Shown: positions 1 to 64,000 of the stretch, in pieces
How positions within the stretch are numbered: the stretch's first letter is position 1
How the letters are laid out: each line of letters starts with the position of its first letter
Source of the DNA: Massilia rubra
Lineage (GTDB): Bacteria; Pseudomonadota; Gammaproteobacteria; Burkholderiales; Burkholderiaceae_D
DNA length: 64,000 bases
Reading direction: 5' to 3'
Assembly (NCBI RefSeq): GCF_011682065.1
Contig: NZ_VUYU01000008.1
Span: 248,001 to 312,000 of the forward strand
The notes under the pieces: generated by a model
Databases searched by the model: none
What the model saw: only the letters and a program-made list of their open reading frames with translations
What the model was told of the DNA's origin: nothing
Translations under genes and position numbers: made by a program

Positions 1-144
1 GCCGTACGGATTCATCGTCGAGATGTCTTCTGGCTTGTTAAACAGGTCCACATCGCGCACTTCGAAGTCCATGCCTTTTTCGAACAGGACCAGGCGGCAG
101 CGTTGGGAGAACGGGCACGTGGTGCCGGAGTAGAGAACCATCAT
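1..144 (-). CDS. sspA: Stringent starvation protein A, N-terminal part (cut by window edge)
   Basis: The 48 visible residues begin MMVLYSGTTCPFSQRCRLVL and form the thioredoxin-like N-terminal part of a glutathione S-transferase fold. SspA is a GST-fold protein that binds RNA polymerase and acts in stress and stationary-phase gene control. The gene runs off the left edge, so its C-terminal helical domain is not seen. It lies about 100 bases downstream of petC on the same strand, and a petABC-sspA order is common in Betaproteobacteria, which supports the name over a generic GST. An ATG pair at the start leaves a one-codon ambiguity. Confidence 0.85.
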   Translation of the reverse strand, partial: MMVLYSGTTCPFSQRCRLVLFEKGMDFEVRDVDLFNKPEDISTMNPYG

Positions 145-248
145 TTTTATAGTTCCTTAGAAACAAAGGGGGTGAAACGACGAGCGGATCACCCCGAAAT
201 GTGCCCGCTGAATGACTCAGCGGGCAATGAATGAAGCGTGCAGCCTGC

Positions 249-1010
249 TTACTTGACTTCTTTCCAGAACGATGCGCTCAGGCGCCATGCGAACAGGGCG
301 AAGATCGACATCAGGAACAAGACCCACACGCCCAGGCTCTTGCGGGTGGCGGCGGCCGGCTCGGCCATCCACTCGAGGTAGGCCACCAGGTCGGCCGTCG
401 CTTCGTCGAACTGGAGCGGCGTCATGGTGCCGGGCGTGACTTGCGTAAAGCCAGCGAACTTGTGCACGGTTTTGTTTGCATCATGCGGATCTTTGACCTC
501 ATCCATCTTGATGGTACGCACACCCTGCTGTTGCCACATGACGTGCGGCATGGCGACGTTCTCGACCACCAGATTGTTCCATCCGGTCGGACGGGTATCG
601 TCCTTGTAGAAGGTACGCAGATAGGTGTACAGATAGTCGGGGCCGCTGCCGTGCGAGGAAGCCTTGGCGCGCGCGATCACCGACAGGTCGGGCGGTACCA
701 CGCCGAACCATTGCTTGGCGTCGGCCGGGCGCAGCGCGGTAGTCATCAGGGCGCCGACTTTTTCACCGGTAAACAGCAGGTTTTCCTTGATTTGATCTTC
801 CGTCAGACCCAGGTCTTTCAGGCGGTTGTAGCGCATCGAGGAAGCCGAGTGGCAGTTCAGGCAATGGTTGACGAACAGCTTGGCACCGTTTTGCAGCGAG
901 GAGAGGGTCGGACGCGCCGGCGCCTTGTCCAGCGGATGGCTGCCACCGCTGGCCAACGCCAGGCCCGGCAGCAATGCCAGGATCGCGATCAGTTTTTTCG
1001 GAAAATTCAT
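249..1010 (-). CDS. petC: Ubiquinol-cytochrome c reductase, cytochrome c1 subunit
   Basis: Haem-carrying subunit of the cytochrome bc1 complex, passing electrons from the Rieske protein to periplasmic cytochrome c. The 253-residue protein starts with a Sec signal peptide (MNFPKKLIAILALLPG, cleavage near ALASG), then a CLNCH c-type haem motif at residues 50-54, a likely axial Met in VAMPHVM, and a C-terminal membrane anchor at about 225-245. The reading frame is open 44 codons further upstream, but the signal peptide sets the start at 1010. It is the third gene of the petA-petB-petC operon, 29 bases after petB. Confidence 0.95.
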   Translation of the reverse strand: MNFPKKLIAILALLPGLALASGGSHPLDKAPARPTLSSLQNGAKLFVNHCLNCHSASSMRYNRLKDLGLTEDQIKENLLFTGEKVGALMTTALRPADAKQWFGVVPPDLSVIARAKASSHGSGPDYLYTYLRTFYKDDTRPTGWNNLVVENVAMPHVMWQQQGVRTIKMDEVKDPHDANKTVHKFAGFTQVTPGTMTPLQFDEATADLVAYLEWMAEPAAATRKSLGVWVLFLMSIFALFAWRLSASFWKEVK

Positions 1011-1039
1011 GTAATGTCCTTTTGCTGTGATGTCGTCGA

Positions 1040-2452
1040 TTAGTGCGGATGGAACGTCACACGTTTCGGCACGGGCTTGAAGGTGCCCATCGAGCTCCAC
1101 CAAGGCATCAACATGAAGAAACCGAAGTACAACAGGGTGCACACCTGCGACGCGGCCGTGAAGAAGGCGGTCGGCAACTGGGTGCCGAGGTAGCCGAGGA
1201 TCACGAACGAGAGGCCGAACACCATGTAGACATACTTGTGCCAGTCAGGACGGTAGCGGATCGACTTGACCGGCGACTGGTCCAGCCACGGCAGGGCGGC
1301 GATGATCATCACCGACGAACCGAACAGCACCACGCCCCAGAATTTCGCGTCCAGCACCTGCGGCAGCATGCCGATGATGACCAGCAGCGCGAAAGCGGCG
1401 ATGCCGGCCTTGACGATGAACGGCAGGCGCGTCTTGACCCAGATGAAGGCCACGTACAGGGCGATCGCACCCATCAGCACATACATGAAGTCGGCCGTGG
1501 TGGCGCGCAGCACCGAGTAGAACGGCGTGAAGTACCAGGTCGGGGCGATGTGCGCCGGGGTCTTGAGCGAATCGGCCGGGATGAAGTTGTTGTACTCCAG
1601 GAAGTAGCCGCCCATTTCCGGGGCAAAGAACACCACCGCGCTGAAGATCAGCAGGAACACCGACACGCCGAACAGATCGTGCGCCGAGTAGTAAGGATGG
1701 GACGGGATCGAATCGAGCGGATGGCCGTCCGGACCCAGGGTTTCCTTGACTTCGATACCGTCAGGATTGTTCGAACCGACTTCGTGCAGCGCGATCAGGT
1801 GGGCAGCAACCAGGCCCAGCAGAACCAGCGGAATCGCGATCACGTGGAAGGCGAAGAAGCGGTTCAGGGTGGCGTCGGAGACTACGTAGTCGCCGCGGAT
1901 CCACAGCGACAGGTCAGGGCCGATGAAAGGAATCGCACCGAACAGGTTGACGATCACCTGGGCGCCCCAGTACGACATCTGGCCCCATGGCAGCAGGTAG
2001 CCGAAGAAGGCTTCGGCCATCAGGCACAGGAAGATCGCAAAGCCGAACAGCCAGATCAGTTCGCGCGGTTTGCGGTAAGAACCGTACAGAAGGCCGCGCG
2101 TCATGTGCAGATAGACGATGATGAAGAAGGCCGAGGCGCCGGTCGAGTGCATGTAACGCACCAGCCAGCCCCACGGTACTTCGCGCATGATGTATTCGAC
2201 CGAACCGAAGGCCAGGTTGGCGTCCGGCTTGTAGTGCATGGTCAGGAAGATGCCGGTGACGATCTGCAATACCAGCACCAGCATCGCGAGCGAGCCAAAG
2301 ATGTACCAGAAATTGAAGTTTTTCGGGGCGTAGTACTGGCCCCACTGGTCGTTCCACAGCTTGGTCAGGGGAAAGCGATCGTCCACCCAGCCCAGCGCCT
2401 TGTCGGCCACCGGCGCATTCGCGGGGAACTTGGTTTCTTTAAAAGCGGCCAT
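1040..2452 (-). CDS. petB: Ubiquinol-cytochrome c reductase, cytochrome b subunit
   Basis: Membrane core of the bc1 complex, holding two b haems and the quinol oxidation and reduction sites. The 470 residues contain the usual hydrophobic helices. The Qo-site PEWY-like region is represented by APTWYFTPFYSVLR, with haem-ligand histidines in helices such as VRYMHSTGASAF and FFAFHVIAIPL. Length is normal for betaproteobacterial cytochrome b. The gene follows petA with a 2-base gap and precedes petC, so the three are almost certainly one transcript. Confidence 0.97.
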   Translation of the reverse strand: MAAFKETKFPANAPVADKALGWVDDRFPLTKLWNDQWGQYYAPKNFNFWYIFGSLAMLVLVLQIVTGIFLTMHYKPDANLAFGSVEYIMREVPWGWLVRYMHSTGASAFFIIVYLHMTRGLLYGSYRKPRELIWLFGFAIFLCLMAEAFFGYLLPWGQMSYWGAQVIVNLFGAIPFIGPDLSLWIRGDYVVSDATLNRFFAFHVIAIPLVLLGLVAAHLIALHEVGSNNPDGIEVKETLGPDGHPLDSIPSHPYYSAHDLFGVSVFLLIFSAVVFFAPEMGGYFLEYNNFIPADSLKTPAHIAPTWYFTPFYSVLRATTADFMYVLMGAIALYVAFIWVKTRLPFIVKAGIAAFALLVIIGMLPQVLDAKFWGVVLFGSSVMIIAALPWLDQSPVKSIRYRPDWHKYVYMVFGLSFVILGYLGTQLPTAFFTAASQVCTLLYFGFFMLMPWWSSMGTFKPVPKRVTFHPH

Positions 2453-2454
2453 GG

Positions 2455-3060
2455 TTATGCCTCGCCTTTCTCGTCTTTACCGATGATCAACTTGTCGCCC
2501 ACGAACATATGGCGCGGCACTTCCAGGTTGTCCGGCGCCGGCTTGTTCTTGAACACGCGACCGGCCAGGTCGAAGGTCGAACCGTGGCAAGGGCACAGGA
2601 AGCCGCCGTGCCAGTCGTCCGGCAGGTTCGGCTGGGCGCCTTCGGTGAACTTCGAGGTTGGCGAGCAGCCCAGGTGCGAGCAGATGCCGACCGCGACCAG
2701 CAGCTCGGGCTTGATCGAACGGTGTTCATTGCGTGCGTACTCGGGCGTGAGCGCGTCGGGCGTGCGCTCCGACTTCGGATCGGCGACCGCGCCGTCGGTC
2801 TTCTTCAGCGAAGCGACCATTTCCGGCGAACGCTTGAGAATCCACACGGGCTTGCCGCGCCATTCCACGGTTTTCATTTCGCCGACCACCATGCCGGCAA
2901 TATCTACTTCTACCGGCGCGCCAGCGGCTTTTGCCTTCTCCGACGGCTGGAATGTGCTTACCAAGGCTCCCGCCGTGGCCAAACCGACAACACCACCCGC
3001 CGCGCACGTAGCGGCGAGCATGACGCGTCGGCCCGGATCGACCTGCTTTTCGTTACTCAT
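2455..3060 (-). CDS. petA: Ubiquinol-cytochrome c reductase, Rieske iron-sulfur subunit
   Basis: Rieske [2Fe-2S] protein that takes the first electron from ubiquinol in the bc1 complex. The 201-residue chain has an N-terminal twin-arginine pair (GRRVML, residues 10-14) before a hydrophobic segment at about 15-37, fitting a Tat-inserted anchor. The two cluster boxes are CSHLGC (127-132) and CPCHGS (156-161); C127, H129, C156 and H159 would bind the cluster, and C132/C158 would form the disulfide. It is the first gene of the operon and has a good promoter about 65 bases upstream. Confidence 0.97.
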   Translation of the reverse strand: MSNEKQVDPGRRVMLAATCAAGGVVGLATAGALVSTFQPSEKAKAAGAPVEVDIAGMVVGEMKTVEWRGKPVWILKRSPEMVASLKKTDGAVADPKSERTPDALTPEYARNEHRSIKPELLVAVGICSHLGCSPTSKFTEGAQPNLPDDWHGGFLCPCHGSTFDLAGRVFKNKPAPDNLEVPRHMFVGDKLIIGKDEKGEA

Positions 3061-3124
3061 ACCAACCCCAATCAGTCAAAATGCGAAATCTTAAAAAGCT
3101 ACTTAGAGCTTCTAGCAACCTTAA

Positions 3125-3153
3125 ATTATAAGGGAATAGGGGGGCGAGTTAAA
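3125..3153 (-). promoter_or_regulatory. Candidate sigma-70 promoter of petABC
   Basis: Read on the minus strand there is a perfect -10 TATAAT (3130 to 3125), a 17-base spacer and a poor -35 TTTAAC (3153 to 3148). It lies about 65 bases before the petA start in an AT-rich stretch that contrasts with the GC-rich genes. A second -35-like TTGACA occurs farther upstream at 3181-3176. Confidence 0.45.
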
Positions 3154-3291
3154 GAAAAAATGTTGCTCGTGCGCCTGTCAAGAGAGAATCATCGCCAATT
3201 TGAAACGAATCAGACGCCCGTTGCGCGCATTTCGCGCCAGTCAGCCCTGTTTGCAGGACGATCGCGCTTGGCCGGGAACCGATGACACGGT

Positions 3292-3319
3292 TTGGTTTCT
3301 AATAGCGGTAAGGTATGAT
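3292..3319 (+). promoter_or_regulatory. Candidate promoter of mscL
   Basis: TTGGTT (3292-3297), a 16-base spacer and TATGAT (3314-3319) lie 35 bases before the mscL start codon. The match to sigma-70 is fair but not decisive. Confidence 0.35.
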
Positions 3320-3354
3320 CCGGATGGCTATTTCACAATCTTTGGGGGGCGATA

Positions 3355-3774
3355 ATGACGATGATGAGCGAGTTCCGGCAGTTCGCAATGAAGGGCAATG
3401 TGGTCGACCTCGCGGTCGGCGTGATCATTGGTGGTGCTTTCGGCAAGATTGTCGATTCATTGGTGCAAGACATCATCATGCCGCCCATCGGCCGCCTGTT
3501 CGGCGGGCTCGATTTTGCCAATTATTATTTGCCCTTGAACAACCAGGCCATGAACCTGACCCTGGTCGAAGCCAAGAAAGCCGGCGCGGTGCTTGCCTAC
3601 GGTAACTTCCTGACCATCCTGCTCAATTTCATCATTCTCGCCTTCATCATCTTCCAGATGATCCGCCTGATGAACAAGCTGCGCCGCGCCGAGGAACCGC
3701 CGGCGGTGGCGGCCTCCCCGACCCCCGAAGACGTGCTGTTGCTGCGCGAGATACGCGATTCGCTGAAAAAATAG
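3355..3774 (+). CDS. mscL: Large-conductance mechanosensitive channel
   Basis: Inner-membrane pentameric channel that opens under high membrane tension and releases solutes during hypo-osmotic shock. The 139-residue protein has the family pattern: N-terminal amphipathic helix ([19 protein letters not shown]), first pore helix ([25 protein letters not shown]), periplasmic loop, second helix ([19 protein letters not shown]) and a charged cytoplasmic bundle. Three in-frame ATGs lie close together; the G-rich ribosome site (GGGGGG) about six bases before 3355 favours the first. The DegS-like protease gene follows after 13 bases. Confidence 0.95.
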
Positions 3775-3787
3775 ACGGGAGGGCGCG

Positions 3788-4936
3788 ATGCGGCGCTTGT
3801 GGTTGCTGTTTGCCCAGGTGGTCACGATGGCACTGGCGCTGTACCTGGTGGCCGCGGCCGTGCGCCCGGACTGGCTGGCGTGGCCGGCGCGCCGGCTTGA
3901 ACCGGCCAGGGTCGCCGGCAACGTGCCGCTGCTGCAGGCCCCGGGCGCGGTCCCGGCCGCGGGCAGCTACCGCGAGGCGGCCGCGCGCGCCATGCCGGCC
4001 GTGGTCAACATTCTCACCAGCAAGGATCGCGGGCGCGAGCATCCGCTGCTGAAAGACCCGTTCTTCCGCCGCTTTTTCGGCGACCGCCTGCCGCCCGAGG
4101 AGCAGCAGGCCAGCCTGGGCTCCGGCGTGATCGTCAGCCCGGACGGGGTCATCCTTACCAACAACCATGTCATCGAAGGCGCCGACCAGATCCAGGTGGT
4201 GCTGGCGGACGGGCGCAAGGCGCCCGCGCGCGTGGTCGGCAGCGACCCGGAGACTGATCTGGCGGTGATCCGCATCGATGTGCGCAAGCTGCCCGCGATC
4301 GTGCTCGGCAACGATGCGGCGGTGCGCGTGGGCGACGTGGTGCTGGCCATCGGCAACCCGTTCGGGGTCGGCCAGACGGTTACCCTGGGCATCGTGTCCG
4401 CGCTCGGGCGCAACAACCTGCACATCAACCAGTTCGAAAACTTCATCCAGACCGACGCCGCAATCAACTTCGGCAACTCGGGCGGGGCCCTGGTCGATAC
4501 CAACGGCCACCTGCTCGGCATCAATTCGGCCATTTATTCGCAAAGCGGCGGCTCGGTCGGGATCGGCTTCGCGATTCCCGTCACCACCGCCAAAACGGTG
4601 CTCGACGCCATCCTCCGCCACGGGGCCGTGGTGCGCGGCTGGATCGGCATCGAAACCCAGGACATCACGCCCGAGCTGGCGGACAGCTTCGGGCTCGAGC
4701 GGCAAAGCGGCACCATCATCGCCGGCGTGGTGCGCAATGGCCCGGCCGACCGCGCCGGGCTGCGTCCGGGCGACATCTTGCTGGCCGTCGACGGCAAGGA
4801 CGCCGGCAGCACCAACGACACGCTGAACCTGATCGCGCAACTGGCGCCGGGCGGCAAGGCTACAATGACCGTGATGCGCAAGAACCGCCCGGCAACGGTC
4901 GACGTCACCGTCGGCAAGCGCCCGCGTCCGCAGTAG
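3788..4936 (+). CDS. Membrane-anchored trypsin-like serine protease with one PDZ domain (DegS/DegQ family)
   Basis: HtrA-family periplasmic protease for envelope protein quality control or sigma-E-type signalling. The 382 residues hold an N-terminal membrane segment at about 8-26 without a clear cleavage site, then the protease domain with catalytic H127 (NNHVIEG), D157 (DPETDLAV) and S231 (GNSGGAL), and a single PDZ domain at about 280-375. One anchor plus one PDZ resembles DegS more than two-PDZ DegP, but no RseA-like gene is nearby, so the specific role is open. It may be cotranscribed with mscL, 13 bases upstream. Confidence 0.88.
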   Translation: MRRLWLLFAQVVTMALALYLVAAAVRPDWLAWPARRLEPARVAGNVPLLQAPGAVPAAGSYREAAARAMPAVVNILTSKDRGREHPLLKDPFFRRFFGDRLPPEEQQASLGSGVIVSPDGVILTNNHVIEGADQIQVVLADGRKAPARVVGSDPETDLAVIRIDVRKLPAIVLGNDAAVRVGDVVLAIGNPFGVGQTVTLGIVSALGRNNLHINQFENFIQTDAAINFGNSGGALVDTNGHLLGINSAIYSQSGGSVGIGFAIPVTTAKTVLDAILRHGAVVRGWIGIETQDITPELADSFGLERQSGTIIAGVVRNGPADRAGLRPGDILLAVDGKDAGSTNDTLNLIAQLAPGGKATMTVMRKNRPATVDVTVGKRPRPQ

Positions 4937-4984
4937 CCATTCCGCTGTAGCTTTCCTTGTCTTACCTTTTCTTCCGGACCCACA

Positions 4985-5674
4985 ATGCATTTGCGCGACC
5001 TGACGCAGTTTCTGAACGAATTAAGCGAAAATAACAACCGTCCCTGGTTCATCATGAACAAACCGCGCTACGATATCTTGCGCGAAGAATTCCTGGCCGT
5101 CGTGACCGAACTGATCCGCGAACTGAGCAAGTTCGATAAGCAGGTGGCGGCCTGCAATCCCAAGAAAGCGATGTTCCGCATCAACCGCGATATTCGCTTT
5201 GCCAACGACAAGCGCCCGTACAAGACGCGCTTCTCGGCCGGCATCACGCCCAAGGACCTGCGGCGGCCGAGTGCCGGTGGCGGCTCCACCTATTATTTTC
5301 AGATCGAAGGCAATGGCACATTGCAGTTCGGGGTCGGCGAATACCTGCCGCCGGCGCCGCGCCTGAAGGCAATTCGTGAGCAGATTGTCAACGACGCGAC
5401 AGGATTTGCCAAAGTGCTGAAGAATAAACAACTGCGCGCCACCTACGGCGACCTGCTGGACGAAGACAAGCTGCAGCGTCCGCCCAAAGGCTTCGATCCG
5501 CAGCATGTGCATATCGAGTATCTGAAGCTGAAAAGCTTTTTCGTCTGGACCGAGATCGACCTGAAGATCAATCAACCGGACCAGCTGGTGCCGGACCTGG
5601 CGCGCGGATTCAAAGATGCCTTCGCGCTGGTGACGTGGTTGCGCGGCGTGGAGATGAGCAACGTAGAAGAATAA
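4985..5674 (+). CDS. DUF2461 family protein
   Basis: The 229-residue protein matches the widespread DUF2461/TIGR02453 family of unknown biochemical function. Recognisable parts are the N-terminal NNRPWFIMNKPRYD motif, the central FRINRDIRFANDKRPYKTRF block, and a C-terminal region with HVHIEYLKLKSFFVW. There is no signal peptide or membrane segment, so it should be cytoplasmic. The start codon follows the protease gene by 48 bases. The cupin gene begins 11 bases after its stop, so the two may share a transcript. Confidence 0.8.
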   Translation: MHLRDLTQFLNELSENNNRPWFIMNKPRYDILREEFLAVVTELIRELSKFDKQVAACNPKKAMFRINRDIRFANDKRPYKTRFSAGITPKDLRRPSAGGGSTYYFQIEGNGTLQFGVGEYLPPAPRLKAIREQIVNDATGFAKVLKNKQLRATYGDLLDEDKLQRPPKGFDPQHVHIEYLKLKSFFVWTEIDLKINQPDQLVPDLARGFKDAFALVTWLRGVEMSNVEE

Positions 5675-5685
5675 AGGGAAACATC

Positions 5686-6015
5686 ATGGCCTTGCAACAT
5701 GCCGCCTCGGGCGAGCTGATTCCACTTCAACGCGGCGACGACGACATCGCCCATTTCACCTCGGTGGCGCTGGCCAAGACCGGGAACATGGAGCTGATCC
5801 GGCTGGTGCTGCCCAAGGACCGGGACATGCCGGTGCACAAGGTCGATGGCGAAATCACCTTGCTGTGCTTGCAGGGCGAGATCGTGTGCGATGCGCACGG
5901 CAAGAGCGTGGTGCTGCGTCCGGGCGAGATGCTGTACCTGCTCGGCGGCGTGCCGCATGGCTTGCGTGCGAATGACGATGCGGTGGCGCTGTTGACCATC
6001 TTGCTCACGTCCTGA
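5686..6015 (+). CDS. Small single-domain cupin protein
   Basis: A 109-residue protein with one cupin barrel: motif 1-like KDRDMPVHKVDGEITLLCLQ and motif 2-like RPGEMLYLLGGVPHGLRA. The conserved glycines and histidines suit a small metal-binding or ligand-binding cupin, but no substrate can be read from the sequence. The frame is open 17 codons upstream. The ATG at 5686 is chosen because it follows AAAGGGAAACATC and removes an overlap with the DUF2461 gene. Confidence 0.75.
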   Translation: MALQHAASGELIPLQRGDDDIAHFTSVALAKTGNMELIRLVLPKDRDMPVHKVDGEITLLCLQGEIVCDAHGKSVVLRPGEMLYLLGGVPHGLRANDDAVALLTILLTS

Positions 6016-6077
6016 AGCCTTGACCGTGGCAAGGGACAGGTTAAGATGATACTGAGCACATTCCTCCGGAGAATCCC

Positions 6078-6800
6078 GTGGACCGCCACCGTTTTTTGAT
6101 ACTCGCGCTGGCCTTGAGCCTACTGGGTGCAGGGGCCGCTGCCGCTGCCGAGACCAGGGAAATGCACGTTTCCACCCTGGTCGGCAGTGATCCGTCCACC
6201 AACATCGCCGAACTGGTCATGGCCGAAGCCTATCGCCGCATCGGCCGGGTGCTGGTGTTGCACAAGCTGCCGGGCGAACGCACCCTGATGATGGCCAACG
6301 AAGGCAGGATGGATGGCGAGCTGTATCGAAAGGTCGGCATGGAGCGGGAATATCCGAACCTGATGATCGTTCCCGTGCCCTTGCTGACCTATGAGATCGT
6401 CATCTTCACGCGCGGGACCGAGTTCATCGTCAACGGCTGGGAAAGCCTGCGACCGTTCTCGATCGGCTATGTGCGCGGCATCAAGATCGTCAAGGAAAAT
6501 ACGGTGGGCATGAAGACCGAAGCGGTGCCTACCATGGAACAAGCTTTCCAGAAGCTGAGCATGGGACGCACCGATGTCGTGGTCGGCAACCGCTTGTCGG
6601 GACTGGCCGCCGCCGAGATCCTCAACATCGACGATGTGCGCGCGCTCTCGCCCGCACTGGCCTCGTTTCCGGTGTACCACTACGTGAACAAGAACCACGC
6701 CGCGCTGGTGCCGGCACTGGCGGCGGCCCTGCAGGCAATGAAGGCGGACAAGACCATCGAAAAACTGCAGAAACAGGGCGCGCGCGGCGCAACGCCCTGA
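6078..6800 (+). CDS. Periplasmic solute-binding-like protein (SBP_bac_3 type)
   Basis: A 240-residue protein with a signal peptide (hydrophobic stretch to about residue 24, AAAAAE) followed by an amino-acid-binding-protein-like fold. Features include GERTLMMANEGRMDGELYR and a second-lobe segment with MEQAFQKLSMGRTDVVVGN. No transporter permease or ATPase gene is adjacent, so it is probably one of the stand-alone periplasmic binding proteins common in Oxalobacteraceae; the ligand is unknown. The start is GTG at 6078, preceded by a good CCGGAG site eight bases upstream. The gene converges on gpsA. Confidence 0.75.
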   Translation: MDRHRFLILALALSLLGAGAAAAAETREMHVSTLVGSDPSTNIAELVMAEAYRRIGRVLVLHKLPGERTLMMANEGRMDGELYRKVGMEREYPNLMIVPVPLLTYEIVIFTRGTEFIVNGWESLRPFSIGYVRGIKIVKENTVGMKTEAVPTMEQAFQKLSMGRTDVVVGNRLSGLAAAEILNIDDVRALSPALASFPVYHYVNKNHAALVPALAAALQAMKADKTIEKLQKQGARGATP

Positions 6801-6833
6801 TGTCCGGCGGCGGCGACCTGCTCGCCTGACCCT

Positions 6834-7874
6834 TCAGCTCAATTCATCGCGCGGATCGCGCGCCAGCAATTGCGCCAGCATCGCCTGGGGCGTGTCGCCA
6901 TCGAACAGCACGCCGGCCACCGCATTGGTGATCGGCATGTCCACGCCCAGCGTGCGCGCCAGCGCGCGTACCGCTTTCGCGCATGGCACGCCTTCGGCCA
7001 CATGCCCGAGCTCGGCCACGATGGTGTCGAGCGCCTTGCCTTGCGCCAGGCCCAGGCCCACGCGGCGGTTGCGCGACAGGTCGCCGGTGCAGGTCAGGAT
7101 CAGGTCGCCCATACCGGTCAATCCCATGAAGGTGGCCGGAATGCCGCCCAGCGCCGTGCCCAGCCGCGTAATCTCGGCCAGCCCGCGCGTGATCAAGGCC
7201 GCGCGCGCATTCAAGCCCAGCCCCAGCCCGTCGGCCACGCCGGTGGCGATCGCCAGCACATTCTTGACCGCGCCGCCCACTTCCACGCCGACCAGGTCGT
7301 CGCAGGCATATACGCGGATTGGGCCGCCATGCACCGTGGACACCACCCGCTCGCGCAGCATGTCCGAGCGCGACGCCACGGTCAGCGCACACGGCAAGCC
7401 GCGTGCCACTTCCTGCGCGAACGACGGTCCCGACAGCGCTGCGCCGGCCACCCCGGCGCCCAGCACCTGCTGCACCACCTGGTGCGGCAACAGGCCGGTA
7501 TCGCCCTCGAAGCCCTTGCAAAGCCAGACGATATGCGATATTGCGTGCGCTTGCAGTTGCAGCAAGAGCGGGCGCAGCCCGGCCACCGGGCAGGCCGCGA
7601 TCAGCAGCGGCGCCTGGTCCTCGGGCGTGCCGAGCACGTGCGCCATGGCGGCGTCGAAATCGGCCGTGACCCGCAAGCCGGGCGCAAACGCGCAGCCGGG
7701 CAGGTAAGCACGGTTCTCGCGCGCCAGCGCCATGGCGTCCATGGCGGCGCCATTGCGGCCCCACATCAGCACATCATGGCGCCCCGCCAGGGCAATCGCC
7801 ACGGCGGTGCCCCAGGCCCCGGCGCCCAGGACGGTAATCTTGCGGGGTGAAACCTTGTGCGTGCTGGTCGGCAT
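6834..7874 (-). CDS. gpsA: NAD(P)-dependent glycerol-3-phosphate dehydrogenase
   Basis: Reduces dihydroxyacetone phosphate to sn-glycerol-3-phosphate for phospholipid synthesis, in the cytoplasm. The N-terminal Rossmann motif is [12 protein letters not shown]. The family block [22 protein letters not shown] carries the catalytic lysine, and the [12 protein letters not shown] and SRNRRVG motifs follow. About 346 residues is normal. The frame extends six codons further, into the stop region of the SH3 gene; the ATG at 7874, five bases past that stop, is the better start. Last gene of the rhodanese-grxC-secB-SH3-gpsA series. Confidence 0.95.
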
Positions 7875-7879
7875 GGGGC

Positions 7880-8323
7880 TCAGATGCCCCACACGTCGGC
7901 GGCGCGCATATAGCCGGTGATGCCGTCACGATGACGGACTTTGACCCAGCTTGACGCCGGCGCATCGACCAGTTCCAGCAGCACGCCCTTGTCGGCGGTC
8001 ATCACCGGATTGGCGTCGGCGTCGGCCGCGCTGCGCACTTTGGCGTTGGCGCTGCGCACCACCAGGGTGCGGCGCGGGCTGAGCGACTTGGCTTCGGCCC
8101 AGGCCAGGTCGCCGCTGACATCGCGCAGCTTGACCCATTCGCCATAGGTGAGCACGACTTCGACCGGCATGCCGCGCGGCGCGATGAACAGCCGGGTGCC
8201 TTTGAGCGAGGGCGCGTCATACAGGATCAGGCTGGCCGCGCCGACGCTCTTGAATTCGAGCGCGTGCGCCGAGGCCGAGGCCAGCACGAATGCGGCACTG
8301 AGGAGAAAACGGGGAATTGTCAT
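7880..8323 (-). CDS. Exported SH3-domain protein
   Basis: A 147-residue protein with a signal peptide ([21 protein letters not shown], about 21 residues) and bacterial SH3-like repeats. The first half contains [20 protein letters not shown], the second [20 protein letters not shown] and [22 protein letters not shown], the latter typical of SH3_3 domains. Likely periplasmic, perhaps binding peptidoglycan or peptides; the function is not established. Sits between secB and gpsA on the same strand, five bases before gpsA. Confidence 0.8.
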
Positions 8324-8445
8324 TGCGTGGCCTTCGCCGTGAGAGTGCAGGGTGGCGGCCGCCAGGGGCGACGGAGATCCGTGCCCGGACAGGACCCGCG
8401 CGCAACTGCTGCGCGCGGGCGGCCCGGCCCACCCTGCGGTCGTGC

Positions 8446-8919
8446 TTAGTGTGCTGCGGTGTCCGCTGGGGCAGCGGCGGCTGCATCAGCCAGCGCCTGA
8501 CGACGCTGCTGGTAGAACACTTCGAAATTGATCTCTGCCAGATGCACAGGCGGGAAGCCGGCACGGGTGATCACGTCGGCGATATTGCCGCGCAGGTAAG
8601 GGTAAACGATGTTCGGGCAGCCGATTCCCAGCAGGGGATCCATCTGGTCCGCAGGAATGTTGCGTGCTTCGAAGATACCAGCTTGCTTGCCTTCAACCAG
8701 GAACGCAACCTTGTCCTTGACCTTGGCGGTCACGGTGATGGTGACGGTCGACTCGTAGATACCGTCGGCGATGGCTTCGGCGCCAACGTCCAGCGACACT
8801 TCGATCGACGGCGCTTCTTGCTCGAGGAAGATGGCTGGGGAATTCGGCTGTTCCAGCGACATGTCTTTCAGGTAGACGCGTTGGATTTGGAATACGGGTT
8901 GCAGATTTTCGTCAGACAT
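8446..8919 (-). CDS. secB: Protein-export chaperone SecB
   Basis: Tetrameric cytoplasmic chaperone that keeps preproteins unfolded and delivers them to SecA. The 157 residues show the family signature: [19 protein letters not shown] near the N-terminus, then [36 protein letters not shown]. The Ala-rich tail is common in this group. The gene is downstream of grxC (148-base gap) in a conserved rhodanese-grxC-secB order. A GC-rich perfect 10-bp hairpin (8395-8419) lies just after its stop, with no T tract. Confidence 0.97.
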
Positions 8920-9067
8920 GGAACGCTTTCGTTGAGAAATTAACAGAACGGCGACACGCCGTTCCCTCTGTGCTTGGACTTCAAACGCGACGGCAATTGT
9001 AGCAAAATCATACGACTTGAAATAGTTTTGCGCAATCGATTAGCGGTAACCCGGGACTATATGCCGA

Positions 9068-9331
9068 TCAAAGCCCTTTTAACAAGGGATCGAGGCGTCC
9101 TTGTTGATCGAGCGCATACAAGTCATCGAAACCGCCGACGTGCGTCTCGCCCACGTAAATCTGGGGCACGGTGCGGCGGCCGGTCTTGTTCATCATGACC
9201 GTTTTTTGTTCCGGGTCGAGGTCGACGCGGATTTTCTCGATGTCGGTCACGCCCTTCGCTTCGAGCAGGCGCTCGGCGCGCACGCAGTACGGGCAGGAGG
9301 CGGTATGGTAGAGCACTACATGGGCTGTCAT
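9068..9331 (-). CDS. grxC: Glutaredoxin 3
   Basis: Small glutathione-dependent thiol-disulfide oxidoreductase of the cytoplasm. The 87-residue protein has the redox motif CPYC at residues 13-16 and the glutathione-binding TVPQIYVGETHVGGFDDLYAL block. The frame is open 21 codons upstream; the ATG at 9331 gives the normal glutaredoxin length and follows a GAAAGG site. It lies 13 bases after the rhodanese stop, so the two are probably cotranscribed. Confidence 0.95.
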   Translation of the reverse strand: MTAHVVLYHTASCPYCVRAERLLEAKGVTDIEKIRVDLDPEQKTVMMNKTGRRTVPQIYVGETHVGGFDDLYALDQQGRLDPLLKGL

Positions 9332-9344
9332 GGTGTTTCCTTTC

Positions 9345-9746
9345 TCACTTTGCAATCGGCAAGCCAGCGGCTTGCCATGCGGTCTGGCCACCATCGAGGC
9401 TGAACACGTCGGTAAAACCGGCGCCTTCGAGGATCTTGATGGCCTTGTCGGCGCGTGCGCCGGTCTGGCACACGACGATCACGGTTTTGCTTTTCGCCTT
9501 GTCGAGCTCGGCGATGCGGGACGACAAGTCTGCCAGCGGAATGTTTTTCGCGTCGCGCAAATGCCCGAGTGCAAATTCTTCAGCCGTGCGCACGTCCACC
9601 AGCACGGTCTTGCCGCGGTTGATGAGCTGGGTCACCTGCAGCGAAGAAGCACGTTTGCCGCGTGGTTGCAGCGCCGGCCAGAGCAGGGCGCCGCCCGACA
9701 GCACGACGATGCTGACGATAAAAATATGGTCAATAATGAATTTCAC
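9345..9746 (-). CDS. Membrane-anchored rhodanese-like protein
   Basis: A 133-residue protein with one N-terminal transmembrane helix (about residues 3-24) and one rhodanese domain. The active-site loop is VCQTGARADKA with the catalytic cysteine at residue 93, and the DVRTAEEFALGHL motif is at about 51-63. Rhodanese domains move sulfane sulfur; the in vivo substrate here is unknown. First gene of the minus-strand series leading to gpsA, divergent from gpmA. Confidence 0.88.
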   Translation of the reverse strand: MKFIIDHIFIVSIVVLSGGALLWPALQPRGKRASSLQVTQLINRGKTVLVDVRTAEEFALGHLRDAKNIPLADLSSRIAELDKAKSKTVIVVCQTGARADKAIKILEGAGFTDVFSLDGGQTAWQAAGLPIAK

Positions 9747-9776
9747 GGGGTTCCAATGGTTTAGGACAATCCCCGC

Positions 9777-9782
9777 ATTATA
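9777..9782 (-). promoter_or_regulatory. Candidate -10 box for the rhodanese-grxC-secB transcript
   Basis: TATAAT reads on the minus strand at 9782-9777, about 30 bases before the rhodanese start. No good -35 is seen at the standard spacing. A separate TATAAC on the plus strand (9803-9808) could serve the divergent gpmA. Confidence 0.3.
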
Positions 9783-9894
9783 AAATAGAAGCCGGATCTG
9801 CTATAACTTACCCTTTGCCGCATCATTGACAGGCTGTGGCGCTCACCATTTTCGCATCGCACCCCTTTTCCTCACTCTTCTGAAAAACTTGCTT

Positions 9895-10641
9895 ATGTAC
9901 AAAATTGTCTTCATGCGCCACGGCGAATCCACCTGGAACCTCGAGAACCGCTTCACCGGCTGGACCGACGTCGACCTGACCGAAAAAGGCGTGCGCGAAG
10001 CGCGCAGCGCCGGCCAGGTGCTCAAAGAAGCCGGCTTCACCTTCGACGTCGCCTACACCTCGGTGCTCAAGCGCGCCATCCGCACCCTGTGGCTGGCGCT
10101 CGACGACATGGACATGATGTGGCTGCCGATCAAGAACGACTGGCGCCTCAACGAGCGCCACTACGGCGCCCTGCAGGGCCTGGACAAGGGCGAAACCGCC
10201 GCCAAGTACGGCGACGCCCAGGTGCTGGTCTGGCGCCGCAGCTACGACACGCCGCCGCCGGCCCTGGAAGCGTCCGACGAGCGCACCTCGTTCAACGATC
10301 CGCGCTACGCCGGCGTGCCGAAAGACAGTATTCCCCTGACCGAATGCCTGAAAGACACCGTGGCGCGCGTGATGCCAGTGTGGGATGAAGAAATCGCCCC
10401 GGCCATCCGCGCCGGCAAGAAAATCCTGATCTCGGCCCACGGCAACAGCTTGCGCGCCCTGATCAAAATGCTCGACGGCATCAGCGACGAGGACATCGTC
10501 GGCCTCAACATCCCCAACGGCCAGCCGCTGGTGTACGAGCTCGACGCCGACCTGAAACCGATCCGTCACTACTACCTGGGCGACCAGGACGCCATCGCCG
10601 CCGCCGTCGCGGCGGTCGCCAATCAAGGGAAGGCCAAGTAA
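9895..10641 (+). CDS. gpmA: 2,3-bisphosphoglycerate-dependent phosphoglycerate mutase
   Basis: Glycolytic and gluconeogenic enzyme interconverting 3- and 2-phosphoglycerate. The 248-residue protein carries the phosphohistidine motif MRHGESTWN near the N-terminus, [18 protein letters not shown] in the middle and the second catalytic His in [15 protein letters not shown]. Length and motifs fit the cofactor-dependent class. The frame is open 23 codons upstream; the ATG at 9895 matches the family start [12 protein letters not shown]. First gene of a plus-strand gpmA-envC-ctpA-moeB series. Confidence 0.97.
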
Positions 10642-10644
10642 GTT

Positions 10645-12177
10645 TTGTCTTTTAAGTTCAAGCAGTTAGCGGCCGGGGCGCTATGCGCGCTCGTGGCCGT
10701 CGCCACATGCGGCGCGGCCCCGGCGACCGCGTCGGCTCCCCGCCAGACCGAACGCAGCAAGCAGAAAGCGCTGGCGGAGAAGACGCGCGCCGGCATCCAG
10801 CAAAAGCTGGCCGAGCTCAAGCGCGAAGTCAGCAAGACCGAAAGCGAGCGCGAGGATGCGGCCGACACCCTGGCCGAGTCCGAGGAAGCCATTTCCGACG
10901 CCAACCGCGTGCTGCGCGAGCTCGCCGACGAACAGAGCGACACCAACGCCAGCGTGGCCGCCCTGGCCGCCTCGCAAGAGCAACTGGGCGCCACCATCGT
11001 CAGCCAGAAACAGCAACTGGCGCGCCTCTTGCGCGAGCAATACGTTGCCGGCAACGAAGACCGGATCAAGCTGCTGCTCTCGGGCGACAATCCGAACCGC
11101 ATCAACCGCGACTTGCAGCTGATGGCCTATGTGTCGAAAGCCCAGGCCAGGCTGCTCGGCTCCTTGCACGGCAACCTGGCCGCCGTCGCCAGCAACCGCG
11201 ACAAGGCCGAAAACGCGCGCGAGGAACTCGATGAAATCGCCCGCGAAGAGCGCGAGCAGAAAGCCGTGCTGGTCAAGGAAAAGGCGCGCCGCGCCGCCTT
11301 GCTCGGCTCCCTGTCGGAACGGCTCTCCGAGCAGCGCAAGGAAATCGGCGGCCTCGAGCGCGACGAACAACGCATGGCCGGGCTGGTCGACAAGCTCTCC
11401 AAGCTGATCAAGGAACAAGCCGAAGCGGCGGCCGCCGAGCAACGGCGCCAGGAAGCGCTGGCCGCCGCGCGCGCCAAGGCCGCCGAGGAAGCGCGCCTGC
11501 TGGCCGCCGCCAAGAAAGCCGAACGCATGGCCGCACGCAAGGCTGAACGCGAGCGCGCCATCGAGCGCGAACGCGAACGCCTGGCGCGCGAAGCAGCCAA
11601 GAAGCCGCCCAAGATCGACCCGCGCACCGGCGCCAAGACCCCGCCGGCGCCGGTCCCGGTCCCGGTGCCGATGGACCCGATCGACGACGACGAAGCGCCG
11701 GTGGTGGCACGCGTGCCCGAGAAACCGGAACCGGCGCCGCCGCGCAAGCCCGACATCGCGCTCGCGCCGGCCATGCTCGACGGCGCTTTCGCCAGCCTGC
11801 GCGGCAAGCTGCGCGCGCCGGTGTCCGGCAAGCTGGCGGCCCGCTTCGGCGCCAAGCGCGGCAGCGGACCGAGCTGGAAAGGCATGTTCATCAAGGCCGC
11901 CGAAGGCAGCGAAGTGCGCGCCGTGGCCGGCGGGCGGGTGGTGTTCGCGCGCTGGATGCGCGGCTTCGGCAACCTGATCCTGGTCGACCATGGCAGCGAA
12001 TATCTCTCGATCTACGGCAACAACCAGGCCCTGCTGAAACGCGAGGGCGACGCCGTCAAAGGCGGCGACCCGATCGCCAGCGCGGGAAACACCGGCGGCA
12101 ACGAGGAATCGGGGCTATACTTTGAAATCAGGCACAAGGGTGCGGCAGTCGATCCGGCGGGCTGGGTGAATTTCTGA
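10645..12177 (+). CDS. envC: EnvC-like murein hydrolase activator (coiled coil plus degenerate LytM/M23)
   Basis: Periplasmic protein of 510 residues: signal peptide (to about residue 30, ending ATASA), a long Glu/Arg/Ala-rich coiled coil (about 38-330), a proline-rich linker, and a C-terminal LytM domain (about 390-510). The metal-binding residues of active M23 peptidases are missing: the first-histidine position reads SWKGMFI and the HxH motif reads LYFEIRH. This is the hallmark of EnvC-type activators, which switch on division amidases rather than cut peptidoglycan. Translation starts at TTG, three bases after the gpmA stop, and the signal peptide supports that start. Confidence 0.88.
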   Translation: MSFKFKQLAAGALCALVAVATCGAAPATASAPRQTERSKQKALAEKTRAGIQQKLAELKREVSKTESEREDAADTLAESEEAISDANRVLRELADEQSDTNASVAALAASQEQLGATIVSQKQQLARLLREQYVAGNEDRIKLLLSGDNPNRINRDLQLMAYVSKAQARLLGSLHGNLAAVASNRDKAENAREELDEIAREEREQKAVLVKEKARRAALLGSLSERLSEQRKEIGGLERDEQRMAGLVDKLSKLIKEQAEAAAAEQRRQEALAAARAKAAEEARLLAAAKKAERMAARKAERERAIERERERLAREAAKKPPKIDPRTGAKTPPAPVPVPVPMDPIDDDEAPVVARVPEKPEPAPPRKPDIALAPAMLDGAFASLRGKLRAPVSGKLAARFGAKRGSGPSWKGMFIKAAEGSEVRAVAGGRVVFARWMRGFGNLILVDHGSEYLSIYGNNQALLKREGDAVKGGDPIASAGNTGGNEESGLYFEIRHKGAAVDPAGWVNF

Positions 12178-12199
12178 CGGTATTACTATAGGTAGAAGA

Positions 12200-13702
12200 A
12201 TGAAAGTCAAAAGTATCGGCCTGATCGGCATGGGCATGGTGGCCGGCGTGGCCGCGTCCTTCCAGTTTTCGGCCATGGCGCAAAAACCCGGCAGCGCGCC
12301 CCTGCCGCTTGACGAGCTGCGCCAGCTCACCGATGTGTTCGGCCTGATCAAGTCCGACTACGTCGAGCCAGTCGAAGACCGCAAGCTGCTCTCGGAAGCG
12401 ATCACCGGCATGGTGGCCTCGCTCGACCCGCACTCGGTCTACCTCGACAAAAAAGCGCTGCGCGAAATGCAGGAAAGCATGCAGGGCCGCTTCGTGGGCC
12501 TGGGCATCGAAGTGGCCATGGAAGAGGGCTACGTCAAGATCGTGACCCCGATCGAAGATTCGCCGGCGTTTCGCGCCGGGATCAAGGCGGGCGACCTGAT
12601 CACCCGCATCGACAGCACCCCGATCAAGGGCATGTCGCTGGACGAAGCGATCAAGAAAATGCGCGGCGAGCCGAAAAGCCGTGTGGTGCTGACGATTGCG
12701 CGCAAGGGCGACGACATGCCGTGGATCGTGCCGCTGACGCGCGAAGAAATCCGCGTGCAAAGCGTCAAGGCCAAGATGGTCGAGCCGGGCTACGGCTGGC
12801 TGCGCATCAGCCAGTTCCAGGAACAGACCGTGGACGACATGGTGAAAAAGGTCAACGCGCTGTACGCCCAGGACCCCAAGCTCAAGGGCCTGGTGCTGGA
12901 CCTGCGCAACGATCCGGGCGGCTTGCTGCCGGGCGCGATCGGCGTGTCGGCCGCGTTCCTGCCGCATGACAAGCCGATCGTCTCGACCGCCGGCCAGCGG
13001 CGCGATTCGAACGAAGTGTTCTACGGCCGCCGCGAATTCTACGCCGCCAGGAATGGCGCCGATCCGCTCGCCAAGCTGCCGGCCGCGCTGAAAAACGTGC
13101 CGGTGATCGTGCTGGTCAACACCGGTTCGGCCTCGGCTTCCGAAATCGTCGCCGGCGCCTTGCAGGATTACAAGCGCGCCATCATCATGGGCACCCAGAC
13201 CTTCGGCAAGGGCTCGGTGCAAACGCTGCGCCCGCTCACCAAGGACACCGCCGTCAAGCTCACCACCGCGCGCTACTTCACCCCGAACGGGCGCTCGATC
13301 CAGGCCAAGGGCATCGTGCCCGACGTGATGGTCGACGAAACCGCCGAGGGCGACGGCTTGAACAGCCTGCGCGTGCGCGAAGCCGACCTGGAGAAGCACC
13401 TGTCCGACGGCAGCGGCAAGGACAGCGTCGACCCCGGCAAGGCGCGCCGCGACGAAGTCGAAGAAGACCAGCGCGCCCAGGCGCTCGCACGCACCCGCAA
13501 GCCGCTCGAATTCGGCGGCAAGGACGACTTCCAGCTGGCCCAGGCCCTGAACCATTTCAAGGGCTTGCCGGTCAAACTCTCCAAGGTCGAACCGATTCAC
13601 GACAAGGAAGGCGAGAAGGCGAAGGACAAGGCGGCGCCGGGTGTCAAGGTGCCGGCAACCGAGGTCAAGCCGCCCGAACTCAACAAAGGCGACAAGAAAT
13701 AA
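12200..13702 (+). CDS. ctpA: C-terminal processing protease (S41 family)
   Basis: Periplasmic serine protease that trims C-termini of envelope proteins. The 500 residues contain a signal or anchor at about 5-28, a PDZ domain at about 85-170 (FVGLGIEVAMEEGYVKI), and the S41 core with the Ser-Lys dyad: S312 in GSASASEI and K337 in FGKGSVQ. A long charged, low-complexity tail after about residue 390 is typical of betaproteobacterial members. It follows envC by 22 bases. In other bacteria Ctp proteases regulate peptidoglycan hydrolases, which suits the envC neighbour. Confidence 0.95.
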   Translation: MKVKSIGLIGMGMVAGVAASFQFSAMAQKPGSAPLPLDELRQLTDVFGLIKSDYVEPVEDRKLLSEAITGMVASLDPHSVYLDKKALREMQESMQGRFVGLGIEVAMEEGYVKIVTPIEDSPAFRAGIKAGDLITRIDSTPIKGMSLDEAIKKMRGEPKSRVVLTIARKGDDMPWIVPLTREEIRVQSVKAKMVEPGYGWLRISQFQEQTVDDMVKKVNALYAQDPKLKGLVLDLRNDPGGLLPGAIGVSAAFLPHDKPIVSTAGQRRDSNEVFYGRREFYAARNGADPLAKLPAALKNVPVIVLVNTGSASASEIVAGALQDYKRAIIMGTQTFGKGSVQTLRPLTKDTAVKLTTARYFTPNGRSIQAKGIVPDVMVDETAEGDGLNSLRVREADLEKHLSDGSGKDSVDPGKARRDEVEEDQRAQALARTRKPLEFGGKDDFQLAQALNHFKGLPVKLSKVEPIHDKEGEKAKDKAAPGVKVPATEVKPPELNKGDKK

Positions 13703-13727
13703 TGCAGCAAGGTACGGCCCGCATCCG

Positions 13728-14483
13728 ATGAACGACGACCAGCTGCTGCGCTACTCGCGCCATATCTTGCTCGACGAAATCGGCATCGAAGGCCAGCAGA
13801 GGGCGCTGGCGGCGAGCGCGCTCGTCATCGGCGCCGGCGGGCTCGGTTCGCCGGCGGCCTTGTACCTGGCCTCGGCCGGGATCGGGCGCATCGTGCTGGT
13901 CGATGATGACGATGTCGACCTCACCAACCTGCAGCGCCAGATTTTGCATACCACCGGGCGGGTGGGGCAAGCCAAGGTCGACTCCGGGCGCACCGCGCTG
14001 CTGGCGATCAATCCCGATATCGACGTCGTGGCCTTGCGCGAGCGGGCCGATGACGCGCGCCTGGCCGAGCTGGTCGGGCAAGCGTCGGTGGTGCTCGATT
14101 GCAGCGACAACTTTGCCACGCGACACGCCGTCAATCGGGCGTGCGTGGCGCACAAGGTGCCGCTGGTGTCGGGCGCGGTGATCCGTTTTGACGGGCAGAT
14201 CAGCGTGTTCGATGCGCGCCGCGACGATTCGCCGTGTTACAGCTGTTTGTTTCCCCAGGATCAGCACTTTGAAGACGTGGCGTGCAGCACCATGGGTGTG
14301 TTCGCGCCCTTGGTGGGCGTGGTCGGCGCGATGCAGGCGGCCGAGGCGCTGAAATTGGTGATGCAGGTCGGGCAATCGCTGGCAGGACGCCTGCTGCTGC
14401 TCGACGGGCGCGCCATGGAGTGGACCAGCATCGGCGTGGCGCGTCATGCGGGGTGCCCGGTGTGCGGGTGCGAGCCAGTCTGA
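13728..14483 (+). CDS. moeB: MoeB/ThiF-family E1-like adenylyltransferase
   Basis: Adenylates the C-terminal glycine of a ubiquitin-like sulfur carrier (MoaD or ThiS) for molybdopterin or thiamine synthesis. The 251 residues start LLRYSRHILLDEIGIEGQQ, followed by the nucleotide-binding GAGGLGSPAA (about 35-44), the conserved arginine in RQILHTTGRVGQ, and zinc-binding cysteines in CYSCLFP and CPVCGC. There is no rhodanese tail. Sequence alone does not separate MoeB from ThiF; MoeB is used because of the stand-alone E1 architecture. An upstream in-frame extension overlapping ctpA was rejected. Confidence 0.85.
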   Translation: MNDDQLLRYSRHILLDEIGIEGQQRALAASALVIGAGGLGSPAALYLASAGIGRIVLVDDDDVDLTNLQRQILHTTGRVGQAKVDSGRTALLAINPDIDVVALRERADDARLAELVGQASVVLDCSDNFATRHAVNRACVAHKVPLVSGAVIRFDGQISVFDARRDDSPCYSCLFPQDQHFEDVACSTMGVFAPLVGVVGAMQAAEALKLVMQVGQSLAGRLLLLDGRAMEWTSIGVARHAGCPVCGCEPV

Positions 14484-14513
14484 CCACCTACTTTCTTAGT
14501 AACTTCTACACTG

Positions 14514-14612
14514 AAAACCGTCGTTCCCGCGCAGGCGGGAACCCAATTTCGTGCCGTAGCCATTAGCGGCTCGACAAACTTGGGTTCCCGCCTGTGCGGG
14601 AACGACGGTTTT
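14514..14612. repeat. REP-like inverted pair
   Basis: Two 33-base arms (14514-14546 and 14580-14612) are inverted copies differing at one base, separated by 33 bases. Each arm itself contains a small hairpin, TTCCCGC-N4-GCGGGAA. The same unit recurs at 52497-52590, and a relative is at 45188-45221. It occupies most of the 304-base gap between moeB and the amidohydrolase gene; the rest of the gap shows nothing but the downstream gene's leader. It could act as a bidirectional hairpin or terminator, though it lacks a T tract. Confidence 0.8.
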
Positions 14613-14787
14613 GGGGGTAGCGCTTAGTCGAGCACTGCTGCCTTTTTCGGCCCCTTTTCACCCCTCTCCCTCCTCCAACATAGTCATTTGTGCATTTGTC
14701 TTTCTGACATTGCTCTAGACCGTACTTCGCCGTGCTATTCTTGCGACCCAGCACAATTCCCACCATGCCGCCCAGGAGATGCATCAC

Positions 14788-16908
14788 ATGAAACGTCCGC
14801 TCGTCCTTGCTGTCGCTGCCGCCCTGAGCTGGTCGGCCCACGCCGCCACCCAGACCATCCGCTACGAAATGCATGCCGAGAACGGCAAGCGCATCGGTGA
14901 ACAGGTCGTCGAGCGCGACGACGATGGCCTTACCCGCGTACGTTTCATCTACAAGGACAACGGCCGCGGCCCCGAGCTGACCGAACAATTCCGCCTCGGC
15001 GCCGACGGCACCATGATCGACTACACGGTCAAGGGCAACTCGACCTACGGCGCGGTGGTGGACGACCGCTTCGAACGCAAGGGCGACCAGGCCAGCTGGC
15101 AATCGACCTCCGAAAAAGGCGCCAAAGCGATCACCGGCCCGGCCCTGTATGTGCCCCTGAACGGCTCGGCCGAAATGGCCTCGATCGCGATCACCGCCCT
15201 GGCCGCCAGCCCGAGCGGCAGCCTGCCGCTGCTGCCTTCCGGCACCCTGACCCAGCGCAAGCTCGACGAAGTGGAAGTGTCCGCCAACGGCAAGACGCGC
15301 AAGGTCCAGCTGTTCGCCCAAACCGGCCTGGGCATGTCGCCGCAGTTCTACTGGGCCACCACTGACGCCAAGCCGCGCCTGTTCGCCATGGTCATCCCCG
15401 GCTTCATGACCGCCGCCGAAGAAGGTTGGAACAGCGTCGGCAAGGTGCTGGGCGAACGCCAGAAACTGGCCGAAAGCAAAATGCTGAACGACCTCGCCAG
15501 CGCTCTCCAGCACAAGCTGACCGGCTTGACGGTGGTCAAGAACACGCGCATCTTCGACAGCGAAAAAGCCACCGTCGGCGCGCCGTCCGACGTCTACGTG
15601 CTGCGCGGGCGCATCAGCGCCATCCTGCCGGCCGGCGCCCCGGTGCGCGGCGCCGTCAACGAAATCGACGCGGCCGGGCGCATCATGTTGCCCGGCCTGT
15701 TCGACATGCACGGCCACGTGGACCGCTGGGACGGCGGCTTGAACCTGGCCGCGGGCGTGACCACGGTGCGCGACATGGGCAACGATAACGCGCAATTGCA
15801 ACAGATCCTCGACGAAATCGCCGACGGCCGCCTGCTCTCGCCGCAAGTGGTGCCGACCGGTTTCCTGGAAGGCGAAAGCCCGTTCTCGTCGAACGGCGGT
15901 TTCGTCGTCAAGGACTTGCCGGCGGCTAAAAACGCGATCGACTGGTACGCCGAACACGGCTATCCGCAGCTGAAGATCTACAACTCCTTTCCCAAGGCGA
16001 TCCTGAAAGACACCGTGGCCTATGCCCACAGTCGCGGCATGCGCGTCTCCGGCCACATCCCGGCCGGCCTGCGCGCGCATGAAGCGCTGGACGCCGGCTA
16101 CGATGAAATCCAGCACATCAACCAGGTCATGCTCAACTTCCTGGCCACGCCGGAGACCGAAACGCGCACCCTGGAACGCTTCATTTTGCCATCCGAAAAA
16201 GTGGCCGGCCTGGACTTCGATTCGCCCAAGGTCAAGCAATTCATCGCGCGCCTGGCAGCGAAGCAAATCGTGATCGATCCGACCCTGGCCACGTTTGCCT
16301 TCCTCAAGCAGCGCGACGGCGACCTCAACGAGCCGTTCGTGGCCGTGGCCGAGCACATGCCGCCGGATGTCAAGCGCGGCTTTTATGTCGGCACCATGAA
16401 GATCGCCGACGAAGCGTCCCAGAAGCGCTACGAAAAATCCTACGCCAAGATGGTCGACTTCGTCGGCCGCCTGTACAAGGCGGGCGTGCCGATCGTGGCC
16501 GGCACCGATGAAATGGCCGGCTTCACCCTCCAGGCCGAACTCGAACTGCTGGTCAAGGCCGGTCTCACGCCGGCCCAGGCGATCCAGGTCGCCACCCTCA
16601 ACGGCGCGCGCTACACCCGCACCCTGGCCGACCGTGGCACGGTCACGCAGGGCAAGCTGGCCGACCTGGTGCTGGTCGATGGCGACCCGACCAAACAGAT
16701 CGGCGATATCCGCAAGGTGGCGGCGGTGATCACGCGCGGTTACGTGGTCTACCCGCATGAAGTCGACAAGGCACTCGGCATCGTGCCTTTCGTCAAGGAT
16801 GCGCCGATGGTGAAAGCGCTCGCGCCGGTCTCGAGCAACCTGGCCGAGGGCGGCAATGATGGCGCCCTGCATCGCATTACGGGCAGCAGTGCCAGGCATC
16901 ACCACTAA
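14788..16908 (+). CDS. Exported amidohydrolase-family protein with an extra N-terminal domain
   Basis: A 706-residue protein with a signal peptide (MKRPLVLAVAAALSWSAHA). An N-terminal beta-rich region (about 20-245) has no catalytic motif I recognise. It is followed by an amidohydrolase/imidazolonepropionase-like metal-dependent hydrolase. Metal-site candidates in order are FDMHGHVD, the lysine in QLKIYNSF, RVSGHIPAG, EIQHINQ and GTDEMAGF. The C-terminal DLVLVDGDPTKQIGDIRKV is typical of the family. Substrate unknown. AGGAG sits nine bases before the ATG at 14788, so this start is preferred over an ATG nine bases earlier. Confidence 0.82.
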   Translation: MKRPLVLAVAAALSWSAHAATQTIRYEMHAENGKRIGEQVVERDDDGLTRVRFIYKDNGRGPELTEQFRLGADGTMIDYTVKGNSTYGAVVDDRFERKGDQASWQSTSEKGAKAITGPALYVPLNGSAEMASIAITALAASPSGSLPLLPSGTLTQRKLDEVEVSANGKTRKVQLFAQTGLGMSPQFYWATTDAKPRLFAMVIPGFMTAAEEGWNSVGKVLGERQKLAESKMLNDLASALQHKLTGLTVVKNTRIFDSEKATVGAPSDVYVLRGRISAILPAGAPVRGAVNEIDAAGRIMLPGLFDMHGHVDRWDGGLNLAAGVTTVRDMGNDNAQLQQILDEIADGRLLSPQVVPTGFLEGESPFSSNGGFVVKDLPAAKNAIDWYAEHGYPQLKIYNSFPKAILKDTVAYAHSRGMRVSGHIPAGLRAHEALDAGYDEIQHINQVMLNFLATPETETRTLERFILPSEKVAGLDFDSPKVKQFIARLAAKQIVIDPTLATFAFLKQRDGDLNEPFVAVAEHMPPDVKRGFYVGTMKIADEASQKRYEKSYAKMVDFVGRLYKAGVPIVAGTDEMAGFTLQAELELLVKAGLTPAQAIQVATLNGARYTRTLADRGTVTQGKLADLVLVDGDPTKQIGDIRKVAAVITRGYVVYPHEVDKALGIVPFVKDAPMVKALAPVSSNLAEGGNDGALHRITGSSARHHH

Positions 16909-17176
16909 GCGTCGACAGCGTGCGCGCGTCGGCGCTGTCGATTCGTCCATCATTGGAAAGCGCCGCCGCACTGCCTTACAATTGACCAGTCGCAGCGCGC
17001 ATCCGATGGCGCTGCCGGGTGTGCCAGGGTAACTTGTATGACGTCCGGCAACGCAAGCTTACACGAGCGCAATTATGACGGTGGGATGACGCAAAAATGC
17101 CCGCAGTTGTATAGCGACGGCGGGCCTCATTGGCCTTATACTCCGACTTCATCGTAGAACTTATTACAGACTGACT

Positions 17177-17659
17177 ATGAAACTAGCTGCAAAATTTTCT
17201 CTCCGCCAGCGCCGCGCGCGCGGCATTCGCGCCCCGGGCATTCGCGCCCCGGGCTTCACCCTGGTTGAAATCATGGTGGTGGTGGTTATCATCGGCATCC
17301 TCGGCGCGCTGGTCGTGCCAAAGCTGATGGGCCGCACCGTCGAGGCGCGCATCACCGCCGCCAAGAGCGATATCGCCAGCCTGAGCCAGGCGCTCAAGCT
17401 GTACAAGCTGGACAACCAGCGCTACCCGACCACCGAGCAAGGCTTGCAATCGCTGGTCGCCAAGCCGAGCAACGGCCCGAGCGCGAACGGCTGGAAGTCG
17501 GGCGGCTATCTCGACAAACTGCCGAACGATCCGTGGGGCCATCCGTACCAACTGCTCTCGCCCGGCGTGCAGGGTGAGATCGACGTGTTCTCGCTGGGCG
17601 CCGACGGCTTGCCGGGCGGTACCGGTGACGACGCCGATATCGGTTCCTGGGAACAGTAA
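17177..17659 (+). CDS. gspG: Type II secretion major pseudopilin GspG
   Basis: Main subunit of the T2SS pseudopilus. The 160-residue prepilin has a 26-residue leader ending in G, then the processed N-terminus FTLVEIMVVVVIIGILGALVVP, cleaved and methylated by the prepilin peptidase. The globular part carries the typical calcium-site region near the C-terminus (DVFSLGADGLPGG). The leader contains a perfect five-residue duplication (GIRAP twice), encoded by a 15-bp tandem repeat at 17222-17251. First gene of the 12-gene gsp operon; a possible -10 TATACT lies at 17137-17142. Confidence 0.96.
   Translation: MKLAAKFSLRQRRARGIRAPGIRAPGFTLVEIMVVVVIIGILGALVVPKLMGRTVEARITAAKSDIASLSQALKLYKLDNQRYPTTEQGLQSLVAKPSNGPSANGWKSGGYLDKLPNDPWGHPYQLLSPGVQGEIDVFSLGADGLPGGTGDDADIGSWEQ
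17222..17251 (+). repeat. 15-bp exact tandem duplication in the gspG leader
   Basis: The unit GGCATTCGCGCCCCG occurs twice in a row (17222-17236 and 17237-17251), keeping frame and duplicating GIRAP before the prepilin cleavage site. Confidence 0.95.
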
Positions 17660-17674
17660 GCCAGGCCGGCTCGC

Positions 17675-18154
17675 TTGAACGTGACAAAGGCAGTGCGCGG
17701 CGCCCGCGGCTTCACCCTGATCGAGGTGATGGTGGTGCTGGTCATCATGGGCATCGTGCTGGGCATGGTGTCGATCAATGCCATGCCGAGCCCGCGCCAG
17801 AACCTGGAAAACGAGGCGCGCCGCCTGGCCTTGCTGCTGCAACTGGCGCGCGACGAAGCCATCGTGCGCAACCGCCTGGTCGCTTTCGAAGCCGATACCG
17901 AACGCTATCGCTTCCTGGTGCGTAACGAATCGATCTGGGAGCCGGTCACGCGCGACGACCTGCTGCGCGAGCGGCCCTTCAAGAGCGCGCCGGTGCAGGT
18001 GCTGCTCGACCCGCCGGTGTCGGTCGGCGGCGGCCCGGTGCGCATCACCTTCGGGCGCGAGCCGGTCGACAAGCCGTTCGTGCTGACCCTGGCGAGCGGC
18101 GACGACCGGGTCGCCATCCGGGCCGACGGTATCGGCCACTTTGTCGTTGAGTAA
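17675..18154 (+). CDS. gspH: Type II secretion minor pseudopilin GspH
   Basis: A 159-residue prepilin-like protein with leader MNVTKAVRGARG followed by FTLIEVMVVLVIMGIVLGMV. The C-terminal domain has the GspH/FimT look, with LALLLQLARDEAIVRNRLVAF and a terminal AIRADGIGHFVVE. GspH is one of the low-abundance subunits thought to prime or tip the pseudopilus. The start is a TTG at 17675, with a GTG two codons later as an alternative. It lies 15 bases after gspG and three bases before the first possible gspI start. Confidence 0.9.
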   Translation: MNVTKAVRGARGFTLIEVMVVLVIMGIVLGMVSINAMPSPRQNLENEARRLALLLQLARDEAIVRNRLVAFEADTERYRFLVRNESIWEPVTRDDLLRERPFKSAPVQVLLDPPVSVGGGPVRITFGREPVDKPFVLTLASGDDRVAIRADGIGHFVVE

Positions 18155-18183
18155 CTTTGTCGTTGATCAAACCAGCCGAAAGA

Positions 18184-18576
18184 ATGATGCGCGCTCCTGA
18201 ACGTTGTCCATCCTCCCGCCAGTCCGGCTTCACCCTGCTCGAAGTGCTGGTGGCGCTCGTCATCATCGGCACCGCGCTGGGCGCCTCGCTGCGCGCGGTG
18301 GGCAGCCTCACGTCCAACAGCGCCGGCTTGCGCGCCGCCATGATGGCCACCTGGTCGGCCGAAAACCGGCTGGTGCAGATCCGCCTGGCCAAGGAATATC
18401 CGGCCATCGGCAAGAACAGTTACGAATGCCCGCAGGGCGACCTCAAGCTGCTGTGCCAGGAAGAAGTGCTGGCCAGCCCGAATCCGCGCCTGCGCCGGGT
18501 CGAGGTCAGCGTGTTCGACAGCACCAGTCCGGAACGCCGCATCATCAAGCTGGTCCAACTGGTGCTCAACGAATGA
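18184..18576 (+). CDS. gspI: Type II secretion minor pseudopilin GspI
   Basis: Short prepilin-like protein (about 130 residues) with leader ending SRQSG and N-terminal helix FTLLEVLVALVIIGTALGASLRAVG. It then has the GspI-type segment TWSAENRLVQIRLAKEYPAIG. GspI forms the pseudopilus tip with GspJ and GspK. The start is uncertain: a TTG at 18157 gives nine more residues, while the ATG at 18184 is used here. The stop overlaps the gspJ ATG (ATGA), indicating translational coupling. Confidence 0.88.
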   Translation: MMRAPERCPSSRQSGFTLLEVLVALVIIGTALGASLRAVGSLTSNSAGLRAAMMATWSAENRLVQIRLAKEYPAIGKNSYECPQGDLKLLCQEEVLASPNPRLRRVEVSVFDSTSPERRIIKLVQLVLNE

Positions 18577-19250
18577 GTCGGCGCGGGCAGTACGGCAAAC
18601 GGCAGCGGCAGCGTGGTTTCACCCTGATTGAACTGCTGGTGGCGATCAGCATCCTGGCCATCGTGGCGGTGCTCGGCTACCGCGGCCTGGACAGCATCGT
18701 GCGCGCGCGCGAAGCGCTCACCGCCCAGCTCGAGTCGGCGCGCGGCATGCAGCTCGCCTTTGCCCAGATGCAGAGCGACTGCGAACACCTGGCCACGCCC
18801 GGCCTGTTGCAGGGCCGTCCCTACCTGCTGTCCGCGCCCGACCGCCTGACCCTGGTGCGCAATGTGTACAACGAAAACGACGCGGCCCGGCTGCAAGTGG
18901 TCACTTACCGCGTCGTCGAGCGCATGCTGACGCGGCGCGAAAGCAATGGCACGCGCGACCTGGTCCAGCTCGACGTGATGTGGCAGGCCGCCATCAGCAA
19001 TGCCGACACCAGTGCCTCGGTCACCCTGCAGTCGGGCGTGAGCGCGATGCAGGTCATGACCTGGGAAAACAATGGCTGGCGCCAGAACACGCAGCCGGTG
19101 GCGCAGGCGGTGCCCGACCCGTCCCAGCTTGCGCCCACCGGAGCGAGCAACGTGGCGCCGACCGTGGCGCCGACCGGGCTGCAGGTGCAGCTCCAGATCG
19201 ACAATGTGGCCGCCGTGATGACCAAATCGTTCCTGTTGGGGGGCATGTGA
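18573..19250 (+). CDS. gspJ: Type II secretion minor pseudopilin GspJ
   Basis: A 225-residue prepilin-like protein: leader MSRRGQYGKRQRQRG, cleavage before FTLIELLVAISILAIVAVLGYRGLD, and the GspJ-type body (LTAQLESARGMQLAFAQMQSDCEHLA). It is part of the GspI-J-K tip complex. The ATG overlaps the gspI stop and its own stop overlaps the gspK start, so all three are translationally coupled. The frame is open upstream inside gspI, but that stretch is not coding in this frame. Confidence 0.92.
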   Translation: MSRRGQYGKRQRQRGFTLIELLVAISILAIVAVLGYRGLDSIVRAREALTAQLESARGMQLAFAQMQSDCEHLATPGLLQGRPYLLSAPDRLTLVRNVYNENDAARLQVVTYRVVERMLTRRESNGTRDLVQLDVMWQAAISNADTSASVTLQSGVSAMQVMTWENNGWRQNTQPVAQAVPDPSQLAPTGASNVAPTVAPTGLQVQLQIDNVAAVMTKSFLLGGM

Positions 19251-20263
19251 TGCGCCGCCCGTATCCGCGCCGCCCGTATCCGCGCCGCCAGCAGGGGGTG
19301 GCCATCATCACGGCCCTGCTGCTGACCATGCTGTCGGTGACCATCGTCGCCAGCCTGTTCTGGCAGCAACAGGTCCAGGTGCGTTCGATGGAAAACCAGC
19401 GCCTGCACTTGCAGACCAAGTGGATCCTGCGCGGCGCGCTCGACTGGGCGCGCCTGGTGCTGCGCCAGGACGGCATCGACAACCGCACCCTGACCACCCT
19501 GAACGCGGTATGGAACACGCCGCTGGCCGAAACCCGGCTCGACCAGTACATCGAACGCGAACGGATCGAGGGCGAGGTGTTCGACGCCACCCTGTCGGGC
19601 CAGATTGCGGACGCCACCGCGCGCTACAACCTGCTCAACCTGGCCAACGGCCGCGATGTCGACAAGATCCACGTCGGGATCTACCAGCGCCTGCTGCAAA
19701 ACCTGCAGCTCGATCCGGCCCTGGCCCAGCGCACCGCGCTGGCGATGGCCGCGGGCGCGGCGCCGGTCGCGCAAGGCCTCGACTCGAACGGCCAGCCGCT
19801 GCCGAAAGACCCCGACGTGGTGACGGTGCCGGTGTCGAGCGGCACGGCGCCGCTGGCCCTGACCCAGCTCGACGACCTTCTCTCGATTCCCGGCTACACC
19901 ATCGAGACGGTCAACCGCCTGCGCCCGTTCGCCATCGTGCTGCCGGAAAAAACCGCGATCAACGCCAACACCGCCCCGGCCGAAGTGCTGGCCGCGATCG
20001 TGGTCGGCTATTCGGTATCGGAAGCGACCGCCCTGGTGGCGCGCCGCAAAACCGCGTCTTTTCGCCATGACGACGGTTTCAAGGAACAGTTGTACGGCCA
20101 CGCCGAGGACCTGATCAAGAAAACCTATAGTTTCAAGAGCGAATTTTTCCTGGTAAAAAGCCGGATCCGCCTGGACCGGGCCGCGCTCGACGCGGAAGCG
20201 CTGGTCCAGCGCAGGCTGGACGATCGTGTGACCACCACGACCGTTTGGGTACGGCAAAATTGA
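19250..20263 (+). CDS. gspK: Type II secretion minor pseudopilin GspK
   Basis: Large tip pseudopilin, 337 residues. The leader is followed by VAIITALLLTMLSVTIVASLFW, lacking Glu5 as GspK normally does. A GspK alpha-domain with LARYNL-type text (ATARYNLLNLANGRDVDK) and a helix-hairpin-helix-like segment (INANTAPAEVLAAIVVGYS) follow. The leader has a perfect RRPYP duplication, encoded by a 15-bp repeat at 19252-19281. The ATG at 19250 overlaps the gspJ stop; a GTG lies one codon before. Confidence 0.93.
   Translation: MRRPYPRRPYPRRQQGVAIITALLLTMLSVTIVASLFWQQQVQVRSMENQRLHLQTKWILRGALDWARLVLRQDGIDNRTLTTLNAVWNTPLAETRLDQYIERERIEGEVFDATLSGQIADATARYNLLNLANGRDVDKIHVGIYQRLLQNLQLDPALAQRTALAMAAGAAPVAQGLDSNGQPLPKDPDVVTVPVSSGTAPLALTQLDDLLSIPGYTIETVNRLRPFAIVLPEKTAINANTAPAEVLAAIVVGYSVSEATALVARRKTASFRHDDGFKEQLYGHAEDLIKKTYSFKSEFFLVKSRIRLDRAALDAEALVQRRLDDRVTTTTVWVRQN
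19252..19289 (+). repeat. 15-bp exact tandem duplication in the gspK leader
   Basis: GCGCCGCCCGTATCC occurs twice (19252-19266 and 19267-19281), followed by a partial third copy to 19289. It duplicates RRPYP in frame. Confidence 0.95.
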
Positions 20264-20281
20264 GAACGAAAGCGAGATAGT

Positions 20282-21499
20282 TTGACTACTTTATATATCC
20301 GGCATCCGGCCAGGGCGGACAGCGAAGGGGCATTGGCCCGCTTCGCGCTGGTTGCCGACGGTGGCGCCCTGATGCAGCAGGGCGAGGGTGTGCTGAAAGG
20401 CATGGGCGACCTGGTCGCGTCGAGCCGGCGCGTGGTGTTGCTGCTGGCCGCGGCCGATGTGACCTTGCTGCACATTAAAGTGCCGCCGCTGTCGGCCGCG
20501 CGCCTGCGCACCGCGCTGCCCAACCTGGTCGAAGAACAAGTGCTGGGCGACCCGGAAGATTGCGTGCTGGTGGCCGCGCCCGCCGCCGCCCCGGACGGCT
20601 TGCGCGCCGTCGCCGTGGCCCAGCGCGCCTGGCTCGAAGCGCTGGTGCGCTCGCTGCTGGCCATGGGCGCGCGCTCGGTGGCCGCCTTTCCCGGCCAGCT
20701 GTGCCTGCCGCTGGCGCCGGGCAATGCCTCGGCCGCCATCGATGGCGGCGGCATCACCATCCGCCATGGCCAGTATCACGGCCTGGGGCTGGCGCTGGCC
20801 GGCGAACCGGCGCTGGCCCTGCAAACGGTGCGCGCGCTGGCCGGCGACACGCCCTTGACCTTGTACGTACACGAGCAGCAGTTGGGCGAATACCAGGCCC
20901 TGCTGGCCGAAGCGGGACCGGCCGTCACGCTCGAAGCCGACCACTGGGCGCACTGGATCGCCGGTTCGAAAAGCACGGTGCTCGACCTGGTCCCCGGCCT
21001 GGGCGCGGCCGGCGCGCGCACGCGCGACTGGCAGCGCTGGAAGTGGCCGGTGCGCCTGGCCCTGCTGGCGGTGGCGGTCAACCTGGCCGGCCTCAATTAC
21101 CAATGGCTGCGCTTAAAGCGCGAAGCCGACAACACGCGCACGGGCATGGTGCAGGTGTTCCGCGCCGCCTATCCGAAAGAAACCGTCCTCAGCAACAACC
21201 TGGAGCGCCAGATGCAGCAGAAAATCGCCCAGGCCCGGGGCGCCTCGGGCCAGGTCGGCCCCGATGAATTTACGTTCCAGGCCGCCGCCCTGGGCGACGC
21301 CATGCGCACCTTGGGCAAGCCGCCCGAGCTGGCCTCGATCACCTTCCGCGAGCGCAGCATGACGGTCAAGGTCAAGCCCGAGGGCGCCGATCCGGCCCTG
21401 GTCGCCAACCTCAAGCCGGGCTTGCAGAAGTACAAGCTCGACGTCAGTGAAGTGGCCGCCAACACCATCCTGGTACGCACCCCGGGAGCGAAGCCATGA
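20282..21499 (+). CDS. gspL: Type II secretion inner-membrane protein GspL
   Basis: A 405-residue bitopic protein linking the GspE ATPase to the pseudopilus platform. An N-terminal actin-like cytoplasmic domain (about 1-235; includes LHIKVPPLSAARLRTALPNLVEEQVL) is followed by one membrane helix (about 255-275, LALLAVAVNLAGLNYQWL) and a small periplasmic ferredoxin-like domain. The start is TTG at 20282, preceded by AAAGCGAG about eight bases upstream. The stop overlaps the gspM ATG by four bases. Confidence 0.93.
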   Translation: MTTLYIRHPARADSEGALARFALVADGGALMQQGEGVLKGMGDLVASSRRVVLLLAAADVTLLHIKVPPLSAARLRTALPNLVEEQVLGDPEDCVLVAAPAAAPDGLRAVAVAQRAWLEALVRSLLAMGARSVAAFPGQLCLPLAPGNASAAIDGGGITIRHGQYHGLGLALAGEPALALQTVRALAGDTPLTLYVHEQQLGEYQALLAEAGPAVTLEADHWAHWIAGSKSTVLDLVPGLGAAGARTRDWQRWKWPVRLALLAVAVNLAGLNYQWLRLKREADNTRTGMVQVFRAAYPKETVLSNNLERQMQQKIAQARGASGQVGPDEFTFQAAALGDAMRTLGKPPELASITFRERSMTVKVKPEGADPALVANLKPGLQKYKLDVSEVAANTILVRTPGAKP

Positions 21500-22029
21500 G
21501 CGCCCTGACCGTCGTCGGCGGTTTCAAGGACAAGCTGGCGCTGTACTGGATGGCGCGCACCGAGCAGGAGCGCAAGTTCCTCGGCATCGGCGGCGCCATC
21601 GCGCTGCTGGCGCTGGTGTACGGCGTGTTGCTGGCGCCCGCGCTGGAAGGCAGCGCGCGCCTGCGCAAGGAATTGCCCCTGCTCAAGCAGCAAAAGGCCC
21701 AGCTCGAAGCGATGGCCAAGACCGCCGCCGAACTGGCCGGCCAGACGCCGCCGCAAGTGACTCCCATGTCGCGCGAGACGATCAACGCCAGCTTGAGCGC
21801 GCGCGGCATCAAGCCCGAGTCGGTCAGCATCACGGGCGAGTACGCCAAGGTCCAGGTCAGCGGCGTGGCGTTTTCCACCCTGGTCGCCTGGCTCGACGCG
21901 CAGCGCCTCGAACACCGTATCAGCGTGCTGGAAGCGGCCATTACCGTCCCGACCACCGCCTCGCCCCCGGCCGGCCAGGTCGACGCCAGCATGACCTTGC
22001 GCCAGAACGCGGATGCGGGTTCGCGATGA
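21496..22029 (+). CDS. gspM: Type II secretion protein GspM
   Basis: A 177-residue inner-membrane protein with one helix at about 33-51 (IGGAIALLALVYGVLLAPALEG), a coiled segment with paired basic and acidic residues, and a ferredoxin-like periplasmic domain. It partners GspL in the inner-membrane platform. Coupled to gspL upstream and gspN downstream by ATGA overlaps, which fixes both ends. Confidence 0.93.
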   Translation: MSALTVVGGFKDKLALYWMARTEQERKFLGIGGAIALLALVYGVLLAPALEGSARLRKELPLLKQQKAQLEAMAKTAAELAGQTPPQVTPMSRETINASLSARGIKPESVSITGEYAKVQVSGVAFSTLVAWLDAQRLEHRISVLEAAITVPTTASPPAGQVDASMTLRQNADAGSR

Positions 22030-22805
22030 TGCGCGCCGTGCTATGGTTGGGCGCGATCGTGCTGGCCGTCGTCCTCACCGTGCTGGCGTTCGCGCCGGCC
22101 ACCTGGCTGGGCGACGTGGTCGAGCGCCAGACCGGCGCGCGTTTGACTCTGGGGGATGCGCAGGGTACGCTTTGGCGCGGCTCGGCCTTTCTCGGCGGCG
22201 CGCCCGGGCCGGGTGGCTCGGTCACGCCGCTGCTGCCGGGGCGCTTTGCCTGGACCCTGTCGCCCCTGGCCCTGCTCGGCCAGGTCGACATGACCCTGGA
22301 AAACCCGCTGGCCCTGACGCAGCCGGTGCGCCTGACCGGCAGCTGGTCGCAGTGGCAAGTCAGCCCGGCCGCGCTGCTGCTGCCGGCCGAAGGCCTGGCC
22401 GGCCTGGGCGCGCCGCTCAACACCTTGGCGCTGTCGGGCGACATGCGCCTGTCCTGGACCACGCTCGGCCTGGCCACGGTCAATGGCGGCAAGGCGGTCG
22501 CGGTGGATGGGGTGACCACCCTGGAACTGAACGAGATGGGTTCGCGCATGGCCCCGATCAAGGTGCTGGGCAGCTACAAGATGACCATGGATTGGCAGGG
22601 TCAGCAGGCACAACTGAATTTGAAGACCGAACGCGGTGCCTTGTTGTTGGCGGGAAAGGGCAGCCTGAACCAGGGCCGCTTCCAGTTTTCCGGCACGGCA
22701 CAGGCCGCCGATGGATATGAAGAAACGCTGGGCAATCTCCTGAATTTACTGGGCCAGCGCCGAATGGTGGACGGCAAGAAAACTATCGCCTTAGAGTTTA
22801 AATGA
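22026..22805 (+). CDS. gspN: Type II secretion protein GspN
   Basis: A 259-residue protein with an N-terminal anchor (MMRAVLWLGAIVLAVVLTVLAFAPATWL), then the GspN family region (QTGARLTLGDAQGTLWRGSAFL and FAWTLSPLALLGQVDMTLENPLALTQPV). GspN is present in only some T2SSs and its exact role is not settled. The start overlaps the gspM stop and the end overlaps the gspD start. Open frame upstream inside gspM was ignored. Confidence 0.92.
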   Translation: MMRAVLWLGAIVLAVVLTVLAFAPATWLGDVVERQTGARLTLGDAQGTLWRGSAFLGGAPGPGGSVTPLLPGRFAWTLSPLALLGQVDMTLENPLALTQPVRLTGSWSQWQVSPAALLLPAEGLAGLGAPLNTLALSGDMRLSWTTLGLATVNGGKAVAVDGVTTLELNEMGSRMAPIKVLGSYKMTMDWQGQQAQLNLKTERGALLLAGKGSLNQGRFQFSGTAQAADGYEETLGNLLNLLGQRRMVDGKKTIALEFK

Positions 22806-25048
22806 TGAAAAAACAGTCACTGAGCACTTTCCCTTCCCCGGCGTTGCGCCGCATCGCCGCCGGCGTCCTGTTGTGCTGCGCGGTCGCGGGAGCCCCGGCG
22901 CCCGCGCTGGCGGCCCCGGACGAGTCGGCCGCCCTTAATTTCGTCGGCGCCGACATCGAATCGGTCATCAAGGCGGTCGGCCATTACACCGGCATGACCT
23001 TCATCATCGATCCGCGCGTCAAGGGCACCCTGACCGTGACGTCGGAAAAACCGGTCACCAAGGCCCAGGCCTTTGGCCTGTTGACCTCGGCGCTGCGCCT
23101 GCAAGGCTACGCCGTGGTCACCGGCGATGGCTACGCCAAGGTGGTGCCGGAAGCCGAAGCGAAGCTGCAATCGTCGCCGACCCAGGTCGGGGTGGGCGGC
23201 GCCAAGATCAAGGGCGACCAGATCGCCACCCAGATTTTCCACCTGAGCCATGAATCGGCGGCCAACCTGACCGCGGTCTTGCGCCCGCTCATTTCGCCGA
23301 ACAATTCGATCATGGCCAATCCGGGCAATAACAGCCTGGTCATCACCGATTACGCCGACAACCTGCGCCGCCTGGCCAAGATCGTCGCCGCGCTCGACGC
23401 CCCGGTGGCGGCCGACCTCGACGTGATCCCGGTGCGCCACGCGATCGCCTCCGACCTGGCCACCATGGTCAACAAGCTGATGGAGCCGAGCGCCGGCGGC
23501 GATTCGGGCCGCATCTCGGTGGTGGCCGATCCGCGCACCAACGCGGTAGTGCTGCGCGCGCCGTCGGCGGCGCGCGCCAACCTGGCCAAGTCGCTGATCG
23601 CCAAGCTCGACCAGCCGACCTCGGAAGCGGGCAATGTGCACGTGGTGTACCTGAAAAACGCCGACGCCACCAAGCTCGCGCAAACCCTGCGCGCGGTGGT
23701 CTCGTCCGACTCCTCGGCCTTGCCCCAGCAACAGCAGGGCACCACCGGCGGCAGCGTGGCCAGCGGCGGCGGCGCCGCCAACAGCATGACCGGCGGGAAT
23801 AACCAGAACAGCGGCGCCGGCAACAGCATGGCGCAGCAAAGCCAGACCAGCGGCGGCAGCGGCGGCAGCGGGGCCGGCTTCATCCAGGCCGACGCCTCCA
23901 CCAACACCCTGATCATCACCGCCCCGGACGCGGTGTACCGCAACCTGCGCGCCGTCATCGACCAGCTCGACGTGCGCCGCGCCCAGGTGTATATCGAATC
24001 GCTGATCGTCGAAGTGAACGCCGAAAACGCGGCCGAATTCGGGGTCCAGTGGCTCGGCATCACCGGCAACGAAAACAGCAAGTACCGGGTCGGCGCGCTG
24101 CAAAATTCGACCACGGTGGCCGGCAACAACGCCTTGCTCAAGCTGGCCGCGGCCGGGCGCGCGGCCACGCCGGGCGCGGGCCTGTCGATCGGCGTGTTCA
24201 AGCAGATCGCGGGCGAACTGGGCCTGGGCGCGATCGCCCACGCCCTGCAAACGACCGGCAACGCCAACATCCTGTCGACCCCGAACATGCTGACCCTGGA
24301 TAACGAACTGTCGACCATCAAGGTCGGCCAGAACGTGCCGATCATTACCGGCAGCTTCACCACCAACACCGGCGGCGCCGCCGGCGGCAACCCGTTCCAG
24401 ACCATCGAGCGCAAGGATGTGGGCCTGACCCTGAAGGTGCGTCCGCAGATTTCCGAAGGCGGCACCATCAAGATGGCGATTTACCACGAGACTTCGAACG
24501 TGGACCAGTCCTCGCTGTCCGCGCCCTCGGGCGTGACCACCAACGTGCGCATCATCGAAAACAATGTGATCGCCGACGATGGCCAGATCATCGTGTTGGG
24601 CGGCCTGATCAAGGACGACACCAGCGACAACGAAGAGCGCGTGCGCGGCCTGGCCGACATTCCCGTGCTCGGCAACCTGTTCAAGTACCGCAAGCGCGGC
24701 CGCACCAAGACCAACCTGATGGTGTTCCTGCGCCCGGTGATCGTGCGCAGCAAGGAAGACAGCAACGTCATCGCCGCCGACCGCTACGACTTCATGCGCT
24801 CGGCCGGCCAGGCCGTGGGCGGACCGAAAGACAATATCGTCATGCCCGACTACGGCACCCCGGTGCTGCCGCCCTTGACCAACGGCCAGCCGCCGCCGGG
24901 CGGCACCATGGCGCCGATGCTGCAGCGACCAAGCCAGCCGCCCGCCACGCCGGCCCCGGCGCCGGGCAGCACCACCGAGCGTCCCTTGAGCGCCCCGGCC
25001 ACGATCAACCCGGCCGATGTGAACATGTATCGTCCGGCGACAAAATGA
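22802..25048 (+). CDS. gspD: Type II secretion outer-membrane secretin GspD
   Basis: A 748-residue secretin that forms the outer-membrane channel. A signal peptide ends near ALAAPDES. An N0 domain ([31 protein letters not shown]) and N1-N3 domains follow. A Gly/Ser/Asn/Gln-rich insertion lies at about 305-355. The C-terminal secretin domain includes [14 protein letters not shown] and [18 protein letters not shown], and the tail is Pro-rich. No separate pilotin gene (gspS) is seen nearby. The start overlaps gspN by four bases. Confidence 0.97.
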
Positions 25049-25070
25049 TGAAGAAGCGGACTATCCAGCG

Positions 25071-26516
25071 ATGAGCAACCTCTTACCTTACGCCTTCGCG
25101 CGCGACTTCGGCGTGCTGGCGCGCTCGCCCGACAATGGCGAGCATCCGATCGAAGTGTGGGTCTCGGGCGCGACCGCGCCGGCGGCCATCGCGGAAGTGT
25201 CGCGCCGCTTCGGGCGCATCGCGCTGCGTTCGATGGAGCGCGCCGAGCTGGAAGCGGCCATCGCCAGCGCCTACGCCGGCGCCGGCGGCGACGCCTCGCA
25301 GGTGGCCGATGAATTCGACGCCGACCTCGACCTGACCAAGCTGTTGCAGGACGTGCCGGCCATCGAAGACTTGCTCGAATCGTCCGACGACGCGCCGGTG
25401 ATCCGCATGATCAACGCGCTGCTGACCCAGTCGCTGCGCGAAGGCGCTTCCGACATCCACATCGAGCCGTTCGAGCAAACCTCGGTGGTGCGCTTCCGCA
25501 TCGACGGCTCGCTGCGCGACGTGGTCCGTCCGCGCAAGGCCATCCACGCCTCGCTGATCTCGCGCATCAAGATCATGGCCCAGCTCGACATCGCCGAAAA
25601 GCGCTTGCCGCAGGATGGCCGCATCACCCTGCGCGTGGGCGGCAAACCGGTCGACGTGCGCGTTTCGACCCTGCCGACCGGGCATGGCGAGCGCGCCGTG
25701 CTGCGTTTGCTCGACAAGGAAGCCGGCCGCCTCGACCTGTCGCACCTGGGGATGAACGCGGCCCTGCTGCCGCAGTTCGATGAGCTGATCAACCAGCCGC
25801 ACGGGATCGTGCTGGTCACCGGGCCGACCGGCTCGGGCAAGACCACCACCCTGTACGCGGCCTTGAGCCGCCTGAACGCCTCGACCACCAACATCCTGAC
25901 CGTGGAAGACCCGATCGAGTACGACCTGATCGGCGTCGGCCAGACCCAGGTCAACGCCCGCATCGACATGAGCTTTTCCAAGGCCCTGCGCGCGATCCTG
26001 CGCCAGGATCCGGACGTGATCATGATCGGCGAGATCCGCGACCTGGAAACGGCGCAGATCGCGGTCCAGGCCTCGCTCACCGGTCACCTGGTGCTGGCCA
26101 CCCTGCACACCAACGATGCGGCGGCGGCCGTCACGCGCCTGCTCGACATGGGGATCGAACCGTTCCTGCTGTCGTCGTCCTTGCTGGGCGTGATGGCGCA
26201 GCGCCTGGTGCGCAAACTGTGCGAGCACTGCAAGGTGCGCGACGAAGTCGAAACGCCGCAGGGCCGTTCGGTCCAGTGGAAGGCGGTCGGCTGCGACAAG
26301 TGCGGCCAGACCGGTTACCACGGCCGGGTTGGCGTGTACGAACTGTTAGAGACGAACGACAAGATCAGCGCCCAGATCCACAACCGCGCGTCCGAAGCCG
26401 AAATCCGCACCGCGGCCCAGGCCAGCGGCATGAAAACCATGCGCGAGGATGGCCAGCGCTGGCTCGACAACGGCACTACCACGCAGGCCGAATTGCTGCG
26501 CGTGACCAAGGACTAG
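25071..26516 (+). CDS. gspE: Type II secretion ATPase GspE
   Basis: Cytoplasmic hexameric ATPase that powers pseudopilus assembly. The 481 residues include the N-terminal GspL-binding part, the N2 domain ([14 protein letters not shown]), Walker [10 protein letters not shown] (251-259), Asp box, Walker [10 protein letters not shown], the His box ATLHTNDA, and a zinc-binding tetracysteine region (LCEHCK and GCDKCGQTG). Length fits GspE of this group. It follows gspD by 22 bases and precedes gspF by ten. Confidence 0.97.
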
Positions 26517-26526
26517 GCCGAGAACG

Positions 26527-27747
26527 ATGCCCGCATTCCGTTATGAAGCCGTCGATGGCGACGGCAGCACCCGCAAGGGCGTGGTTAACGCCGACAGCGC
26601 CCGTTCGGCGCGCGCCGACCTGCGCCTGCAGGGCTTGACGCCCTTGATGGTCGAAGCCATCGCGGCCCAGCTCGACGCCTCCGGGGCCGAGAAAAGCCGC
26701 GGCTTCGGCGAGCGCCTGTCGCAGGTCGAACTGGCCCTGTTCACGCGCCAGCTGGCCAGTTTGCTCGAGGCCGGCCTGCCGCTCGAACAAGCCTTCACGG
26801 CCCTGCTGGAACAGGCCGAGCGTCCGTATGTGCGCGACCTGGTGGCCTCGATCCGCTCGGAAGTGATGGGCGGGGCGCCGTTTTCCGACGCGCTCTCGCG
26901 CCACCCGCGCGACTTTGCCGAGATTTACCGCGCGCTGGTCGCCTCGGGCGAGCAGATCGGCCACCTGGCGCGCGTGCTCTCGCGCCTGGCCGACTACATC
27001 GAACGGCGCAACGCGCTGGTGCAGAAGGTGCGCCTGGCGTTCACCTATCCGGCCATCGTCACCGTGGTGGCGTTCGCGATCGTGATCTTCCTGCTCACCT
27101 ACGTGGTGCCGCAGATCGTCTCGGTATTCGCCAACACCAAGCAAAAGCTGCCGCTGCTGACGGTCATGATGCTGGGCGTATCGAATTTCGTGCGCGCCTG
27201 GGGCATCATCGTCGGCATCCTGATGGTGGGCGCGTTCTGGATGTGGCGGCGCGCGCTGCGCAACCCGGTGCTCAAGCGGCGCTGGCATACCTGGCTGCTC
27301 ACGGCGCCCATCTACGGCAAGTTCGAGCGCAGCCTGAACACGGCGCGCTTCGCCAGCACCCTGGCCATCACCACCGGCTCGGGCGTGCCGATCTTGCGCG
27401 CGCTCGACACCAGCCGCGACACCTTGTCGAACCTGGCCATGAAGGAGCTGGTCGAGCAGGCCAGCGCCAGCGTGCGCGAGGGCGTCAGCCTGGCGCGCGC
27501 GCTGTCGGCGCAAAAGCACTTTCCGCCGATGCTGATCCACATGATCCGCGCCGGCGAGATCACCGGCGAACTGCCGGCCATGCTGGAACGGGCCGCCAAT
27601 TCGCAGCAGCAGGACCTGGAGCGGCGCACGCTCACCATCGCCGGCCTGCTCGAACCGGTGCTGATCCTGGCCATGGGCGTGGTGGTGCTGCTGATCGTGC
27701 TCGCGGTGCTGATGCCTATTATTGAAATCAATCAGCTGGTGCGGTAA
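26527..27747 (+). CDS. gspF: Type II secretion inner-membrane platform protein GspF
   Basis: A 406-residue polytopic protein with two T2SSF domains and three membrane helices, at about 170-195 (FTYPAIVTVVAFAIVIFLLTYVVP), 220-240 and 375-400. It begins MPAFRYEAVDGDGSTRKG, standard for GspF. Works with GspE and GspL/M at the base of the secretion machine. Ten bases separate it from gspE and 11 from gspC. Confidence 0.96.
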   Translation: MPAFRYEAVDGDGSTRKGVVNADSARSARADLRLQGLTPLMVEAIAAQLDASGAEKSRGFGERLSQVELALFTRQLASLLEAGLPLEQAFTALLEQAERPYVRDLVASIRSEVMGGAPFSDALSRHPRDFAEIYRALVASGEQIGHLARVLSRLADYIERRNALVQKVRLAFTYPAIVTVVAFAIVIFLLTYVVPQIVSVFANTKQKLPLLTVMMLGVSNFVRAWGIIVGILMVGAFWMWRRALRNPVLKRRWHTWLLTAPIYGKFERSLNTARFASTLAITTGSGVPILRALDTSRDTLSNLAMKELVEQASASVREGVSLARALSAQKHFPPMLIHMIRAGEITGELPAMLERAANSQQQDLERRTLTIAGLLEPVLILAMGVVVLLIVLAVLMPIIEINQLVR

Positions 27748-27758
27748 AAAGGAATGTA

Positions 27759-28358
27759 ATGAAGCGTTTGCCAATAGTTTTCAGCCTGCTCGCCGTGGTT
27801 CTCCTGTCGGCCTCGATCGCGTACTGGGCCATGCAGTTCATCAAAGGCGAGCAGCGCCCGATCGTGGCGGCCGCCAGCGCGCCCGATCCGGTGCCGGCGC
27901 CGGATGCCGCCGCCACCTTGTTCGGCGGCCAGGCCGCCGCCGTGGTGGTCAGCAATTACCAGCTGACCGGCGTGATTTCGGCCGGGCGCGACAGCGCCGC
28001 CATCCTGGTGGCCGACGGCCAGCAGCCGCGCGCGCTCAAGGTCGGGCGCGAAGTCGCCGCCGGCGTGACGGTCAGCGCGGTGTTCCCGCGCTACGTGATC
28101 CTGTCCGAAGGCGGCGTCGAGAAACGCATCGAACTGGCCACCGACGCCAAGGCCGGCCCCGAGATGGCGCCGCCGATGGCGGCCCCGCCGCCGCCGCTGC
28201 CGCAGGGCGAGAACGCCAATCCGGCGCCGGGCGCGCCGCCGGAACCGGCGCAAGGGCTCTCGCCAACGCCGCCGACGACCGTGCCGCCGCCGCAGATGCC
28301 AGGGCCGACCCGTACCGTGGTCAGCCCCGGCAACAACAACCAAGCACCAACCCAATAA
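27759..28358 (+). CDS. gspC: Type II secretion GspC-like protein, short form without PDZ
   Basis: A 199-residue protein with an N-terminal anchor (LPIVFSLLAVVLLSASIAYWAM) and a homology-region domain (VVVSNYQLTGVISAGRDSAAILVADGQQPRALKVGREVAAGV, then YVILSEGGVEKRIEL). GspC uses this region to contact the GspD N0 domain. The C-terminal third is a Pro/Asn-rich tail, and there is no PDZ or coiled coil, so the protein is shorter than classical GspC (about 270-300). It sits last in the operon rather than first. No frameshift is evident. Confidence 0.82.
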   Translation: MKRLPIVFSLLAVVLLSASIAYWAMQFIKGEQRPIVAAASAPDPVPAPDAAATLFGGQAAAVVVSNYQLTGVISAGRDSAAILVADGQQPRALKVGREVAAGVTVSAVFPRYVILSEGGVEKRIELATDAKAGPEMAPPMAAPPPPLPQGENANPAPGAPPEPAQGLSPTPPTTVPPPQMPGPTRTVVSPGNNNQAPTQ

Positions 28359-28368
28359 GGCCACCGCC

Positions 28369-30603
28369 ATGAAGCGATTGCGCGTGCTGGCCGCGGCCTG
28401 CGCCCTGGGCCTGCCCGCGGGCGCCGCCCTGGCGCAGCCTGGCGCCGCGCCGCAGCCTGAGGCCGGCGTGGCGGTGACGGCGCGTCCGCGCGTGGCGCTG
28501 GTGCTCTCCGGCGGCGGCGCACGCGGCTTTGCCCACATCGGCGTGCTGCGCGTGTTGCGCGACATGCGGGTGCCGGTCGACATCGTGGTCGGCACCAGCA
28601 TGGGCAGCGTGATCGGCGGCGCCTACGCGGCCGGCTCCTCGGTGGCCGACCTGGAACAGATGGCGCGCCACACCGACTGGGACCGCGTGGTGGCCGACCG
28701 GCCGGCGCGCGAAGACCTCGAATTCCGGCGTCGCGAAGAAGACGTGCTGCTGCCGTCGCGCATCGAGTTCGGCCTGCACCGCGATGGCATCTCGCTGCCG
28801 CCGGCGGCGGCCGGCAACGCCGCGCTGGAACTGGCGCTGGCGCGCCTGCTGCCGGCCGGCACGCGCGACCGCCCGGTCAATCAACTGAGCCTGCCGTTTC
28901 GCTCGGTCGCCTCCGACCTGGTCACGGGCGACCTGGTCGACCTGGTCGACACCCCGCTGTTTTTGACCATGCGCGCCTCGCTCGCGGTGCCGGGCGTGTT
29001 CGCGCCGGTGCGGGTGAACCAGCGCCTGGTGGTCGACGGCGGCCTGGTGCGCAACCTGCCGATCGACCTGGCGCGCAAGATGGGCGCCGACATCATCATC
29101 GCGGTCAATGTCGGCACCCCGCTGGCGCCCGAGAAAAACCTCGGCAGCGCGCTCGGCGTGGCGCAGCAGATGATCAACATCCTGACCGAGCAGAACGTGC
29201 AGCGCTCGATCAGGGAACTCGGCCCGGGCGATGTGTTGATCTCGCCGGAATTGAGCGGCACGAGTTTTCTGGACTTTCGCAATATCGACAGCGCCATCAA
29301 GGGCGGCGAGGCGGCCACGCGCGCGCTGGCGCCGCGCCTGGCGGCGCTGGCGCTGCCCGAGGCCGAGTACGCGCTGTTCGAAAACAACCGCCTGGCCACG
29401 CCGCCGCTGTCGGACACGCCGATGCTGTTGACCGAGGTCAAGGTCGAGAGCAGCGGGCGCATCAATCCGAAAATCCTGCAGGTGCAGTCCGGCCTGGCGC
29501 AGGGCCAGACCCGCACGCGCGACCAGGTGCGGCGCGCCGCCAACAGCCTGTACGGACGCGGCGACCTGGAGCGGGTCGAGACCGACATCGACGACGAAGG
29601 CGGCCAGCGCGCGGTGGCCATCCGCGCCACCGAGGCCGGCTGGACCAACAGCCGCCTGCGCGTGGGGCTGGAACTGGCCAGCGACTTCGACGACGCCAAC
29701 CGCTTCGCGCTGAAAGTGATGCACGTGCGTTCCTCGATGAATCCGTGGGGCGGCGAGCTGCGCACCACGGCCCAGATCGGCGACGAGCGCGGCATCGGGG
29801 TCCAGTTCCACCAGCCGCTCGGCCCCGGTTCGCCCTGGTACGTGGCGCCGGCGCTCCAGTACGGCTCGACCTCGCTCGACTTCTTCAGCGAAGGGCGGCG
29901 CAAGGTGCGCTATGCCTACTCGCAGCGTTCGGTGCGCTTGGTGCTGGGGCGCGAACTGGGGACCTGGGGCGATGTGCAGTTCGGCGTCGTCAAGCAGCGC
30001 CTCGGTGCGCGCGCGCTCATTCCCGAGGATGCGGCGGGCGAGCATGCATCGAACAGCTATCAATACTTCCGTTACCGGGTCGACACGCTCGACTCGCTCG
30101 GCTTTCCCAGCCGCGGCTACCTGGTTGACGCCCAATTGGCCGGCACCGGTATCGGCGCCGATGGGGCCACGCCGCTGGCGCAGTTTTCCCTGCTCGGCAT
30201 GAGCGCTTTCCGCACGCGCGACTGGGCCGGCCATGTGTACGGCGAATACGCGGTCGCCAGCAGCGGCGACGCGCCGCTCAGCCTGGGTGGATTCTTGCGT
30301 TTGTCGGGCTCGATGCCGGAATCGGTCGAAGGCAACCGCATCGCCTTCTGGCGGCTGGTGATGGCGCGCCGCATCGGCGCCTTGCCGGTGACCCTGGGCG
30401 GCACCCTGCGCGCCGGCTTTTCGCTGGAAGCGGGCGGCGCGTTCGACCGCCGCCAGATCGTGCAGGGCGACGTCACCGCCTTCAAGCAGGCCGTCAGCGG
30501 GTTTTTGTCGGTCGACACGCGCTTCGGCCCGGTGTACGCGGGCGCCGGCAAGACCGTACACGGCGGCAGCACCGCCTACTTGTTCCTCGGGCCGATCTGG
30601 TAA
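28369..30603 (+). CDS. Patatin-like phospholipase with C-terminal outer-membrane barrel (type Vd, PlpD family)
   Basis: A 744-residue protein with a signal peptide (about 1-22), then a patatin domain with oxyanion motif SGGGARG (47-53), nucleophile S77 in GTSMG and catalytic D223 in VDGG. A POTRA-like segment lies at about 355-430, and the C-terminal half is a BamA/Omp85-type 16-strand barrel ending in ...YLFLGPIW. This layout defines type Vd autotransporters, whose lipase is displayed or released at the surface. The gene starts ten bases after gspC but its export should need Sec and Bam, not the T2SS. Confidence 0.9.
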   Translation: MKRLRVLAAACALGLPAGAALAQPGAAPQPEAGVAVTARPRVALVLSGGGARGFAHIGVLRVLRDMRVPVDIVVGTSMGSVIGGAYAAGSSVADLEQMARHTDWDRVVADRPAREDLEFRRREEDVLLPSRIEFGLHRDGISLPPAAAGNAALELALARLLPAGTRDRPVNQLSLPFRSVASDLVTGDLVDLVDTPLFLTMRASLAVPGVFAPVRVNQRLVVDGGLVRNLPIDLARKMGADIIIAVNVGTPLAPEKNLGSALGVAQQMINILTEQNVQRSIRELGPGDVLISPELSGTSFLDFRNIDSAIKGGEAATRALAPRLAALALPEAEYALFENNRLATPPLSDTPMLLTEVKVESSGRINPKILQVQSGLAQGQTRTRDQVRRAANSLYGRGDLERVETDIDDEGGQRAVAIRATEAGWTNSRLRVGLELASDFDDANRFALKVMHVRSSMNPWGGELRTTAQIGDERGIGVQFHQPLGPGSPWYVAPALQYGSTSLDFFSEGRRKVRYAYSQRSVRLVLGRELGTWGDVQFGVVKQRLGARALIPEDAAGEHASNSYQYFRYRVDTLDSLGFPSRGYLVDAQLAGTGIGADGATPLAQFSLLGMSAFRTRDWAGHVYGEYAVASSGDAPLSLGGFLRLSGSMPESVEGNRIAFWRLVMARRIGALPVTLGGTLRAGFSLEAGGAFDRRQIVQGDVTAFKQAVSGFLSVDTRFGPVYAGAGKTVHGGSTAYLFLGPIW

Positions 30604-30802
30604 ACGAACTGACCGGAGTCGATCTGACCGAGTGAACGACATATCGTTTGGCAGGTCATATGGAGATGAGGCGAAGGGACTTCACCGAGCGGCATTTGGC
30701 TCTGATGAGGCTCTGGTGCGATCGTTTGTCACCCAATGACGAGGATATCCACTTGTGTCCGCCAGACTCAACATCCTGGCACTTGATTGAGGCAGCCAAT
30801 AT

Positions 30803-31060
30803 ATGATGAACATCATAACATTCAGCGACGCGCAGACTAGTTTGAAGACGGTGATGGACGACGTATGCAAAGACCACAACCCGACATTGATTACTCGTGT
30901 CAATGGAGAACACGTTGTCATGTTGTCCCTCGCAGACTTCAATAGCATGGAAGAGACAATGTATCTTCTGAGCTCGTTGAAGAACGCGAACCGCTTGATG
31001 GAATCCATTGCGCAACTCAAGACTGGCCAGGTCCACACCAAGACGCTAATACGCAATTAG
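30803..31060 (+). CDS. Orphan Phd/YefM-family antitoxin
   Basis: An 85-residue protein starting MMNIITFSDAQTSLKTVMDDVC, with the Phd/YefM fold pattern: the N-terminal DNA-binding half includes LITRVNGEHVVMLSLADFNSMEET, followed by a helical tail that would wrap a toxin. Normally this antitoxin is followed within a few bases by a RelE/YoeB or Doc toxin. Here the next 120 bases have no open frame of that size, and the next gene is on the other strand. Base composition is poorer in GC than its neighbours, suggesting transfer or decay of a former pair. An ATG one codon later is also possible. Confidence 0.8.
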   Translation: MMNIITFSDAQTSLKTVMDDVCKDHNPTLITRVNGEHVVMLSLADFNSMEETMYLLSSLKNANRLMESIAQLKTGQVHTKTLIRN

Positions 31061-31104
31061 CAAGTAGGCGGTCAACAACAAGATTCGTAAGACGATGCCA
31101 TAAG

Positions 31105-31142
31105 CGTTGCCACAACTGCTTGCGGCATTGCTTGTGGCAACG
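31105..31142. other. Perfect 11-bp inverted repeat between convergent genes
   Basis: CGTTGCCACAA (31105-31115) and TTGTGGCAACG (31132-31142) flank a 16-base loop. It lies between the antitoxin and the convergent XRE gene. No T tract follows on either strand, so a terminator is possible but unproved. Confidence 0.6.
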
Positions 31143-31180
31143 ATGAGGATCCGACTTGGATGAGGTCAGCCAGACACGGC

Positions 31181-31915
31181 TTACGCGCGGCGCAGCGCGG
31201 TAAACGCGCTCGACTCCCATGATTGAAAGCCGAGCAGCAAGGTCACGCCGTCGCGCTCGTCGCGGGCCAGGCGGCGGTCGGCCTGGTGCAGGCGCGCCAG
31301 CTCGGCCGCCAACTGCTGGATTTTCAGCAGCAGTTCGCGCGAGCTGCCCAGCGACAGGCGCGCGGGCAGGCACAGCAAGGTTTCGCCGGCGCCGTCGAAG
31401 CGCCCGCTGAAGTAATCCTCCACCACATGCTCGCGGAAATACTGCTGCACCGGCCCGTCCGGCAGCCAGCGGAAGGTGGTCGAGACGCGCATGCTGTAGC
31501 GGTTCAGGGGTTTGAGTTCGATCAGGCCGAGGCGGTCGAGTTCGACCATCAGGCCGATGCATTCCGGCTCGCTCAGCTGGTAGGTTTCGATGATCTGGTC
31601 GAGCGTCCAGTTGCCCAGGCAACAGATGGCGACCAGCAGCAGGCGCGGATTGGCCATCAGCGACTTTTCCTGGGTGGGCGTGAGGGTGTCGGCCTGGGGA
31701 CGGGCATCGGCGGCGCGGCGCAGCACGTCTTCGAGCGGCACCCCGGCCGCCTTGCAGATTTGCGCCAGGCGCGACAGGGCCATATCTTTCTGCCCGAACA
31801 TGCGCTTGACGCTCGACTCGCTCATGCCGATGCGTGTCGCCAGCGCCTTGTAGGTGATGCCCGCCGCGCGCAACTCGGCGCGCAGCACTTGTATGACCAG
31901 CTCGGGTGAGCTCAT
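31181..31915 (-). CDS. XRE-family transcriptional regulator with a winged-helix-like C-terminal part
   Basis: A 244-residue protein with an N-terminal helix-turn-helix of the Cro/CI type (ITYKALATRIGMSESSVKRMFGQKDMALSRLAQICKAAGV, about 20-58). A middle region (TLDQIIETYQLSEPECIGLMVELDRLGLIEL) looks like a second DNA- or ligand-binding helical unit. A C-terminal region of unknown function follows, rich in Leu and Arg. No membrane segment. Divergent from an outer-membrane barrel gene 143 bases away, with a 13-bp palindrome in between. Confidence 0.8.
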   Translation of the reverse strand: MSSPELVIQVLRAELRAAGITYKALATRIGMSESSVKRMFGQKDMALSRLAQICKAAGVPLEDVLRRAADARPQADTLTPTQEKSLMANPRLLLVAICCLGNWTLDQIIETYQLSEPECIGLMVELDRLGLIELKPLNRYSMRVSTTFRWLPDGPVQQYFREHVVEDYFSGRFDGAGETLLCLPARLSLGSSRELLLKIQQLAAELARLHQADRRLARDERDGVTLLLGFQSWESSAFTALRRA

Positions 31916-31961
31916 GCGATTCCTTTAAGGGCAAAATGTAGTGTTATCCGATACTGAATGT

Positions 31962-31974
31962 ACCGAATTTCGGT
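31962..31974. promoter_or_regulatory. Candidate operator between XRE regulator and barrel gene
   Basis: ACCGAATTTCGGT is a perfect 6-1-6 palindrome, placed 46 bases from the XRE start and 84 bases from the barrel start. This is a natural site for autoregulation or control of the neighbour; no binding evidence. Confidence 0.4.
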
Positions 31975-32058
31975 GCTTCGCACAAGAAGATAGTACTTTT
32001 TGCGGAAAAGCAGGACACTGTACTCAGCCCAGAAACATCCCTGACCGAAAGTGAACCG

Positions 32059-32634
32059 ATGCAGAAACTCCCGCTGCTTGCCGTCCTCCTGCTGACCGTG
32101 TTCAGCGGTGCCGCCAGCGGCGCCAGTTACGGCGACACCAGTCCGATCTATGCGGGTGGCGGGGCGGGGCGGATGCAGTTGAGCGCGCCATGCGGCGGCG
32201 CGGATGGATGCAAGGGACAGGACAACGGCAGCGGCAAGCTGTTCGCCGGTTTCAACTTTGCGCCGTTCAGCGCGTGGCAGGGTTCGGAGTTGACCAGTTC
32301 GGTCGAGCTGGTGGGCTACCGCAGCGGCAAGATGAACCTGGCGCGCGAGCGTGGCGCGGCGTCGCTGCGGGGAGCGGGGCTGTCGTACCGGATCAGTTCA
32401 CGCGAGACCGATGCGCTGTCGGTGCATGCCAGGGCGGGGCTGACCCGCTTGTCGGGCAAGTTCGATGGCGAGTCAAGCGCGTCGACCGGCCTCATGGGTG
32501 GCTTGGGGATCGCGTATGCGCTCGACAAGCATCTGTCGCTGACGGCCGATTACGATGTGCTCAGGGCCGGCTTCGGCGCGCTGGCACGCACGCATGTGCA
32601 TTTGATGACATTAGGCGCGGCCTGGAAGTTCTAG
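32059..32634 (+). CDS. Small outer-membrane beta-barrel protein
   Basis: A 191-residue protein with a signal peptide (MQKLPLLAVLLLTVFSGAASG) and alternating polar/apolar strands. It ends in AAWKF, the aromatic terminal signature recognised by the Bam machinery. The length and the LSLTADYDVL and GLGIAYALDKHL strands match OmpA/OmpW-like eight-stranded barrels. A cysteine pair (CGGADGC) lies in the first loop. Function unknown. Divergent from the XRE regulator. Confidence 0.72.
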   Translation: MQKLPLLAVLLLTVFSGAASGASYGDTSPIYAGGGAGRMQLSAPCGGADGCKGQDNGSGKLFAGFNFAPFSAWQGSELTSSVELVGYRSGKMNLARERGAASLRGAGLSYRISSRETDALSVHARAGLTRLSGKFDGESSASTGLMGGLGIAYALDKHLSLTADYDVLRAGFGALARTHVHLMTLGAAWKF

Positions 32635-32698
32635 GCGGCGCATACAAGATGGCCTGATCGCGGGCGCCCACCAGGGCGCCCGCTGGCGGCCCTCGGAA

Positions 32699-32896
32699 TC
32701 ACCCGGCGTACTCGAGCGCCGGCTTCGTCAACGCTTCCATATACAGTTCACAGCAATTGTGCAAGTCTTCAAGCGTTTCGCCCCATGGCGCCGCTGGTTC
32801 CACGCTCGAGCTGGTCACATTGCCCTGGTCGTCGTAATACACCGAATAGACCGCCAGTTCCCCGGCCTTGTTCATGACCCGGTAATTCCACGTCAT
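32699..32896 (-). CDS. Small conserved hypothetical protein
   Basis: A 65-residue acidic protein beginning MTWNYRVMNKAGELAVYSVYYDDQ. The pattern (short beta strands, then ETLEDLHNCCELYMEAL helix) resembles small hypothetical proteins common in many bacteria, but no function is known to me. No signal peptide. Its ATG overlaps the stop of the upstream basic protein (ATGA), so the two form a translationally coupled pair. Confidence 0.65.
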   Translation of the reverse strand: MTWNYRVMNKAGELAVYSVYYDDQGNVTSSSVEPAAPWGETLEDLHNCCELYMEALTKPALEYAG

Positions 32897-33093
32897 TCGT
32901 CCTCCGGCACCAGCCTGGCCTTCTTGAGCGCGCGCTTGGCCGCCTGGCGCTCCTGCGCCGGGCCCTTGGCGTGCGGCCCGGCGGCGCGCAGCTTGGCTGC
33001 CACGGCCACCGGATTGCGCACCTTGGCAACCTGCTGGGTCGGCTTGACCGTGATGCGCATCTTTTGCCGCGTCGCCAATGCCTTGTTCGCCAT
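32893..33093 (-). CDS. Small basic hypothetical protein
   Basis: A 66-residue Lys/Arg/Ala-rich protein (MANKALATRQKMRITVKPTQ at the start, KRALKKARLVPEDE at the end), likely cytoplasmic and possibly nucleic-acid binding by charge alone. The frame is open far upstream across hslU on this strand, but the ATG at 33093, with GGAGGCGCGCG before it, is the sensible start. It lies 11 bases after the hslU stop, so it may be read from the hslVU transcript, and overlaps the next gene by four bases. Confidence 0.55.
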   Translation of the reverse strand: MANKALATRQKMRITVKPTQQVAKVRNPVAVAAKLRAAGPHAKGPAQERQAAKRALKKARLVPEDE

Positions 33094-33104
33094 CGCGCGC
33101 CTCC

Positions 33105-34463
33105 TTACAGCACGTAGCGCGACAAGTCTTCGTTGTCGGCCAGTTTGTCCAGGCGCTCGTTCACGTACGCGGCACTGATCGCCACCACGCTGCCGCCGGT
33201 CTCGCTGGCGGTAAACGACACTTCTTCCAGCAACTTTTCCATCACCGTGTACAAGCGCCGCGCGCCGATGTTCTCGGTGCGCTCGTTGACCGAAAACGCA
33301 ATCTCGGCCAGCCGCGTGATGCCGTCCGGCGCAAACTCGATTTTCACATCCTCGGTCGCCAGCAAGGCCTCGTACTGCTTGGTCAAACAGGCGTCGGTGC
33401 TGGTGAGAATGCACTCGAAATCGGCAATCGACAGCGATTCGAGCTCGACCCGGATCGGAAAGCGCCCCTGCAACTCGGGAATCAGGTCCGACGGCTTGGC
33501 CAGGTGGAACGCGCCCGAGGCGATGAACAGAATATGGTCGGTGCGGATCATGCCGTACTTGGTGTTGACCGTGGTGCCCTCGACCAGCGGCAACAGGTCG
33601 CGCTGCACGCCGGCGCGCGACACATCGGCCCCGCCCATTTCGGAGCGCGACGCGATCTTGTCGATCTCGTCGAGGAACACGATGCCGTTCTGCTCGACGT
33701 TGGCGATCGCCTTTTGCTTCAACTCGTCATCGTTGACCAGCTTGGCCGCTTCTTCATCGATCAGGATCTTCATCGCTTCGCGGATCTTGATCTTGCGCGG
33801 CTTCTTGCGCGCCGCGCCGATGCCGGAAAACATGGACTTGATCTGCTCGGTCATTTCTTCCATGCCGGGCGGGGCCATGATTTCCATCTGGGGACCGGGC
33901 TCGGCCACTTCGAGCTCGATTTCGCGGTCGTCCAGCTCGCCTTCACGCAGGCGCTTGCGGAAGGTCTGGCGCGTGCCGTCGCCTTCCTTGGTTTCAAGCG
34001 GCGCCGGCGTGACGTTAAAGCCGAAGTCGCGCGCCGGCGGCACCAGGATGTCGATGATGCGGTCTTCGGCCGCGTCTTCGGCGCGCTGGCGCACTTTTTT
34101 CATTTCGCTGGCGCGGGTCTGCTTGATGCCGATGTCGATCAGGTCGCGGATGATGGTGTCGACGTCGCGCCCCACATAGCCCACTTCGGTGAACTTGGTC
34201 GCTTCGATCTTGATGAAGGGGGCGTCGGCCAGCTTGGCCAGGCGCCGTGCGATCTCGGTCTTGCCGACCCCGGTGGGGCCGATCATGAGGATGTTCTTGG
34301 GCGTGATTTCATGGCGCAGCGGCTCGGCCACCTGCTGGCGGCGCCAGCGGTTGCGCAGGGCGATGGCGACGGCGCGCTTGGCCTTGCCCTGGCCGACCAC
34401 GTGCTTGTCGAGTTCGGAAACGATGTCGCGCGGCGTCATGTTCATGTTCATGGAGTTTGGCAT
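33105..34463 (-). CDS. hslU: ATP-dependent protease ATPase subunit HslU
   Basis: AAA+ unfoldase that feeds substrates to the HslV peptidase (ClpQY). The 452 residues contain [20 protein letters not shown], Walker [13 protein letters not shown], the inserted I domain with its acidic and charged helices, Walker [12 protein letters not shown], and the C-terminal [17 protein letters not shown] with terminal YVL that inserts into HslV. The start at 34463 follows AAGGGGAAGCACC; the frame runs 19 codons further, into the hslV stop region. Twelve bases separate it from hslV. Confidence 0.97.
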
Positions 34464-34474
34464 GGTGCTTCCCC

Positions 34475-35011
34475 TTAATCCAGTGTTTCGATGATGTGCG
34501 ACATATTCGTATAGATGCACAGCTGGCCGGCGATGGTCAGCGATTTTTTCACGATCTCGGCCGGCGACAAATCGGTGTTTTCTTGCAGGGCCTTGGCGGC
34601 CGACTGGGCGTAGGTGCCGCCCGAGCCGATGGCGCCGACCCCGTCTTCGGGTTCGAGCACGTCGCCGTTGCCGGTGATGACCAGGGTCGATTCATGGTCG
34701 GCCACCAGCAGCATGGCTTCCAGGCGGCGCAGCACGCGGTCGGTGCGCCAGTCCTTGGCCAGTTCCACCGAGGCGCGCAGCAGGTTGCCCTGGTGCTTTT
34801 CGAGCTTGCCTTCGAAGCGGTCGAGCAATGTGAAAGCGTCGGCGGTGCCGCCGGCGAAGCCGCACAGGACCTTGCCCTGGTAGAGCTTGCGCACCTTGCG
34901 GGCCGTGCCCTTCATGACGATGTTGCCGAGCGTGACCTGGCCATCGCCGCCGATCGCCACTTGCTTGCCGCGCCGTACGCACAGGATGGTGGTGCCGTGA
35001 AATTGTTCCAT
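34475..35011 (-). CDS. hslV: ATP-dependent protease peptidase subunit HslV
   Basis: Proteasome-like peptidase, 178 residues. The catalytic N-terminal threonine should be exposed after removal of a short leader: MEQFHG precedes TTILCVRRG, so processing would leave Thr1. Other family markers are [30 protein letters not shown] and [16 protein letters not shown]. Normal length. It is transcribed with hslU in the usual V-U order. Confidence 0.97.
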
Positions 35012-35164
35012 TATCGTTGCCTCTCAGTGATGGAGCGGCCGGCCGGAGATGGCTCCCGCGCGGCTGCATGCCCCCCAGAAATGGGGATGCTCACGGAAAT
35101 TGCAAGACAGTTAACGGCCGCTTGCCCATGCCGCGCACCGGCCGGCCATGCTCGGCGGCGCTGG

Positions 35165-36496
35165 TCAGTACTTGTGCGGGAACAGCTTGGCCACTTCCGT
35201 GAAGCCCAGTAGTTTGAACAGTGCGGCGACCAAATGGTTCAATTCGCGCAGCTCGATTTTTTTCTCGGCCGCGATCGGGCGCAAGCGGTTGAGCAGGGCG
35301 GCGGCCGCCGAATAGTCGACCCGCGCCAGGCGCGAGCAGTCGAACAGCACCGTTTCGGCGCTGTCGGCGGCGTAGGCGTCGATGGCGTCGAACAGGGCCG
35401 TGCCCGACCCTTCGATCACCGACGGCAGCATGAAGCCATCGGTGGCCGGCGGCGTGTGCAGGATGCTGACCGAGGTGGCGGTGCTCAAGGACGGTTCGAA
35501 CGACGGCGGCGACACCTCGTAGGTGACGCAGTAATCCATCGCCGTTTCTTCGAAGTCTTTTTCGCGGTCGAGCAGCTGGAACAGGGCCAGCAGCAGCAGC
35601 CAGGGCGCTTCGCTGGCGTCGCGCTGGCCGATCTCGATGGTCGAGTGGACCAGCTCGGCCAGTTCGGCGGCGCCGGCCACGATCAGTTCGCGGTCGCTGG
35701 CGCGCAGGCGGTTCATGGTTTCGAGCAGCAGGGCGCAGCCGTCCGGCGTCACGCTCTGGATGCGCGCAAATTCGAGGCGCAGCACCGGGTTTTCGCTGGC
35801 GCGCTGCAACAGGCGTTCCAGGCGCGGGGCCACTTCGCCGTCGAGCACGCCGCTGAACACTTCAGTCGGGGTGACGCCGGCAAAGGTGCGTTCTTCCATG
35901 CCCGGAGGCATCAGCGGCGGCGACCACGACGGCGGCGAGGTTTCGAACTGGCTGGCGTAATCGATTGCAATGTTGTCAAAATCCTCCTGGCGTCCGCCGA
36001 CCTGGTACAGGTCGAACAGCATCCACCAGATGGTGCGGTCGTCCTTGCCCAGCTCGGCCAGGCTGTCGAGCAGCATGTGTTCGGTCACGGCCATCTGGTC
36101 GTTGGCGAACATGATGGCGATTTCTTCGATCACGGGCGCGGTCTGGGGCGCCACCAGTGCGTCCGGCAAGTCTTCGTCGGCCAGCAGCTCGGTGGTGGCC
36201 AGTTCCAGCATCGGCAGGGTGTCGGTGGTGGCGCCATCGGCGGCCGCGGCCTTGGCCTTGCGCGGGCCGCTGCCCCAGGCCGGCTCGGGCGTGTTGAAAA
36301 TATCGTTCGACATGGCCGATTCGATCGCGTCGATCTTGGCCGCGGTGGCGCGCGCGATTTCGCGCTGGCGCGCGCGGTCGGCGTCGGTGTCGGCGGCCAG
36401 GCGCGACGGTTCACCGACGCGCAGGCGCGAGTCCGGCGCATTCTTGGCGCCGGGCTGCTCAGTTTTCTTCTTGTTGAAGATGGAGAAGATACCCAC
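35165..36496 (-). CDS. Tandem-STAS protein with two repeated modules
   Basis: A 443-residue cytoplasmic protein. A basic/Ala-rich disordered N-terminus (1-115) is followed by two homologous modules. Module 1 (about 121-290) has a helical part with DFDNIAIDYASQFETSPPSW (173-191, abridged) and a STAS-like fold (about 205-290, IQSVTPDGCALLLETMNRL). Module 2 (about 293-443) has DFEETAMDYCVTYEVSPPSF and a second STAS fold (about 352-443, LARVDYSAAAALLNRLRP). STAS domains act in anti-sigma-antagonist and lipid-transport systems, but no kinase or phosphatase partner lies beside it. It lies between dksA and hslV on the same strand. The function is not known to me. Confidence 0.72.
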   Translation of the reverse strand: MGIFSIFNKKKTEQPGAKNAPDSRLRVGEPSRLAADTDADRARQREIARATAAKIDAIESAMSNDIFNTPEPAWGSGPRKAKAAAADGATTDTLPMLELATTELLADEDLPDALVAPQTAPVIEEIAIMFANDQMAVTEHMLLDSLAELGKDDRTIWWMLFDLYQVGGRQEDFDNIAIDYASQFETSPPSWSPPLMPPGMEERTFAGVTPTEVFSGVLDGEVAPRLERLLQRASENPVLRLEFARIQSVTPDGCALLLETMNRLRASDRELIVAGAAELAELVHSTIEIGQRDASEAPWLLLLALFQLLDREKDFEETAMDYCVTYEVSPPSFEPSLSTATSVSILHTPPATDGFMLPSVIEGSGTALFDAIDAYAADSAETVLFDCSRLARVDYSAAAALLNRLRPIAAEKKIELRELNHLVAALFKLLGFTEVAKLFPHKY

Positions 36497-36737
36497 GTCG
36501 TTCCCTGTCTCGTTCTACGCTGCGTACTGCGCCAACCGCACCGGGCGCATCGAGCGCAGCAAGCGCCCTGGTTGATCTGACTGCGGATCTGTCTGCGGAA
36601 CCAACCGCACCGTCAAGCCGCACGGTAGCATGCCGGCCGGCACCACGCCACCCACCCCTCCTGTCCACTTGCCTGGACAATCCGACATAGTGTAGCCGAT
36701 AGGCAAGCTTCGAGTCGGATTGGCGGGAGCGGCAAAA

Positions 36738-36770
36738 CAAAAAAGCATGCGGGGGCGAACCCGCATGCTT
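36738..36770 (-). terminator. Rho-independent terminator of dksA
   Basis: AAGCATGCGGG (36743-36753) pairs with CCCGCATGCTT (36760-36770) around a six-base loop. On the minus strand the stem is followed by a T-rich run, about 26 bases past the dksA stop. A strong, classic terminator. Confidence 0.88.
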
Positions 36771-36795
36771 CTTCGGAGGTGGCGCGCGGCGCGGC

Positions 36796-37248
36796 TCAAT
36801 CGCCGTACAGCTTTTGTTTCAGCTCGCGGCGCTGCTGCGCTTCGAGCGAGAGCGTCGCGGTCGGGCGCGCGATCAGGCGTGGAATGCCGATCGGCTCGCC
36901 CGTCTCTTCGCACCAGCCGTAGTCGCCACCGTCGATGGCGGCGATCGATTGCTGCACCTTTTTCAGCAGCTTGCGCTCGCGGTCGCGCGTGCGCAGTTCG
37001 AGCGCGTGCTCTTCTTCGATGGTGGCGCGGTCGGCGGGATCGGGCACGAGCACGGTTTCGCGCAGGTGCTCGGTGGTCTCGCCGGCATTCTTGAGCAAGT
37101 CTTTTTCGAGCTGCTGCAAACGCGCCTTGAAAAACGCCAGCTGCGCCGGATTCATATAGTCCTTCTCACCCATGGCACGGATTTCGTCCTCGGAGATGAG
37201 ATGGCCTTCTGTATTGACGGCGGGGGTCGATTTAGTTGTTTTAGTCAT
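36796..37248 (-). CDS. dksA: RNA polymerase-binding transcription factor DksA, cysteine-poor form
   Basis: A 150-residue coiled-coil protein that enters the RNA polymerase secondary channel and works with ppGpp. The coiled-coil tip keeps the functional DPADRA motif (70-75). The zinc-finger positions read C113-x2-T116 and S134-x2-A137, so only one of the usual four cysteines remains and zinc binding is unlikely. This form occurs in many Alpha- and Betaproteobacteria. It ends in a good terminator, has its own long leader, and lies beside a COG0523 GTPase gene 197 bases upstream. Confidence 0.92.
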   Translation of the reverse strand: MTKTTKSTPAVNTEGHLISEDEIRAMGEKDYMNPAQLAFFKARLQQLEKDLLKNAGETTEHLRETVLVPDPADRATIEEEHALELRTRDRERKLLKKVQQSIAAIDGGDYGWCEETGEPIGIPRLIARPTATLSLEAQQRRELKQKLYGD

Positions 37249-37445
37249 GACTTCACTTACCTTCGATACGACGGTGGTTTCATTTTATCAGCTAACCCGG
37301 TCGCGGCACCGGTAAAGCGGCGGTGCCTGCGCCCGAAGCGCCTACCTTGACGGCTTGCTGAACTGCCGCCTTGTTCGTGTCTTTCCGCCCCGGAGGACTT
37401 TTTACTGCCGGTGCGATAAAGCGGGCATCTTAAAACCCGGATAGT

Positions 37446-38522
37446 TTATACCAAACATTGTTCCAAACCGCTGACAAAGACATCTTTCGGTAAATTTTTG
37501 CCAATAAAAACCATTTTGCTGCCACGTTCCTCGTTTTCGCCCCATTTTGCGCCCAGATCGCTGCCCATCATCTGGTGCACGCCCTGGAATACCACCTTGC
37601 GTTCGGCGCCCTGCATCAGCAGCACGCCCTTGTAACGCAGCATGCGCGGACCGAAGACATTGACCAGGCTGGCCAGGAATTCGTCGAGCTTGGCCGGATC
37701 GAAGGGACGGTCGCTCTTGAAGACGAAGGCGGCGATGTCGTCGCTGTGGTGGCCGTGGTGGTGGTCATGGTGGTCGTGCTCGTGGTTGCAGGCGTCGGTG
37801 TGCACATGCCCGTGATCGTGGTCGTGGGCTTCTTCGGCCTTGAGGAAGTCGGGGTCGATTTCCAGCTTGTCGTTCAGGTTGAAGCCGCGGATGTCGAGCA
37901 CCTCGGCCAGCGGCGCGCGCCCGAAGTCGACCGTGCTGATCGGCGCGCGCCCGAAGTCGACCGTGCTGATCGGCGCGCGCGGGTTGATGCGCATCAGGCG
38001 CGCCTTGAGCGCGTCGAGCTGGGCCGTATCGACCAGGTCGGTCTTGGAGATCAGCAGCTTGTCGGCAAACCCGACCTGGCGCTGGGCTTCCTCGTAGTCG
38101 TCGAGCTGGGTCATGGCGTGGCGCGCGTCGACCACGGTCAGCACGGCATCTAACATGTAATGCACGCCCACTTCCTCGTCCATGAAGAAGGTTTGCGCCA
38201 CCGGCCCCGGATTGGCGAGACCCGTCGTTTCGATGATGATGCGGTCGAAGTGCAGCTCGCCCGCCTCGCGCTTTTGCGCCAGCTTGGTCAATGCCACGAT
38301 CAGGTCGCCGCGCACGGTGCAGCAGATGCAGCCGTTGTTCATCTCGACGATCTGCTCGCTGCTGTCCTGCACCAGGATTTCATTGTCGATGTTTTCCTGG
38401 CCGAACTCGTTCTCGATGACGGCAATCTTCAGCCCGTGATCCTCTTGCAGGATGCGGTTCAGGAGCGTGGTTTTGCCGGCGCCGAGGAAGCCGGTCAGGA
38501 TGGTGCTGGGTATCAAGGCCAT
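37446..38522 (-). CDS. COG0523/CobW-family GTPase (metallochaperone) with His-rich loop
   Basis: A 358-residue G3E GTPase with Walker A GFLGAGKTT, the metal-binding GCICC motif, the ETTGLANP switch and SKTD. A histidine/aspartate-rich stretch (about 250-275, HDHDHGHVHTD... and HHDHHHGHH) suits zinc or nickel handling, and the C-terminal CobW_C domain follows. A 30-bp tandem duplication inserts a second copy of APISTVDFGR after the SKTD region. The start at 38522 (MALIPSTILTGFLG) is favoured over an upstream ATG that has no family support. Family members deliver zinc to client enzymes during starvation; the client here is unknown. Confidence 0.88.
   Translation of the reverse strand: MALIPSTILTGFLGAGKTTLLNRILQEDHGLKIAVIENEFGQENIDNEILVQDSSEQIVEMNNGCICCTVRGDLIVALTKLAQKREAGELHFDRIIIETTGLANPGPVAQTFFMDEEVGVHYMLDAVLTVVDARHAMTQLDDYEEAQRQVGFADKLLISKTDLVDTAQLDALKARLMRINPRAPISTVDFGRAPISTVDFGRAPLAEVLDIRGFNLNDKLEIDPDFLKAEEAHDHDHGHVHTDACNHEHDHHDHHHGHHSDDIAAFVFKSDRPFDPAKLDEFLASLVNVFGPRMLRYKGVLLMQGAERKVVFQGVHQMMGSDLGAKWGENEERGSKMVFIGKNLPKDVFVSGLEQCLV
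37911..37980 (-). repeat. 30-bp exact tandem duplication inside the COG0523 GTPase gene
   Basis: A 30-bp unit is present twice (37911-37940 and 37941-37970), followed by its first ten bases again. It encodes APISTVDFGR twice in frame. Identity is perfect, so the event is recent or an assembly artefact. Confidence 0.95.
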
Positions 38523-38559
38523 GTTGTCGTCAATCAGTGTGCCGCCCGGGAGCGGGCGA

Positions 38560-38575
38560 ATAATCGAGCGATTAT
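38560..38575. promoter_or_regulatory. Candidate operator upstream of the COG0523 GTPase
   Basis: ATAATCGAGCGATTAT is a perfect 7-2-7 palindrome, 38 bases before the GTPase start and in the gap after xerC. It is AT-rich in a GC-rich region. It does not match the Zur consensus I know, so the regulator is unknown. Confidence 0.45.
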
Positions 38576-38661
38576 GCCGGATTTCGCCATTTGCTTCCAA
38601 CTACCGCCAGATCGCTTGACGCGGATCATGCCGCAAACGCGTATCCGGCCCTGTTGCAAGC

Positions 38662-39612
38662 CTATTTCGCCTTGGCGCGCGGATGGGCCTGGTCGTACAC
38701 GGCGGCCAGGTGCTGGAAGTCGAGCGCGGTGTAGACCTGGGTCGAGGTGATGCTGGCGTGGCCGAGCATGTCTTGCACGGCGCGCAGGTCGCCCGACGAT
38801 TGCAGCACATGCGAGGCGAACGAGTGGCGCAGCATGTGCGGATGCACGTGCACCGGGGTGCCGGCGTCGATCGCGTGCTGTTTCAGGCGCAGCTGCACCA
38901 CGCGCGGCGACACGCGCGTGCCGCGCTCGGACAGGAACAGGGCGCCGCTGCCATCGGCCGGCGGCGGGCGCACCGCCAGCCAGGCCGCCAGTGCGGTGCG
39001 CGCGTGGCTGCCCACCGGCACCGTGCGCATCTTGTTGCCCTTGCCGGTGACCAGCACGTCGCCCGAGGCCAGGTCGATCCAGCCGAGCGAGGCGGCCTGG
39101 CCCTCGCCGCCCTTGGTATAGGTCACGTCGAGCCCGGCCAGCTCGGCCACCCGCAAGCCGCTCGAATACAGCAGCTCGAACATGGCGCGGTTGCACAGCT
39201 CGGCGCTGGTCGGGCTGCGGCCGGGCGGCGCGCTTGACACCAGCTGCACGGCGTCGTCCACCGCCAGCGCTTTCGGCAACGGGGCCGGGCGCTTGGGGGC
39301 GCGCACGCCGTCGGTGGGGTTGGCGGCCAGGGTGATGTGCTCCGACAGCCAGCCGAAAAAGCCACGCCAGCTCGACAGCTTGCGGGCGATCGAGCGCGGT
39401 CCCAGTTGCTGGCTGTGCAAAATCGAGGTCAGGCGCCGGATGTCGGCCTGGCGCACCTGCTGCCAGGGCATGCCCTTGGCCAGCGTATGCAACTGGTGCA
39501 GGTCGCGCCGGTAGGCGTCGATGGTGTGCGGCGAGAGCTGGCGCTGCGTGGCCAGCTGCTCGAGGTAGCGCCCGACCCAGTCGGTGGCTTCTAGCGCGAC
39601 CGGATGATCCAT
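38662..39612 (-). CDS. xerC: Tyrosine recombinase XerC
   Basis: Resolves chromosome dimers at dif together with XerD. The 316 residues have an N-terminal SAM-like core-binding domain (LSPHTIDAYRRDL) and a catalytic domain. The catalytic residues are R154 (SSGLRVAEL), a lysine at K191 or K194 in the KGNK loop, H259 and R262 (HPHMLRHSF), H285 (LGHASI) and nucleophile Y294 (TQVYTALD). It follows the DUF484 gene with a one-base gap, the usual DUF484-xerC pairing. It is a chromosomal Xer recombinase, not a mobile-element integrase. Confidence 0.95.
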   Translation of the reverse strand: MDHPVALEATDWVGRYLEQLATQRQLSPHTIDAYRRDLHQLHTLAKGMPWQQVRQADIRRLTSILHSQQLGPRSIARKLSSWRGFFGWLSEHITLAANPTDGVRAPKRPAPLPKALAVDDAVQLVSSAPPGRSPTSAELCNRAMFELLYSSGLRVAELAGLDVTYTKGGEGQAASLGWIDLASGDVLVTGKGNKMRTVPVGSHARTALAAWLAVRPPPADGSGALFLSERGTRVSPRVVQLRLKQHAIDAGTPVHVHPHMLRHSFASHVLQSSGDLRAVQDMLGHASITSTQVYTALDFQHLAAVYDQAHPRAKAK

Positions 39613-39613
39613 G

Positions 39614-40276
39614 TCAGGCCCGCAAGGCCGCCAGCGCGGCGCTGGCGGTTTCGCCGATGTGCACCAGGAAATCGGTGCCCATGCTGGCGGTAAAGCGTTC
39701 CGGATCGGGCGAGCCGAGGATCAGCAGGCCGAAGGCGCTGCCGTTGCTGCGCAGCGGCAAAATGACGGTCGACTGCACCGCGCCCGCGTCGGCCAGCCAG
39801 CGCACCGCTTCGAAATCGTGGTTGCTGCCGCAGTAGGGCGCCAGCAGGCTGTTGGCGAACAGGCGCGCATCTTCCGACACGCCGTTGACGTACCAGTTGC
39901 CGGCGTGCGCCGGCGCCAGGTTCCACAGGCGCAGGGTGGCCTGGGGCACGCCGAAATGGGTGGCCAGGCCATCGACCAGGGCGCGCGGCATGTCGCCGTC
40001 GTGGCGCGTCTTGAGCAGGGTCTGGGTCCAGCCGTGGAACTTGTTGGCGATGGCGGCGTTCGCTTCGGCCAGGCGGACCAGGTCCGACATGCGCAGTTCG
40101 AGCGCCTTGTATTTGTCGCGCATCACTTCCATCTGGCGCTCCTGGAGCGAGACGGCCTTGCCGGTCAGCGGGCTGGACAGCTTGACCTCGCCCAGCAGAT
40201 TGGCGTGTTCCTGGAAAAAAGTCGGATGGTCGGCCAGGTAGTCGGCGACGGCGGTGGAGTCCAGAGTGGCGGTCAT
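39614..40276 (-). CDS. DUF484 family protein
   Basis: A 220-residue cytoplasmic protein: N-terminal helix VADYLADHPTFFQEHANLLGEV, a coiled segment (QERQMEVMRDKYKALELRM), and a GAF-like C-terminal domain (SLLAPYCGSNHDFEAVRWLADAGAVQS and GLLILGSPDPERF). DUF484 genes sit next to xerC in many Proteobacteria and their function is unsettled. First gene of a DUF484-xerC unit; a strong dyad symmetry lies just upstream (40299-40343). In Pseudomonas-like genomes dapF is the first gene of this cluster; here dapF is 5 kb away. Confidence 0.88.
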   Translation of the reverse strand: MTATLDSTAVADYLADHPTFFQEHANLLGEVKLSSPLTGKAVSLQERQMEVMRDKYKALELRMSDLVRLAEANAAIANKFHGWTQTLLKTRHDGDMPRALVDGLATHFGVPQATLRLWNLAPAHAGNWYVNGVSEDARLFANSLLAPYCGSNHDFEAVRWLADAGAVQSTVILPLRSNGSAFGLLILGSPDPERFTASMGTDFLVHIGETASAALAALRA

Positions 40277-40298
40277 TGAAAGTCTTTACGTGAAGTCT

Positions 40299-40343
40299 TA
40301 AGTAAGTGCGCATAAATTCTTGTAATTTCTGCACACTTACTTA
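40299..40343. promoter_or_regulatory. Nested dyad upstream of DUF484-xerC
   Basis: TAAGTAAGTG (40299-40308) and CACTTACTTA (40334-40343) are perfect 10-bp inverted arms 25 bases apart. Inside them AAATT (40314-40318) and AATTT (40324-40328) form a second dyad about the same centre. It ends 23 bases before the DUF484 start, so it may be an operator or an mRNA leader hairpin. Confidence 0.5.
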
Positions 40344-40411
40344 GTGCGGGGAATCGTGTTGCATGCGAAAAAACGTCCCGCAATTCTAACCGACAGCTTG
40401 CGCTCACACGC

Positions 40412-40436
40412 AAAAAGACGCCCGAAGGCGTCTTTT
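40412..40436 (-). terminator. Terminator of the first porin gene
   Basis: AAAAAGACGCC, a CGAA loop and GGCGTCTTTTTT form a strong hairpin with A/T runs on both sides, about 30 bases past the porin stop on the minus strand. It could also work on the plus strand. Confidence 0.88.
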
Positions 40437-40465
40437 TTGCAGTGCGGGATGGTCGCGCGCCGTGC

Positions 40466-41749
40466 TTAGAAGCGGTGACGCACGCCGACCTGGATGGCGT
40501 GGCTGTCTTCGCCAGCGACTTTGGTGAAGCCGCCCGGCGAACCGGCCGCGCCCGGCGTGTACTGGCCGTCGTTCTGGTTCTTGATATGCGACAGCACGGT
40601 GTAGACATCGGTGCGGGCCGAGAGGTTGTAGTCGTAACCGACCGCCACCAGGGTCGCATCGCTGTTCGACACGGTGCGGTCGTTCTGGCGCGCCGCCGAG
40701 GCCATCAGGCGGCCCTGGCCCATGCGGTAGTGCAGGCCGAACTGGTAGCTGCTGGCATCGACCTGGCTGTTGCGGGTGATGTTGGTGGTGTAGATACTGG
40801 TCAGGGCAGCCACGTTGGCAGCCGGCACGCCGGCGGCGCGCAGGCCCGGCGCGACCTGGCCGTTGAACACGGCGAGGTAATCGGCCAGCAGGGCCGAATT
40901 GCGGTTGACCTGGTCGTGGTAGCCGGCGAAGAACTTGAAGTCGCCGACCTTGACCGAACCGCCCACGGTGGTGGTGGTCAGGCTCTTGCGGCCTTGCAGG
41001 TCTTCACCCTGGTTGTGGCCGACGCCGATGTCGAAAATGCTGGTCTTGTAGGTGATCGCGCCGCCCATGAACTTGTTGTAGCGGCCCAGGTAGCCGGAGT
41101 TCTTGGTGCCGTACATGAGCGAGCCGCCGAAGCCGGACGGGGTGGCGATGCGGTACTGGATCGATTTCTGCGAGCGGATGTCCGCGCCCAGCGCGGTAAA
41201 GCCGGCGGTGCCGCCGGTGATGCCGCCCCAGGTGCCGCCGGTGCCGGTTTCGAACGCGTCAGCCGCGGCGAACACTTCGTAGCCGGGGGTGTACATGCGC
41301 CCGACCAGGATGGCGCCGAACGGCGTGACCACACCCACCATGGCGGTGCGATCGAACAGGGCTTTCTCGGCGTTGACGGCGATCGCTGGCTGCAGGCCGG
41401 CGCGCAGGGTCGCCAGGGTCGGCGCCAGGGCCGGGGTCTTGAAGGCATCCATGCCCTTGGTCAGGTAAAAGCCTTGATTCGCGTTCACCAGGCCGGGGCT
41501 CTGGGTGCCGGTGTCGAGTTCGACGCGCGCTTCCAGATTGAAGATGGCCTTGTAACCACCGCCGATGTCTTCGGTACCTTTGAGACCGATGCGCGAACCG
41601 TCCGCGATACCACTGACGAGTTTGGCCGATTCACCTTTGGTTTTCATGAAACCAGCATCGGCAATACCGTAAATGGTCACACTGGACTGGGCCAGGACCG
41701 GGGCTGCGAAACAGGTAGCGATTACACCAGCGATTAATTTTGTTTTCAT
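40466..41749 (-). CDS. Gram-negative general porin (betaproteobacterial OmpC-like)
   Basis: A 427-residue outer-membrane porin with a signal peptide (MKTKLIAGVIATCFAAPVLA). The family start is QSSVTIYGIADAGFMKTKGESAK, then RIGLKGTEDIGGGYKAIFNLE, and the chain ends in the aromatic residue of VGVRHRF. The 16-stranded trimeric barrel passes small hydrophilic solutes. It is longer than the neighbouring porin because of larger loops. Preceded by an AT-rich leader with TATATAAAAT and CTGGAG before the ATG; followed by its own terminator. Confidence 0.95.
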   Translation of the reverse strand: MKTKLIAGVIATCFAAPVLAQSSVTIYGIADAGFMKTKGESAKLVSGIADGSRIGLKGTEDIGGGYKAIFNLEARVELDTGTQSPGLVNANQGFYLTKGMDAFKTPALAPTLATLRAGLQPAIAVNAEKALFDRTAMVGVVTPFGAILVGRMYTPGYEVFAAADAFETGTGGTWGGITGGTAGFTALGADIRSQKSIQYRIATPSGFGGSLMYGTKNSGYLGRYNKFMGGAITYKTSIFDIGVGHNQGEDLQGRKSLTTTTVGGSVKVGDFKFFAGYHDQVNRNSALLADYLAVFNGQVAPGLRAAGVPAANVAALTSIYTTNITRNSQVDASSYQFGLHYRMGQGRLMASAARQNDRTVSNSDATLVAVGYDYNLSARTDVYTVLSHIKNQNDGQYTPGAAGSPGGFTKVAGEDSHAIQVGVRHRF

Positions 41750-41941
41750 TGTGTCTCCAGGAGATTATTTTATATAAAAACGAACGTGCGTACTAATTCG
41801 TTTTGACCAATATGCCATCGTTTTTTAGCCTTGTACAGAAAGCCGATCGCGCACGCAAGTGCTGGTTGCGAAAAAGACACAGACGAAGCAAAAACGTCAA
41901 TACCGTCTTATCTGAAACACCACAGCCTGCGCCGTCAAAGG

Positions 41942-41979
41942 CAAAGGGCAGCGATGTTGCCATCGCCGCCCTTTGTTTT
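41942..41979 (-). terminator. Hairpin terminator after the second porin gene
   Basis: Two 15-base arms (41942-41956 and 41961-41975, one mismatch) surround a TTGC loop. They begin with CAAAGGGC and end with GCCCTTTG, and a short T run follows on the plus strand. It lies 47 bases beyond the porin stop. The T run on the minus side is weak. Confidence 0.65.
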
Positions 41980-42021
41980 ATCCGACCGACTTATGTTGCA
42001 TACGATTTATATCGCACTGCA

Positions 42022-43083
42022 TCAAAAAGCGTGATTCACGCCCAATGCATAGATATTCATGCTCGATGGAATGGTCGGGCCTTTCTTGTTAGAAGCATCA
42101 GCATACACATAGGTGCGTGGCGACAGGCTGTATTCGTAGCCGATCGACATTTGCTTGGTCTTTTGCATGCCCTGGTTCAAAGCGCCCTGGTTCTTCTGGC
42201 CATAACCGGCCAGGATTTTGCCCTGGCCCATTTTGTAATTGGCGCCAACCACCCACGAACGCGCTTCTTCGCTGTTAAACAAGGTATGGCCGCGGTCTTG
42301 CTGCACGCGCGTGGCCATCAGTTTCAGTTCCGGCGTGGCCATCACATAGCCGGCGATCGAGAGCAGGCGCGATTCGACCGCGTTGCGTTCGGCGGCCAGC
42401 ATCAGCGAACCGGCCGCGCCGGTATACGTGGCCGAGACCGAGTAAGGATTGGCCGACGCTTCCGAGCCAGCACGGTATTGCGGGTTGGCCAGGCTGCCGC
42501 GGCCGACGATGGCTGCCGAACCCGTGCTCGCTTCCTTGGTGCCGACCGTGGCATTGATCTGGAAGCCGTTGTACACGTTCGAGTTGTAGAACAGGGCGTT
42601 GTTGAAGCGGTTGGTCGAATTGCCCACCGAGCCGAGCGGGTCCGAGGTGTAGCCAGCGACCATCAGGTCGGTCTGGAAACCGGCCGGGCTCGGCACACCG
42701 TGGAACGGCTCGAACTGGGTGCTGCTTTCCTGGAAGGCGGTCAGGCCGCGTCCCAGGCGCACCATGCCGAAGGCGCCTTGCAGGCCGACCCGGCTCTGGC
42801 CCTGGAACAGCGGACGCTGGACGCCGTTGGCGCCCTGCTCGATGGTGCCCGAGTCCGGTTCATAGCGAATTTCGAGCTGGAACAAGGCTTTCAGGCCGCT
42901 GCCGATGTCTTCCACGCCTTTGAAACCGAGGGTGTTATTCGCGCGCTTGCCGATGGCCAGCGATTGGTCAGTACGTTTGATCATGCCGGCATCAACGGTG
43001 CCGTAGATGACCACAGAAGATTGTGCTTGTGCAAAGCCGGCGCTTGCGCCCAGAATTGCCAGAGCGACCAGTGATTTTTTCAT
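42022..43083 (-). CDS. Gram-negative porin, second copy
   Basis: A 353-residue porin with signal peptide MKKSLVALAILGASAGFAQA. The body begins QSSVVIYGTVDAGMIKRTDQS, with TLGFKGVEDIGSGLKALFQLE and a terminal ALGVNHAF. It shares the family layout of the porin 272 bases downstream, but the loops differ, so the two are diverged paralogues rather than a recent copy. The frame runs 22 codons upstream; the signal peptide fixes the start at 43083. Its own hairpin separates it from the other porin gene. Confidence 0.95.
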   Translation of the reverse strand: MKKSLVALAILGASAGFAQAQSSVVIYGTVDAGMIKRTDQSLAIGKRANNTLGFKGVEDIGSGLKALFQLEIRYEPDSGTIEQGANGVQRPLFQGQSRVGLQGAFGMVRLGRGLTAFQESSTQFEPFHGVPSPAGFQTDLMVAGYTSDPLGSVGNSTNRFNNALFYNSNVYNGFQINATVGTKEASTGSAAIVGRGSLANPQYRAGSEASANPYSVSATYTGAAGSLMLAAERNAVESRLLSIAGYVMATPELKLMATRVQQDRGHTLFNSEEARSWVVGANYKMGQGKILAGYGQKNQGALNQGMQKTKQMSIGYEYSLSPRTYVYADASNKKGPTIPSSMNIYALGVNHAF

Positions 43084-43476
43084 GTACACGTCCCTAAAAG
43101 TGAAACAGTCGAATCCGCAAGTGCCTTGAGTTTTCAATCTACTGAACACCCGGATTAAGAAACCTTATTGCTTGGCCAAGTCCAGCGTGGCTGTCCTGGT
43201 CGATTATGAGGGGTAGAATTGGTTGAAAGCCAATCATTCCGGCAGTGTTGTTGTATTTATGAAACGGCAGTGCGTATTGATACAGGCAAGACACTCCTCA
43301 TTTTTATGAAATCGTTTCATGAGGTATCCCGGATATTCTTACTAACAAGCTTTGTGCGAAATCAAGGAAGTCGCCATCAGCGGCCATCGCGCCGCGCGCC
43401 TGACGTAGACTTTAAAACGTCGGCTGCACCCGCATCAGCCAGGCAACTGTTGTATATTGGCAACTCGACCGGCACC
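43084..43476. other. Intergenic region between second porin and Sel1-repeat gene
   Basis: About 390 bases lie between the divergent genes if the Sel1 gene starts at 43477. An open frame runs in from 43219, but codon use there is unlike the rest of the gene. The stretch holds a 5-bp inverted repeat (43218-43234) and a perfect 15-base palindrome (43306-43320). No further gene is seen. Confidence 0.5.
43306..43320. promoter_or_regulatory. Candidate operator, ATGAAATCGTTTCAT
   Basis: A perfect 6-3-6 palindrome upstream of the likely Sel1-gene start and 223 bases from the porin start. The shape resembles LacI-family operators. Which gene it would control is unclear. Confidence 0.35.
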
Positions 43477-45165
43477 ATGCGGCGTAGCAGGCTCAAGGAA
43501 GTAATCTCCTCCCGGGGCTTCTCCAACAAGGTGATGGCAACAATCATGGCAAACCGCGAAGAACTAGCGCTCATCCGGGGCGCGCGCGCAGGCCGCGCCC
43601 AAGCCCAGCTCGACCTGGGAACCCTCTATCTGTTCGGCAGCGCCGGCTTGCCCAAGAGCCTGCCGACGGCCCTTCACTGGCTTGACCGTGCCGCGCAGCA
43701 AGGCAGCGCCGGCGCCTGCCAGCTGATCGGCACCCATATTCCCTTCGATGTGGCGGTGCAGAGCCAGCGGCCGGTGGCGTGCTGGTTCGAGCAAGCCTGC
43801 GACGATGGCAACCTGCGTGCCGGGCTGGTGCTGGCCCAGCTGATTTTAGGCGGGCATGGCGGCGCCACGCCCGGCCCCGAGCGGCGCGAAAAAGCCTTTC
43901 GCGCGCTCGAAGCGGGCGCGGCGGCGGGCCTGGCCGAAGCCCAGTGGCTGCTGTCGCAGCACCGGCGCCTGGCGGGCGCGCTGACGATGGCGTCCGAGGC
44001 GCACGTGGCGCCGCCGGCGCGTCCGGCGCCCGCGCCGGCGCCACAGCACACGGTCGATGCGCGCTGGCTGCAGCGCGCCGCCGAGAGCGGCTTGCCGCAG
44101 GGCCAGTTGTCGCAACTCGACACCGACTGGGAAGAAGGGCGCCTGGCCGCCTACGCGCAGCGCGCCCTGCCGCTGGCGCGGGCCCTGGTGCGCCAGCTGG
44201 GCACGACGCCGCGCGCCGCCAGCGGGCTCGGTGCGGCGGACGTCACCTTGCTGTCGCGTTGCGCGCGCGCGCTGGCGGCCGCTGCCGGCGACCCTGATGG
44301 CGATGCCGGCCGTTCCGATACGCTGGACGCCGAGATGCGCCATTTCTTCGAGCTGGCCGCAGCCGAGCACGATGCTCACGCCCAGTTCGCCGTGGGACTG
44401 TGGTGCGCGCGCATGCAGGTCGACGGCAAGCGCATCGCCGTGGGCGAAGGCTCGGCCAACTTCAAGAAAGCCATCCGCTGGCTGACCCTGGCCGGCAACC
44501 AGGGGCTGGCCGAAGCCTGGTATGCGCTCTCGCGCATCTACGTCAAGCCCGAGTTCTCCCAACGCAACGTGCTTGACGCCCAGCGCTATCTGGAGCGCGC
44601 CGCCGAAATGGGTTACCGCGACGCCCAGCTCGAGTGCGGCAACAGCGCCTGGCGCGCGCGCCGCGAGAATGAAAACAATGATGTGCGGGCGGTGTACTGG
44701 TTACAGAAGGCGGCGCTGCAAGGCTGTCCGCTGGCGGCCACGGCGCTGCACAAGATCGCCCCGCGCTGCGACGGCGCGGCCTACACCGAAACCGGGGCCT
44801 TGGCAGCGTACGAGCTGGGCGGCGCGCATCCGCTGCTGGCCGCGCGTCTCGAGCTGGCCGCCCTGTTCGGGCTGACGCGCGCCGAAGCGTTGTTGCTCGA
44901 TGTAACGGCGGCCGACCAGGGGCATTGCCTGGTGATCGATATCCGCGGCAGTTACGGGCGCAGCAAGCGGCGTCTGGTGGTGATCGATTCGATGCACGAA
45001 CGGCACGCGCTGGACCGCATCGTGCGCCTGTTCGACGGCGTCGACTGCGGGCCGAGCGGTCCGGAGGGCAATTACCGGCAGCGGCTGTACCGGCTCAAGA
45101 CCCTGGTGCCGGAGTCCGAGCATGCCGAGCTGGGGGAGGTGGAGGCGTACGAGATGGCGGCGTGA
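43477..45165 (+). CDS. Sel1-repeat (TPR-like) protein
   Basis: About 562 residues with several Sel1-like repeats, for example AQAQLDLGTLYLFGSAGLPKSLPTALHWLDRAAQQG and NQGLAEAWYALSRIYVK...AQRYLERAAEMGYRDAQLECG, and a C-terminal region (HCLVIDIRGSYGRSKRRLVVID) of unknown fold. Sel1 repeats mediate protein contacts. There is no signal peptide, so it is probably cytoplasmic. The frame is open from 43219. I chose the ATG at 43477, but 43534 and 43546 (MANREELALIRGAR) are also reasonable. Converges on dapF across a perfect palindromic hairpin. Confidence 0.72.
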   Translation: MRRSRLKEVISSRGFSNKVMATIMANREELALIRGARAGRAQAQLDLGTLYLFGSAGLPKSLPTALHWLDRAAQQGSAGACQLIGTHIPFDVAVQSQRPVACWFEQACDDGNLRAGLVLAQLILGGHGGATPGPERREKAFRALEAGAAAGLAEAQWLLSQHRRLAGALTMASEAHVAPPARPAPAPAPQHTVDARWLQRAAESGLPQGQLSQLDTDWEEGRLAAYAQRALPLARALVRQLGTTPRAASGLGAADVTLLSRCARALAAAAGDPDGDAGRSDTLDAEMRHFFELAAAEHDAHAQFAVGLWCARMQVDGKRIAVGEGSANFKKAIRWLTLAGNQGLAEAWYALSRIYVKPEFSQRNVLDAQRYLERAAEMGYRDAQLECGNSAWRARRENENNDVRAVYWLQKAALQGCPLAATALHKIAPRCDGAAYTETGALAAYELGGAHPLLAARLELAALFGLTRAEALLLDVTAADQGHCLVIDIRGSYGRSKRRLVVIDSMHERHALDRIVRLFDGVDCGPSGPEGNYRQRLYRLKTLVPESEHAELGEVEAYEMAA

Positions 45166-45187
45166 GGGGAGGGCCGGGAACCTCAAC

Positions 45188-45221
45188 ACCGTCATTCCCG
45201 GCCGAGGCCGGGAATGACGGT
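45188..45221. repeat. Perfect 16-bp palindromic REP-like hairpin
   Basis: ACCGTCATTCCCGGCC and its exact reverse complement are separated by two bases. It lies between the convergent Sel1 and dapF genes and could serve as a bidirectional terminator. It shares the CCGTC-TTCCC core with the REP units at 14514 and 52497. Confidence 0.8.
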
Positions 45222-45228
45222 CGTCAAT

Positions 45229-46101
45229 CTAGCGGCCGGAAGTGAGCTCGATCTCGCCCTCGAACACCGTCACCGCCGGTCCGCTGAGCATCACCGGCTC
45301 TCCATCGCCGGCCCACGCAATCGACAACTCCCCGCCGCGCGCAGTCACGCGCACGGGCGAATCGAGCAATCCGCGCCGGATCCCGGCCACCACGGCCGCG
45401 CAGGCGCCAGTGCCGCAGGCCAGCGTTTCCCCGGCGCCGCGCTCGTACACGCGCAGCTTGATGTGATGCCGGTCCAGCACCTGCATGAACCCCGCATTGA
45501 CCTTGTTCGGAAAACGCGCATGCGCCTCGATCAGCGGCCCGGTGTCCGCCACCGGCGCGAGCTCGACATCATCGACCACCTGCACCGCGTGCGGATTGCC
45601 CATCGACACCACCGACACGAACACTGTCTTGCCGCCCTGATATTTGATCGGCAAAGGCCACAAGGTATCCCGCCCCTCGGCCCAGCCGCCCAGCCCGGAC
45701 GCATCGAACGGCACCCCGGCCGGCGCGAGCACCGGCGCACCCATGTCCACCGTGATGCTGCCGTCGGCTTCCAGGCGCGGCGTGATGACGCCCTTCATGG
45801 TTTCCACCCGGATGCTGGACTGCTCCGTCAAACCCTTGTCGGTGACAAACTTGACGAAGGCGCGCGCGCCGTTGCCGCACTGCTCGACTTCGCCGCCATC
45901 GTTATTGAAGATGCGGTAACGGAAGTCGCAGCCGGCGCCCTGGGCTTTTTCCACCACCAGGATCTGGTCGGCGCCGATGCCGAAGCGCCGGTCCGCCAGG
46001 CGCTGCCACTGGGCGGGTGTGAAATCGAGCTGCTGGCTGATGGCGTCGATGACGATAAAATCATTGCCGGCGCCGTGCATCTTGGTAAATTTAAGTTTCA
46101 T
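45229..46101 (-). CDS. dapF: Diaminopimelate epimerase
   Basis: Converts LL- to meso-diaminopimelate for lysine and peptidoglycan synthesis. The 290 residues start [19 protein letters not shown] and carry both catalytic cysteines, in [10 protein letters not shown] and [11 protein letters not shown]. The start at 46101 matches the family N-terminus; an ATG eight codons earlier is less likely. It follows a lipid A acyltransferase gene by 24 bases, so it is probably cotranscribed with the two acyltransferases. Confidence 0.97.
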
Positions 46102-46125
46102 GCGTCTCAGTATAGTCCGTAACAA

Positions 46126-46998
46126 CTATTGTTTCAGGTACGGCGACGGTTCGCCGGGCGGACGGGTCTTGAAGCGCTTGTGCGTCCAAAAATACTCGGC
46201 CGGCGCCTCGCGCACCCGCTCCTCGATGAAGGCATTCATCCGGCGGGCCGACTCGGCCATGTCATCGCCCGGATAATTCTCCCAGGCCGGATAAAACGTC
46301 ACCTTCCAGCCAGTGTAATTCGGCAAGAATGTCGCCACCACCGGAATCACCTGCGCCCCGGTGGCCGCCGCAATGCGCCCCGGCGCGGTGAGCGTGGCGG
46401 CCGGAATGCCGAAAAACGGCACGAACGCGGCATCCTTGTCGCCAAAATCCATATCCGGCAGCATAAAGTAGGGCAAGTGCTCGCGCATGGCGCGCAGGAT
46501 CGGCTTGACTCCCTCCTTGCGCGAAAACAATTGCACCGGACGAAAGCGGGAACGCCCCTTGCGCAGCACCTCGTCGAACACGGCATTTTTTTGCGGTACG
46601 TAAATCGAGCACAAACTCGTTTCCAGCATCACCGCCACGCCCGCCACGTCCAGGCTCACGAAGTGCGGGCACAGCAGGATGGTCGGCCTGGCCGCGATCT
46701 GCGCCAGCGGCACGCCGGGCTCGACATGGATCAAACGGCGCAAGCGCGCTTGCGGCGCCCACCACAAAATGCCGCGCTCCCACACGCTGCGCGAATACGA
46801 CTGGAAATGCTGGCGCGCCAGCACCACCCGCTGCGCTTCCGACAATTCCGGCATGCACAGGCGCAGATTGGTCAGGGCGATATGGCGCCGTTTCCTGAGC
46901 ACCAGGAAAAGCAGGCTGCCCACGCCAGTGCCGACCCGTCCCAGCACGGGCAGCGGCAACCAGTGCATCAGCCACACCAGGCCGATCAAGAGCTTCAT
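46126..46998 (-). CDS. LpxL/HtrB-family lipid A acyltransferase
   Basis: A 290-residue inner-membrane enzyme that adds a secondary acyl chain (often laurate) to the lipid A precursor. It has an N-terminal hydrophobic anchor (LIGLVWLMHWLPLPVLGRVG), the HX4D-type catalytic motif in CPHFVSLD, a substrate-binding segment (YFMLPDMDFGDKDAAFVPFFGIPA), and terminal EYFWTHKRFKTRPPGE. Its ATG overlaps the stop of a second family member upstream (ATGA), so both are made together. Which acyl position each serves cannot be read from sequence. Confidence 0.92.
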   Translation of the reverse strand: MKLLIGLVWLMHWLPLPVLGRVGTGVGSLLFLVLRKRRHIALTNLRLCMPELSEAQRVVLARQHFQSYSRSVWERGILWWAPQARLRRLIHVEPGVPLAQIAARPTILLCPHFVSLDVAGVAVMLETSLCSIYVPQKNAVFDEVLRKGRSRFRPVQLFSRKEGVKPILRAMREHLPYFMLPDMDFGDKDAAFVPFFGIPAATLTAPGRIAAATGAQVIPVVATFLPNYTGWKVTFYPAWENYPGDDMAESARRMNAFIEERVREAPAEYFWTHKRFKTRPPGEPSPYLKQ

Positions 46999-47846
46999 GC
47001 GTCCACCTGGGCGTCGGGCGCGGGCACGCCGCCGGGCTGCTTGTAGCGGTTATAACTCCAGAAATACTGGGCCGGGCAGCGCGCGATCAACTGCTCCATG
47101 GCGCGATTGATCATGCCCGCCCGCTCGGCGGGGCTGCCCTCCAGTTCCTGGCCGAAAGGCACGAAGCGCACGATAAAACCGCGGCCGGCGGGACGCCGCT
47201 CGGCGTACACCAGGATGATTTCAGCATTGCCCAGTTGCGCCAGCTTGGCCGGCAGGGTCATGCTGTAGGCCGGGCGTCCGAAAAACGGCGCCCACACGCC
47301 TTCGCCCTGCTGCGGCACCTGGTCCGGCAGCACCCCGATCGGCTCGCCGCGCTTGAGGCACTTGGCCAGGATGCGCACGCCCGACAGGTTGGCCGGCGCC
47401 AGGTGCAGGTTGTGGCGCGCTCTAGCGCCCTCGATCAGCGGTTTCAGGGCGGCCTGCTTGGGCGGGCGGTACATCACGGTCAGCTTGGTGCGCAGCGCGA
47501 TCTGCTGGGCGGTGATTTCGAAGCAGCCCAAGTGCGGCGTCAGGAACATGATGCCGCGCCCGCTGTCGATGACCGACTGGACATAATCCCAATTCTCGTC
47601 GGTGGCCATGCTCGCCACTTTCGCGGGCGGCGCGCACCACACGAAGGCCAGTTCGATGATCGACTTGCCGGACTCGGCAATGGCGGCCGACAAATGCTGG
47701 CCAAAGCCGGCCGCGCGCATATTGGTGCGCATCAGCTTGCGGTAAGAAGGGGAGGCGAGATACACGAACCAGCCCAGCGCGGCGCCCATGACATGCAGGA
47801 CCGGCAATGGCAACTTCGATAAGGTACGGAAAAGAGGAACTAACAT
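46995..47846 (-). CDS. LpxL/LpxM-family lysophospholipid or lipid A acyltransferase
   Basis: A 283-residue homologue of the neighbouring acyltransferase: hydrophobic N-terminus (LPLPVLHVMGAALGWFVYLASPSYRK), motif TPHLGCFEITAQQ with the HX4E-type site, GVLPDQVPQQGEGVWAPFFGRPAYS, and terminal QYFWSYNRYKQPGG. It probably adds the other secondary acyl chain or acts on a related lipid. First gene of the acyltransferase pair-dapF unit and divergent from metK (188 bases between starts). Confidence 0.9.
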   Translation of the reverse strand: MLVPLFRTLSKLPLPVLHVMGAALGWFVYLASPSYRKLMRTNMRAAGFGQHLSAAIAESGKSIIELAFVWCAPPAKVASMATDENWDYVQSVIDSGRGIMFLTPHLGCFEITAQQIALRTKLTVMYRPPKQAALKPLIEGARARHNLHLAPANLSGVRILAKCLKRGEPIGVLPDQVPQQGEGVWAPFFGRPAYSMTLPAKLAQLGNAEIILVYAERRPAGRGFIVRFVPFGQELEGSPAERAGMINRAMEQLIARCPAQYFWSYNRYKQPGGVPAPDAQVDA

Positions 47847-47978
47847 GGTTTTCGACTGTGGTTCAACAAACGGCTAGTTGCTTAGCCAAAATTTCTCAAG
47901 GAGCGTAAAATACCACGTATGCAGGATCCGCCGAGTTAATAGACAACTTGCGAAGCGGAATATAAATGTCGCTAAAGC

Positions 47979-48004
47979 GTCGCAGGCAACCCGGTTACTG
48001 CGAC
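47979..48004 (+). other. Hairpin in the metK leader
   Basis: GTCGCAG (47979-47985) and CTGCGAC (47998-48004) flank a 12-base loop, 30 bases before the metK start. It fits no SAM riboswitch class I know. The 188-base gap also holds both divergent promoters, with a TATAAA at about 47961-47966. Confidence 0.35.
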
Positions 48005-48034
48005 TTTCATCTCACACAGTAACAGGAGCATTGC

Positions 48035-49201
48035 ATGTCAAACGACTATCTCTTCACGTCCGAATCCGTGTCCGAAGGCCATCCCGACAAAGTTGCCGAT
48101 CAGATTTCGGACGCCATCCTCGACGCCATTCTCGAGCAAGACCCGAAAGCGCGCGTTGCCGCCGAAACCTTATGCAACACCGGTTTGGTAGTGCTGGCCG
48201 GTGAAATCACCACCCACGCCAACGTCGACTATATTCAGGTCGCGCGCGAAACCATCAAGCGCATCGGCTACGACAACACCGACTACGGCATCGACTACCG
48301 CGGCTGCGCCGTGATGGTCTGCTACGACAAGCAGTCGCCCGACATCGCCCAGGGCGTCGACGAAGGCGCCGGGCTCGACCTGGACCAGGGCGCCGGCGAC
48401 CAGGGCCTGATGTTCGGCTACGCCTGTGACGAAACGGCCGAGCTGATGCCGGCCGCCATTCATTACGCGCACCGCCTGGTCGAACGCCAGTCGCAGCTGC
48501 GCAAGGATGGCCGCCTGCCGTGGCTGCGTCCGGATGCCAAGTCGCAAGTGACCCTGCGCTACGTGGACGGGCGTCCGGTTGGCGTCGACACCGTGGTGCT
48601 GTCGACCCAGCACGCGCCGGAAGTGACGCACGCGCAGATCGAAGAAGCGGTGATTGAAGAAATCATCAAGAAAGTGTTGCCGGCCGAATGGCTGCACAAC
48701 ACGCGCTACCTGGTCAACCCGACCGGTCGCTTCGTCATTGGCGGTCCACAAGGCGATTGCGGCCTGACCGGTCGCAAGATCATCGTTGACACCTACGGTG
48801 GCGCGGCGCCGCACGGTGGCGGCGCGTTTTCGGGCAAGGACCCATCCAAAGTCGACCGTTCGGCGGCTTACGCGGCCCGTTACGTGGCCAAGAACGTGGT
48901 GGCGGCCGGGCTGGCGCGCCAGTGCCAGGTGCAGGTCAGCTACGCGATCGGCGTGGCCAAGCCGATCAATATTACTGTGTACACCGAAGGCACGGGCGTG
49001 ATTTCCGACGAAAAAATCGCCGCCCTGGTGATGGAACACTTCGATTTGCGTCCGAAAGGCATCGTCCAGATGCTCGACCTGCTGCGTCCGATTTACCAGA
49101 AGACAGCGGCCTACGGCCACTTCGGCCGCGAAGAGCCGGAATTCACGTGGGAGCGCACCGACAAAGTCGCCTTGCTGCGCGCCGAAGCCGGCCTGTCCTA
49201 A
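48035..49201 (+). CDS. metK: S-adenosylmethionine synthetase
   Basis: Makes SAM from methionine and ATP. The 388 residues begin [25 protein letters not shown] and include [16 protein letters not shown], the P-loop-like [25 protein letters not shown], and C-terminal [14 protein letters not shown], all standard. AACAGGAG precedes the ATG. It starts the local methyl-cycle block metK-ahcY-metF. A hairpin without a T run (49212-49238) follows the stop. Confidence 0.98.
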
Positions 49202-49264
49202 GCAACACGGTCGCAAACCGCCAACAAGCGCGGTTTGCCTCTAAACCGGGGTCCGTGCCTCCAA

Positions 49265-49318
49265 ACCGGGGTCAGAGCTTTAACTCGAAACATTTCTAGT
49301 TAAAGCTCTGACCCCGGT
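49265..49318. repeat. 54-nt palindromic repeat, copy A
   Basis: Two perfect 21-base arms (49265-49285 and 49298-49318), beginning ACCGGGGTCAGAGCTTTAACT, flank a 12-base centre. A partial copy of the outer end (AAACCGGGGTC) lies just before it near 49243. The look is that of REP elements mobilised by REP-associated tyrosine transposases, but no such gene is in the window. Confidence 0.9.
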
Positions 49319-49400
49319 GTTTGTTTCGGGGCTGTTCCTGCTGAAAGCGCAAGAATCTGACGAAATGGCGTCCGCTGTTTCGATTTACCCGAAATCCTGC

Positions 49401-49454
49401 ACCGGGGTCAGAGCTTTAATTAGAAATGTTTCGAGTTAAAGCTCTGACCCCGGT
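49401..49454. repeat. 54-nt palindromic repeat, copy B (inverted relative to A)
   Basis: The whole element is the reverse complement of copy A, with one base changed, 82 bases away. The centre AGAAATGTTTCG is the exact reverse complement of A's centre, which shows the orientation. The pair forms a BIME-like unit in the 442-base metK-ahcY gap. Confidence 0.9.
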
Positions 49455-49544
49455 TGTAGGCGCTCTGCACCCAGGCGTAGGCGCTTTTGCCGCACCCGAG
49501 AAATTTGGCTGGCGCAACTTGACGTTAGCGGCTACACTTCTTAG

Positions 49545-49610
49545 TTCCGAGGAGCGTTGCGACGAAATTGCTATTTCGCCAGGCTCGGAAATTCCACCGC
49601 AACTGCGCTC
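49545..49610 (+). ncRNA. S-adenosylhomocysteine (SAH) riboswitch
   Basis: This matches the SAH riboswitch class, found mainly upstream of ahcY in Betaproteobacteria and other groups. P1 pairs TTCCGAG (49545-49551) with CTCGGAA (49584-49590). A hairpin CGAAAT-TGCT-ATTTCG lies inside. GAGCGTTGC (49552-49560) pairs with GCAAC..GCGCTC (49599-49610), giving the pseudoknot. SAH binding is known to raise expression of the downstream SAH-clearing gene. The element ends 33 bases before the ahcY start. Confidence 0.92.
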
Positions 49611-49643
49611 ACGTTACTTTTTTCTAACTGAAAGGAGGGCGTG

Positions 49644-51068
49644 ATGAACGCCGTACTCAAATCTTCGCAAGACTTCCATATCGCCGACATTTCCCTGGCC
49701 GCCTGGGGCGACAAGGAAATCAAGATCGCTGAAACCGAAATGCCCGGCCTGATGGCTATCCGCGAGGAATTCGCCGCGGCCCAGCCACTCAAAGGCGCGC
49801 GCATCACCGGTTCGCTGCATATGACGATCCAAACCGCCGTGCTGATCCAGACCCTGGAAGCCCTCGGCGCCAAGGTCCGTTGGGCATCGTGCAATATCTA
49901 TTCGACCCAGGACCACGCCGCCGCCGCCATCGCCGCCGCCGGCACCCCTGTGTTCGCCGTCAAGGGCGAAACCCTCGACGAATACTGGGATTACACCCAC
50001 CGCATCTTCGAATGGCCAAGCGAAGCCGGCCAGCCGGTGTATTCGAACATGATCCTCGACGATGGCGGCGACGCCACCCTGCTGCTGCACCTGGGCACGC
50101 GCGCCGAAACCGATCCGTCGGTGCTGGCCAAGCCAGGTTCGGAAGAGGAAATCTGCCTGTTCAACTCGATCAAGACCCACCTGGCGAAAGATGCCACCTG
50201 GTACTCCAAGCGCCTGCCGCAAATCCTGGGCGTGACCGAGGAAACCACCACCGGCGTGCACCGCCTGTACCAGATGCACAAGGAAGGCAAGCTGGCCTTC
50301 CCGGCAATTAACGTCAACGATTCGGTCACCAAGTCGAAATTCGACAATCTGTACGGTTGCCGCGAGTCGCTGGTCGACGGCATCAAGCGCGCCACCGATG
50401 TGATGATCGCCGGCAAAGTCGCCGTCATCGCCGGCTACGGCGACGTCGGCAAGGGCTCGGCCCAGGCCATGCGCGCGCTGTCGGCGCAAGTGTGGGTCAC
50501 CGAAATCGATCCGATCTGCGCCCTGCAGGCGGCGATGGAAGGCTACCGCGTCGTGACCATGGATTACGCCGCCGAACACGGCGACATCTTCGTTACCTGC
50601 ACCGGCAACTATCACATCCTGACCGAACAGCACATGCTGGCCATGAAAGACCAGGCCATCGTCTGCAACATCGGTCACTTCGACAACGAGATCGATGTCG
50701 CTTCGCTGAAGAAATATCAGTGGGATAACATCAAGCCCCAGGTCGATCACGTGATCTTCCCGAGCGGCAAGCGCATCATCCTGCTGGCCGAAGGCCGCCT
50801 GGTCAACCTCGGTTGCGGTACCGGTCACCCGTCGTATGTGATGAGCTCCTCGTTCGCGAACCAGACCATCGCCCAGATCGAGCTGTTCGCCAATACCGAC
50901 AAGTACCCGGTCGGCGTGTACGTGCTGCCGAAGCACCTGGACGAGAAAGTCGCGCGCCTGCAGCTCAAAAAGCTCAACGCGCAACTGACCGTGCTGACCG
51001 ACGAGCAAGCCGCGTACATCACCGTCAGCAAAGAAGGCCCTTACAAGCCTGACCACTACCGTTATTAA
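49644..51068 (+). CDS. ahcY: Adenosylhomocysteinase
   Basis: Splits S-adenosylhomocysteine into homocysteine and adenosine, relieving product inhibition of methyltransferases. The 474 residues carry [61 protein letters not shown] (NAD site) and C-terminal [22 protein letters not shown]...PDHYRY. AAAGGAGG precedes the start by five bases; a GTG one codon upstream is possible. Controlled by the SAH riboswitch just upstream. Confidence 0.98.
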
Positions 51069-51076
51069 TCGGTAGC

Positions 51077-51234
51077 AACGGCGCGCATCTGGAGGGGCCT
51101 CGAAAAACCGTAGCGAGCGGTGCAAGTTTTGTCCGAGAAGCGCAGCCGTACCCATGTACGGTGAGCATCGCAGGATGAAATTGCGCCGCGCAGTAGGTTT
51201 GTCGAGGTCCCGGCAAAGAGCGCGCCGTTTTTTT
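51077..51234 (+). terminator. ahcY terminator with a repeat in its loop
   Basis: Outer arms AACGGCGCGC (51077-51086) and GCGCGCCGTT (51220-51229) are perfect complements and are followed by a T run to 51234. The 133-base loop holds another imperfect inverted repeat (about 51094-51211, ends GGGGCCTCGAAAAACC and GGTTTGTCGAGGTCCC) with an internal hairpin CCGTACCCATGTACGG. This looks like a repeat element inserted into a terminator loop. It fills most of the gap before the holin-like gene. Confidence 0.6.
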
Positions 51235-51281
51235 GTCCTACACAATATCTTTTTCATATCAACCGGACTCCCGCTTCCCTT

Positions 51282-51635
51282 ATGCGCTTACTTTTGACGT
51301 GGTTGATTAACGCAGTGGCGCTATGCGCGCTGCCATTCCTGATGAGTTCGGTTCAAGTCACGAACCTGGTGTCGGCCTTGATTGCCGCGCTGGTGCTCGG
51401 GCTGGTCAATACCCTGATTCGTCCGGTGCTGGTACTGCTGACCCTGCCCGTAACCCTGCTATCCATGGGGTTGTTTATCCTGGTGATCAACGCGCTGCTG
51501 TTTTGGGCAGTCGCCAACTTGATCGACGGATTCCAAGTGTCAGGTTTCTGGTCGGCCTTTATCGCCGCCATCCTGTACAGCATCATCTCGTGGGCGCTGT
51601 CTACCTTACTCCTCAAAAAAGATGGCAACTCCTGA
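51282..51635 (+). CDS. Phage-holin-4-2-like (YvlD-type) membrane protein
   Basis: A 117-residue membrane protein with four hydrophobic helices and the family pattern NTLIRPVLVLLTLPVTLLSMGLFILVINALLFW. Despite the family name, such proteins are ordinary chromosomal membrane proteins and there is no phage context. It overlaps metF by 14 bases, and ahcY-holin-like-metF is a recurrent arrangement in Burkholderiales as I know it. Function unknown. Confidence 0.85.
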   Translation: MRLLLTWLINAVALCALPFLMSSVQVTNLVSALIAALVLGLVNTLIRPVLVLLTLPVTLLSMGLFILVINALLFWAVANLIDGFQVSGFWSAFIAAILYSIISWALSTLLLKKDGNS

Positions 51636-52455
51636 CTTCAGCATTGAATTCTATCCGCCCAAGACTCCCGACGGGGCGGACAAGCTGCGCGTGGCGCGCG
51701 CCAAACTGGCGCTGCTGCAACCTAAATATTTCTCGGTCACCTTCGGCGCCGGCGGCAGCACGCAGCAAGGCACGCTCGACACGGTCGTCGAGATCCTCGG
51801 CGAGGGCCACGACGCCGCTCCCCACTTGTCGTGCGTGGGCGCCACGCGCGAATCGATCCGCACGATCCTGAAACAGTTCCAGTCGCATGGGATCAAACGC
51901 GTGGTGGCCTTGCGCGGCGACTTGCCAAGCGGCTACGGCGGCGCGGGCGAGTTGCGCTATGCCAGCGATCTGATCGAGTTCATCCGCGCCGAGACGGGCG
52001 ACTGGTTTCACATCGAAGTGGCGGCCTATCCGGAAGTGCATCCCCAGGCCAGGTCGCCGCAGGATGACTTGCAGAACTTCGCGCGCAAGGTGCAGGCCGG
52101 CGCGAACGCGGCCATCACCCAGTATTTCTACAATGCCGACGCGTACTTTGCGTTCATGGACCAGACCCGCAAGCTGGGGATCGATATTCCCGTCGTGGCG
52201 GGGATCATGCCGATTACCAATTACACGCAGTTGATGCGGTTTTCGGATATGTGCGGAGCGGAAATTCCGCGCTGGGTGCGCTTGAAGCTGGCCAGTTTCG
52301 GGGATGACACGGCATCGATCAAGGCGTTCGGGCTCGACGTGGTGACGCAGCTGTGCGAGAGATTGCTCGCCGGCGGCGCGCCGGGGCTGCATTTTTACAG
52401 CATGAACCAGGCGGTGGCGACGACCGCGTTGTGGGAGCGCTTGAAGGCTGCTTGA
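51622..52455 (+). CDS. metF: Methylenetetrahydrofolate reductase
   Basis: FAD enzyme that makes 5-methyl-THF for methionine synthesis. The 277 residues begin FSIEFYPPKTPDGADKLR and include YFSVTFGAGGSTQQGT, RVVALRGDLPSGYGG, ITQYFYNADAYFAF and PVVAGIMPITNYTQ. All are typical of MetF. The start lies inside the 3' end of the holin-like gene, so translation is probably coupled. Completes a SAM-cycle block with metK and ahcY. Confidence 0.97.
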   Translation: MATPDFSIEFYPPKTPDGADKLRVARAKLALLQPKYFSVTFGAGGSTQQGTLDTVVEILGEGHDAAPHLSCVGATRESIRTILKQFQSHGIKRVVALRGDLPSGYGGAGELRYASDLIEFIRAETGDWFHIEVAAYPEVHPQARSPQDDLQNFARKVQAGANAAITQYFYNADAYFAFMDQTRKLGIDIPVVAGIMPITNYTQLMRFSDMCGAEIPRWVRLKLASFGDDTASIKAFGLDVVTQLCERLLAGGAPGLHFYSMNQAVATTALWERLKAA

Positions 52456-52496
52456 TGGGTGCCGACAGCGGCTCGCTTGTTTTACCGCTACCATAA

Positions 52497-52590
52497 AACG
52501 TCGTCCCCGCGAAGTGAAGTGACCCAAGTTCATGCTGAAGTCGTTGGCGACGCAACGAACTTGGGTTCCCGCCTTCGCGGGAACGACGGT
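52497..52590. repeat. REP-like inverted pair, second site
   Basis: The right unit (52558-52590) carries TTCCCGC-CTTC-GCGGGAA flanked by TTGGG and GACGGT, the same unit as at 14514-14612. The left unit (52497-52530) is a decayed inverted copy. It lies between the convergent metF and cyclo-ligase genes. Confidence 0.75.
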
Positions 52591-52636
52591 CTGAATGGTA
52601 GCGTTATCTGTGGCGTAAAGCTCGGCGCCACTAGCA

Positions 52637-53263
52637 TCACCCCTCCGTTAGCACCCAATCGAGCGCCACATCATGCGGACTCGCGGCAAACGCCACCAGG
52701 TCGCCCGCGTACGCAATGCCCACAGTAAGCGGCCTCGGCGCCTCTTCCAGCGTGCGGTCGTAATACCCCCCGCCATACCCCAGCCGGTAGCGCTCCGTCG
52801 TAAACCCCAGGCAAGGCACCAGCAGCACCCCCGGCCGGTCCACCATCCTTTGCTCAGCCGGCACCGCCACCCCCATCCGGTCGCTTACCATCGCCTCCCC
52901 GGGCACCCACTCCACGAACGCCAGCGCGCAATCGGGCGCCACCACCAGCGGCAGCGCCAGCGGCACGCCCGCCCTTGCCAGCTCAAGATACAGCGGCTGC
53001 AAATCGGGCTCGCCCCGCAGCGGCCAGTACACCCCCAGCACCGGGTCCGCTTCGCGCGCGCTGTGCGCACCCCACCACGCCAGCACGCGTGCCCCGATCA
53101 GCGCGTCGCGCCGCGCCTTTTCCAGGGGATCGAGCGCGCGCCGGGCCGCTTTTAAGGTGGCGCGCAAACTTGCCTTGTCGGCACTATGTGCATTTGCATC
53201 ATTTGCGTGCGCCGATGCTGGCTGCGCGGCATGCCCGCATGGTATTCTAGGTTCGCCGGTCAT
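52637..53263 (-). CDS. 5-formyltetrahydrofolate cyclo-ligase
   Basis: Converts 5-formyl-THF to 5,10-methenyl-THF using ATP, returning stored folate to the active pool. The 208 residues include SLRATLKAARRAL, GVYWPLRGEPDLQPL, PCLGFTTERYRLGYGGGYYDRTL and a final HDVALDWVLTEG. The first 30 residues are low-complexity and not part of the family core, so a later start (for example TTG at 53168) is possible. Starts 18 bases from the divergent lytic transglycosylase gene, and its folate role fits the adjacent metF. Confidence 0.9.
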   Translation of the reverse strand: MTGEPRIPCGHAAQPASAHANDANAHSADKASLRATLKAARRALDPLEKARRDALIGARVLAWWGAHSAREADPVLGVYWPLRGEPDLQPLYLELARAGVPLALPLVVAPDCALAFVEWVPGEAMVSDRMGVAVPAEQRMVDRPGVLLVPCLGFTTERYRLGYGGGYYDRTLEEAPRPLTVGIAYAGDLVAFAASPHDVALDWVLTEG

Positions 53264-53281
53264 GTGTTAAATGAAGTATCA

Positions 53282-55246
53282 ATGGAGAGTTGCATTCAGA
53301 TGTTCCTGCCGAAATTGTTTGCCTTCGCGATTGCCGCCGGAGCCTGCCTGATTCCAGCGTACGCCCAAGCGCCCGCGCCCCCGTACGACCCGCGTGCCGA
53401 CGACGATACCTTCCTGCTGCTGCGCGAAGCCGCGCGCCAGGACGATGCCGCCAAGGCCAATGCCTACGCCTCGCGCCTGCAGAACTATGCAGTGCCGTCG
53501 TATGTCGATTATTATCGGCTCAAAACCCGGATGCGGGTGGCCTCAAGCGACGAATTCCGCGATTTCCTCAGGCGCTACCAGGGCCTGGCCATCGCCGACC
53601 GCCTGCGCAACGACTGGCTGCTGGAACTGGGCCGCGCGCGCGACTGGGCCAATTTCGACCAGCAGTATCCCCTGTTCGTGCTCAACGACGACACCCAGGT
53701 CAAGTGTTACGTCCTCATGGCGCGCGTGGCGCGCGGCGAAAAAGTGGCCGACGACGCCCGTGCGCTGCTGGCCAATCCGCCCGGCTATGGCGACGCCTGC
53801 GGCTCCCTGATTTCCACCCTGGCCCAATCGGGCCAGTTCGACGCCAACGACCTGCTGGCCCAGCTGCGCCTGGCCGGCGAAACCAAGGCCACCGGCCCGG
53901 CGAAACGCATCGCCGCGCTGCTTGGCGTATCCGAACTGCACGCCTCGCAGGCGGTCGACCTGCCGGCGCTGGCCATGGCGCGCGGCATCGGCGAGACCCG
54001 CGCCGACCACGAAGTCTATCTGGTGGCGGTGGCCCGCATGGCGCGCACCAGCCAGAACCTGGCCGTGGTCGCCCTGAACAAGAACGCGCCGCGCCTGTCG
54101 GCCCAGGAACAAGCCATCGGCTGGGCCGGCATCGCGCACGCCGCCTCGCTCACGCTCGCCCCCGAAGCCTACGATTACTGGCGCAAGAGCGCCGGCGCAC
54201 CGCTCACGGCCGAACAGATTCAGTGGAAAACCCGCATCGCCCTGCGCCGCGGCGACTGGAAAACCGTCAAGGCCACCATCGAAGCGATGCCGGCCCCGCT
54301 GCGCGCCCAACCCGGATGGACCTACTGGCTGGGCCGGGCGCTGCAGGCCGAACACGGCGCGCACGAAGCGGCCGTGGCCCTGTACCAGCGCATCGCCGAC
54401 CAGAACAGCTTCTATGGCCAGCTGGCGCTGGAAGAACTGGGCCAGCTCATTTCGATCCCGCCGCCGGGGCCGGCCCTCACGCCCGAGGAAATGGCGCCCA
54501 TGGCCAGCAACCCCGGCCTGCGCCGCGCGCTCAAGTTCTTCAGCCTGCGCCTGCGCCCCGAAGGCACGCGCGAGTGGAACTGGGAACTGCGCAAGTTCAG
54601 CGAACGCGAACTGCTCGCCGCGGCCGAATTCGCACGCCAGAACCAGATCCTCGACCGCATGGTCAATACCTCGGACCGCACCCGCACCCAGTTTGACTAC
54701 ACCCAGCGCTTCCCGGCGCCGCACAACGACATCCTGCATCCGACCGCGCAGCAACTGGGCCTGGACCGGGCCTGGGTATATGGCCTGATCCGCCAGGAAT
54801 CGCGCTTCATCATGGATGCGCAGTCGAACGTCGGCGCGTCCGGCCTGATGCAGGTCATGCCCGCCACCGGCGCCTACGTGGCGCGCAAGATCGGCCTGGG
54901 TGACTACGTCAAGAACAAGCTGACCGACGTGCGCACCAACATCCTGCTCGGCGCGAACTACATGAGCATGGTGCTCGAAAACGCCGACGGTTCGCAGACC
55001 CTGGCCACGGCCGCCTACAACGCCGGCCCGGGACGCATGCGCAACTGGCGCGGCAAGCTCGCCGAGCCGATGGAAGGGGCCATCTTCGCCGAGTCGATCC
55101 CGTATATGGAAACCCGGATCTATGTGAAGAATGTGATGTCCAACGCGACCAACTACGCCGCGCTGTTCGAGAACAAGCCGCAGTCGCTCAAGGCGCGCCT
55201 TGGCAAAATCACGCCGCGCAGCGCCCAGGGCAACGACTTGCCCTGA
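53282..55246 (+). CDS. slt: Soluble lytic murein transglycosylase (Slt family)
   Basis: Periplasmic enzyme that cleaves peptidoglycan glycan strands to 1,6-anhydro products. A signal peptide ends near AYAQA. A long alpha-superhelical U/L region fills about 30-480. The C-terminal SLT domain contains catalytic Glu in GLIRQESRFIMDAQSNVGASGLMQVMP and the NIxLGxxY-type NILLGANYMSMV plus TATAAYNAGPGRMRNW. About 654 residues is normal. The ATG at 53300 gives a tidier signal peptide and is a real alternative start. Its start codon is only 18 bases from a divergent gene. Confidence 0.93.
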   Translation: MESCIQMFLPKLFAFAIAAGACLIPAYAQAPAPPYDPRADDDTFLLLREAARQDDAAKANAYASRLQNYAVPSYVDYYRLKTRMRVASSDEFRDFLRRYQGLAIADRLRNDWLLELGRARDWANFDQQYPLFVLNDDTQVKCYVLMARVARGEKVADDARALLANPPGYGDACGSLISTLAQSGQFDANDLLAQLRLAGETKATGPAKRIAALLGVSELHASQAVDLPALAMARGIGETRADHEVYLVAVARMARTSQNLAVVALNKNAPRLSAQEQAIGWAGIAHAASLTLAPEAYDYWRKSAGAPLTAEQIQWKTRIALRRGDWKTVKATIEAMPAPLRAQPGWTYWLGRALQAEHGAHEAAVALYQRIADQNSFYGQLALEELGQLISIPPPGPALTPEEMAPMASNPGLRRALKFFSLRLRPEGTREWNWELRKFSERELLAAAEFARQNQILDRMVNTSDRTRTQFDYTQRFPAPHNDILHPTAQQLGLDRAWVYGLIRQESRFIMDAQSNVGASGLMQVMPATGAYVARKIGLGDYVKNKLTDVRTNILLGANYMSMVLENADGSQTLATAAYNAGPGRMRNWRGKLAEPMEGAIFAESIPYMETRIYVKNVMSNATNYAALFENKPQSLKARLGKITPRSAQGNDLP

Positions 55247-55278
55247 TGCGCCTGCGGGCACATTTCGGAGCGTGCACG

Positions 55279-56241
55279 ATGAAAGACATGACTGTAGTGG
55301 TGTTTGGCGGCTCCGGCTTCATCGGCAGCCATCTGGTGGCGCGCCTGTCGCAGGAGGGCGCACGGGTCATCGTGCCGACCCGGCGCGCCGAACGCGCCAG
55401 GCACCTGATCTTTTTGCCGCGCGTCGATGTCGTCGGCGCCAACGTCGCTGACGACGCCACCGTGCGCCGCCTGCTGGCCGGCGCCGACGCCGCCATCAAC
55501 CTGGTGGGCGTGCTGCATTCGCGCCGCGGCCAGCCCTACGGGCCCGACTTCAAGCGCGCCCATGTCGAGCTGCCGCGCCGCATCGTGGCCGCCTGCGCCG
55601 CCACGGGCGTGACGCGCTACCTGCACATGAGCGCCCTGGGCGCGGCCGCCGACGGCCCGTCCATGTACCAGCGCTCCAAGGCCGACGGTGAAGTGGCCGC
55701 GCGCGCCGAGCCCTCGGTGGCGGCCACGATTTTCCGGCCATCGGTGGTGTTCGGTCCCGGCGACAGTTTTCTCAATACCTTTGCGCGCATGCAGAAGTGG
55801 CTGCCGTTCATTCCGCTGGCCGGCGCCGCCACCGATTTCCAGCCGATCTACGTGGGCGACGTGGCCGACGCGTTCGTGCACGCGCTGGGCGACCTGAAAA
55901 CGCGCCACCAGGTGTATTCGCTGGGCGGGCCGCAGATTTATTCGCTGGCCGAACTGGTGCGCCTGGCGGGCCGCTATGCCGGCCATCCGCGCCCGGTGTT
56001 CGGCATTCCCGAGCCGCTGGCGCGCCTGCAGGCGGCGCTGTTCGCACTGCTGCCGGGCGAGCCGCTGATCAGCCGCGACAACCTCGACTCGATGCGGGTC
56101 GATAACGTCGTCGATCCGGCCATCCAGGCCACCACCGCCGCCGCCCTCGGCCTGCAACTGCGCGCGCTCGAAGCGGTGGCGCCGCACTACCTGGCGCCGC
56201 ACGAGCGCTTTGACGACTACCGCGCCCGCGCCGGGCGCTGA
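55279..56241 (+). CDS. NAD(P)H-binding protein, complex I NDUFA9-like
   Basis: A 320-residue short-chain-dehydrogenase-like protein with nucleotide motif VVFGGSGFIGSHLVARL at the N-terminus, YLHMSALGAAADGPSMYQRSKADGE (Tyr-x3-Lys) and FRPSVVFGPGDSFLN. This matches the atypical SDR group related to NDUFA9, often called a complex I NDUFA9-like protein in bacteria. No membrane segment. Substrate and role are unknown. GGAG sits eight bases before the ATG at 55279; an upstream in-frame ATG is less likely. Confidence 0.85.
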   Translation: MKDMTVVVFGGSGFIGSHLVARLSQEGARVIVPTRRAERARHLIFLPRVDVVGANVADDATVRRLLAGADAAINLVGVLHSRRGQPYGPDFKRAHVELPRRIVAACAATGVTRYLHMSALGAAADGPSMYQRSKADGEVAARAEPSVAATIFRPSVVFGPGDSFLNTFARMQKWLPFIPLAGAATDFQPIYVGDVADAFVHALGDLKTRHQVYSLGGPQIYSLAELVRLAGRYAGHPRPVFGIPEPLARLQAALFALLPGEPLISRDNLDSMRVDNVVDPAIQATTAAALGLQLRALEAVAPHYLAPHERFDDYRARAGR

Positions 56242-56270
56242 TTTCTCACCTTTCACCGGAAAGCGTAACA

Positions 56271-56993
56271 ATGCAAACCACCGAACTCGATCCGACCCTG
56301 TCGCAAACGCTGGACGACGCCAAAAAGGCCGGCCTGACGCTCATCATCGGCAACAAGAATTATTCGTCCTGGTCGATGCGGCCGTGGGTGGCGGCCACCG
56401 CGTTCGGCATTCCGTTCAACGAAGTGCGGGTGCTGCTCGACCAGCCAGATACGTCGGCGCGCATCGCCGAGTATTCCGGCGCCGGCCGGGTGCCGGTGCT
56501 GATCGCCGGCGAGATGACCATCTGGGACAGCCTGTCGATCTGCGAATACCTGGCCGAGCAGTTCCCGGAAAAGCATCTGTGGCCGCGCGACGTGGCGGCG
56601 CGCGCCATGGCGCGTTCGGTCACGGCCGAAATGCACAGCGGCTTTGCCGACCTGCGCAACGCGATGTCGATGAATATCCGCATGAGCCTTCCCGGGCGCG
56701 GACGCACCCCGGGCGCGCAGGGCGACATCGGCCGCATCAGCGAGATCTGGGAAGAGTGCCTGTCGCGCTTTGGCCACCACCAGTTCTTGTTCGGCGACTT
56801 TTCGATCGCCGACGCCTTTTTCGCGCCGGTGGTGATGCGCTTTAAGATCTACGGCGTGGCGCTGGCGCCGGCCCTGCAAGCCTATTGCGAGCGGGTCCAG
56901 GCCCACCCGGCGGTGGCGCGCTGGGTGCGCGAAGCGCTGGCCGAAACCGAAATGGCCGCCCATCACGACGAAGAAATCCGCGGCAAGCCATAA
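56271..56993 (+). CDS. Glutathione S-transferase family protein
   Basis: A 240-residue GST-fold protein: N-terminal thioredoxin-like domain (TLIIGNKNYSSWSMRPWVAATAFGIPF), GRVPVLIAGEMTIWDSLSICEYLAEQFPEKHLWP with the glutathione-binding DSxxI-like turn, and a helical C-terminal domain (DFSIADAFFAPVVMRF). The Ser-rich active-site loop (NYSSWS) suggests a serine-type GST. Substrate unknown. It lies 29 bases after the NDUFA9-like gene and 28 before cca. Confidence 0.88.
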   Translation: MQTTELDPTLSQTLDDAKKAGLTLIIGNKNYSSWSMRPWVAATAFGIPFNEVRVLLDQPDTSARIAEYSGAGRVPVLIAGEMTIWDSLSICEYLAEQFPEKHLWPRDVAARAMARSVTAEMHSGFADLRNAMSMNIRMSLPGRGRTPGAQGDIGRISEIWEECLSRFGHHQFLFGDFSIADAFFAPVVMRFKIYGVALAPALQAYCERVQAHPAVARWVREALAETEMAAHHDEEIRGKP

Positions 56994-57021
56994 TAGCGGT
57001 TTAGGCAATATTGACTTGAGC

Positions 57022-58305
57022 ATGAAAACATACATCGTTGGCGGCGCGGTGCGCGACGGCCTGCTGGGCCTGCCGGTGCAGGACCGCGACTGGATCGTGG
57101 TCGGCGCCACACCCGAAGACATGCTGGCCGCCGGCTTTCGCCCGGTCGGCAAGGACTTCCCGGTCTTCCTGCATCCCGCCACGCAGGAAGAATACGCGCT
57201 CGCCCGCACCGAGCGCAAGACCGCGCCCGGCTACCGCGGCTTCGTGTTCCACACCTCGCCCGACGTCACGCTCGAAGAAGACCTGGTGCGGCGCGACCTG
57301 ACCATCAATGCGATCGCGCGCGCCGACGACGGCAGCGTCACCGACCCGTTCGGCGGCCGGCGCGACCTGGAAGCGAAAATTTTCCGTCATGTGTCCGACG
57401 CCTTTGCCGAAGACCCGGTGCGCATCCTGCGCCTGGCGCGCTTCGCGGCGCGGTTTCCCGACTTTACGGTGGCGCCCGAGACCATGGCGCTGATGCGCAG
57501 CATGGTGGCGGCCGGCGAAGTCGACGCCCTGGTGGCCGAGCGGGTGTGGCAGGAAGTGGCGCGCGCCCTGATGGAGCAAACCCCGTCGCGCATGCTCGCC
57601 GTGCTGCGCGAGTGCGGCGCCCTGGCGCGCATCATGCCGGAACTGGACGCCCTGTGGGGCGTGCCGCAACCGCCGCTGCACCACCCCGAAATCGACACCG
57701 GCGCGCACATGATGCTGGTGATCGATTACGCGGCCGAACGCGGTTTCGACTTGCCGGTGCGCTTCGCAGCCCTGATGCACGACCTGGGCAAGGGCGCCAC
57801 GCCCTGCGAGCACTGGCCGCGCCACCACGGCCACGAGCAGCTCGGCCTGGCGCTGATCGACGCCGTCTGCGCGCGCCTGAAGGTGCCGGGCGAGTGCCGC
57901 GACCTGGCCGTGATGACCGCGCGCGAGCACGGCAACGTCAGCCGCGCGCAAGAGCTGCGCGCCAACACCCTGGTCACCCTGTTCGAGCGCTGCGACGCGT
58001 TCCGCAAACCGGCCCGCTTCGGGCAGATGCTGCTGGCCGCCGAGAGCGACTCGCGCGGGCGCGGCGGCGCGGGTGACGATTTCCGCACCCGGCCCTATCC
58101 GCAAGGGCCGTACCTGCTGCGCGCCCTGGACGCGGCGCGTGGCGTCAACGCCGGCGAAGTGGCGCTGCGCTGCGGCGAGAACAAGCAGCAAATCGCCCAC
58201 GCCGTGCACAGCGCGCGCGTTTCGGCCGTCAAGGCGGCGCTGCGCCTGGGCGACGACCCTGCTCAGGCGGACGACAGGGAAGAGCCGAATCCTGCTATTC
58301 TTTGA
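57022..58305 (+). CDS. cca: Multifunctional CCA-adding enzyme with HD domain
   Basis: Adds and repairs the 3' CCA end of tRNAs. The 427 residues include the nucleotidyltransferase start YIVGGAVRDGLLGLPVQDRDWIVVG with the paired aspartates, ERRDLTINAIA-like RRDLTINAIARADDG, DPVRILRLARFAARF, and an HD phosphohydrolase domain (LHHPEIDTGAHMMLVIDYA and ALMHDLGKGATP). This is the long gamma/beta-proteobacterial type with 2',3'-phosphodiesterase and phosphatase activities. The start at 57022 is chosen over a TTG two codons earlier. Confidence 0.96.
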   Translation: MKTYIVGGAVRDGLLGLPVQDRDWIVVGATPEDMLAAGFRPVGKDFPVFLHPATQEEYALARTERKTAPGYRGFVFHTSPDVTLEEDLVRRDLTINAIARADDGSVTDPFGGRRDLEAKIFRHVSDAFAEDPVRILRLARFAARFPDFTVAPETMALMRSMVAAGEVDALVAERVWQEVARALMEQTPSRMLAVLRECGALARIMPELDALWGVPQPPLHHPEIDTGAHMMLVIDYAAERGFDLPVRFAALMHDLGKGATPCEHWPRHHGHEQLGLALIDAVCARLKVPGECRDLAVMTAREHGNVSRAQELRANTLVTLFERCDAFRKPARFGQMLLAAESDSRGRGGAGDDFRTRPYPQGPYLLRALDAARGVNAGEVALRCGENKQQIAHAVHSARVSAVKAALRLGDDPAQADDREEPNPAIL

Positions 58306-58336
58306 GCCGATATTGGCATTGACACGGAGAAACGGG

Positions 58337-59320
58337 ATGCTGTCCACCTTGCGCCGGGCCCTGCGTCGGACTCTTGGCGCGCTCGCCTGCTGCGTTGCAG
58401 GCGTCGCCGCGGCCCAGGCGCTTGTCAATGAGCCAATCCGGCCGCTGCCCGTGAAGGCGGTGGGCGACCCTGCGCGCATCGCCCTGGGCGAGCGCTTGTT
58501 CCAGGACCCGCGTTTTTCGCGCGAGAGCACCTACAGCTGCGCCAGCTGCCACCAGTTGCGGCGCGGCGGCGCCGACGGCAAGGCCATTTCCCCTGGCGCG
58601 AACGGCAAACCGGCGCGCTTTAACACGCCCACCGTCTATAACAGCAGTTTCAACTTCCGCCAGACCTGGACCGGGCGCTACAGCGGCGTCGAGCAGTTGC
58701 TCGACCACGTCATCGGCAAGCCGGCGGTATTTGCCGACAACTGGGACGTGGTGGCCGCGCGCCTGACCCGCGACGAGGCGCTGGCGGCCCAGTTCAAGGA
58801 TGTCTACGGCGACGCCCTGCGCCCGGCCTACGTGCGCGATGCGCTCGACCAGTATCTGCGCTCGCTGGTGACGCCCTCGCGCTTCGACCGCTACCTGCGC
58901 GGCGAGGCCGGCGCCATCACGGCCGAGGAAGAACGCGGCTACCTGCGCTTCAAGAGCTTCGGTTGCGCGGCCTGCCACCAGGGCATCAACCTGGGCGGCA
59001 ACCTGTTCCAGAAACTGGGCGCCATGCGCGAGATGCCGGGACAGGAAACGAGCGGCGCGGACCTGGGCCGCTACCACGAGACCGGCCGCAATATCGACCG
59101 CCACGTGTTCCGCGTGCCGGGCCTGCGCAATGTGGCGCTGACGGCGCCGTACTTCCATGACGGCTCGGTCGCTACCCTCGACCAGGCGGTGGAACTGATG
59201 TTCAAATACCAGCTCGGGCGCACCGCCTCGCAGCAGGACAAGGAATTGATCGTGCGCTTTTTGCACACCCTGAGCGGCGAGAAGCTGGTGCCGGCCGCGT
59301 CGCCGGGAGCGTCGCCGTGA
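58337..59320 (+). CDS. Dihaem cytochrome c peroxidase (MauG/CcpA-like)
   Basis: A 327-residue periplasmic protein with a signal peptide (about 1-27, ending VAAAQA) and two c-type haem motifs, CASCH (68-72) and CAACH (210-214). Sequence between and after them (VYNSSFNFRQTWTGRYSGVEQLLDH; RVPGLRNVALTAPYFHDGSVATLDQAVELM) matches bacterial dihaem peroxidases, which reduce hydrogen peroxide with electrons from cytochrome c. The ATG follows CGGAGAAACGGG. Its stop overlaps the start of the diguanylate cyclase gene by four bases. Confidence 0.9.
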   Translation: MLSTLRRALRRTLGALACCVAGVAAAQALVNEPIRPLPVKAVGDPARIALGERLFQDPRFSRESTYSCASCHQLRRGGADGKAISPGANGKPARFNTPTVYNSSFNFRQTWTGRYSGVEQLLDHVIGKPAVFADNWDVVAARLTRDEALAAQFKDVYGDALRPAYVRDALDQYLRSLVTPSRFDRYLRGEAGAITAEEERGYLRFKSFGCAACHQGINLGGNLFQKLGAMREMPGQETSGADLGRYHETGRNIDRHVFRVPGLRNVALTAPYFHDGSVATLDQAVELMFKYQLGRTASQQDKELIVRFLHTLSGEKLVPAASPGASP

Positions 59321-60855
59321 GAGGGGTGCTCAGTTCCTGGCGCCGCGTCGCCTCGCTGCTGCTGCTGATCGCGCTGATGGTGGTGCTGGGCGTGCTGTTC
59401 AACCGCACCCAGGCCGTCGACCTCGAAGCGCAGAACCGGGTCATGCTCAACCTGCGCGAGCTGGAAAAGCTCGACTCGGAGTGGAACGTCAACATCCTGC
59501 GCTCGCACATTGGCTTGAACAGCAACTACGATCCGCTCTCGACTCCGCTGCCGCGCATGCGTGAACTGCAGCTGCGCCTGGCCGCCGCCTTGCCGATGAC
59601 CGGCAACCCGAGGGCCGGCGACGCGCTCGAAGAAGTCAAGCGCGCGCTGGTGAAGAAGGAAGAACTGGTCGAGCAGTTCAAGACCCAGAACGCGATCCTG
59701 CGCAATTCGCTGATCTTTTTCCCGCCCGCGATCACCGACCTGAAGACCGAATTGAATGGCATCGAAGGGGCGATCGTGCCCGGCCGCGTGGTGCTGGCGC
59801 TCGATACCGCCTTGAACAGCCTGCTGAGCGACATCCTGCGCTACAACCTGGCGCCGTCGCCGGCGCTGGCGGCGCAGATCGAACGCACGATCGCCTCGAT
59901 GCAGCCCTTGCGCGGCGACTTTTCGGACAGCGTGAGCGACACCATCGACGAACTGGGACGCCACGCGCACGCCATCCTGCGTTACCGCCAGCTGGAAAAC
60001 GAACTCGAAATGCATATCGCGAACAGCCGCACGGCCGAGGCGATGGAAAAGCTGGGCGGCCTGTTCGACACCTCGTTCGACCAAGTGCTGATCGAAAAAC
60101 AGCGCTACCGGACCTATTTGTTCGCCTATTCCGGCTTGCTGTTGCTGCTGCTGATGTACGTGGCGCGGCGCCTGCTGCGCAGCTACAGCATCATCGGCGA
60201 GGTCAATCGCAGTTTGCAGGCGGCCAACGAGACGCTCGAACATCGCGTGGCCGAGCGCACCGCCGAGCTGGAAGCGCAGTCGGAGCGCTTGAAGCAACTG
60301 GCGCAGCACGACAGCCTGACCGGCTTGATCAACTACGGCGAGCTGACCCGCCTGCTGGCGCACGCGCTGGTGCGGGCCGGGCGACGCGGCGACGTGGTAG
60401 TGGCCATGTTCATCGACCTCGATGGCTTCAAGGCGGTCAACGACACCTACGGGCACGCCACCGGCGACCTGGTGCTGTGCGAAGTGGCCAAGCGGGTGCA
60501 GGACAAGCTGCGCAAGGAAGACGCGCTGGCGCGCCTGGGCGGGGACGAATTCGTGATCTTGCTGGAAGAGGTCAGCGGGCGCGATGGCGCGCTGCGGGTG
60601 GCCCAGCAGACGCTCGACGCGATCCGCTCGATCACCGAGGCGGGCGGCTTCCCGGTGCGTATTTCGGCCAGTATCGGCGTGGCCAGCGCCAAGGGCAAGG
60701 AAGGCTTCATGCGCGGCGCGCCGGCGCTGCTGGCCGACGCCGACCAGGCCATGTACCTGGCGAAGCAAGGCGGCAAGAATGGCATTTCGTTCAGCCCGCA
60801 GGCGCAGTGGAGCGAGGCGCCGCTGGCGCCGGTCGACTTCACCAGCGCGGTGTGA
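59317..60855 (+). CDS. Membrane-bound diguanylate cyclase with helical periplasmic sensor (DAHL-type)
   Basis: A 512-residue protein starting at GTG 59317. A membrane helix (about 10-28) is followed by an all-helical periplasmic domain (about 30-260) of the DAHL kind (NRVMLNLRELEKLDSEWNVNILRSHIGLNSNYDPL). A second helix (about 268-288) leads to a coiled coil and GGDEF domain. The active site is GGDEF (408-412), and an inhibitory-site RKED (399-402) lies five residues before it, so an active, product-inhibited c-di-GMP synthase is predicted. No EAL domain. Translationally coupled to the peroxidase gene. Confidence 0.9.
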   Translation: MRGVLSSWRRVASLLLLIALMVVLGVLFNRTQAVDLEAQNRVMLNLRELEKLDSEWNVNILRSHIGLNSNYDPLSTPLPRMRELQLRLAAALPMTGNPRAGDALEEVKRALVKKEELVEQFKTQNAILRNSLIFFPPAITDLKTELNGIEGAIVPGRVVLALDTALNSLLSDILRYNLAPSPALAAQIERTIASMQPLRGDFSDSVSDTIDELGRHAHAILRYRQLENELEMHIANSRTAEAMEKLGGLFDTSFDQVLIEKQRYRTYLFAYSGLLLLLLMYVARRLLRSYSIIGEVNRSLQAANETLEHRVAERTAELEAQSERLKQLAQHDSLTGLINYGELTRLLAHALVRAGRRGDVVVAMFIDLDGFKAVNDTYGHATGDLVLCEVAKRVQDKLRKEDALARLGGDEFVILLEEVSGRDGALRVAQQTLDAIRSITEAGGFPVRISASIGVASAKGKEGFMRGAPALLADADQAMYLAKQGGKNGISFSPQAQWSEAPLAPVDFTSAV

Positions 60856-60882
60856 ACGGCCGGCGCGGACCTCCATCACGCT

Positions 60883-61383
60883 TCAGGAAATGCCCAGCTG
60901 CTCCAGGCGATAGCGCATTTCGGCGGCGATGCCTTCATTGGGCGACGAGGCAAATTCGCGGATCAGGGCGATCGATGCGGGCGTGCCAATGTCGGCCAGC
61001 GCGTGGCTGAACCATTTGGCGATGACTTCATCCTCCGAACACGTATATTGGAGTGTGTCGAAGCCATTTTCAAGCATGGTTCGTATGCAAGGAATGCTTG
61101 ATGGATGGCCGAGATGCTGGATCTTCCTGGTGATCTCCTGATGATGATAGTGCCCCGGCATTATCAGCAAATTGTTCAGAATATACGCTTTGACATGCTC
61201 ATCCTTAATGCAGCCAATCATGCCGTCCAGTGACATCCAGTTGTCTTCATCGCTCGCGATGTCGGTCTGCATTTCGCCGAGAATGTAGTTTTTCAGGCTA
61301 TCGGCGTCGATGCCCGCCAGTTGATGTCGCTCAGAAAGGTTGGCGCGGATAGTATCGAGCAGCGTGCGTTGCGATTTGTCCAT
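60883..61383 (-). CDS. HEAT-repeat-like hypothetical protein
   Basis: A 166-residue protein made of short helices, with HEAT-like segments (VKAYILNNLLIMPGHYHHQEITRKIQHLGHPSSIPCIRTMLE and HALADIGTPASIALIREFASSPNEGIAAEMRYRLEQLG). No signal peptide or membrane segment. Codon use is less GC-rich than its neighbours, which hints at acquisition. I do not know its function. Proteins of this look occur as immunity-like partners of secreted effectors, but no effector gene is adjacent. Converges on the diguanylate cyclase gene, 27 bases apart. Confidence 0.62.
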   Translation of the reverse strand: MDKSQRTLLDTIRANLSERHQLAGIDADSLKNYILGEMQTDIASDEDNWMSLDGMIGCIKDEHVKAYILNNLLIMPGHYHHQEITRKIQHLGHPSSIPCIRTMLENGFDTLQYTCSEDEVIAKWFSHALADIGTPASIALIREFASSPNEGIAAEMRYRLEQLGIS

Positions 61384-61629
61384 TGCGATGCGAAAGCCTG
61401 TCTGGTTAGAGGTGGAATCATATCAACTTGATAGCCTTTCCATGAGCAATTGTCTCAAATTAGTCAGCCTGGACATGTTCCAACGCGTTGCGCGTAGAAT
61501 CGCTTGTAGTCATGCCTCATGCATGCATTCGCGACGTCAAAAGTGGCGGCGTGCAAGCAGGGGCTCCCGTGCATGCGCTACAATGGGCAAATTGGTGCAC
61601 TGCACAATAGACGTCACGGAGTCCGGCTC

Positions 61630-62292
61630 ATGTTCACAAACCCCTTCAGCAGCTGGCTCGGCAACCGCAAGAGCAGCAAAACCCGGCGCAAGGTGCTGGT
61701 CAAGCAGCTCCACGAACGCGACCGCCGCCGCGTGCTCAAGCATTTCCTCGCGCTTGACGATAGTGACCGCTTGCTGCGCTTCGGCACCAGGCTGCCGGAC
61801 GAACTGGTCGAATCCTACGTCGGCAAGATCGACTTTTCGCACGACACCGTGTACGGCGTCTACAACCCGGTGTTCAAGCTGGTCGCGGTCGGCCACCTGG
61901 CGTTCGCGCCCAAGCAAGCCTCGACCCACGCCCTCTCCAGCACCACCAAGGACATCGTGGCCGAATTCGGGGTCTCGGTGTCGGCCTCCGCGCGCGGCCT
62001 GGGGATCGGCTCCAAACTGTTCGAACGCGCCGCCATCCGCTGCCGCAACCTCGATGTCGACACCTTGTATATGCACTGCCTCTCGTCCAACCAGACCATG
62101 ATGCACATCGCCAAAAAGGCCGGCATGGAGATCCAGCGCGATTACGGTGAAGCCGACGCCTACCTGCGCCTGTTGCCGCCCGACCCGGCCAGCATGCTGC
62201 GCGAAGCCATCGACGAGCAGTTCGCCACCATCGACTACACGCTCAAGGCAAACACCCGCGCCGCCGTCAAGTTCTTCGTGCCTAAAAAGTAG
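61630..62292 (+). CDS. GNAT-family N-acetyltransferase
   Basis: A 220-residue protein with the acetyl-CoA fold. The key loop is VSASARGLGIGSKLFERAAI (RGxGxG/A-like), followed by TMMHIAKKAGMEIQRDYGEADAYL. The N-terminus is very basic (GNRKSSKTRRKVLVKQLHERDRRR). Substrate unknown. The frame is open 37 codons upstream, but the ATG at 61630 follows a GGAG site and begins the conserved part. No operon partner: the next gene is on the opposite strand seven bases away. Confidence 0.8.
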   Translation: MFTNPFSSWLGNRKSSKTRRKVLVKQLHERDRRRVLKHFLALDDSDRLLRFGTRLPDELVESYVGKIDFSHDTVYGVYNPVFKLVAVGHLAFAPKQASTHALSSTTKDIVAEFGVSVSASARGLGIGSKLFERAAIRCRNLDVDTLYMHCLSSNQTMMHIAKKAGMEIQRDYGEADAYLRLLPPDPASMLREAIDEQFATIDYTLKANTRAAVKFFVPKK

Positions 62293-62298
62293 GCGGCT

Positions 62299-62808
62299 TT
62301 ACACCAGCGGCAGCGCGGTCGTATCCTTGATCCGCTGCAGCGCAAAGCTCGACTTGACGTCGGCCACCGCCGGGTGGCTGAGCAAGGTCTGCATCATGAA
62401 GCGCGAAAAGTGGTCCATGTCTTCCACGTGCACGCGCAGCAGGTAATCCATCTCCCCCGTCATCGCATAGCAGGCCACCACTTCCGGCCAGTGCTCGACC
62501 GACAGCGCAAAATCGGCGTGCGGCGAGCTGGTGGCGCGGCGCGCCCCGGCCGCGTTGCTGGACGCCTCGCTGTGCTTTTCCAGGCGCACGTTCACATACG
62601 CCAGCAAACCGAGCCCGATCTGGGCCGGATCGAGCAGCGCCACATACTGGCGGATCACGCCCGCCTCTTCGAGCCGCTTGATGCGGCGCAGGCAGGGAGA
62701 GGGCGACAGGCTGACCCGGTCGGCCACATCCTGGTTCGACAGGCGTCCGTCCGCCTGCAAGATCGCCAGAATCTTCCGATCTGTTTTATCGAGCACAATT
62801 TTTGGCAT
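62299..62808 (-). CDS. Lrp/AsnC-family transcriptional regulator
   Basis: A 169-residue regulator: N-terminal winged helix (LDKTDRKILAILQADGRLSNQDVADRVSLSPSPCLRRIKRLEEAGVI) and C-terminal RAM domain that binds amino acids (VVACYAMTGEMDYLLRVHVEDMDHFSRFM). An Ala/Ser/His-rich insert lies between them. It is divergent from hppD, and such regulators commonly control the neighbouring tyrosine-catabolic gene; a 13-bp palindrome lies in between. Confidence 0.92.
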   Translation of the reverse strand: MPKIVLDKTDRKILAILQADGRLSNQDVADRVSLSPSPCLRRIKRLEEAGVIRQYVALLDPAQIGLGLLAYVNVRLEKHSEASSNAAGARRATSSPHADFALSVEHWPEVVACYAMTGEMDYLLRVHVEDMDHFSRFMMQTLLSHPAVADVKSSFALQRIKDTTALPLV

Positions 62809-62834
62809 ATTTTCTCCGAAAGCCGCATTTCAAC

Positions 62835-62847
62835 GCAATATTATTGC
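62835..62847. promoter_or_regulatory. Candidate Lrp-type operator for the regulator and hppD
   Basis: GCAATATTATTGC is a perfect 6-1-6 palindrome, 27 bases from the regulator start and 87 bases from hppD. It resembles AT-rich Lrp/AsnC half-sites. A separate TATACT (62902-62907) is a plausible -10 for hppD; GGAG stands before the ATG. Confidence 0.5.
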
Positions 62848-62933
62848 CCAAATTGCCGGCCGTGGGGCAGTGTTTGAAATTTAATGCCTGTGTCGCGGGA
62901 CTATACTGTGCCCTATTAAAATAGGAGACTGTC

Positions 62934-64000
62934 ATGCAATTTACGCCTTGGGAAAACCCGATGGGGACCGATGGATTCGAATTTGTCGAGTACGCGGCGC
63001 CGGATCCGAAAGCGCTCGGCGCGCTGTTCGAGCAGATGGGCTTCACCGCCATCGCACGCCACCGCCACAAGGACGTGACCTTGTATCGCCAGGGCGAGAT
63101 TAACTTCATCATCAACGCCGAAAAAGACTCGTTCGCCCAACGTTTTGCGCGCACCCACGGCCCGTCGGTCTGCGCCATCGCGATCCGCGTCGACGACGCC
63201 GCCATGGCTTACCGCCGCGCGCTCGAACTGGGCGCCTGGGGTTTCGACAACAAGACCGGCCCGATGGAACTGAACATCCCCGCCATCAAGGGCGTGGGCG
63301 ATTCGCTCCTGTATTTCGTCGACCGCTGGCGCGGCAAGGGCGCCAACGCCGGTTCGGCGCCCGGCACCATCGGCGACATCAGCATCTATGACGTCGACTT
63401 CGTCGCCATTCCGGGCGCCGTGGCCAACCCGGTCGGCAACGGCCTGACCTACATCGATCACCTGACCCACAACGTGCACCGCGGCCGCATGAAGGAATGG
63501 GCCGAGTTCTACGAGAACCTGTTTAACTTCCGCGAAGTGCGCTACTTCGACATCGAAGGCAAGCTGACCGGCCTCAAATCGAAGGCGATGACGTCCCCGT
63601 GCGGCAAAATCCGCATTCCGATCAACGAATCGTCGGACGACAAGTCGCAGATCGCCGAATACCTCGACGCCTACCACGGCGAAGGCATCCAGCACATTGC
63701 ACTGGGCACCGACGATATCTATCACTCGATCCAGGGCATGCGCGACACCGGCATCGTGTTCCAGGATACGATCGAAACCTACTATGAGCTGATCAACCGC
63801 CGCCTGCCGGGCCATGGCGAGAACCTCGACGAACTGCGCCGCCTGCGCATCCTGGTCGATGGCCACAGCAGCGAGACCGAACGCGAACTGCTGCTGCAGA
63901 TTTTCACGCAGACCGTGATCGGCCCGATCTTCTTCGAAATCATCCAGCGCAAGGGCGACCAGGGTTTCGGCGAAGGCAATTTCCGCGCACTGTTCGAGTC
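62934..64000 (+). CDS. hppD: 4-hydroxyphenylpyruvate dioxygenase, 3' end cut by the window
   Basis: Non-haem Fe(II) enzyme turning 4-hydroxyphenylpyruvate into homogentisate in tyrosine breakdown. The 355 visible residues start MQFTPWENPMGTDGFEFVEY. The iron ligands are H176 (YIDHLTHNV), H254 (IQHIALGTDD) and E335 (IFFEIIQRKGDQGFGEGNF). The visible end, FRALFES, is near the normal C-terminus, so only about a dozen residues are missing. Divergent from an Lrp-family regulator. Confidence 0.97.
   Translation, partial: MQFTPWENPMGTDGFEFVEYAAPDPKALGALFEQMGFTAIARHRHKDVTLYRQGEINFIINAEKDSFAQRFARTHGPSVCAIAIRVDDAAMAYRRALELGAWGFDNKTGPMELNIPAIKGVGDSLLYFVDRWRGKGANAGSAPGTIGDISIYDVDFVAIPGAVANPVGNGLTYIDHLTHNVHRGRMKEWAEFYENLFNFREVRYFDIEGKLTGLKSKAMTSPCGKIRIPINESSDDKSQIAEYLDAYHGEGIQHIALGTDDIYHSIQGMRDTGIVFQDTIETYYELINRRLPGHGENLDELRRLRILVDGHSSETERELLLQIFTQTVIGPIFFEIIQRKGDQGFGEGNFRALFE

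What the first reader, a model, noticed from the sequence alone, without database searches (positions are those of the whole stretch)
58337..60855. Peroxidase and diguanylate cyclase encoded as a coupled pair
The stop of a dihaem cytochrome c peroxidase overlaps the GTG start of a diguanylate cyclase by four bases, so the two are made in linked amounts. The cyclase has a large helical periplasmic sensor domain, an intact GGDEF and an intact inhibitory RxxD site. The peroxidase acts in the same compartment as that sensor. One hypothesis is that periplasmic peroxide or haem redox state feeds c-di-GMP signalling. The overlap and motifs are seen directly; the functional link is inference.
Basis: partly seen in the sequence, partly recalled or inferred. 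Interest (0 to 1): 0.55.

Follow-up and report, generated by a model that had tools for sequence, protein, structure and literature searches.

The report
Haem peroxidase paired with membrane sensor
A two-haem "peroxidase" of the cell envelope and a membrane sensor that makes the messenger c-di-GMP are encoded as an overlapping gene pair; the same pairing recurs in distant bacteria with matching conserved residues, which suggests that the peroxidase-like protein is the sensor's partner rather than just an enzyme.

Summary
A dihaem cytochrome c peroxidase homologue (CCP, 58337-59320) overlaps by GTGA a DAHL-GGDEF cyclase (59317-60855). The pairing is not local: 59 of 68 DAHL sensors in a Pseudomonadota sample have a CCP directly upstream, and 78 of 80 in a named-genome scan. 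126 of 155 pairs share the 4-base overlap; outputs vary (GGDEF, GGDEF-EAL, histidine kinase). In Burkholderiales only 18 of 57 are paired, the rest mostly one kinase clade. The 52 CCPs scoring >=400 bits all precede a DAHL gene (profile built from such CCPs).

DAHL residues D72, N130 and H216 are nearly invariant with a CCP and mostly absent without one, also in two orthologous loci where the gene order is cca-DAHL-GGDEF without CCP. In the window's lineage the CCP keeps both haems but lacks the canonical distal Gln/Glu, so efficient peroxidase activity is doubtful. The DAHL model is closest to TorS, whose sensor domain binds the periplasmic protein TorT.

Best reading: the CCP is a haem-bearing periplasmic co-receptor. 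Binding is inferred; a co-fold was inconclusive. New variant of a known kind.

The parts
57016..58305 (+). cca-type tRNA nucleotidyltransferase (PolyA_pol, PolyA_pol_RNAbd, HD), gene upstream, 31 bases before the CCP; marks the syntenic locus
   Evidence: Pfam; homologues (76% and 60% identity over about 390 aa) lie just before the DAHL-GGDEF genes of the CCP-less loci L248 and L249
58337..59320 (+). dihaem cytochrome c peroxidase homologue (CCP); predicted periplasmic partner of the sensor
   Evidence: PF03150; best solved chains 9qdt and 1iqc; signal-peptide-like N-terminus by inspection only
58538..58552 (+). haem 1 site CASCH (C68-H72)
   Evidence: sequence; first Cys and His kept in 155 of 155 linked CCPs
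58697..58699 (+). L121, aligned with the canonical distal Gln (chain Q92 of 1iqc)
58727..58729 (+). V131, aligned with the canonical distal Glu (chain E102 of 1iqc)
58742..58744 (+). W136, in 153 of 155 linked CCPs but also in 11 of 18 unlinked ones, so not specific
58964..58978 (+). haem 2 site CAACH (C210-H214)
   Evidence: sequence; first Cys and His kept in 155 of 155 linked CCPs
58979..58981 (+). Q215 (CxxCHQG), in 155 of 155 linked CCPs; marker of sensor-linked CCPs
   Evidence: exception L245 (N)
59198..59200 (+). M288, Met ligand position of the low-spin haem (M in 154 of 155 linked)
59317..59320 (+). GTGA overlap: start codon of the cyclase and stop of the CCP
   Evidence: same kind of overlap in 126 of 155 pairs
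59317..60855 (+). DAHL-GGDEF diguanylate cyclase, membrane sensor
59416..60111 (+). DAHL periplasmic sensor domain (residues 34-265), TorS-like helical fold
   Evidence: Pfam; AlphaFold2 of residues 29-270, pLDDT 93.9; TorS Z 15.8 over 219 residues
59527..59532 (+). Y71-D72, pair-associated residues
   Evidence: Y 143 and D 161 of 161 linked against 6 and 5 of 44 unlinked
59704..59709 (+). N130-S131 in motif FKTQNAILRNSLIFFPP
   Evidence: N 160 and S 154 of 161 linked against 2 and 10 of 44 unlinked
59722..59724 (+). P136 of the same motif
   Evidence: 147 of 161 linked against 6 of 44 unlinked
59962..59964 (+). H216, pair-associated histidine
   Evidence: 154 of 161 linked against 3 of 44 unlinked
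60511..60522 (+). RKED, inhibitory-site RxxD motif
   Evidence: sequence
60538..60552 (+). GGDEF active-site motif
   Evidence: sequence, PF00990

Best explanation
The CCP homologue is a haem-bearing periplasmic co-receptor of the DAHL sensor. It is made in step with the sensor by translational coupling. A change in its haem redox or ligand state is passed by protein contact to the TorS-like helical domain and through the membrane to the GGDEF domain, setting c-di-GMP. Shown here: the pair, the overlap, the wide conservation seen from both genes, residue signatures on both proteins, an altered sensor signature at loci without the CCP gene, and loss of the canonical distal pocket residues in this lineage. 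Inferred: that the CCP-less loci lost the gene, physical binding, direction of signalling, and the stimulus.
For: (1) Linkage seen from the sensor: 59 of 68 Pseudomonadota DAHLs; 78 of 80 loci in the genome-contig scan (query motif-biased). (2) Seen from the CCP: 52 of 52 places at >=400 bits and 57 of 60 at >=390 bits are followed by a DAHL gene (the profile was built from linked CCPs, partly from the same genomes). (3) 4-base overlap in 126 of 155. (4) Six DAHL residues: 161 of 161 linked score >=3 of 6, 42 of 44 unlinked score <=2. (5) CCP-less orthologous loci: in G330 and G301 the order is cca then DAHL-GGDEF with no CCP, and neither genome has a match to the window CCP at E<=0.001. The G330 cyclase is 59% identical over 499 aa with GGDEF and RxxD intact, yet each has 5 of 6 signature residues changed; CCP-bearing relatives keep all six at 59-63% DAHL identity (L016-L018) and even at 26% (L019), against 47-48% for G330/G301. 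An unlinked Pseudomonas DAHL (L217) also scores only 2 of 6. (6) Among 75 linked CCP rows on a tree, the distal Gln/Glu state changed at least 9 times, the W136+Q215 state 3 times; haem sites kept in 155 of 155. (7) Among 18 CCPs without a Pfam DAHL beside them, the 4 with Q215 all lie directly before a histidine kinase; 0 of the 13 others that could be judged do, by a kinase motif test. (8) Closest folds are TorS, including TorS-TorT complexes; XylFII-LytS is also listed.
Against: No contact was shown: a single-chain AlphaFold2 model of an in-frame CCP-DAHL read-through (L102) gave pTM 0.54, with 4 paired rows only. The test on independent pairs is too small (4 agree, 0 oppose, 1 no difference; p 0.125). 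L142 (P. fluorescens PS862) keeps the sensor motif, yet its genome has no CCP at E<=1e-10; two MAG loci of one genus (L235, L244) also keep most of the signature without a CCP. 39 of 57 Burkholderiales DAHLs have no CCP. Signature residues might bind a small ligand rather than the CCP. L245 is linked but lacks W136 and Q215. Loss of distal Gln/Glu is not confined to linked CCPs: of 14 more distant unlinked CCPs only 8 keep both, though 18 of 18 nearer ones do.
Confidence: 0.6

Rival explanations
1. Enzyme-to-ligand pairing: the CCP consumes or makes a small oxidant or oxidised molecule and the DAHL domain binds that molecule directly; the genes are paired because the sensor reports on the enzyme's substrate or product.
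For: 132 of 160 linked CCPs keep the distal Gln and Glu; related helical sensors such as McpS bind small ligands (entry titles); conserved polar residues D72, N130 and H216 could form a ligand site.
Against: In the window clade the catalytic pair is missing while the pairing and the sensor signature are kept; the pocket state changed at least 9 times among linked CCPs without loss of pairing.
Confidence: 0.2
2. MauG-like modification: the CCP oxidises a residue of the DAHL domain and thereby sets the sensor.
For: The CCP matches the MauG and MbnH-type NCBIfam models, far below their cut-offs; members of that superfamily modify partner proteins (recalled).
Against: The low-spin haem ligand position is Met in 154 of 155 linked CCPs, whereas MauG uses Tyr (recalled). 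The most conserved pair residues of the sensor are D, N, S and H; the Trp at sensor position 56 is commoner in unlinked (0.82) than in linked (0.35) sensors, weighted. The best-scoring solved chains are classical CCPs; MauG scores lower.
Confidence: 0.08
3. Maturation or feedback watch: the sensor reports on apo- versus holo-CCP, that is on cytochrome c assembly or haem supply, as recalled for apo-TorC acting on TorS.
For: TorS-like fold; haem-attachment sites stay conserved where the pocket residues are lost.
Against: Nothing tested here distinguishes apo from holo signalling.
Confidence: 0.07
4. Plain operon: a detoxifying peroxidase and a regulator are co-transcribed with no functional contact.
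For: Neighbouring bacterial genes often share transcripts; cca lies only 31 bases before the pair.
Against: Near-exclusive pairing seen from both genes, with varied outputs; conserved 4-base overlap; altered sensor residues at CCP-less loci.
Confidence: 0.05

Closest known systems
TorT-TorS (periplasmic protein plus helical sensor domain of a histidine kinase)
   Same: Predicted fold of the DAHL domain (TorS sensor Z 15.8, 219 aligned, rmsd 2.8; TorS-TorT entries Z 15.4); proposed working principle, a periplasmic protein read by a helical membrane sensor (passages of PMC6321045).
   Different: The partner here is a c-type dihaem CCP homologue, not a periplasmic binding protein; the output in the window is GGDEF; 12% sequence identity; binding not shown.
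XylFII-LytS, LuxP-LuxQ and QseG-QseE accessory protein and sensor pairs
   Same: An accessory protein outside the inner membrane stimulates a membrane sensor (passages of PMC6321045; abstract of PMC12691602).
   Different: In what I read, none of these accessory proteins is a haem peroxidase homologue.
Bacterial dihaem cytochrome c peroxidase (1iqc, 9qdt)
   Same: Two CxxCH sites, Met ligand position, conserved Trp, similarity over residues 31-316 (E 2e-58 to 1iqc).
   Different: Distal Gln and Glu replaced by L121 and V131, distal His position is not His; gene coupled to a sensor.
DAHL domain proteins (PF19443)
   Same: Domain match E 4.9e-53.
   Different: CCP-linked DAHLs carry a residue signature that the CCP-less Burkholderiales kinases lack.
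McpS (HBM-type, name recalled) and PilJ sensor domains
   Same: All-helical periplasmic fold (Z about 15).
   Different: McpS entries show small ligands bound (titles); sequence identity 8-11%.

Membership tests
DAHL domain (PF19443) | Score above Pfam gathering cut-off | tested here: met
   180.5 bits against cut-off 38
Diguanylate cyclase (GGDEF, PF00990) | GGDEF motif and domain over cut-off | tested here: met
   GGDEF at 60538-60552; 136.3 bits against 23.8
Diguanylate cyclase (GGDEF, PF00990) | c-di-GMP synthesis | not testable with these tools
   no assay
Dihaem cytochrome c peroxidase | Two c-type haem sites and Met ligand of the low-spin haem | tested here: met
   CASCH, CAACH, M288
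Dihaem cytochrome c peroxidase | Distal Gln and Glu of the peroxidatic haem (1iqc chain Q92, E102; their catalytic role is recalled) | tested here: not met
   L121 and V131 in the window protein
Dihaem cytochrome c peroxidase | Peroxidase activity | not testable with these tools
   no assay; made doubtful by the missing pocket residues
MauG / MbnH-type dihaem enzymes | NCBIfam cut-off | tested here: not met
   TIGR04039 134.7 of 362.85 bits and TIGR03791 118.3 of 443.85 bits
TorT-TorS-like accessory and sensor pair (works like) | TorS-like fold of the sensor domain | tested here: met
   Z 15.8 over 219 residues on a model of pLDDT 93.9; helical bundles may reach about Z 13 by arrangement alone
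TorT-TorS-like accessory and sensor pair (works like) | Physical complex of accessory protein and sensor domain | tested here: inconclusive
   single-chain co-fold of L102 pTM 0.54
CCP-linked DAHL subfamily (defined here) | CCP directly upstream, DAHL D72/N130/H216, CCP Q215 | tested here: met

The most novel reading that the evidence does not exclude
A widespread receptor class in which a dihaem cytochrome c peroxidase homologue is a dedicated haem-based periplasmic sensing subunit, pairing with TorS-like (DAHL and still unnamed) domains that drive kinases, diguanylate cyclases or GGDEF-EAL outputs. In lineages such as the window's the peroxidase pocket has been given up and only the sensing role is left.
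Probability: 0.45. Interest if true: 0.8.

Novelty: new variant of a known kind. Interest (0 to 1): 0.66.

Why it matters
If true, a large group of genes annotated as peroxidases are signalling subunits. Two open questions become testable together: what DAHL sensors sense, and why some dihaem peroxidase homologues lack the canonical pocket. It would give bacteria a haem-based periplasmic redox or gas input to c-di-GMP and two-component signalling, with a simple genetic test (delete the upstream gene, keep the sensor) and a natural comparison (lineages whose locus lacks the upstream gene).

Tried and rejected
First HMM profiles were built partly from the wrong strand and discarded; onwards uses corrected ones. 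A broad DAHL alignment gave no searchable stretch. A mixed alignment of read-through chains with separate CCPs and DAHLs put the DAHLs on the CCP part and was not folded. The read-through co-fold was not confident and is not used as support. The thought that W136 is pair-specific was rejected: 11 of 18 unlinked CCPs have it; Q215 is the better marker. Covalent modification of a sensor Trp was set low because that Trp is less conserved in linked sensors. My own DAHL profile missed five divergent linked DAHLs (L097, L233, L239, L241, L245), first labelled unlinked and corrected.

Rows dropped or chosen before counts. One search tested 57 over-cut-off DAHLs (one partial, G202, left out) and 68 (its G000 and G058 rows are counted in the first list). 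L237, L240 and L246 were left out of the signature comparison as near contig ends. L240 (15 bases upstream) and L246 (165) truly cannot be judged; L237 has 946 bases upstream without a CCP, so it is a real miss (signature 0 of 6), and L240 would score 3. One of two unlinked DAHLs of L199 was lost through a shared name, leaving 44. The 18 CCPs are 12 of the 13 unlinked places plus 6 lower ones that I picked.

dN/dS in the window clade (CCP 0.29, DAHL 0.135; seven sequences) shows purifying selection only. Literature: ten searches. 'DAHL domain' and 'PF19443' each gave the same one paper, on alignment methods by title and abstract start. No title or abstract start listed there described a CCP-sensor pair; some answers were capped (15 of 16, 20 of 22, 15 of 370 and 12 of 26 listed), and most subscription journals are not held. 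PMC4855414 was checked in passages: it lists a CCP gene in an expression table only.
Full report
What is there. The window carries a CCP homologue (58337-59320) whose TGA stop lies inside the GTGA start of a DAHL-GGDEF protein (59317-60855). Pfam finds CCP_MauG in the first, and DAHL (residues 34-265) plus GGDEF (329-488) in the second. GGDEF and the RxxD inhibitory site are intact by sequence. The gene before the pair is a cca-type nucleotidyltransferase, 31 bases away; the ORF after it (60883-61383) is on the other strand and has no Pfam match at E<=0.001.

Conservation near and far. Nine of 16 same-genus genomes have the close CCP (59-93% identity), each with the DAHL gene directly downstream. 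The window's own genome has a second pair, CCP plus DAHL-histidine kinase, on contig C96. Surveying by the sensor (Pfam DAHL), 59 of 68 Pseudomonadota DAHLs tested have a CCP directly upstream; two of the nine misses (L240, L246) lie too near a contig end to judge. In Burkholderiales the figure is 18 of 57. Most of the unpaired ones form one kinase clade (34 of 42 unlinked rows on the tree); in the three loci looked at (L181, L195, L204) the next gene is a protein kinase-receiver protein. A scan of named genomes kept the best 80 of 190 confirmed places: 78 have a CCP upstream, one (L103) ends at the contig edge and one (L142) has none. They include many Pseudomonas, Burkholderiales, and single MAGs labelled Leptolyngbyaceae cyanobacterium, Poribacteria, Bryobacterales and Hyphomonadaceae; binning was not checked. 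That scan searched for a piece of the sensor motif, so it favours sensors that carry it. Surveying by the CCP (profile A6, 398 genomes), 52 of 52 places at >=400 bits and 57 of 60 at >=390 bits are followed by a DAHL; the three others are 478-487-aa open frames of one genus. The profile was built from linked CCPs, some from these same genomes, so its ranking favours them.

Coupling and outputs. 126 of 155 pairs overlap by [A/G/T]TGA. The part after DAHL varies: GGDEF, GGDEF-EAL, histidine kinase, kinase-receiver (sequence motifs; Pfam checks of examples). So what is shared is the CCP plus the periplasmic domain, not a particular output.

Residues that go with the partner. Comparing 161 linked with 44 unlinked DAHLs: D72 161 against 5, N130 160 against 2, S131 154 against 10, H216 154 against 3, Y71 143 against 6, P136 147 against 6. 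All 161 linked score >=3 of 6; 42 of 44 unlinked score <=2. The two exceptions, L235 and L244, are in MAGs of one genus (88 and 87% complete) where no CCP was found at E<=1e-10. Most unlinked rows are one clade, so kinship matters. On a tree built without the signature columns, 5 independent pairs stand on supported branches: 4 agree, 0 oppose, 1 shows no difference (p 0.125; fewer than 6 informative pairs cannot reach 0.05).

CCP-less orthologous loci. In genomes G330 and G301 a cca homologue (76% and 60% identical to the window's) is followed directly by the DAHL-GGDEF gene; no CCP lies within 4 kb, and neither genome has a match to the window CCP at E<=0.001. The G330 cyclase is 59% identical to the window's over 499 aa, with GGDEF and RxxD intact. 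In both, five of the six signature residues are changed. Their DAHL domains are 47-48% identical to the window's. CCP-bearing relatives keep all six at 59-63% (L016-L018) and at 26% (L019). On the tree, G330/G301 group with the window clade (SH-aLRT 100). That they lost the CCP is inferred from the wide pairing. An unlinked Pseudomonas DAHL, L217, scores 2 of 6. Against this, L142 (P. fluorescens PS862) keeps the motif although its genome has no CCP at E<=1e-10.

The CCP is probably not an efficient peroxidase here. Aligned to Nitrosomonas CCP (1iqc; organism recalled), the window protein keeps both CxxCH sites, the W of QxWxG and the Met ligand position, but has L121 and V131 where the distal Gln and Glu should be. 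In the ten window-clade sequences the Gln is replaced in 10 and the Glu in 9 (L016 has a Glu aligned there). Over 160 linked CCPs, 132 keep both; among 75 linked rows on the tree the pocket state changed at least 9 times, the W136+Q215 state 3 times. The distal His position is His in 1 of 160. Among CCPs not next to a Pfam DAHL, 18 of 18 high-scoring ones keep Gln and Glu, but only 8 of 14 more distant ones do, so pocket loss is not unique to linked CCPs. The CCP is under purifying selection in seven sequences (dN/dS 0.29), looser than DAHL (0.135).

A marker on the CCP side. Q215, the residue after the second CxxCH, is Gln in 155 of 155 linked CCPs (L245, linked, has Asn). Of the 18 high-scoring CCPs without a Pfam DAHL, 4 have it, and these 4 lie directly before a histidine kinase whose periplasmic part Pfam does not recognise (no DAHL at E<=1). 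By a kinase motif test, none of the 13 others that could be judged does; one had no clear ORF. So the marker seems to foretell a sensor partner beyond DAHL; the numbers are small.

Fold. The DAHL model (residues 29-270, pLDDT 93.9, pTM 0.85) is closest to TorS sensor domains, alone and in entries with TorT, then PilJ and McpS; the XylFII-LytS complex is also listed. Helical bundles may score about Z 13 by arrangement alone, so Z 15-16 over 219 residues is good but no proof of kinship. TorT-TorS, XylFII-LytS and LuxP-LuxQ are described as binding protein-sensor pairs (passages of PMC6321045), and QseG-QseE is a recent accessory-protein case (abstract of PMC12691602). A single-chain co-fold of a CCP-DAHL read-through gave pTM 0.54 and settles nothing.

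Reading. The simplest account of pairing seen from both genes, translational coupling, residue signatures on both proteins, an altered sensor at CCP-less loci, and repeated change of the catalytic pocket with haems kept, is that the CCP homologue acts on the sensor as a haem-bearing co-receptor. Whether it reports redox state, a haem ligand (peroxide, NO, other) or its own assembly is not decided. Binding, stimulus and sign of the effect are inferences. From recall only: apo-cytochrome TorC acting on TorS, and indirect regulatory effects of the Geobacter CCP-like protein MacA, make a cytochrome-to-sensor route plausible. I saw no description of such a pair in the ten searches listed under Tried and rejected; the library lacks most subscription journals.

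Noticed in passing
L204:3863-7558, L181:3743-7645, L195:3608-7766: CCP-less Burkholderiales DAHL histidine kinases in these three loci are followed directly by a protein kinase (Pkinase) fused to response-regulator receiver domains: possibly a conserved kinase plus Ser/Thr-kinase-receiver system.
   Followed up: partly
L301:1-2993, L303:1-2930, L307:1803-4864, L309:1896-4831: CCPs with the CHQG marker lie directly before or overlap histidine kinases whose N-terminal region has no DAHL match at E<=1: candidate unnamed sensor domain family.
   Followed up: partly
L137:2333-8101: In a Pseudomonas syringae record the CCP-DAHL kinase pair continues by another 4-base overlap into a receiver-kinase gene, beside a divergent receiver-HD gene; the flanking genes look like gyrB and an acyltransferase by my reading only.
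   Followed up: no
L142:2976-6731: P. fluorescens PS862 has the DAHL kinase with intact motif but a receiver-GGDEF-EAL gene directly upstream instead of the CCP, and no CCP in the genome at E<=1e-10.
   Followed up: partly
window 60883-61383 (-): 166-aa ORF converging on the cyclase gene with no Pfam match at E<=0.001.
   Followed up: no
G000 whole genome: 66 places match the cyclase query, nearly all through the GGDEF part: a genome rich in GGDEF proteins.
   Followed up: no
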